Shown here: piece after piece, positions 1 through 25,636 of the stretch | Position numbering within the stretch: position 1 is the first letter of the stretch | Layout: each line of letters begins with the position of its first letter | From: a virus | Length of the DNA: 25,636 nt | IMG/VR virus record: IMGVR_UViG_3300010151_000141 | Span: 1-25,636 of that record | Direction: 5' to 3' (one strand) | Notes under the pieces: model-generated | The model's input: only the letters and a program-made list of their open reading frames with translations | The model's database searches: none | Told to the model about the DNA's origin: nothing | Program-made: the position numbers and the translations under genes

Positions 1-83
1 CAGCTAGCGTGGAGATAGATCGTCCTGAGTATTTGATTAAAAAATTAATGAAGCAGAGGCAGGAGAATAATCATGAAGGGTAG
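1..83 (+). CDS. C-terminal end of an unidentified gene (partial)
   Basis: Frame 3 is open from the left edge and encodes about 26 residues, ending ...LIKKLMKQRQENNHEG, with a TAG stop at 81-83. The stop lies 11 bases inside the next gene, whose Shine-Dalgarno site AGGAG (61-65) sits within this reading frame. Such tight packing is typical of translationally coupled phage genes. In other phages and in bacteria, CobT-like VWA genes often follow a MoxR/CobS-like AAA+ ATPase, so that is a reasonable guess for this gene. The visible charged tail contains no diagnostic motif, so the function is inferred from position only. Confidence 0.55.
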   Translation, partial: ASVEIDRPEYLIKKLMKQRQENNHEG

Positions 84-2055
84 ACAATTGATGACGGAGG
101 CTGTGAAGACAGCCTCTGTATTTGGAGATAAGGCAGAGGTTCGAGTTCAATTCGCTGGTAATACAGCGCATACCGATGGCCAAACGATAACGCTGCCTAG
201 CGTAGATGAGTATCAAGAATTCAGTGCGGAGGATAAAGCAGTTGCTCGCGGCTATTTGGATCATGAGGCAGGCCACATTAAGCACACCGATATAAATGTG
301 ATGGGCCGCTGCAAGACGAGCAACGAGAGGCAGTGTCTGAATTTTTTGGAGGACGCTCGAATCGAAAGAAAAATTAGCGAGGAATACAAAGGCGCTAAGG
401 ATAATTTGGCAACACTCAATGATCGATTGGGTGCTGACGCGATTAAACAGATCAACGCAGGAAACGAGATTGGTCGCAATGGGTTATATGCCGCTGTGTT
501 CAATGAGCATCATCGTCAATGTGGCATTGGCGCAGAAGGTGCTGAACGATTCTTGGAAGTGATGCCCCAAGAAATTGTCGAGCAGGCTAAGGGATATGTG
601 GCGCGTTTGTTGGAGTGCGAGAGCACTAGCGAGGTACATGAGTTAGCGATAGAGCTGGCTGATGTCGAGCTGGCTGAGCCTGATGAGCCTGATGAGTCTG
701 ATGAGTCTGATGAGTCTGATGAGCCTGATGAGACAGGTGAAAATACTGAGCAGGTAGAAGGGCAGGTAGAAGGGCAGGAAGGAACAGGAATGGGAGAGCA
801 GAATAATGAAACTAGCGGCGAAGTTTTTCTTGGTGAAGCCCAGCAAGATGGCGCGACTACTCAGGATGAAGAAGGCGAGAGCCAAGCGGAGGGTGAGAGC
901 AGCGAGGAGGCTTCTAGTGGAAAGGGCGAGGGAAAAGGCAAGGGAGAAGGCAGCGAAACACCAGTAGATTTTAGTCGTGACCCGCAAAAAATAATGGAGT
1001 CGATGCTAACTGGTAGCAAGGAGCGCCCACTATGGAGGCGCTTGCGGAATGATTGGGACTTTGAATTGACGGTTAAGTCAACAAAAGCTTCGGCAAAGAA
1101 GGCTCAAAAAGGATTTCACGCATTCAATGATAACCTGACCAAGCGATTAGAAGCCCTGCTGGATGGGGACATTGACGAATACGAGCGGACTAGAAGCAAA
1201 TTGAAAGGGAGTATCGCTAAAGTGAAGCGCGACATTGAGAATCACTTATTGGCGTTGCGTGATCTGCGATGGGAGGGAGGCTCAAGACAAGGGAGATTTG
1301 ATTCTCGCCGTTGTGTTCATGCTTATCAGGGACATGAGGATGTGTTCTCGCTGCGAACAGAGGACAAGACGCTGGATACTGCGGTGACTCTGCTGATTGA
1401 TCACAGTGGTAGCATGGGCGGGAGAAAAATCAATCGAGCCAGACAGACGAGTATTTGTCTAGCTGAGGTGCTGAGTAAAGTTGATGTGCCGTTTCGCATC
1501 GTTGGCTTCGACAGCTCTGGCCATCCAATTAACTGGCCACGCCATGCTGAGGAGTGGGGTTTGAATCCACGCCAGCAAAAATTTATTGAGGAAATGAAAG
1601 ACAGTATCACTGATTCATCACCAATTTTTCACATTGTGTATAAGAATTTTGACGAGGGGTATGCAAAGGTGAAGCCCCGTATCGGGGCTATGGGATGGAG
1701 AACGCTGGGTAGTCATAACTGTGATCCAGAAAGTCTGCTTAAAGAATGGGCAATACTGAAAAGAAGGGCTGAGAGTAAACATGTGATGATCGTCATCAGT
1801 GACGGTTTGCCTGAGACAGCGTGGGCGCACATGGCAGGCACACATCGCACACTCTTTGCCGCGACAAAGATGGCAGTGGATACGATCACAAAAGAAGGGG
1901 GCGTGATCTCGGCCATAGGCCTTATGACAGAGGCGGTGAAATCCTTTTACGAGAACTATGTTGTCGTGAAAGATGAGAGCGACTTGCCGAAGGTGAGTAT
2001 GCGTGTGTTAGAGACTGCGATGGGTGATAGTCATGAGAAAAAGAAAGCTGGTTGA
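73..2055 (+). CDS. CobT-like VWA-domain protein with N-terminal HEAGH motif
   Basis: 660 residues in three parts. The N-terminal part has HEAGH at residues 64-68, followed by a LEDARIE segment that could supply a third ligand, so it looks like a zincin-type metallopeptidase fold. The middle (about 200-300) is a low-complexity acidic linker with EPD/ESD triplets. The C-terminal half is a von Willebrand A domain with the metal-binding DHSGS motif (D443, S445, S447) and a later VISDG strand. This order resembles CobT of cobaltochelatase and phage CobT-like proteins, which pair with MoxR/CobS AAA+ ATPases. I see no other cobalamin gene, so a chaperone-like or remodelling role is more likely than cobalt insertion; that is inference. 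The ATG at 73 has AGGAG 7 bases upstream; an alternative ATG at 91 lacks a comparable site. Confidence 0.85.
   Translation: MKGRQLMTEAVKTASVFGDKAEVRVQFAGNTAHTDGQTITLPSVDEYQEFSAEDKAVARGYLDHEAGHIKHTDINVMGRCKTSNERQCLNFLEDARIERKISEEYKGAKDNLATLNDRLGADAIKQINAGNEIGRNGLYAAVFNEHHRQCGIGAEGAERFLEVMPQEIVEQAKGYVARLLECESTSEVHELAIELADVELAEPDEPDESDESDESDEPDETGENTEQVEGQVEGQEGTGMGEQNNETSGEVFLGEAQQDGATTQDEEGESQAEGESSEEASSGKGEGKGKGEGSETPVDFSRDPQKIMESMLTGSKERPLWRRLRNDWDFELTVKSTKASAKKAQKGFHAFNDNLTKRLEALLDGDIDEYERTRSKLKGSIAKVKRDIENHLLALRDLRWEGGSRQGRFDSRRCVHAYQGHEDVFSLRTEDKTLDTAVTLLIDHSGSMGGRKINRARQTSICLAEVLSKVDVPFRIVGFDSSGHPINWPRHAEEWGLNPRQQKFIEEMKDSITDSSPIFHIVYKNFDEGYAKVKPRIGAMGWRTLGSHNCDPESLLKEWAILKRRAESKHVMIVISDGLPETAWAHMAGTHRTLFAATKMAVDTITKEGGVISAIGLMTEAVKSFYENYVVVKDESDLPKVSMRVLETAMGDSHEKKKAG
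676..729 (+). repeat. 9-bp tandem repeat coding for acidic E(P/S)D triplets
   Basis: Six head-to-tail copies of GAGYCTGAT lie inside the VWA gene and encode EPD-EPD-ESD-ESD-ESD-EPD. The units differ only at one C/T position. The repeat is in frame, so changes in copy number would only alter the length of the acidic linker between the HEAGH and VWA domains. Confidence 0.9.
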
Positions 2056-2251
2056 AAAGTTGGTGATGGATTCTCAATGGCATGGCTGGTATCCGTGGCG
2101 AGGTTGGTACAAGCCATTTTGGATGGAGGTAGCCAGACGAGTGAGAGAGGAAGGCGTTAGAAGGGCGTCGAAGGACGAAATTGTACGAGTGTGTAAAGAG
2201 GTTGATGCTCGAATAAAAGAGAATGAAGGGAGAAATTTTTATGATTTATAA
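2033..2251 (+). CDS. small unknown protein, Trp-rich and basic
   Basis: 72 residues from the ATG at 2033; a GTG at 2024 is also in frame. The start lies inside the end of the VWA gene and the stop overlaps the next gene by 11 bases, so it belongs to the same transcript and is probably translationally coupled. A GGTGA stretch at 2023-2027 could act as a weak ribosome binding site. The N-terminal third is unusual: residues QWHGWYPWRGWYKPFW are rich in tryptophan and aromatic residues. The rest is a charged helical stretch (VARRVREEG, KEVDARIKENEG). I do not recognise the family. Overlaps on both sides and the absence of competing genes support it as real. Confidence 0.65.
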   Translation: MRKRKLVEKLVMDSQWHGWYPWRGWYKPFWMEVARRVREEGVRRASKDEIVRVCKEVDARIKENEGRNFYDL

Positions 2252-2666
2252 AGTAATTGAAACTATGTTCAATGGCATGGACAAGGCGAGTCAGAAAGAG
2301 CTGGCGAGTAAAATTTGGCATAACTTTGGAGAGGGTAGTATCACGCTGGCGCCTCGTAAGAAGGCGAGAGCCAAGGGGAAGAAGCCGTACTGGATTCGCA
2401 GAGTTGTTGAGTTTAATGCGCACGAGAAAGGTTTTGCCCAGCTTGGCGGCGCTTGGTGCAAAGCAGAAGATGTAGTAGCTGGCTATGATTTGTTTGTGGT
2501 TGGGGTTGCCGCATGGGCATACGATGGTGGCCCACGTTATGCTGTCGTGACGCCCAGCAGCCTGACAAATTCGGTCTTGGGATTTGATATAAGCAGAGTG
2601 AAGGTAGTTAAATCTTTTGAAAAGTTCAAAGATTTGGCGGACTACGCCAAGGATATTCTGAGCTAA
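2241..2666 (+). CDS. unknown protein, 141 residues
   Basis: I start this at the ATG at 2241, because AAGGGAG (2226-2232) sits about 8 bases upstream; the in-frame ATG at 2223 lies before that site. The protein begins MIYKVIETMFNGMDKAS, has a basic patch (RKKARAKGKK) near residue 40, and then a mixed hydrophobic region with YDLFVVGVAAWAYDGG. No signal peptide, membrane segment or catalytic motif is evident and I do not recognise the family. It is the last gene of the plus-strand operon that contains the VWA protein and is followed by a 110-base regulatory gap. Confidence 0.65.
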   Translation: MIYKVIETMFNGMDKASQKELASKIWHNFGEGSITLAPRKKARAKGKKPYWIRRVVEFNAHEKGFAQLGGAWCKAEDVVAGYDLFVVGVAAWAYDGGPRYAVVTPSSLTNSVLGFDISRVKVVKSFEKFKDLADYAKDILS

Positions 2667-2717
2667 GTCTAAGTATAAAAAAAAAGAGTTGTTGAAAGTT
2701 ACGCCAAGGAGGTGTAA

Positions 2718-2769
2718 AGTGTCCCAAAAATAAGACACTATTTTAATAGTGCTATTTAAGATGAGAGGA
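2718..2769 (+). promoter_or_regulatory. operator/promoter-like element, copy B (AGTGT-N12-ACACT)
   Basis: The 110-base gap between 2666 and 2777 contains the palindrome AGTGT (2718-2722) N12 ACACT (2735-2739). It is followed by ATTTTA and, 9 bases later than in the other copy, TTTAAG. A second small inverted repeat, CACTAT-TTTA-ATAGTG, overlaps its right end. The element precedes the LuxR-type gene start by 38 bases. An almost identical element occurs at 12541-12574 in front of the recombination cassette. Its AT-rich right flank could serve as a -10 region, but no consensus promoter is clear here. Confidence 0.6.
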
Positions 2770-2776
2770 GATTAAA

Positions 2777-3268
2777 ATGAATGAAGAAAGTGATGAGCTG
2801 CGCCTACGCATCACGACACTCGAAACGCAGTTGAAAGTGCATAAGGCGCAAACTGATGCAGCGATTGAGCGATTGACTACGATGCTGACTGAAAGTCTGA
2901 ATACTGATGACAGAGGAGGGCAAGCCGCAAGCCAAGCGAGCCATTGTCTTGCTTGGTTTAAAAATGTGTTGGGAACCATGACGCTCAAACAGCATGCAAC
3001 ATTACAAATGTTGATGGCCCACCAAGGGAATAGCAAGATTTCTGAGGTCATTGGAGTGAAAGACAATGCGTCAAAAATGTATGTACGGGCATTGATGCAG
3101 AAGCTGGAGTTGAGAAAACGTGCCGAGATTGCCATGCTGGCAAACAGGCTGATGAAGGACATTCCAGAAGATGAGTACAGCCGTCTTTCAAACGGCTTGC
3201 CAAAAAACTGGTGGCGTGATCGCCAAGAGCCTGATGAGTTTTATTCCATGTATGGTTCGAGACAGTGA
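2777..3268 (+). CDS. LuxR/GerE-type helix-turn-helix regulator with coiled-coil N-terminus
   Basis: 163 residues. Residues 5-40 look like a coiled coil (ELRLRITTLETQLKVHKAQ). Residues 68-120 match the LuxR/GerE winged-helix pattern: MTLKQHATLQMLMAHQG, then NSKISEVIGV, then a recognition-helix-like segment, then KLELRKRAEIAML, which corresponds to the usual 'KLgvxsRaea' ending. There is no receiver domain, so activity is probably not controlled by phosphorylation. The ATG has AGGAG 7 bases upstream (2765-2770 region). It is preceded by an operator-like palindrome and followed by a strong terminator, so it may be a single-gene transcript. Its position before the integrase suggests control of integration or lysogeny, which is inference. 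Confidence 0.75.
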   Translation: MNEESDELRLRITTLETQLKVHKAQTDAAIERLTTMLTESLNTDDRGGQAASQASHCLAWFKNVLGTMTLKQHATLQMLMAHQGNSKISEVIGVKDNASKMYVRALMQKLELRKRAEIAMLANRLMKDIPEDEYSRLSNGLPKNWWRDRQEPDEFYSMYGSRQ

Positions 3269-3278
3269 CAAAAAATAA

Positions 3279-3303
3279 GGATGCGAAAGCATCCTTTTTT
3301 TTT
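3279..3303 (+). terminator. Rho-independent terminator after the LuxR-type gene
   Basis: Perfect 6-bp stem GGATGC (3279-3284), GAAA tetraloop, GCATCC (3289-3294), followed by nine T (3295-3303). It begins 11 bases after the stop of the LuxR-type gene. Its presence shows that the open frame continuing upstream of the integrase is not its true start. Confidence 0.92.
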
Positions 3304-3318
3304 AAAGGAGGGAACGAT

Positions 3319-4278
3319 ATGTTAGCGTTACGACAGATCGGAAAATATTATTATATTGAAGGCCGCATTGCGGGTAAACGAGTTAGAAAATCGACGAAGA
3401 AGACGGAATTGATTGAAGCCCAAGTCGAGCTTGCCAAATTTATCATTGATGAGGAGACTCGATTAACAAATAAACCAACTCGATTTAATGAGCTGGTAAC
3501 TATTTATAGGAACGGCAAATCAAGAGCGAGGAAAGAGTTGACGAGTAAAGCTGACAGCCAGCTAAGATTAGTCGATGAACTTTTTGGCGCTGACTTGTTG
3601 TCTGAGTTTGAAACATTTTCTGTGTCTGAAAAATTAGACGAGGAGTTGTGGAATCGCGCAGACGGAACAAAGAAGCGCTACATGAGTACAATTATTTCGG
3701 TTTGGAACTACGCGGCCAAGCGCTCGTATGTACCTTTTATGAAATTTGAATGTGAGTACAGAGATGGGCGAGTCGACGACTTCATTAATGCAGACGAACG
3801 CGAGTTGCTGTTGGAACATATGTCAGCGATAAATGAAATGGCGGCGCTCGTGATGGAGTTTCTCTTTGCCACAGGGCTGCGCTATTCAGAAATGCGCGGG
3901 CTGGTTGACAGTGATGAGTACAAAGGTGAGCTGACAGTTTGTAACCATAAAGGCTACCGAGGTGCTGAATTAAAGCGCGTGATACCTATGAACGCAAGAG
4001 CCAGAAAAGGGTGGGTTCGATTGCGCGGAGACTTTGGTTCGTTGTCACCGACAACAGGTTGGTTACGTCATGTCTTGAGGACAGCGTGTGAACAGGTTGG
4101 CACGAAGATGTGGCGGGTACATGATGCTCGACATAGCTATGCCAGTCTACTGGTGAATGGCGGTGCCTCGTTGCTGGAGGTAGCAAGATTGCTCGGCCAC
4201 TCTGAGGTGAGAACAACGGAGCGATACGCGAAAGCCGATAAGGGCAGGTTGCGAGAGGTCGTTGAGCTGCTTTTTTAG
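3319..4278 (+). CDS. int: tyrosine recombinase / phage integrase 1
   Basis: 319 residues from the ATG at 3319, chosen because AAAGGAGGG (3304-3312) lies just upstream; an in-frame extension back to 3265 runs through a terminator. The N-terminal 60 residues resemble an arm-binding domain (YYYIEGRIAGKRVRKSTKK). The catalytic domain has all the expected residues: R188 in ATGLRYSE, HDARH with H268, R271 and H272, LLGHS with H294, and the nucleophile Y303 in ERYAK. The length is somewhat short but complete for the family. It should integrate or excise the element at an att site. The AT-rich repeat segment directly downstream (4279-4694) is the natural place for attP. A second recombinase follows on the same strand. 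Confidence 0.92.
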   Translation: MLALRQIGKYYYIEGRIAGKRVRKSTKKTELIEAQVELAKFIIDEETRLTNKPTRFNELVTIYRNGKSRARKELTSKADSQLRLVDELFGADLLSEFETFSVSEKLDEELWNRADGTKKRYMSTIISVWNYAAKRSYVPFMKFECEYRDGRVDDFINADERELLLEHMSAINEMAALVMEFLFATGLRYSEMRGLVDSDEYKGELTVCNHKGYRGAELKRVIPMNARARKGWVRLRGDFGSLSPTTGWLRHVLRTACEQVGTKMWRVHDARHSYASLLVNGGASLLEVARLLGHSEVRTTERYAKADKGRLREVVELLF

Positions 4279-4460
4279 GGGTGGATTTCAGTGTGGAATC
4301 CTGTTACATTGTCGCTGTAAGTGCTTGAAAATACTGTTAAATATTTTAAGTGTTGGGTATGACCCATACGATACTATGACATACCTATAAATACCTAGCA
4401 GTTTTTGTAAAAAATCCTGAAGCCCTTATGTACAGTGGATTTCGGGATTTTTTTTATGGC
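4279..4460. promoter_or_regulatory. candidate attP/recombinase-binding segment with phased repeats
   Basis: This is the left half of a 0.4-kb non-coding gap between the two recombinase genes. It contains several small inverted repeats: GGATT/AATCC (4283-4301), TTACA/TGTAA (4304-4320) and the 13-bp GTATG-ACC-CATAC (4357-4369). There are also two direct copies of ATACCTA exactly 10 bp apart (4383-4389 and 4393-4399). A copy in the opposite orientation, TAGGTAT, lies at 4519-4525. Repeats spaced by one helical turn are common at integrase arm sites or excisionase sites. I could not identify a tRNA-like attB core, so the att assignment is inference. Confidence 0.4.
4411..4457 (+). terminator. probable terminator after integrase 1
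   Basis: AAAAAATCCTGAA (4411-4423) pairs with TTCGGGATTTTTT (4443-4455) with one G-T wobble around an 18-base loop, ending in a run of T. It lies 130 bases after the integrase 1 stop. Part of the stem is A-T only, so strength is moderate; it could instead be part of an att site. Confidence 0.55.
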
Positions 4461-4549
4461 ATGAGAAAGTTGTTGAGGGTTCTGCTAAGTTTTGTTACGA
4501 TGTGTATAAGATATCTTTTAGGTATTCCTAAATACATCTTGAGACTGAG

Positions 4550-4671
4550 TGAGGTGGAGTTCAACACCACACAGTAATTAACTGTTATTTTTTTAAACAC
4601 CTTTTTAGTTTGGTGTGGCGCTGAAAGGCAGAGCCTGTAAGGGTTTCAAAGCTTTGGAGTAGTCCACCTTA
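4550..4671 (+). other. nested complementary segments, candidate structured leader of integrase 2
   Basis: The RNA of the plus strand could fold with an outer helix AGGTGGA (4552-4558) / TCCACCT (4663-4669), extendable by G-U and U-A. An inner helix is TTCA-N3-CCACAC (4560-4572) / GTGTGG-N3-TGAA (4613-4625). A small hairpin AGGC-AGA-GCCT (4626-4636) follows. A competing hairpin ACAGT/ACTGT (4571-4585), followed by TATTTTTTT, overlaps the inner helix. That arrangement resembles an attenuator, and it ends just before the integrase 2 start. It is not a tRNA: there is no T arm next to the acceptor-like helix. Confidence 0.35.
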
Positions 4672-4694
4672 TGCTATGGGTGAGGGAGGATGAA

Positions 4695-5801
4695 ATGGCG
4701 ACTGTTAAAGTTGTAGGTAAAAAGTATACGGGCGTAGCAAGAATTCGATTGGGAGGACGCATCGTCTTTGAGAAGACAAAAATATTCGACAGCAGGGGCA
4801 AGGCCTACGCGTGGGCTGAGAATCGTGAGCTTGTGGCCAGAGAGGAGAAGCCGTGGCTGGGTGCGAGGCGTGAGGCTGCGTCCGTGTCAGCGAGCATCGA
4901 TAAATATATTGCGGAGCTTGAAGCGATGGATCGTATCTCTGCCGATAAGAAATATTTGTTGAGGCGCCTTGGTAGACGCGACATTGGCAGCATTCCAATG
5001 TCTGATGTGGATAACGCAACTGTCTTTTCTTTTTTGCAGCGAATGACTATTGATGAGCAGCGCGAGCCATCAACAACTAAGAAATATTTTTCCTACTTTC
5101 GCACGTTCATGCGATACGCTCGAACGGCTTGGTCGATGGAGGTGTTAGATGATAGTTCGTTTTCTGACATCGCTTATACAGCGACTGACAGCGGGTTGAT
5201 TAGCGAGGGCAAGCGGATTAATCGTCGACCATTGGTCAGAGAGATTGCGGCCATGTTCGATTTTTGGGATGCAACGAAATCAAGAGGGCTGCGTATTGTA
5301 CCGATGAAGACAATTTTGATGTTCGAGATTATGAGCACTCGGCGCATTTCAGAAATAGTTACGTTGCGCTGGGACGATTACGAGCCGGAGAGAAAGAGGA
5401 TTCTTGTCAGGAATTTGAAAGACCCGCGCCGCAGGGTAGTGAACGAGTGGTCTGTACTGCCTGATGAGGCAATCGAAATCATTGAGCGTATGCCTCGATC
5501 ACATGAATTTATTTTTCCATTTAAAACGCGAACAATTCAAACCAGTTTTGATAGAGCTAGGTACGTTGTTGGTGCGCCTGATCTGAGAGGCCATGACCTG
5601 CGTCACGAGGGCATAAGTCGTCTGTTTGAACTAGGTCTAGGAGTTGAGAAAGTGAGCCTCGTGTCGCTGCATAAGCGATGGGAGACCCTGCAACGATACA
5701 CACACCTTTCCGATGTAGGTATCGTTGACAAATGGAATGAATTTAATTGGCGCGAGAGGCTGGAAACCTTTTACCCACATTCACTTCCTGCCACTGCCTA
5801 G
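4695..5801 (+). CDS. int: tyrosine recombinase / phage integrase 2
   Basis: 368 residues from the ATG at 4695, which has GGGAGGA just upstream (4684-4690); an in-frame ATG at 4671 lacks such a site. The N-terminal region resembles an arm-binding domain (KYTGVARIRLGGRIVFEKTK). A SAM-like core-binding domain follows (IDKYIAELEAMD...YFSYFRTFMRYAR). Catalytic residues are present: R217 in STRRISE, H300 and R303 in HDLRH, H326 in SLHKRW, and nucleophile Y335 in QRYTHL. The LHKRW box, in place of LGHS, makes this a different subfamily from integrase 1. The 3' end overlaps the convergent PrtN-like gene by 59 bases. Two complete recombinases side by side suggest either a two-recombinase system or one element inserted beside another. 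Confidence 0.9.
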   Translation: MATVKVVGKKYTGVARIRLGGRIVFEKTKIFDSRGKAYAWAENRELVAREEKPWLGARREAASVSASIDKYIAELEAMDRISADKKYLLRRLGRRDIGSIPMSDVDNATVFSFLQRMTIDEQREPSTTKKYFSYFRTFMRYARTAWSMEVLDDSSFSDIAYTATDSGLISEGKRINRRPLVREIAAMFDFWDATKSRGLRIVPMKTILMFEIMSTRRISEIVTLRWDDYEPERKRILVRNLKDPRRRVVNEWSVLPDEAIEIIERMPRSHEFIFPFKTRTIQTSFDRARYVVGAPDLRGHDLRHEGISRLFELGLGVEKVSLVSLHKRWETLQRYTHLSDVGIVDKWNEFNWRERLETFYPHSLPATA

Positions 5802-6033
5802 CAGCCGCGTCCTGTTGTTCTTGCAGATATGCTGCAAGGTGTACGACAGACACAAGGCGCGGTGCGCGAGCATCTTGGCGAGACTTGAATGTGGGTATGG
5901 GTAGCTTCTCTTGCGCCGCAAGTCGGTTTGCTGCGGGAAGGCTAGTCAAACCCAAAAATTCTAAGCATGAGGCCAGAGGGATGATTGATTTACCGTTGAA
6001 TTTTTGCAGTAAGGTGTCTTCGTGAATGTTCAT
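5743..6033 (-). CDS. PrtN-like transcriptional activator
   Basis: 96 residues from the ATG at 6033; an in-frame GTG at 6087 would add 18 residues, and neither start has a strong ribosome binding site. The sequence resembles the pyocin activator PrtN family: an early FNGKSIIPLASCLEFLGL segment, LAAQEKLPIPTFKSRQDARAPRLV in the middle, and HLAAYLQEQQDAAARQW near the end. In Pseudomonas, PrtN activates pyocin genes after DNA damage. Here it could activate phage genes or excision, which is inference. It is transcribed toward integrase 2 and the two genes overlap at their 3' ends, so strong expression of one could interfere with the other. Upstream lies a tandem repeat with a promoter-like TTGACT-N17-TATCAC on the same strand. 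Confidence 0.68.
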   Translation of the reverse strand: MNIHEDTLLQKFNGKSIIPLASCLEFLGLTSLPAANRLAAQEKLPIPTFKSRQDARAPRLVSVVHLAAYLQEQQDAAARQWQEVNVGKRFPASRAN

Positions 6034-6163
6034 TTGTGTCCAAAGGTTTGTATTAAGTGTCTTTAGGTTATCATAAAGAGTTGTCACTATGCAATTATGG
6101 TCGTGGCGAGTTGGGGAGGTGTTTAAATAAGTGTTATTTTCGAATTGTATTTAGATTTAAGGA

Positions 6164-6216
6164 GTGACATACTGAAAGTTGAAAGTGATAGTTAGTCAAT
6201 TTCAGTTAGTCAATTT
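6164..6216 (-). promoter_or_regulatory. promoter-like sequence with 14-bp tandem repeat
   Basis: Two copies of AGTTAGTCAATTT (6190-6202 and 6204-6216, plus strand) lie head to tail between the divergent PrtN-like and 6245 genes. On the minus strand each copy contains TTGACT. The upstream copy is followed 17 bases later by TATCAC, a fair -35/-10 pair directed toward the PrtN-like gene. Repeats overlapping a -35 box often bind a regulator. No clear plus-strand promoter was found. Confidence 0.4.
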
Positions 6217-6244
6217 AAAGGATTGCATATAAGGGAATTATAAA

Positions 6245-6460
6245 TTGGATGATAGTCAAAGTAAGTGCCTTGAACTAGAAAAGGCAATCGATGCGTACAT
6301 TGTGATCGAAAGATGTGCGTTGCAATTTGGTGATGAGGAAGTTGTAGATGGGCTAGTCGCCCTCCGAGAGTGGATGGAATGTTCCGCTAGCACCATCTAC
6401 GGCAATGCGTCAAAGAAACTGCAAAGCCACCACATCCTTGCGGATAGTGGTGATGAGTAG
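6245..6460 (+). CDS. small unknown protein (TTG start)
   Basis: 71 residues beginning at a TTG with AGGGA about 10 bases upstream. The sequence (DDSQSKCLELEKAIDAYIVIERCALQFGDEEVVDGLVALREWME...) looks like a compact helical protein. It contains no motif I recognise. It is transcribed away from the PrtN-like gene and is followed by a good terminator, so it seems to form a single-gene unit. The rare start codon and lack of homology clues make this a moderate call. Confidence 0.5.
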   Translation: MDDSQSKCLELEKAIDAYIVIERCALQFGDEEVVDGLVALREWMECSASTIYGNASKKLQSHHILADSGDE

Positions 6461-6509
6461 TATAACTCATAGTCAAGATAATTAATATGTTAATCATATT
6501 CAAGCGTAA

Positions 6510-6539
6510 AGGGGTCGTATTTAGCGGCCCCTTTTTTTT
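6510..6539 (+). terminator. Rho-independent terminator after the 6245 gene
   Basis: Stem AGGGGTCG (6510-6517) pairs with CGGCCCCT (6524-6531) with one wobble, followed by eight T (6532-6539). It lies 50 bases past the 6460 stop. The right arm also encodes the end of the small cysteine-rich protein on the other strand. Confidence 0.85.
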
Positions 6540-6661
6540 GGGCCTTTCATTTGGTTCTTGAGTTTTCGCGCAGGTTTTGGCGCAAAATTTTGTCGTGTGC
6601 GACAGCCATGTTGTTTGCACTGAGCAAAGTTTTTGCAGGTCGGACATTTAGTCAGGCTCAT
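6521..6661 (-). CDS. small cysteine-rich protein, putative zinc-binding
   Basis: 46 residues starting MSLTKCPTCKNFAQCKQHGC and ending in a lysine/arginine-rich tail (KLKNQMKGPKKRGR). Its ATG overlaps the TGA of the upstream nuclease gene as ATGA (6658-6661), a classic translational coupling. The four cysteines in CPTC-x5-C-x4-C, close to a histidine, could bind zinc, and the basic tail could contact nucleic acid. It is shorter than usual gene-finding cut-offs. The 3' end runs into the terminator stem of the opposite-strand transcript. The coupling and the cysteine spacing make it credible; the function is unknown. Confidence 0.7.
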   Translation of the reverse strand: MSLTKCPTCKNFAQCKQHGCRTRQNFAPKPARKLKNQMKGPKKRGR

Positions 6662-7032
6662 TGAATGTACCCCTGTTCGCGCATAAGTGCGGAATACAAT
6701 TCCGTCCAGTCTTTCAGTCGCATCGTCACCAGAGAGTCTTCAAGCGGCTCACGGTTGCGTCGAGTAATGACGGTAGGCATGTCTGTCTCGCCAGTTGTCG
6801 CAAGGTTTTTTTCTGCTTGAGCCAGAGCTGAGCGAATGTTGAGTCGTTCTGTTCGCTTGGCTTCGACAAAAATTTCATGAGTGCCGGTGAGGTCTGCACC
6901 GCCATGAGACAAAATGAAACCACCCCCTGACAGGGGGGCGCGGTGGCATTGCTGAGATTTAAAAACGTGGGTGTTGAGATATTCAGCGATGTCTCTTTCA
7001 TATTTATCGCCCTTAGCCTTCATTCCCTTCAT
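6658..7032 (-). CDS. PD-(D/E)XK-like endonuclease (Holliday-junction resolvase type)
   Basis: 124 residues. The layout fits small phage PD-(D/E)XK nucleases: an early helix with E12 (GDKYERDIAEYLN), then GGADLTG with D47, then VEAKRTE with E57 and K59, then a helix with Q72. Such proteins include Hjc-like resolvases and VRR-type nucleases and act on branched or damaged DNA with magnesium. The start at 7032 has AAGGGA 7 bases upstream; the next ATG, nine bases on, is too close to any site. It lies in a leftward operon and is translationally coupled to the small cysteine-rich gene. The exact DNA substrate cannot be told from sequence. Confidence 0.75.
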   Translation of the reverse strand: MKGMKAKGDKYERDIAEYLNTHVFKSQQCHRAPLSGGGFILSHGGADLTGTHEIFVEAKRTERLNIRSALAQAEKNLATTGETDMPTVITRRNREPLEDSLVTMRLKDWTELYSALMREQGYIQ

Positions 7033-7094
7033 TGCGCTGTCCCTTGTTTGCTGGATGTGTACCTATGTTAGCGCGGAGACTGCGAAGGGTAGTC

Positions 7095-7319
7095 CTATTT
7101 TGTATCGTTTGGGTCTACTAGCGTAGGACGCGGCGCTACAGTTTCAAGCCAATTTGTAACGGTTGTCGGCCACACGGTTTCACGACGACCTATCGTACCC
7201 CACGCGCGAGCTTCATGAACTGGTGCTGGTTTGATCTGGTACCAGTACCAACGTCCGTCCTCGTTTTGTGCAACATAGTTGGCCCACGGTGGAGCCATGT
7301 CCCAGTTTGGTTTTGTCAT
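7095..7319 (-). CDS. small unknown phage protein
   Basis: 74 residues. The pattern PPWANYVAQNEDGRWYWYQIKP resembles a class of short phage proteins of unknown function that begin with a 'PxWAxxxAxDxxGxWxxF' motif. The rest contains a Trp/Arg-rich stretch (GTIGRRETVWPTTVTNWLETV). The ATG has AAGGGAG 7 bases upstream, a good site. It sits in the leftward operon upstream of the PD-(D/E)XK gene, with a 62-base gap that contains a 14-base sequence shared with 8619-8632. No function can be assigned. Confidence 0.72.
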   Translation of the reverse strand: MTKPNWDMAPPWANYVAQNEDGRWYWYQIKPAPVHEARAWGTIGRRETVWPTTVTNWLETVAPRPTLVDPNDTK

Positions 7320-7330
7320 AGAATTCTCCC

Positions 7331-7603
7331 TTATATTTTCAGGTGATACTCATCTGGCAAGTAGAGCGGCAAGTCGAGAATAGGCTGCCATTTCTGTATA
7401 TCTTTATGTGAGATTCGACGGCGCTTAATCGCCGCCTCAATTTCTTTTTGGATGGTGCGTCTGGCTTCGATAGCGGTTCGACGCCAGTTCCGTCTTAGAA
7501 AAAGAATTATGAATGACGGCAGGTCGCCTTCGCGTTGCTGCACTAGTGATTGGCGAAAAGCTAGAATCAAAACCATATCCGAATCATTGCATTCTGTTCT
7601 CAT
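7331..7603 (-). CDS. unknown basic protein
   Basis: 90 residues from the ATG at 7603, which has GGAG about 9 bases upstream. A TTG at 7678 would add 25 residues but has no ribosome binding site. The protein has a hydrophobic and basic middle (FIILFLRRNWRRTAIEARR) and a charged helix (KEIEAAIKRRRISHKD). It ends LPLYLPDEYHLKI. I do not recognise it; the arginine-rich helix could bind nucleic acid. It ends 11 bases before the start of the next gene in the same leftward operon. Confidence 0.55.
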   Translation of the reverse strand: MRTECNDSDMVLILAFRQSLVQQREGDLPSFIILFLRRNWRRTAIEARRTIQKEIEAAIKRRRISHKDIQKWQPILDLPLYLPDEYHLKI

Positions 7604-7708
7604 GGATGGAATCTCCAGTTGATCGTAGGTGAAAGAACGCGGGCGAGCGTTCTGTAGCCGAAAAAATAAGTCGAGCAACGGACGCGGCTGAGCGTTCGTT
7701 AGCGGTCA

Positions 7709-7739
7709 GTGAGGCCGCCCCTCAAGGGCTGGGCCTCAC
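7709..7739 (-). terminator. strong hairpin just after the 7742 gene stop
   Basis: GTGAGGCC (7709-7716) pairs perfectly with GGCCTCAC (7732-7739), and the inner CCC/GGG can extend it. It begins three bases after the stop codon of the minus-strand gene. There is no U-tract, so it may be a weak terminator, a processing site or an mRNA-stabilising hairpin rather than a classic terminator. Confidence 0.55.
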
Positions 7740-7741
7740 AC

Positions 7742-8158
7742 TCAAAGTGATTTAAACTCACTCACTGGTATCGATATGCATGGCTCTATGTCAGCACTTC
7801 GATGCCTTCCCTTATTCCCCGCAAGCGATACTTCATAAGAGCCAGAGGAAAGATTTGCGACTTTGATTCCATCGTTGAATTGAACGGCAAAAATGAACGG
7901 CTTATTAGTTAGTTCGTGCAGGCGCTTACCGTGATTCCACTTAGCCAGAGAGAGTATGATGTCTGGGTAGTCTGTTGAGTTGATGTGTCTGCGGCGGCAT
8001 TCAACCCATGCGTACATTTTGCTGCCTTGGTAAACTGCGTAGTCAACGATGTAGTTCAACTTCAACTTTCTGTATTGCGAATTAGGAATACGCTTTGTGA
8101 TCTCAGTGATGATGTACTGCTCGGCATCTCGATCCTGCTGGCCTTCAAGTAAACTCAT
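7742..8158 (-). CDS. PD-(D/E)XK-like protein with ECR in place of ExK
   Basis: 138 residues. A nuclease-like core can be seen: an early helix with E13, LNYIVDYAVYQG with D39, then YAWVECRRRH with E53 and R55 where ExK is usual. A strand-helix end follows (KPFIFAVQFNDG). Several phage PD-(D/E)XK-like proteins have a changed final lysine, so this may be an active variant or a structural relative. The ATG overlaps the stop of the upstream HTH/zinc-ribbon gene by four bases (8155-8158, ATGA). It would be the second nuclease-like gene in this leftward operon. The family call rests on spacing only. Confidence 0.55.
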   Translation of the reverse strand: MSLLEGQQDRDAEQYIITEITKRIPNSQYRKLKLNYIVDYAVYQGSKMYAWVECRRRHINSTDYPDIILSLAKWNHGKRLHELTNKPFIFAVQFNDGIKVANLSSGSYEVSLAGNKGRHRSADIEPCISIPVSEFKSL

Positions 8159-8484
8159 AAGTAGTCGTACTCAGTCTGCTTGCAGCGATCACAAATGTAT
8201 TGATACTTGGGTCGGCGCTTAGTTGTTTTGCAGCGCATGCATGGGCGATACCAAAATGCTGCATGATGATTTCGAGGAGGCTCAAACTTGGCGCCATCAA
8301 ATTCACGAATACCTAATCGAACAAGCTTGCGCTTGAACGTATCAACGCACACGCCGAGTTCCGCTGCCATTGCTGTCAGCGTCATTTCGTTTATGTTATC
8401 CTCAATCCATTTTATTTGAGCGGCACTAAATCTCACGCATTTCGGCAAAGGCTCTACCTCTCTATTGAAAGAGTTTGAATACAC
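8155..8484 (-). CDS. HTH and zinc-ribbon protein
   Basis: 109 residues beginning at a GTG. Residues 18-60 form a helix-turn-helix-like unit (FSAAQIKWIEDNINEMTLTAMAAELGVCVDTFKRKLVRLGI). The C-terminus holds a zinc-ribbon-like pair, C82-x2-C85 and C98-x2-C101. Such two-part proteins are common in phages and probably bind DNA. It is the first gene of the leftward operon and overlaps the next gene as ATGA. The upstream region carries three GAGTTG repeats that may be its operator. The start is not firmly fixed because no clear Shine-Dalgarno site precedes the GTG. Confidence 0.68.
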   Translation of the reverse strand: MYSNSFNREVEPLPKCVRFSAAQIKWIEDNINEMTLTAMAAELGVCVDTFKRKLVRLGIREFDGAKFEPPRNHHAAFWYRPCMRCKTTKRRPKYQYICDRCKQTEYDYL

Positions 8485-8495
8485 TATTAGGATAC

Positions 8496-8556
8496 TTTAG
8501 AGTTGTGTACTGCGGGAATAGCGGAAACTGAGTTGTCTTAGTTAGTTTTAGAGTTG
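8496..8556. repeat. three GAGTTG repeats in a divergent intergenic region
   Basis: TTTAGAGTTG occurs at 8496-8505 and 8547-8556, with a shorter TGAGTTG at 8529-8535 between them, all in the same direction. They precede the HTH/zinc-ribbon gene on the minus strand. Spacing of 30 and 21 bases is consistent with repeated binding sites. No partner protein can be named. Confidence 0.45.
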
Positions 8557-8610
8557 CGGAAATAGAAAAAATATGCTACCCTCAAAAACATCTTTTAATC
8601 ATTTCTTTTA

Positions 8611-8746
8611 ATATAAAGGCGGAGACTGCGAAACTTCGTTTCGGTTCTCCTAACGGTCATTTGCATAGCTGCTTATGCTCCGCTGGGGCTACGCAACGCA
8701 GCGACAAGCGGTGTTCTGCTTTTACTTCTTATGTTTGCCGAAGGCT
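8611..8746 (+). other. hairpin-rich non-coding segment, possible structured RNA or leader
   Basis: Between 8485 and 8746 I find no convincing gene. After an AT-rich stretch the plus strand shows consecutive hairpins. CGAAAC-TTC-GTTTCG (8629-8643) sits inside GGAGAC/GTTCTCC (8621-8650). GCATA-N6-TATGC (8664-8679) follows, then CGCTG/CAGCG (8681-8703), with a competing CCGCT/AGCGG. GCC-GAA-GGC abuts the ATG at 8747. GCGGAGACTGCGAA at 8619-8632 is repeated exactly at 7073-7086. The order of hairpins before a small gene suggests a structured leader or small RNA, which is inference. Confidence 0.35.
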
Positions 8747-8917
8747 ATGTCTGTAAAATTTCCCCTCGATGAGATGTTTGAATATAACCCTGAGTTCAAA
8801 GATTTGCTGCTGAAAATTAAGGAAGCATTTGGGCCGATCACGATTAGCGAGTTGCACTTAGACCGTGACGATGGGGCTGGGATGGTTCAGATTCACCCCG
8901 ACCCCAATAAGTTCTAG
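8747..8917 (+). CDS. small acidic unknown protein
   Basis: 56 residues from the ATG at 8747 (MSVKFPLDEMFEYNPEFKDLLLKIKEAFGPITISELHLD...). A longer in-frame start at 8675 would run through the hairpin segment and give an unlikely cysteine/phenylalanine-rich leader, so I use 8747. GAAGG lies only two or three bases upstream, a weak site. The gene is alone on the plus strand within minus-strand genes. Its stop overlaps the stop of the convergent membrane protein. The sequence looks protein-like, but the isolated orientation keeps confidence modest. Confidence 0.5.
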   Translation: MSVKFPLDEMFEYNPEFKDLLLKIKEAFGPITISELHLDRDDGAGMVQIHPDPNKF

Positions 8918-9141
8918 TCACGCCAATCGGGTGCGTCATCACTGTCAGAATTTTCGCCAATCTCGATTTTGAAGTGGTGTAGCACTTCTTCTTTTTTGTC
9001 CTGCGTAAATATAAAGTAGCGATTGGTAATCCGAATTGGGTACACGCCGATGAGTGCTAGCAACAGCATGACTACGCCGCCAGCGGTGACGGCCAAAATG
9101 AGAAATGCGAAGGCGTCAAATAACGATCCTAAATATTCCAT
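8914..9141 (-). CDS. small membrane protein
   Basis: 75 residues. A single hydrophobic segment at about residues 11-33 (FAFLILAVTAGGVVMLLLALIGV) is followed by IRITNRYFIF and an acidic tail (GENSDSDDAPDWRD). This predicts an inner-membrane protein with one span and a cytoplasmic or periplasmic acidic tail. It starts one base after the PhoH gene ends, so the two are probably cotranscribed. A lysis-related or superinfection role is possible but nothing in the sequence fixes it. Confidence 0.65.
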   Translation of the reverse strand: MEYLGSLFDAFAFLILAVTAGGVVMLLLALIGVYPIRITNRYFIFTQDKKEEVLHHFKIEIGENSDSDDAPDWRD

Positions 9142-9960
9142 TTATATTCCCTCCAAGTAAAACATCTCAACAAACATTCGGCACGTTTCCGAGCGACAAA
9201 TATCATCGAGCTTGTAGTCGATGATTGTGATAGGCAGGTCGTACTTGTCGATCAGAGATACGAGAGTACCAAGTCCTGATTTCAATTTGATGTCTGACTG
9301 AGCTAAATCACCCATGAGGATGAGTTTACAGTTTTCGCCAATTCGAGTCGTCACTGCTTTGATCTCGTCAACCTCTAGCTGCTGCGCCTCATCTACGAGT
9401 ACATAAGCGCCGCCTTCATCACCACCAAATGATCGACCACGTATGGTTTCAATGGGCTGGAATTCAATGTCTCCTCTGGCCAAAGCAATGTCGTATCGTG
9501 CAGCGCCCATACGTTGGCGTAGCACGTCGATCATAGGAGCAAGCCAATGGGACATCTTCTCGTCTTTGTCGCCTTTCATCGCGCCCAGAGAGCGTCCTGT
9601 AGGCACGTTCGCCCTAGACAGGATGATGTGCGAAACCTCGCCCTTGAGATACGCATCAGCCGCATGAGTCACAGATAGAAATGTCTTGCCAGTACCGGCG
9701 CAACCAGTGGCTAGGAGTACGGGTGTGGCGTGGCAGTTAAGCGCTTTGAGATGCGCCTTCTGGTTTTTGTTTTTGGCAATAAGCGGTGGTCGTTGTCGAT
9801 CATCGTGATATTTTTCAACAGCTCTCAAGCGTATTTCTTGGCTATCGCGATTCATTTTTTCTTTTCTGCGCTTAGTCATAAGTGTCCTGTCGTTGTGATG
9901 AAGTTGTGATGAAGTGTCTTTGATAGTATACTGTATTACATAATAAATCTTGCCATTCAT
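9142..9960 (-). CDS. phoH: PhoH-like ATPase
   Basis: 272 residues. Walker A GCAGTGKT lies at residues 86-93 (K92) and Walker B YVLVDEAQQ has D190 and E191; the ARANVPTGRSLG and GRSFGGDE segments fit the PhoH family. PhoH-like proteins are cytoplasmic ATPases with a proposed RNA helicase role, and are very common in phages. The ATG at 9960 has GGAGGAG immediately upstream, which supports it even though the first 35 residues are not part of the conserved domain; an internal ATG at residue 28 is possible. It is followed directly by a small membrane protein gene. Confidence 0.9.
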   Translation of the reverse strand: MNGKIYYVIQYTIKDTSSQLHHNDRTLMTKRRKEKMNRDSQEIRLRAVEKYHDDRQRPPLIAKNKNQKAHLKALNCHATPVLLATGCAGTGKTFLSVTHAADAYLKGEVSHIILSRANVPTGRSLGAMKGDKDEKMSHWLAPMIDVLRQRMGAARYDIALARGDIEFQPIETIRGRSFGGDEGGAYVLVDEAQQLEVDEIKAVTTRIGENCKLILMGDLAQSDIKLKSGLGTLVSLIDKYDLPITIIDYKLDDICRSETCRMFVEMFYLEGI

Positions 9961-9978
9961 TGCTCCTCCAAATAATTT

Positions 9979-10005
9979 AGCCCATTCTCACTGGGCTTTT
10001 TTTTT
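9979..10005 (+). terminator. plus-strand terminator hairpin between two minus-strand genes
   Basis: AGCCCA (9979-9984) pairs with TGGGCT (9992-9997) and is followed by nine T (9997-10005), reading on the plus strand. The neighbouring genes on both sides are on the minus strand and the minus strand has no U-tract here. It would therefore stop an antisense transcript coming from the left through phoH. Confidence 0.7.
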
Positions 10006-10007
10006 GC

Positions 10008-10262
10008 TTATTGATGCAAATTGATCTCGTCAATCAAGTCGATTGCTTTGGCCAGATGTATTTTTACTATCGGGTCGTGCGTTGCTTTATGCGTACAAGC
10101 TAGCGTGTTGCAGATTTCCTCTAAGTCGCGGCTTGACGAATACGGTGCTGACAGCAGAGTGTACATACTTTTAATTCTAAGCTTGTGTTCACGGTGCAGA
10201 CATTCATCAGCCGCGACACCCACCTGAGTTCTCGCCATTGCGAATAGGTTTGACTCATTCAT
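10008..10262 (-). CDS. small unknown protein
   Basis: 84 residues (MNESNLFAMARTQVGVAADECLHREHKLRIKSMYTLLSAPYSSSRDLEEIC...). It appears helical with no recognised motif, signal peptide or membrane segment. The start has no strong Shine-Dalgarno site (a GGATT lies upstream). It is in the same direction as PhoH and the primase-helicase, between a hairpin at 10321-10346 and the terminator-like hairpin at 9979-10005. The length and orientation support a gene, but the function is unknown. Confidence 0.55.
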   Translation of the reverse strand: MNESNLFAMARTQVGVAADECLHREHKLRIKSMYTLLSAPYSSSRDLEEICNTLACTHKATHDPIVKIHLAKAIDLIDEINLHQ

Positions 10263-10319
10263 AAGTAATCCGTTTTTAGTTGATCGGAATGCTAATTATG
10301 AACGTGAGGGAAGGGTGGG

Positions 10320-10347
10320 TCGTCTGCCCCAAAAATGAGGCAGACGA
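10320..10347 (-). terminator. hairpin after the primase-helicase gene
   Basis: CGTCTGCC (10321-10328) pairs perfectly with GGCAGACG (10339-10346), extendable by one A-T pair, around a 10-base loop. It lies 12 bases past the minus-strand stop at 10359. There is no U-tract, as in the hairpin at 7709-7739, so it may process or protect mRNA rather than terminate it. Confidence 0.5.
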
Positions 10348-10358
10348 TTAAGGGAAGG

Positions 10359-12275
10359 TTAGTTGGTTTCGAGCCAATTACGAATTGTCTTGACAGGAAC
10401 GTGCAGCACCTTTGAAATGTACAGCTCATCATGCCCGCGAGATGGATCGTACATCGACAACACACGCTGTTTTGGCGAGCGCGATGTCATGACAAAACGC
10501 TTATCATCTGTGCGGCCTGTACCGAACCCGATGTACTGCACCCGCGCATGGTTATCAGTCCACTCGCGCACCTTGCCATAACGCACTTCAAGAAGTACGT
10601 CTAGGTTGGCGTCTTTGCTGTTCATGGATGACTCAATCATCCGGTAGGGTTGGCTCTCAATGTCGCCAGCGTATATACCTGCGTTGTTTGTCGCGGTCTC
10701 GGCGTCATTGAAAACTTGAGTCACACGGATTTGAGTTTCAAGAACAGTCAATTGATTCGTGCTACCAGCCTCACGCCCAAGGCCACCATCAGACGGTTTG
10801 TTTGAGTGGTGAAGCATGACGATAGCCATACCCTTGTTACGAATTGCAAGGGCAAGTTTGTTTATACGCGACCATTCTTCGGCAGAGTTTTCAGACAAGC
10901 CGGAGAACGCACTGCGAATAGTGTCAATGACAACCACTTCCGGTTTGACATTGATTAACCATTTTGTAAATTCCAGAATACCTTCTTCCGATTTCATATC
11001 GATATTTTCTTGGCGACCTATAAATGGCGTCCATAAATTATAATTTTTATGGCTCGAACCAAACGAATCAGCAAACATCTTGAGCATGTTGCCCAATGTC
11101 GCCTTGCCGTTTTCAAAATCCAGATAGAGAACACGCGCCGGTTTCTTCACTTCAAAGCAGCCCATGTTTGTGCCGGTTGCGAGATGATACATCATGTGTG
11201 TTAAGAACATCGATTTGCCGTGGCCAGAATAGCCGTAGACTTGAGTGATCGATTCTTTCCTTAACCAAGGGTCAATGAGATACTCGTGACTGCTAGCCTC
11301 ATCTATGAGCGCGTCAGCATCTTGCTCAGTAATTGGCTCGTACAACTTCGCCTCATCGGGCGCCAATGGTTCAGCCAAATGGATCGGCTCCACTGCCGAT
11401 GTGCGGTGAGCGATGTAGTTGCCAGAGGAATCAAAACGCTCTGGGTGGTTTTTCTTTTCAAGCTCCCGCACTGAGATCATGTTGGTTCTGAATCGCGCTT
11501 CGTCTAATGGCTCAGAGAAATACTCGTCCATCATTTCGCGGGCCGCATTCTCAAGCTCCACACCCAAGCCAAATTGCAGGCAGGCCTCACTCAAAAAATT
11601 GAACACGAGATCGTGACGGCCAGTGCCGCCTGTTGGAATTTTACCGCCGTAGGAGTCTGCCTTTTCCTTGATGCGAGCGAGTGCAGGTGTGTGAGAGCCA
11701 GAGTATGTTAGATCAAGGTCAGCAAACGAAAAGTCGCTGGCTGTAGCGGCTGGAATCTGAGCCTCTGAAAAAAGTGGGTCAACCCACAAGGGCATGTCAT
11801 CTGAAAAGTCTAGCCCATATGGTATATGGAACTCATAGTTTTTGGATGGTGGAATTATGACGTAAGAACCATCGCCTCGAAAATCCAACCCATCGCAGTG
11901 AAACCAATTGCGTCCAGCATTTGAGCCAACACGCGGCGGTCTACGCACACCATCCATCGGGTGCTTAAAATAGTAGTGAACACCGCGTCTGGTTTCAACA
12001 CGAATAGGTGATGATAAATCGTTTGCCGCTGCGAATTTTTGGCTCGATTCATTATCGCAGTCAACGACGACTATGCCCGAAATGGCGCCGGTGATTAAAG
12101 CTATATGTGCATCTGGCCGCAAAATAAACCAGCGCTCCACTTCCTCGTGTGTAGGCTGCCGAGTTTGAAATTCTTTCCATGAGTCTATGCATGGACGCTT
12201 GGTTGACGGTGAACAAGGTATGATTGACCAGCCCTGCCCAAGACATTCAAGCGCCGCCTCCAACATGTCTGTCAT
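10359..12275 (-). CDS. bifunctional primase-polymerase / replicative helicase
   Basis: 638 residues in three parts. The N-terminal domain is a primase-polymerase (Prim-Pol) type: VDCD with D72 and D74, then RRGVHYYF with H100, then DFRGDGSYVIIPPS around 131-144. From about 340 there is a RecA-like ATPase with Walker A GYSGHGKS (348-355) and Walker B VVVIDT (D451), similar to RepA/AAA_25 helicases. The C-terminus, with DELYISKVLHVPVKTIRNWLE, looks like a small helix-turn-helix. The protein probably primes and unwinds phage DNA. The ATG at 12275 directly follows the TAG of the regulator gene and has GGAGGT 5 bases upstream inside it, so the two are coupled. Confidence 0.88.
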   Translation of the reverse strand: MTDMLEAALECLGQGWSIIPCSPSTKRPCIDSWKEFQTRQPTHEEVERWFILRPDAHIALITGAISGIVVVDCDNESSQKFAAANDLSSPIRVETRRGVHYYFKHPMDGVRRPPRVGSNAGRNWFHCDGLDFRGDGSYVIIPPSKNYEFHIPYGLDFSDDMPLWVDPLFSEAQIPAATASDFSFADLDLTYSGSHTPALARIKEKADSYGGKIPTGGTGRHDLVFNFLSEACLQFGLGVELENAAREMMDEYFSEPLDEARFRTNMISVRELEKKNHPERFDSSGNYIAHRTSAVEPIHLAEPLAPDEAKLYEPITEQDADALIDEASSHEYLIDPWLRKESITQVYGYSGHGKSMFLTHMMYHLATGTNMGCFEVKKPARVLYLDFENGKATLGNMLKMFADSFGSSHKNYNLWTPFIGRQENIDMKSEEGILEFTKWLINVKPEVVVIDTIRSAFSGLSENSAEEWSRINKLALAIRNKGMAIVMLHHSNKPSDGGLGREAGSTNQLTVLETQIRVTQVFNDAETATNNAGIYAGDIESQPYRMIESSMNSKDANLDVLLEVRYGKVREWTDNHARVQYIGFGTGRTDDKRFVMTSRSPKQRVLSMYDPSRGHDELYISKVLHVPVKTIRNWLETN

Positions 12276-12506
12276 CTATACCTCCGCCGAATCAGAAAAG
12301 TCAGGTGCAAATTCAATATAATACGAGATGTCTAAGTGATACATGTCGATTAGTTTGTCCAACATTTTGGAACTGAGTTTCCGTTGGGCGCGGAAACGAT
12401 AGAACGATGAGCGGGATATGCCAACCTTTTGACAAAACGCATTCACTGAAACTTCTCTCTCAACGCAGTCATCCAAAACTCTGGCGTAGTTAATGCCGTT
12501 ACTCAT
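12276..12506 (-). CDS. Cro/XRE-type helix-turn-helix regulator
   Basis: 76 residues. A helix-turn-helix is evident in VNAFCQKVGISRSSFYRFRAQRKLSSKMLDKLIDMYHL, matching small Cro/XRE-like repressors. The ATG has GAGGAG just upstream. It is cotranscribed with the primase-helicase and is divergent from the recombination cassette. The gap between them contains an AGTGT-N12-ACACT palindrome only 35 bases from its start. It is therefore a candidate for the protein that reads that operator, including the copy near 2718. This is inference from position. Confidence 0.78.
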   Translation of the reverse strand: MSNGINYARVLDDCVEREVSVNAFCQKVGISRSSFYRFRAQRKLSSKMLDKLIDMYHLDISYYIEFAPDFSDSAEV

Positions 12507-12540
12507 ACTTTCTCCTCAAAAAAATTAATCGATATTTAAA

Positions 12541-12574
12541 AGTGTCCCAATATTGACACACTATTTTATTTAAG
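12541..12574 (+). promoter_or_regulatory. operator/promoter-like element, copy A (AGTGT-N12-ACACT)
   Basis: Palindrome AGTGT (12541-12545) N12 ACACT (12558-12562), followed by ATTTTATTTAAG. Inside it lies a consensus -35 box TTGACA (12553-12558). The -10 expected 17 bases later is poor (CAAACT), so activation may need a regulator. It lies 56 bases before the start of the recombination cassette and 35 bases from the divergent XRE-type gene. The copy at 2718-2739 shares the same palindrome, spacing and flank. Confidence 0.6.
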
Positions 12575-12617
12575 GCAAACTAAAGCAACTCGAAAAGACA
12601 CTTAATGGAGAAAAAAA

Positions 12618-13034
12618 ATGGAATGGGAAGAACTTGCAAAGGGTGCATCGTCTGAGCCAACAGGCTCAGAGTTTGAAGATGTGCTAGTCGACTACCTAGC
12701 TGCTAAAGATGTAGCCACCGAATACGGTAGTCGAGCAAAGATGTTGTTGGAACAGGCGAGTGCTATGGTTCAACTAAAAGATGGTGAGATCATGACAGTG
12801 AATGCATCGGGTCGCGAAGCTCCGATTTCTGTTCAGGGACAATCGCGATTTTCCTGTGACGCTAAGAAGATCAAAGAAATTATTGACACGCGTTACAGCT
12901 CGGCTGATGTGCCTGAGTTCATTCAGCAAAAATATACTGTTAGCCGCAAGGCGTTTGAGGAGTTAGATGAAGCAAAGCGTGATGCGGTCAGTGATGCAAT
13001 CACATACAAGCAAGCACCTTTGAAGATTTATTGA
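12618..13034 (+). CDS. unknown protein of the recombination cassette
   Basis: 138 residues. The N-terminus is acidic and helical (EWEELAKGASSEPTGSEFEDVLVDYLAAKDVATEYG), the middle contains an alternating region (GEIMTVNASGREAPISVQG), and the end is helical and charged. No known motif is obvious. The ATG has GGAG 8 bases upstream. It is the first gene of the plus-strand cassette. Its position before a Sak4-like ATPase, an SSB-like protein and a Cas4-like nuclease suggests a recombination accessory role, which is inference. Confidence 0.65.
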   Translation: MEWEELAKGASSEPTGSEFEDVLVDYLAAKDVATEYGSRAKMLLEQASAMVQLKDGEIMTVNASGREAPISVQGQSRFSCDAKKIKEIIDTRYSSADVPEFIQQKYTVSRKAFEELDEAKRDAVSDAITYKQAPLKIY

Positions 13035-13043
13035 GGAGAATTT

Positions 13044-13808
13044 ATGTTTAAAACAAAACGCACAACTGATTTATCGGTTGTCAAACACAAACTACTTATC
13101 GCCGCGTTTCATGGCTACGGTAAAACCACCCAAGCAAAATACCTTCAAGAATATTTTGGTAAGGTGCTGGTGATTGACATGGAGAGCGGAGTGCAGAGTT
13201 TAACTGACACTGGGATTGATGTTGTCACTGTGACTAGCTGGGACGGTAAAAGCGATCCAGACAATGCTCGCTATTCATTTAAAGGATTAATGGAAGCGAT
13301 GCGCACGAAGGACTTTGCTGATGCAGGGTACAAATGTCTGTTCATTGACTCTCTGACTGAGTTGTCCGATCTGCTGATGATTCACATCGAGAAAGAACAC
13401 GAAGGTACAAAAAACGGATTTCAGCTCTGGGGCGACTACGCCCGCGTGATGGTTTCATCATTAAAATGGCTGCGCAATCTGCCATACCACGTCACAGTCA
13501 CATGCTTGCTGGCAGAGGAGACCGACGACAATGGCGCGGTGACATACCAGCCGTTAGTGAAAGGCTCGAAGGTGAGCAAACATATTCCAGCTATCTTTGA
13601 CCACGTTTGGTGCGGTGTTCGTTCCACTAGCAGTGGCGAAGGTGGCGAAGCCATTGTCCGTAGATTTTTAATCACTGACAATGTGCGAGGATATTTCGGC
13701 AAGGCGCGTGATCCATATAGATCATTAAAAGCAGTCGAAGAAACAGGCAATGTTACTGATCTTTTTAAAAAGATGAGTAAGGCACACAACACACAAAAAT
13801 CAACTTAA
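13044..13808 (+). CDS. Sak4/AAA_24-like recombination ATPase
   Basis: 254 residues. A RecA-like core begins with Walker A HGYGKTT (K27, T28) and has Walker B CLFIDSLTEL (D102). The order matches the AAA_24 family that includes phage Sak4 single-strand annealing proteins. It carries VLVIDMESGV near residue 45 and VTVTCLLAEETDDNGAVTYQPLVKGSKV later. Such ATPases help anneal or pair DNA strands, usually with a phage SSB encoded nearby, as here. The ATG has GAGGAG upstream and starts 10 bases after the previous stop. The final 20 residues are polar and likely unstructured. Confidence 0.82.
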   Translation: MFKTKRTTDLSVVKHKLLIAAFHGYGKTTQAKYLQEYFGKVLVIDMESGVQSLTDTGIDVVTVTSWDGKSDPDNARYSFKGLMEAMRTKDFADAGYKCLFIDSLTELSDLLMIHIEKEHEGTKNGFQLWGDYARVMVSSLKWLRNLPYHVTVTCLLAEETDDNGAVTYQPLVKGSKVSKHIPAIFDHVWCGVRSTSSGEGGEAIVRRFLITDNVRGYFGKARDPYRSLKAVEETGNVTDLFKKMSKAHNTQKST

Positions 13809-13824
13809 TTTGAGGATATATATA

Positions 13825-14298
13825 ATGAGCTTTAATTTTTCAACGCTAAACCTGTCTGATGTAAATGGTGAACAAGGTCGCCGCTCGCTTGAAGCTGGCG
13901 ATCATGTTTGCACTATCACTGATGCAGAAATGAAAGAAACTCGCAATGGTGGTTCAATGCTGGTCATTGAGCTAACTGGTGACACAGGTCAATCTGTGAG
14001 AGATCGTATCAACCTAGCCAACGCAAATCCAAAAACTGTCGAAATGGGCAGGGCGCGTTTGAAGCACCTGCTGGAAATGGCTAATCATCCTACCCCTGAC
14101 AAGCCACAGAATATTGCATCCATGCGCGGACTGCATGTTGGCGTTCATGTTGTAGACGGTGATGACTGGACAGACGCTAACGGTATGATTCGCCGTGGCG
14201 GGGGCGAGCCTCGAAATGTTGCACCTTATTTTCACGCCACTGGTTCCGAAGCGGCTCCTACTGCTGGTGAAACCTTTGGAGATGATATCCCATTTTAG
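13825..14298 (+). CDS. DUF669-family single-stranded DNA-binding-like protein
   Basis: 157 residues from the ATG at 13825, which has TGAGGA about 8 bases upstream; an earlier in-frame ATG at 13810 precedes that site. The pattern matches DUF669: GDHVCTITDAEMKETRNGGSMLVIEL, then VRDRINLANANPKTVEMGRARLKHLLE. Several members of this family sit beside recombination ATPases and appear to bind single-stranded DNA. The last residues FGDDIPF match the acidic tip used by bacterial SSB proteins to recruit partners, which strongly supports an SSB-like role. A terminator follows the gene. The OB-fold is inferred, not visible. Confidence 0.78.
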   Translation: MSFNFSTLNLSDVNGEQGRRSLEAGDHVCTITDAEMKETRNGGSMLVIELTGDTGQSVRDRINLANANPKTVEMGRARLKHLLEMANHPTPDKPQNIASMRGLHVGVHVVDGDDWTDANGMIRRGGGEPRNVAPYFHATGSEAAPTAGETFGDDIPF

Positions 14299-14320
14299 TT
14301 CGTTGGTTTAATTGAATAAT

Positions 14321-14346
14321 AAAGGGGGCTGCGGCCCCTTTTTTTT
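14321..14346 (+). terminator. Rho-independent terminator after the SSB-like gene
   Basis: AAAGGGG (14321-14327) pairs with CCCCTTT around a GC-rich loop and is followed by a T run to 14346. It lies 23 bases after the SSB-like stop and just before the nuclease start, so the nuclease probably depends on read-through or on its own start signal. Confidence 0.85.
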
Positions 14347-14356
14347 AGAGGTAATT

Positions 14357-15184
14357 ATGAACGATATATGCAAAGCAATTGATGACGCATATCTAAATGA
14401 GCCAGAGGAAACGCCAAGGCAATACATAGGAGCGTCGAGTGTGGGTAACGAGTGTCTAGCGTACCAAGCGTTCAATATGCGAGGATTTCCGAATACGCCA
14501 GCGGCACCAAATTTGAAGCGCATCTTTTCGATGGGTCATTATTTGGAAGATGTTGTGGTTGATGATTTAAAGAAGGCTGGTTACGAAGTGCTAGAAGTTG
14601 ATCCTGACACAAATCGACAATTTGAGTTCTCCCACTGCGGAGGCCATGTCTCTGGACACTGTGACGGAAAAATCAAAGTCGATGGCGAATGGCAGATTCT
14701 TGAGATAAAGAGTATGAACAAAGCCAGTTTCCAGAAATTCAAAAATCATGGTATTGCCAAAAGTCATCCTATGTACAACGCGCAAATGCACATGTACATG
14801 GCGGTGTTTGAATTAACGAAGTCGCTGATGGTGGCCATCTGCAAAGACAATTCTCACTATCATGCCGAGGTCATTGAGTTCGATGATGTTTATTGGAATG
14901 TCATCGAAGACAGAGTTAACAAAGTGCTGTCTGGCTCTTGTGAACGTATCTCTGATCGTAAAGAAAATTGGCAATGCAAGATGTGCTTTAAACGTGAAGT
15001 TTGCTGGGAAACTCAAGATGAGCCAACCGTCCCGAAGACGGCGGCTACATGTAAGTTTGGCGAACCTGACGAGGATCAGGGAGGGTTCAAATGCTCTCGC
15101 TGCGAGACACGAGGTTCCTGCGAGAGTGAAACAGAATGGCGAAGGTTTAACTCGCGCCATTCTGAACTTCTTGAACTTCTTTAG
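14357..15184 (+). CDS. Cas4/RecB-like PD-(D/E)XK nuclease with two cysteine sets
   Basis: 275 residues from the ATG at 14357, which has AGAGG upstream; the open frame before it includes a terminator. The nuclease core has H61 and E64, GHCDG with D103, LEIKS with E116 and K118, and QMHMY with Q143 and Y147. C33 plus C207-x2-C210-x5-C216 gives the iron-sulphur pattern of Cas4 and AddB nucleases. A second, similar set, C232 and C246-x2-C249-x5-C255, lies in an unusual C-terminal extension. The protein should resect DNA ends for annealing. Its stop overlaps the stop of the convergent giant gene (15181-15184). Confidence 0.85.
   Translation: MNDICKAIDDAYLNEPEETPRQYIGASSVGNECLAYQAFNMRGFPNTPAAPNLKRIFSMGHYLEDVVVDDLKKAGYEVLEVDPDTNRQFEFSHCGGHVSGHCDGKIKVDGEWQILEIKSMNKASFQKFKNHGIAKSHPMYNAQMHMYMAVFELTKSLMVAICKDNSHYHAEVIEFDDVYWNVIEDRVNKVLSGSCERISDRKENWQCKMCFKREVCWETQDEPTVPKTAATCKFGEPDEDQGGFKCSRCETRGSCESETEWRRFNSRHSELLELL
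15132..15164. other. 10-bp perfect inverted repeat at the end of the nuclease gene
   Basis: CAGAATGGCG (15132-15141) pairs perfectly with CGCCATTCTG (15155-15164) around a 13-base loop, inside the last 55 bases of the nuclease gene. Opposing transcripts meet here, so it may act as a weak two-way terminator. Only short, poor U-runs follow on either strand. Confidence 0.45.
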
Positions 15185-18100
15185 CGAGAAGCCTCGCCAC
15201 CCAGCCAATCAACTCCCGATTCCTTGAGCTGACGGTTCTGACCTAGCACTGGTATTCGGGAGATGATTTCTCGCCACGCTTGTCGTTCTTTCGCATTTGA
15301 CTCGTCATTGTCGTCGAGAGCGCCGGACACAATATTTACGCCAGTACCGAAGGTGAGGCCGTAGCTTGGCCCTAAGAATGTAGAGGCGATGCGAGTAGAA
15401 CCGTAAGCACCATTGTCGATCTGCTCGGCTGACTGATGGAACAAGTCAGCCAGAAGGCCGAAGCCACCAGCAAACATCAAGCCTTCAAGGTAGCGACCTG
15501 CCAAAGCATCCAGCTCGTTGTCGTCAAAGACTGGGCTGTTCTCATCGCGGCCAAGTGTTTCAAGGAACTTGTTGCCAGAGCGCTCTCGACGCTTGTACTC
15601 ACCACCTTCCTCACCACCTTTGGCGGTGATGGTTTCGCGAAGACCTAATACCTGATCACCCACCATTGGCGCCATAAGTAGCAAGAAAGCGGCTGGTGCA
15701 AAATTCATTGCCTCACCCTTCTTGTACGCGCCGATGGTGTTATCCCATAGTGCCATTCGTGCGAGGCGGCCCATCATAAGGGGAAACGACTTGAACTGAA
15801 ACAATAGAGCGCCAAGCGGTGATTGCCAGACAAGAGGTATGTCGTTCGCGTTAGGTGCAAATACAGACTCGTTAACCATTTTGTGCAGGGCTTCACGAAC
15901 CTGCGGGTTATTCAGCGCAGCGCTGCCTTCTAATGACTCCGCGCCACCCTCCGCGAGATGGCTTAACCCAACTCTTGCTAAGAAGCGTTTAGCTCGTCGG
16001 TATTCGCCAGACTGAATTGACAGGTTGGTGCCATCCCCCTTGACGCTGCGGATCGCAACACGCTGCTCGGCTTTCAGGGTTTCGTAAGCTGCGGCGGCAG
16101 CATAGTCACGCATCACTTCCGTCCACTGGTTGAGACCGATACCTGCAAAGAATGCGTTAGATAGCTTATCGCCTTCGGTGCCTGTCATATATACAATCTT
16201 TTGGTGGGCAATTGAGGACATGCCTGCACCCACGTTGCGGATCGCATCGCGGTAATCGGGATCAGCAGACAGCTTGCCCAAGCCCTTGATGGCTGTGGTC
16301 AGGTTGCCGTTACGAATCACTGGTAACACCAAGTCAGTCATGGACGTGATGACTGTGTAGGACAGCAACGATACCGAGTTGAACATACGCAGGTTCTTGG
16401 AAGCAACGCGACTTGCCTCATGGTAAACACCGCCACGGAAGGGAGAGCGGCCACGCACAGCATCAAAGGTGGCCATCGCGTGTTTATAATCCGTCACGCT
16501 GGCAGCGGTTTCACCACCAGTTTCGGCTAGAGCATTGACGATGGCATCAACACGCTTAATGAGTGCTGGCTGAGATTTCATAGCGAGGCCTAACAAATGT
16601 TGTTTGGCGGCCTCTTTGCCTTCGCTCTTGATAATGTCATTAACAGTGTTAGCAATGTCGAGACCGTGTACTTCATCACGCGCAATTGGCATCATCATCT
16701 GATGCTGCAACTCGAACATAACTTCGCCATCAAACGACTGCATAGTCCGCCGATATACTTTGCCAGAGGAAAGTAGTTTAGCGGCAGCTTTTAGCCCGCC
16801 TTCGTGAACAGATGCGTAGTCGTAGAATGCGTGAGAGTTGACACCATAGTCATCTGTGAGCTGGATGCGGCGTGTGGACTCATTAAAGTATTTGGTCGTC
16901 AGAGCGCCAAGGTCGTTTACAAGGTAGCCTTCCAGTTCTTGCAGATTTTTCTTAGCAAATGGTTCGTCTAAGCGAATGATTCGCGAGAAATCGAGGTGGT
17001 CAGTGTTAGAGCCAACTTGATTATGCGGGTTGGATGGAATGTACACGCCATCATCATCAGTCAGGCGGTTCACCATTCGCTCAGCACGTTTTACGGCTAG
17101 GTCTTCGGCTAGGTCTTCACCACGCTCACGCGCTTCGGCTCGGAAGTACGCCGCCAACTTAGGTATAAACTCGGCGCGGTGCTTACCGATCATGTTGACA
17201 TCCCAAACCTGCGGCAAGTAGTGTTTTATCTCGCCAACGAATAAGCCTTGTTGGCGCATTGTAGCAAGGTCGGCGCGGAACTGTTCGCGCAAGTGCTTGT
17301 ACAAGGCAATCTCATCACCTTGCAGGCGTTTCTCAGCAGCACTACCATCTGGACGGCGCAGGGCTTTCAATACACGCGCTTCGCTAGCGGTTGGTTTGTA
17401 GCCCCATTGGTTGACACGATCTAGGTAACGCTTACCAACACCTTTCTCACCACTGTTGATGCGGTGCAGCAAGGACAAAACCGGCTGAATTTTTTGACCA
17501 GTTTTGGAGCCGTGTTTCTCGTAGAAACCAACGCCATCAACTGGCTTAATCTTGTCTGCCAACCAACTCATACCGGCGCGTCGAATCTGAACAGAGTTCT
17601 CAGCCAGCCCAGTGCTAAATAGTTTTTGCACCTTCTTGGCAAAGTTCTTGGATTCATCGCCGGAGCCAACATAGCCACGCGTGATCTTAGATAAGATGTC
17701 ATTGTAGCCAGATGGATTGCCATTTGTTTCAGACATTGTGGCCACGAGCGTTGCTATATCAGCAGGCGTCACCTTGGTTTCTGGTGTATGAGCCATGCTC
17801 TTGATGACTTCACCAGTGAGCGCTTGAAGGGTTTCTGTTTCGACAGGCATGATGCTTTCTTTAGGTGATGTGAAAGCTTCATCGTCAATACGCTTTAAAT
17901 TGGCGCTATCAAAGATAGCGAAGCTAACGATCCTGTCTTCTTTGTTAGTGTGACCAACTTTGGCTGCCTTATATCCTAGACCAGCCAGATGTGTGGTCAG
18001 CCCTTTAGGAAAATTGTGTTCAATGTTAGATAGCGCTGCGTTGATTGAGTCAGCTTTACCTAAGCGTTCGTTTATACTTCTAGCAGTTATGGGAGCAATG

Positions 18101-21100
18101 TCGCTTTCGTTAACAATCTTCATCAACATGCTGATTTGCGAATTAAGGTCGCCACGATCAGTCAGGTCGACTACCTCAGATGGCTTGATGTTGGTAACAA
18201 CCACAGCATTGTGAGCAGGAACAGTGAAGTCAAACTTATTATATAAGTCGGCTTCTTCGATCTTGACGCTAAGGCGTATTTCATCTATCAATTGTTTAAT
18301 TTCTAAAAGTCTGCCGCGAGCCTTCGCAAGCGAATCACCAGCCTGAAAAGCCATGTGGTTTTCTAAGGTGAAAGATTCCTTGATCAGTTCGGACAGGATT
18401 TCACGATACCTTTCCAGCCCGTTGAACTGAGTTAGAGCGCTCTCCACGTAATCACCTTCGTCAGCGCCGCTGCGGACTGCCGCTCGACGAGCTGCGTTTA
18501 CGAGACTGTTGCGCATGTTCTTGGGCATGCCCTGAGATTCGTTGAACAGGGTGTTGGCGGTATCTGCGTCACGATGCAAACTAATTGCATCACCAAACAA
18601 GCGCGACTGACCATTGCCAGCATGGGGCTTTGAATCGACCATTGGCCTGCTGGTGGAGAAATACATCGTGCCAACACGTCCATCGGTTGAGTCAGTGATA
18701 GAGCCTCTGGTGAAGTTGACAAGATTTTCAACCCCGTCTTCTGGCATATCTCGCACAATGCTAGCGGCATACTCATGGAGTGCATCGGGACTGATATAAC
18801 GAGCATGCAGCTTGTTGAATACGCCATGCGTTTTAGGTGATAGATCGCCAGCAAAAGTTAAGCGGCGGAACATTTGCTTCACATCGTTGCGGCCAATCAT
18901 ACCATTCAAAACATACATCGCGCGTTCGGATAAATTGTCTAACAGTTGATCAATGGTAGACTTGAGCTGGATAGACTGTGAGTCGAATCCGTCACCCTCG
19001 ATATAATCAAGTGAACCAGTTATGTCTTCTTTGGATACGCGATTCGCCAAGTAGTTTGCCCAAGACTCAACGAACCATTCCTCGGCTTTGCTTTCGCCAT
19101 GCCTGCCACTGTAACGGCGTTCTGCGAAATCAACTGCCACCTTATCGCCAGATGCTTTTGCTTGCTCGAATCCCTTGCGGATCGCCACCATGTCATCTTG
19201 TCCCAAGCTACGGCGTAGGATGTGGCCAATTTCGTGCATCAAAATTTGAGGAGATGTGCCTTTATCGGTATTTAAACCAACGATTACTCGACGAAGATCG
19301 GTGCGTAACCCACTGAAAGATTTTTGAGATGCATCAACCATTACCGCGTAGAATTCTTTTTTACCACCTACAACTTCCTCTAACTGAGCGGCGTTTAACA
19401 GCGGTACATCATCCAACTTATCTCGCGTATTCGCGTGGATCAGGTTGTACATGCGATAGAAGAACTTGCGCATATCTGCCTGAACATCTGCGTTACGATG
19501 AGTCAACATCCTCTGGCCATCACGAATAGCGATTGGCGCGTCAATATTAATACCATCTTCGGTGGTGACGGAGGCCATTTCCTTAGTGATGGCTTCCATA
19601 GTTGCGCCATCGCGGATTACATTAGGGCCAGAGAGCGAGTAGATTGAGTCTGTTTCGCTTCGGCGGTACGCTTCAACGTGTAAGTCGTTGATCATTTCAG
19701 TGTCGCCACTATCCAACGCTTGGTTGTAAGCATCACCCAATTGACGAGAGGTCATGGAAGCGAACTTCTTCTTAACTTTGCCAGTGGCTTTTGCGGCTTT
19801 CTTCTTACGTGCGTTTTGACCAATGATAATCTGCTTACGCTTCTTCGACATGGGTGCCTTACCACCTAGATCAACTTCGCGAATCACTTTATCGGAAGGT
19901 AATCGGATTGCATTACCTGTGGACTGATAATAGGAGTCGCCCAAGATTTCGGCGGCTCGCTCAATTAACGCTTTGTTCTCGTCAATTAGCTCGCTGATTT
20001 CCTTGGCGGCAGCGACCACATCCATCGCATCAGCTTGATGCACTTGAAGTGCCAGACCTTCGTCAAAGTCGATCTCGGCACCTGTGGTTTCGATGTACGC
20101 TTCAATGCCACGAATGTCGTCTGGTTTCACCCCAGCAATCGCCGCTGCATTGTCTAACAAGTCTCGCTGGCTTGGAGTTAACTCAATGCCGTCTTCGATA
20201 GCGTCCAAGATATTCTCGAACTCAACTATGTCAAACGCTTCCTCTGGTATAGCAAGTTCACCAGCCGCGCCGGATAGATATTTTACATAGATGGCGTTCA
20301 CATCCTTGGCAAGCTTACGCATGTTGCGAGTCAGGCCTTTCTCGCGGTTTAGGATTTTAAGTTGACCAGTCTTGTTTTTGCCTGCTTCGCCTAAAACGGG
20401 GTCAGTGGTTAAACCGTAGCTAGCAAGAATGCGAGACTCGCTACGCGTCATAGCCAGAGAGTTTAGTGTGCGGGAGAGGTTTCGCGCATCCATGATGATG
20501 TCTTCGCTGGATGTGTTGATCGGCCTGCCTGATACAGACAAGTGACCATTGAACTTTTCCCAAACCGCGTTTAGCTCGGCAATGCGAGTACGGACTACAC
20601 CAGCCGCCGTGGACTCAGTTTTGATTAGATGGGGTGGTAGGTTGGCAGGATCGTAAACGGCAATGGTCTTCTTGGCTTGGCGAGATACGGCAGTGCCTTC
20701 TGGATACAAGCGGTTGAATAGCGCCTCGGTTTGAGGTGATATGCCCTTGTTGTAGCCAGAGAGGGAATGTAAAAGGTCTTTGATGAAAACCGTAACCTTC
20801 GCCCAATAAGACGAGTTTGCTTCAAACATGTCGCTATGGCGATTATTCATTGCCCACTTCGTGAACATGTTGGCAAATAGCTCGTTGCTATCAAGATTTT
20901 CAGCGGTCATCTGCAACATAGCGCTGCGATCTGCGCCGATTGACTCCTTGTTGAAACCGCCAATATCTCCAATTCGGCTGTCATCCAGCTTACCGTTTAC
21001 ATAAAGCATGGATTCGATTTCATTCCAAAATTCCATACGCATCTTTGGTGTCATCACATTGATGTATGCCCAATGGCCAATTTCGTGCAGCATGGTTGCA

Positions 21101-24100
21101 ACGGGTGGGATAAGGTTCTGGTTGCTGGCAACACTAATTACTGAACTACCGTCGGTACCAAAACCGTGTGCCCCATTTGATTTTCTGGTGTGTTGGGCAA
21201 ACATAGGTGCGCCTTCACGAGCCGAAGCGCCTGCCATGCCAGAGATGCCAGAGATGATTTTATCAATAGCATCGTATTGCGCTTGGCCTAACGCCTCTAG
21301 CAAATCTTTAGCGGTGTTCCGGATCGACGGAGAATAGCCTGCCAGCATGTAGCGAGCTGCGGTTACAGCTTTTTTGCGAGACAGGTTGTCGCGCATAACG
21401 CCGTTTGGCACTAAACGAGCGCGAATCTCGTTGATATACTTTGCTTGTTCAATTAGTTTTGGAAAGTCGGCTTGCTTGGCGGGTACTATCAGATTTACTT
21501 CTGTCGCATCTAATAAATGAACAACATCAGCAATGGTTGGCGACCAGCCTCTGATATCGAATTTATTGAGCGCACCAGCATCAACAGCCAAGTTGGTGAT
21601 CTCGGTAATCTCGTTGGCTGACAGGTAGTCCCTTGCATTAAAGTTATGCAGATCGGCAAACTTTGGAACAAAGTCGCTGAATAGAGTGGTGCGAGGCTGA
21701 TCACTTAACGGTTCAAATAGACCGACAACCATTTCACGGTTAGCAGCGTTCACTTTCGGTGCGTTGTCTGGAACTGTACCAACCTGCCATTTCTCGGCAG
21801 GAGAATTACCTAGAATGTGAGCCAGACCTTGGCCGTTGTCGATCTGAGCATCGGTGATGACACGGATAGTTTGGCCGTCAGGGGATAGAATAGCTAAGCG
21901 GTAGCCATCTTGAATTGTAGGCTCCTCGACTTTTTGCAGTTCGGCCTTTGGCTTCGGGTCTTTAGGTTTGGGTGTTGTGGCGTCTGCCGTCTTTGCAGGC
22001 GGTGTCAGTTCAAAGAATGTTCCGGCAGCACGACTGCTTATTTCCTGCTCCAACAGGTAGCGAGAGACAAGAAAGTTAACGATGTTGCCACGTTTCTGGT
22101 ATGGCTTAACCTGTACGGATTCGCGTACACCAGTCTCAGCATCCTTCTTGGTTTTGTGTGTGTGGACAACCAAGTAGTCAGACAGAATTTTGTGTAAGCC
22201 TGTACCCAGAATCTTTTTGCGATCACGGAAGTCCGACACATCAATGTAGCTTGTGATGTCGATTTGATCACGGTGATTTTCGGTAGCGCGGCCAGAAGAT
22301 TGAAGGAGGTCTTTTACAGACTGATAGAACTTCTTGTCGTAAGGAGAGTAATACACGATCTGGCCAGCAGGAATGTAGCTGCGACCATTCTTGTATGTGC
22401 CTTTTGGATAACCGTCTGCCAGTACCATGCGTGAACCGATGGAGCGAGTGGTTAAGAACGCAACAGGGACTTGCTCGTTGGTAGCTTTTGCAACGGCCAT
22501 ATCCTGCGTAAGCACAACCGCTTCGTCCATTGGACGCTCAATAGATTTGGTTTCGCCACGTAAGGCTGCCTTGATGTAGGCGGTAGAGGCTTTCTTGTCC
22601 TTCTTGATGTTGGAGAACATTTCCCAATGTTCTAGGGAAGCGCCACGAACATTGTATTGAGTGCGTAAAATTTCGCGGGCATCTGCTTGGAAGCGTTTGC
22701 GCCAATCCCCAAGATGTTCGTTGATGATTACTCGCTGGTGCTTGTCTGACCAATAGCCAGAGTAGTTGATTTTGAGGACGCCCTTAACCCGCTTCATTCG
22801 CGCTTGGACATACTCATTAATAAAGTCACGAGCAAAGTCTTCGTCTGATCCGCTAGCCATTTCCTTGACGGCAGGCTTGCTATCAGTCTCGTTGGCTTCA
22901 TCATACATTTTCTTGTACAAGCGATAGATTTTTTTACCATCTTTTCGCCCGAACATCGAAACGATTACTCGGCGCATTACTTTAAAGTCGCCTAGTACAG
23001 CTTCGGTGCCGGTCTGAACAATAGAGGTGAACAGGTCGCCAAGTGCGCGAGATACGTCAGCATCAGGAATCGAGTTAGCAAACTCAACAAGGTTTTCAGG
23101 AACATCAAATTCCTCGGCAGCTACTGTGTCGACAGCTTCGGTGATCTTTGCTTTCTCATCGGCTGCTTGGTTAGCTGACGCTCCTTGAGCTGCTTCGCCT
23201 TCGGCTGCTTGGTTAGCTGCTTCGCCTTCGGCTGTCTTAGCTTCGCCTTCGGCTGTCTTAGTCGGAGTGGTGGCTGTTTCGACTTTAGCTGCGGTAGCAT
23301 CTGCTATAGGGTCAGGCTGTTCGATCTTCGCAGCGATGTTGTCGATAGCGCGTTCAATGCGAGTAATCTTATCACCCAGCTTTTCTGCGCCCCATTCACC
23401 AGCATTGTCTGGCTCTAGCAGCTCAAGGATACTGCGGGTGATGGCGTTCTTTTCTTTGCGAGACAGGTTGTCAAAGTCGATCTCTGATCCGTTCTCCAAT
23501 GCACCTGCTGCAAAGGCGCGAACACGATCAGAGAATTCTGCCGCTTTGGTTTTCTTCTTTGGCTTCGTATCCGCTTTAGCTTGCGAGTCTTGTGGAGTTT
23601 GTTCTTTGGCCCTTTCATCTTCGATGATCTGGCGAACAGTAGCAACCGTAGGATGTTCTTCACTAGCAGGAGGTACTTGCTTGGATTCAGCGTCAGCCGT
23701 TTCGTCAATGATTTTCTGTTCTTCGGCTGTCTTCGCCTCGGCCTGCTTGGGTTGGGCTTGGGTCTGAGTCGTCAGAGGTGGTTCCTGTGATGATTGAGCA
23801 GAAGTATTTTGCTCTCCAGTCTGGCTGCTTGTTTGATCTTGAGCGTCCTGCTGATCTTGTTTGGCCTTTTGTTTTGCGCGGGCGGCTTCGGCTTTGGCTT
23901 TTGCTTCTTTGTACCGAGCCAGAGCATCGAGATAAGTTTCGCCTTGCTGGACGGAACCGTAGATTTTTGATCGGATGTTGTAGTCGTTGGCCTTAACGCG
24001 AGCCTCGTCAATTAGCTTTTGAGCCGCCTTACGAGCTGCGCTAGATTCTTCTGGCGTGGCACCTTCTTTGATGCGGCCTAAGATGCCTTCGGCTTCCGAG

Positions 24101-25200
24101 TAAATGCGGCCAATGTCTAAGGCGTCATCTTCAAGCGCTTGTAATAGGCGAGCCTCGCCATCTAGGTCGGCGCGTTCAGCGGTAGTAGGCGGGTTGTCGA
24201 TGTCCTCAATACGAGAGTTAATGGCCTTGCGAGCATTATTGATCATATCAATATCAATATCTAACTGTTCGCGCTGACCCAGCGTTGAAGTGCCTTCGGA
24301 TTCATCCACAGAAGGTGTCAGTTCTGTTTCTTTGGGTTCTGGATTAACGGCCTTGACGTAAGCTTCATGATTTTTGAAACTCAGTAGAGCATCAATACCA
24401 TTAGCGCCACTGGTGTTGGCGGCTACATTAATTTCATCTTGCGAGAAACCGCGATCCAAAAGGGTTTTGTTGTCTTTAAGGATTTTTGAACGGGCCAGAG
24501 GAGTTGTTGCCGCACCTAGCAATGCAGAAATACCCCAGTTGCCGACAGCGCCGACAGCTACCGAAGCACCCAGTTGCAGCATGGAGTGATCGTCTTGTAT
24601 GCCCAAGTCCATATCACGATTTTGATTGGCTGTGTCGATTGCTGCTTCTGACCCTGCACCTGCCAGAAACTGATGCTTAGCACCTGCCATGCCAGCTTTA
24701 CCAGCAGCTTTCAATGCGCTCTCGCCAGCAAGCAAGGAGCCTCTTGCCACCTGTTTGGCAGCACCGCCACCGACTACGTTTGATGGGTTAAGTATATTAG
24801 CGCCAGCTAATGTTTTGGTGATCTCGGCTCCAGATAAATGGTCTGAAATCGAACCGGCTCTTGCTTCTGTGGTCAGGACGTTTGGCATTCTTTCGTAAGC
24901 TTGCGTTAAGCGAGCCATGCGGTCTTTGGCTTCACCTTGCAGGCCTTTCACACTGAGATACCCAGCATCACCGACAAATGCGCCTATCTCGTTCATATAT
25001 GCATAAGATTGTTCGTTGTACCATTCAGCTAGTGCTTCCTCGAACGTGGCATCGCTCATGCCTTGGGCGCGAGCATTATCCATAATGTCACGGCGGAAGA
25101 AGGGGTCGTTTAGAATGTCTCTAGGATCGACTGCTGAGTAGTCGTAATTGGGGGCAGATGTAGATGAGCCAAAATCATTGAAGGTTATAACCTTTGGCAT
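15181..25200 (-). CDS. giant polyvalent virion-type protein with two zincin sites
   Basis: 3339 residues. The N-terminus has a hydrophobic alanine/glycine-rich segment around 209-234. Low-complexity charged regions lie near 444-490 and 648-681. A zincin-type site is at HEIGH 1372-1376, with a possible third ligand E1440 in SNELFANMF. A second is at HEIGH 1989-1993, with EEWFVESW around 2040-2045. Residues about 2170-2440 look like a degenerate ADP-ribosyltransferase-type region. The C-terminal 400 residues include hydrophobic segments at 2941-2961 and 3168-3187. Very long multi-domain proteins like this occur as internal or ejected virion proteins in podoviruses and as polyvalent proteins in other phages; which applies here is inference. 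The ATG has TGGAGT 8 bases upstream. Confidence 0.8.
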   Translation of the reverse strand: MPKVITFNDFGSSTSAPNYDYSAVDPRDILNDPFFRRDIMDNARAQGMSDATFEEALAEWYNEQSYAYMNEIGAFVGDAGYLSVKGLQGEAKDRMARLTQAYERMPNVLTTEARAGSISDHLSGAEITKTLAGANILNPSNVVGGGAAKQVARGSLLAGESALKAAGKAGMAGAKHQFLAGAGSEAAIDTANQNRDMDLGIQDDHSMLQLGASVAVGAVGNWGISALLGAATTPLARSKILKDNKTLLDRGFSQDEINVAANTSGANGIDALLSFKNHEAYVKAVNPEPKETELTPSVDESEGTSTLGQREQLDIDIDMINNARKAINSRIEDIDNPPTTAERADLDGEARLLQALEDDALDIGRIYSEAEGILGRIKEGATPEESSAARKAAQKLIDEARVKANDYNIRSKIYGSVQQGETYLDALARYKEAKAKAEAARAKQKAKQDQQDAQDQTSSQTGEQNTSAQSSQEPPLTTQTQAQPKQAEAKTAEEQKIIDETADAESKQVPPASEEHPTVATVRQIIEDERAKEQTPQDSQAKADTKPKKKTKAAEFSDRVRAFAAGALENGSEIDFDNLSRKEKNAITRSILELLEPDNAGEWGAEKLGDKITRIERAIDNIAAKIEQPDPIADATAAKVETATTPTKTAEGEAKTAEGEAANQAAEGEAAQGASANQAADEKAKITEAVDTVAAEEFDVPENLVEFANSIPDADVSRALGDLFTSIVQTGTEAVLGDFKVMRRVIVSMFGRKDGKKIYRLYKKMYDEANETDSKPAVKEMASGSDEDFARDFINEYVQARMKRVKGVLKINYSGYWSDKHQRVIINEHLGDWRKRFQADAREILRTQYNVRGASLEHWEMFSNIKKDKKASTAYIKAALRGETKSIERPMDEAVVLTQDMAVAKATNEQVPVAFLTTRSIGSRMVLADGYPKGTYKNGRSYIPAGQIVYYSPYDKKFYQSVKDLLQSSGRATENHRDQIDITSYIDVSDFRDRKKILGTGLHKILSDYLVVHTHKTKKDAETGVRESVQVKPYQKRGNIVNFLVSRYLLEQEISSRAAGTFFELTPPAKTADATTPKPKDPKPKAELQKVEEPTIQDGYRLAILSPDGQTIRVITDAQIDNGQGLAHILGNSPAEKWQVGTVPDNAPKVNAANREMVVGLFEPLSDQPRTTLFSDFVPKFADLHNFNARDYLSANEITEITNLAVDAGALNKFDIRGWSPTIADVVHLLDATEVNLIVPAKQADFPKLIEQAKYINEIRARLVPNGVMRDNLSRKKAVTAARYMLAGYSPSIRNTAKDLLEALGQAQYDAIDKIISGISGMAGASAREGAPMFAQHTRKSNGAHGFGTDGSSVISVASNQNLIPPVATMLHEIGHWAYINVMTPKMRMEFWNEIESMLYVNGKLDDSRIGDIGGFNKESIGADRSAMLQMTAENLDSNELFANMFTKWAMNNRHSDMFEANSSYWAKVTVFIKDLLHSLSGYNKGISPQTEALFNRLYPEGTAVSRQAKKTIAVYDPANLPPHLIKTESTAAGVVRTRIAELNAVWEKFNGHLSVSGRPINTSSEDIIMDARNLSRTLNSLAMTRSESRILASYGLTTDPVLGEAGKNKTGQLKILNREKGLTRNMRKLAKDVNAIYVKYLSGAAGELAIPEEAFDIVEFENILDAIEDGIELTPSQRDLLDNAAAIAGVKPDDIRGIEAYIETTGAEIDFDEGLALQVHQADAMDVVAAAKEISELIDENKALIERAAEILGDSYYQSTGNAIRLPSDKVIREVDLGGKAPMSKKRKQIIIGQNARKKKAAKATGKVKKKFASMTSRQLGDAYNQALDSGDTEMINDLHVEAYRRSETDSIYSLSGPNVIRDGATMEAITKEMASVTTEDGINIDAPIAIRDGQRMLTHRNADVQADMRKFFYRMYNLIHANTRDKLDDVPLLNAAQLEEVVGGKKEFYAVMVDASQKSFSGLRTDLRRVIVGLNTDKGTSPQILMHEIGHILRRSLGQDDMVAIRKGFEQAKASGDKVAVDFAERRYSGRHGESKAEEWFVESWANYLANRVSKEDITGSLDYIEGDGFDSQSIQLKSTIDQLLDNLSERAMYVLNGMIGRNDVKQMFRRLTFAGDLSPKTHGVFNKLHARYISPDALHEYAASIVRDMPEDGVENLVNFTRGSITDSTDGRVGTMYFSTSRPMVDSKPHAGNGQSRLFGDAISLHRDADTANTLFNESQGMPKNMRNSLVNAARRAAVRSGADEGDYVESALTQFNGLERYREILSELIKESFTLENHMAFQAGDSLAKARGRLLEIKQLIDEIRLSVKIEEADLYNKFDFTVPAHNAVVVTNIKPSEVVDLTDRGDLNSQISMLMKIVNESDIAPITARSINERLGKADSINAALSNIEHNFPKGLTTHLAGLGYKAAKVGHTNKEDRIVSFAIFDSANLKRIDDEAFTSPKESIMPVETETLQALTGEVIKSMAHTPETKVTPADIATLVATMSETNGNPSGYNDILSKITRGYVGSGDESKNFAKKVQKLFSTGLAENSVQIRRAGMSWLADKIKPVDGVGFYEKHGSKTGQKIQPVLSLLHRINSGEKGVGKRYLDRVNQWGYKPTASEARVLKALRRPDGSAAEKRLQGDEIALYKHLREQFRADLATMRQQGLFVGEIKHYLPQVWDVNMIGKHRAEFIPKLAAYFRAEARERGEDLAEDLAVKRAERMVNRLTDDDGVYIPSNPHNQVGSNTDHLDFSRIIRLDEPFAKKNLQELEGYLVNDLGALTTKYFNESTRRIQLTDDYGVNSHAFYDYASVHEGGLKAAAKLLSSGKVYRRTMQSFDGEVMFELQHQMMMPIARDEVHGLDIANTVNDIIKSEGKEAAKQHLLGLAMKSQPALIKRVDAIVNALAETGGETAASVTDYKHAMATFDAVRGRSPFRGGVYHEASRVASKNLRMFNSVSLLSYTVITSMTDLVLPVIRNGNLTTAIKGLGKLSADPDYRDAIRNVGAGMSSIAHQKIVYMTGTEGDKLSNAFFAGIGLNQWTEVMRDYAAAAAYETLKAEQRVAIRSVKGDGTNLSIQSGEYRRAKRFLARVGLSHLAEGGAESLEGSAALNNPQVREALHKMVNESVFAPNANDIPLVWQSPLGALLFQFKSFPLMMGRLARMALWDNTIGAYKKGEAMNFAPAAFLLLMAPMVGDQVLGLRETITAKGGEEGGEYKRRERSGNKFLETLGRDENSPVFDDNELDALAGRYLEGLMFAGGFGLLADLFHQSAEQIDNGAYGSTRIASTFLGPSYGLTFGTGVNIVSGALDDNDESNAKERQAWREIISRIPVLGQNRQLKESGVDWLGGEASR
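23160..23265 (-). repeat. tandem repeats coding for AEGEA segments
   Basis: Within the giant gene the DNA repeats units that encode KTAEGEA twice, then ANQAAEGEA and ASANQAA, around residues 648-681. It is an imperfect in-frame repeat and would form a flexible, alanine/glutamate-rich linker between domains. Confidence 0.75.
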
Positions 25201-25280
25201 AACGGTACTCCAGTTAACCGATTTAATATGTGCCTAAAGATTAGCCAGATTTTAGGAAGGGGTCGTCCTTTCTCGTGGGT

Positions 25281-25306
25281 AAGAAAAAGCCCGCGAGCAG
25301 CGGGCT
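25281..25306 (-). terminator. Rho-independent terminator upstream of the giant gene
   Basis: Reading on the minus strand, GCCCGC (25305-25300) pairs with GCGGGC (25294-25289) around a five-base loop and is followed by TTTTTCTT. It lies 11 bases after the stop at 25317 and 81 bases before the giant gene start. It should reduce transcription from the small gene into the giant gene. Confidence 0.85.
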
Positions 25307-25316
25307 TGTTGGGGCG

Positions 25317-25622
25317 TTAGTCTTTCTTGAGCCAACTGCCAATGCCTTTGCCGATAGGTGTAAACTGATCTTGCATTTGGTTTGCATGCTGCTGCTTCGG
25401 TGTCAGTTCATCATTACCATTATCACCATTATTGTCTTGGGATGCGGGTGCGGAACCTTTATTCACATTCATTATCCCCTCTGCCGTTTCCAGCTTGCTT
25501 TGCAAAGCGGTTAACTCTCGATTCGCTTGTCCACTTGCGCTGGATAGTATTTTCAGGAATCCATCGATTTCGTTTGTTTTGTTTGACAGTGTGTAAGGGT
25601 CGAAGAACTTGCTGGTGTCCAC
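25317..25622 (-). CDS. small unknown protein upstream of the giant gene
   Basis: 101 residues starting at a GTG with AGGAAGA 5 bases upstream, which supports the start despite the edge of the window. The sequence has a helical N-terminal half (EIDGFLKILSSASGQANRELTALQSKLETAEG), a polar asparagine-rich middle (SQDNNGDNGNDE) and a short basic end (GIGSWLKKD). It may be a small virion-associated or scaffolding-like protein because of its position, but no family is recognised. A terminator separates it from the giant gene, so the two may be expressed at different levels. Confidence 0.65.
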   Translation of the reverse strand: MDTSKFFDPYTLSNKTNEIDGFLKILSSASGQANRELTALQSKLETAEGIMNVNKGSAPASQDNNGDNGNDELTPKQQHANQMQDQFTPIGKGIGSWLKKD

Positions 25623-25636
25623 GCGATCTTCCTGTA

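Follow-up and report, generated by a model that had tools for sequence, protein, structure and literature searches.

Phage polyvalent proteins that carry one to five MPTase domains, about 8% of them having more than one, and that may carry ADP-ribosyltransferase (ART) domains too were described by Iyer et al. in 2017, who proposed self-processing or host cleavage as the role of the MPTase domains (PMC5512222). Polyvalent proteins with several zincins have been known since then. A second relevant system is the virion RNA polymerase (vRNAP) of phage N4, a giant chain of about 3,500 residues with an RNA polymerase and one HExxH (PMC12633501, PMC5512222), for which ejection as a chain of beads has been proposed (PMC12633501). 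The third is T7 gp16, described as a 1,318-aa protein that bears a transglycosylase at its N-terminus, a description in which zincins and ART do not figure (PMC8954989). It exits the head, its N-terminal part becomes part of the periplasmic tunnel, and the C-terminal part is believed to reside in the host cytoplasm (PMC8954989). CRP-810-type phages, a temperate marine family, were described in 2024, in a paper whose text does not mention proteases (PMC11288001).

The window, meaning the whole stretch of DNA that was analysed, is an entire virus record of 25,636 bases. Its genes for a primase-polymerase (48%), an AAA ATPase (53%), an SSB-like protein, a YqaJ-type nuclease (43%) and a resolvase (48%) are 34-53% identical to those of CRP-810 and follow each other in identical order, which identifies the window as a CRP-810-type phage. 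The window also has a CobT-like gene (73-2055) and a gene for a LuxR-type regulator (2777-3268), both reported for CRP-810-type phages as well, and two adjacent but differing tyrosine recombinase genes (3265-4278 and 4671-5801).

A sequence-only reading had placed one giant protein of 3339 residues at 15181-25200. This was borne out by an open frame of 3,339 codons, with the correction that the gene lies on the minus strand; the plus strand of the same stretch is interrupted by stop codons throughout. Since full-length relatives with 46-49% identity and remoter ones with 23-24% identity exist, the ORF is a real gene. CRP-810 carries the same protein, with both of the metal-binding motifs discussed below and with the same neighbouring genes, as gp34-gp36 (OR671924; PMC11288001), annotated as hypothetical save for gp36, 'internal virion protein D'. 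In CRP-810 the protein is divided into three overlapping genes (locus L014, 9571-19211) that are split at module borders, whereas the window has a single ORF. The features of the gene are as follows.

15181..25200, minus strand: whole gene of the 3,339 aa giant protein (open frame; relatives; Roseobacter phage CRP-810 gp34-gp36)
24301..25200, minus strand: N-terminal module rich in Ala and Gly, residues 1-300 (PHROG 342 matches in relatives)
20818..21285, minus strand: zincin-like domain 1, residues about 1306-1461 (pattern P-H-E-H-W-Y...E-A-F, shared without exception by 62 family members; model)
21073..21087, minus strand: site 1, HEIGH, residues 1372-1376 (motif count; family alignment)
20881..20883, minus strand: predicted third zinc ligand of site 1, E1440 (invariant in 62/62; profile-aligned with E2041)
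18841..19581, minus strand: zincin-like module 2, residues about 1874-2120 (relatives; profile match to domain 1)
19222..19236, minus strand: site 2, HEIGH, residues 1989-1993 (motif count; family alignment)
19078..19080, minus strand: predicted third zinc ligand of site 2, E2041 (relatives; profile comparison)
17851..18675, minus strand: degenerate ART (ART-PolyVal) region, residues about 2176-2450 (PF18760 in relatives; residue table)
15184..17823, minus strand: C-terminal module, residues 2460-3339, predicted T7 gp16-C-like ejectosome core domain, with the structural match at residues about 2534-3118 (model; VIA-align)

Relatives were collected by scanning viral contigs with the window as query (12 loci), with site 2 (64 loci) and with site 1 (186 loci, of which 80 were kept), and after removal of duplicates 81 non-identical versions were compared. 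Among 50,697 phage records CRP-810 was the only match, and a genome scan found no relatives. A single ORF holds all four modules in 56 of the 60 versions that show all four; separate genes for single modules occur in L017, L018 and L132. In another locus (L024), 92% identical to CRP-810 in the C-terminal module, the border between ART and this module is read through in one frame. With the whole 3,339-aa protein as query, Pfam, PHROGs and NCBIfam gave nothing but a sub-threshold match to M78, and a sequence search for solved structures gave no hit.

The two HEIGH motifs start at residues 1372 and 1989, exactly the 617 residues apart that had been noted from the sequence. Such an arrangement is not expected by chance: two or more HExxH were found in 0.25% of 2,000 shuffles of the protein, and a shuffled protein is expected to hold 0.07 HExxH and 0.0003 HEIGH. 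The aromatic, glutamate-rich helix that had been claimed behind each site was also recovered, as E1440-LFANMFTKW for site 1 and as AEE-WFVESWANYL with E2041 for site 2; relatives conserve the two helices.

The two sites differ in how strictly they are kept. At site 1 the HExxH, followed by E-x-F-A-x-x-F, is intact in 77/77 versions with a complete region, and E1440, which is helix-borne in the model, is present in all 62 family members aligned. Because some loci had been fetched with site-1 patterns, those fetched with site 2 as bait were counted apart; site 1 and its glutamate were intact in each of the 36 complete cases. Site 2, that is HExxH plus downstream glutamate, is present in the window protein and in 56 of 81 versions and is destroyed in the other 25; among loci fetched with site 1 it is intact in 33 of 56. 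Mapped onto a tree of the C-terminal module only, site 2 switches between intact and destroyed no fewer than seven times; the tree was quickly made and has a number of long branches, so that this figure is approximate, and the tree by itself does not separate loss from gain. Other parts of the module were still matched in six of the HExxH-less cases examined. Alignment error as the source of HExxH-less versions was rejected, because a scan of the whole ORFs shows a second HEIGH-like site in one locus only (L090). Thus, site 1 is kept in every relative examined, and site 2 was lost repeatedly. The exceptional locus, in which the site-2 motif is lost, carries a second complete copy of the domain-1 zincin at ORF residues 2196-2437 (E 6.9e-40). 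A clade without site 2 (L060, L080, L087 and kin) has a conserved HERMxH string, with HExxxH spacing, in the C-terminal module.

To assess the nature of the two sites, profiles were compared with each other and with known families. The profile of domain 1 matched that of intact domain 2 with a score of 60.4, compared to a maximum of 24.4 in 100 column shuffles. When HExxH was masked on both sides, the best residual match was the glutamate helix, which aligned E1440 to E2041 (29.4 compared to 19.1 for shuffled profiles). By these profile comparisons sites 1 and 2 are paralogous. Domain 1 also matched the profile of the N4 vRNAP metallopeptidase domain (41.7; shuffled maximum 20.8). The best of its weak Pfam matches include several metallopeptidases (DUF6782 at 9e-6, M91, ATLF, MPTase-PolyVal, SprT and M48). 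With the window protein itself as query, the cut-offs of curated zincin families were not reached, the best being M78 with 13.9 bits against 22 (E 0.048), and PF18818 (MPTase-PolyVal) gave no match. A search of the PDB with the site-1 profile returned non-significant matches only (E 0.7-1.3), 15 of 17 of which are one metalloprotease (Zmp1/Pro-Pro endopeptidase); in the alignments displayed, non-significant as they are, the glutamate helix of site 1 is in register.

Structure prediction of both regions, which the sequence-only reading had proposed as a check, was run on residues 1215-2330 with AlphaFold2 (1,116 residues; mean pLDDT 70, pTM 0.43). Domain 1 is modelled as a helix, three strands, the HExxH helix and the glutamate helix, with pLDDT about 65-90, and a fold search of the PDB gave no confirming match. 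This order of elements is the one described for polyvalent MPTases (PMC5512222) and thus fits a zincin. The model of domain 2, on the other hand, contains both catalytic helices but is all-helical at high pLDDT, without the zincin beta sheet; the profile comparison pairs the segment before the site-2 HEIGH with a strand of domain 1. Foldseek and VIA-align searches of the PDB with the 1,116-residue model matched mainly a long helical pair at the end of the model and returned no known zincin, and since the matches concern mainly this terminal pair, these searches say nothing for or against zincins. Taken from sequence comparison, both sites look like genuine zincin-type sites. The earlier idea of a double protease therefore stands in part: there are two zincin-type sites that are related to each other and whose third-ligand helices are conserved, but the second has lost its catalytic residues in 25 of 81 versions, and its model lacks the sheet.

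Between these domains and the C-terminus, PF18760 (ART-PolyVal) was matched behind site 2 in 31 of 54 family members. The YHGT...GxGxY of relatives reads YFST...GDAIS in the window protein. The histidine of YHGT is retained in 49 of 54 alignment rows and is missing just in the window, L002, L004 and L007, which form the window clade, and in L094. Absence of this histidine from the window and its closest kin makes an inactive ART probable in this phage, whereas the ART residues of CRP-810 are intact.

The N-terminal module matched PHROG 342, 'internal virion protein with endolysin domain', in 4 of 23 family members (best 1.4e-8), which gives it a weak likeness to T7 gp16 and the core proteins of PhiM1 and E1004. 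An N-terminal transglycosylase of the T7 type was not matched on the window protein in Pfam or PHROGs; it is a feature of the T7 type only and is not present in the P22 type (PMC8954989). Kinship of the module with the N4 N-terminal domain was considered on account of matches to PHROG 2206 (5.8e-5), but was unsupported by direct comparison and is not claimed.

The C-terminal 880 residues were modelled with pLDDT 76.7 and pTM 0.79. Foldseek alone gave no significant match for this model. When its candidates were scored by VIA-align, four podophage ejection core proteins stood out, namely T7 9jyy_I (Z 13.1; 272 residues, rmsd 5.5), PhiM1 8vb2_A (12.3), E1004 9vvp_W (11.5) and T7 7eyb_I (11.3); the next, unrelated structure reached 4.9 and the rest no higher. 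Mostly helical models may reach Z 11-13 without kinship, and we take the match as true because of the sharp gap in Z and because all four matches belong to one functional class. The C-terminal module thus looks, in its model, like a gp16-like ejection-core fold. The corresponding CRP-810 protein, gp34, matched PHROG 684, 'virion structural protein', at 5e-25.

The window protein can now be set beside the known systems. Like the polyvalent MPTase proteins (PMC5512222) it is large and multidomain, with zincins and ART, and the proposal of a polyvalent protein is supported by the presence in one chain of two zincin-type domains, an ART (in relatives) and a virion-type C-terminus. It differs in that the zincins are joined to a T7 gp16-C-like ejectosome domain, and PMC5512222 uses neither the word gp16 nor the word ejection. 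With N4 vRNAP it shares the giant chain and a similar site-1 profile, but it has two HExxH instead of one, and no RNA polymerase domain was found in it in Pfam, PHROGs or NCBIfam searches.

Computation establishes the ORF, the two conserved sites, their kinship and unequal conservation, and the predicted gp16-like C-terminal fold. We think it rather probable that this giant chain is the ejection protein of a temperate marine phage of the CRP-810 type, a counterpart of T7 gp16 and N4 vRNAP, with cargo placed between terminal delivery modules: a pair of paralogous zincin-type domains plus an ART domain that is probably dead here. Judged from structure, the N-terminal and gp16-C-like modules would serve packaging and passage through the tail and a channel into the host. 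By analogy with T7 gp16 and N4, the chain would be packaged and threaded through the tail, and the C-terminal module would end at or inside the inner membrane, with the zincins carried along. That site 1 never varies, even between divergent phages, points to a phage-borne substrate, most simply the protein itself. It is quite possible, if a little short of probable, that site 1 acts on the phage's own proteins, and first on this one, which it would cleave at the borders of its modules in the course of entry or afterwards, letting the cargo part from the ejectosome. The separate CRP-810 genes, split at such borders, indicate that the modules are able to work as separate chains. Site 2 and ART would behave as exchangeable effectors, and site 2 may, with somewhat less confidence, be an accessory protease against host proteins that lineages drop or replace. 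That all of this holds together, with zincin 1 cutting the borders at entry and parting the channel-forming ends from an injected second protease and ART effectors, is a tentative proposal and as a whole rather unlikely.

Alternatively, both sites might be injected host-directed proteases in a giant chain that stays unprocessed. N4 vRNAP, the most familiar example of such a protein, is packaged without being cut despite its HExxH domain, which also argues against self-cutting, and host cleavage has been named as a possible role of such domains (PMC5512222). Site 2 and ART differ between lineages as host-directed effectors do. Site 1, in contrast, is invariant across divergent family members, although a conserved host target could also account for its constancy, and we consider this reading credible but unlikely. 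An assembly role, in which site 1 is a protease of the head-maturation type that cuts virion proteins, this one included, ahead of packaging or while it proceeds, would suit the invariance of site 1 as an essential step and has a precedent in P1 DdrB, a protein with a C-terminal zincin that undergoes cleavage before it is packaged (PMC5512222); in this analysis, however, no link of the gene to capsid maturation and no cleavage sites were identified, and such a role seems improbable. Most improbable are non-protease sites, with site 1 holding a metal for another reaction (e.g. as an alpha-ketoglutarate-type HExxH enzyme) or the domains being mere structural beads: HExxH also occurs in radical-SAM enzymes according to the N4 structure paper, which cites alphaKG-HExxH domain proteins (PMC12633501), and site 2 is dispensable and modelled as all-helical, but site 1 invariably has a gluzincin-type glutamate helix downstream, which site 2 shares, and the metallopeptidases among the weak Pfam matches of domain 1 and its profile match to the N4 metallopeptidase domain speak against this.

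Two features appear to be new, namely that zincins are fused to a core domain of the ejectosome type and that the two sites are conserved so differently. What goes beyond the 2017 survey is the gp16-C-like partner, the relationship between the sites and the difference in how well they are kept. That survey left open the role of zincin domains in phage polyvalent proteins, for which this family is a natural test: in one chain, with a C-terminus like the T7 ejection core, one site is never lost and its paralogue is lost repeatedly. One member, CRP-810, has been cultured together with its marine host, FZCC0198. Two strong fold matches to the two-site region were also obtained by Foldseek in BFVD, both with probability 1.00. 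These are the uncultured Caudovirales phage proteins A0A6J7WQH2 and A0A6J5NQ20 (UniProt), which are alike in fold over this region and are named just 'Large polyvalent protein associated domain-containing protein'.
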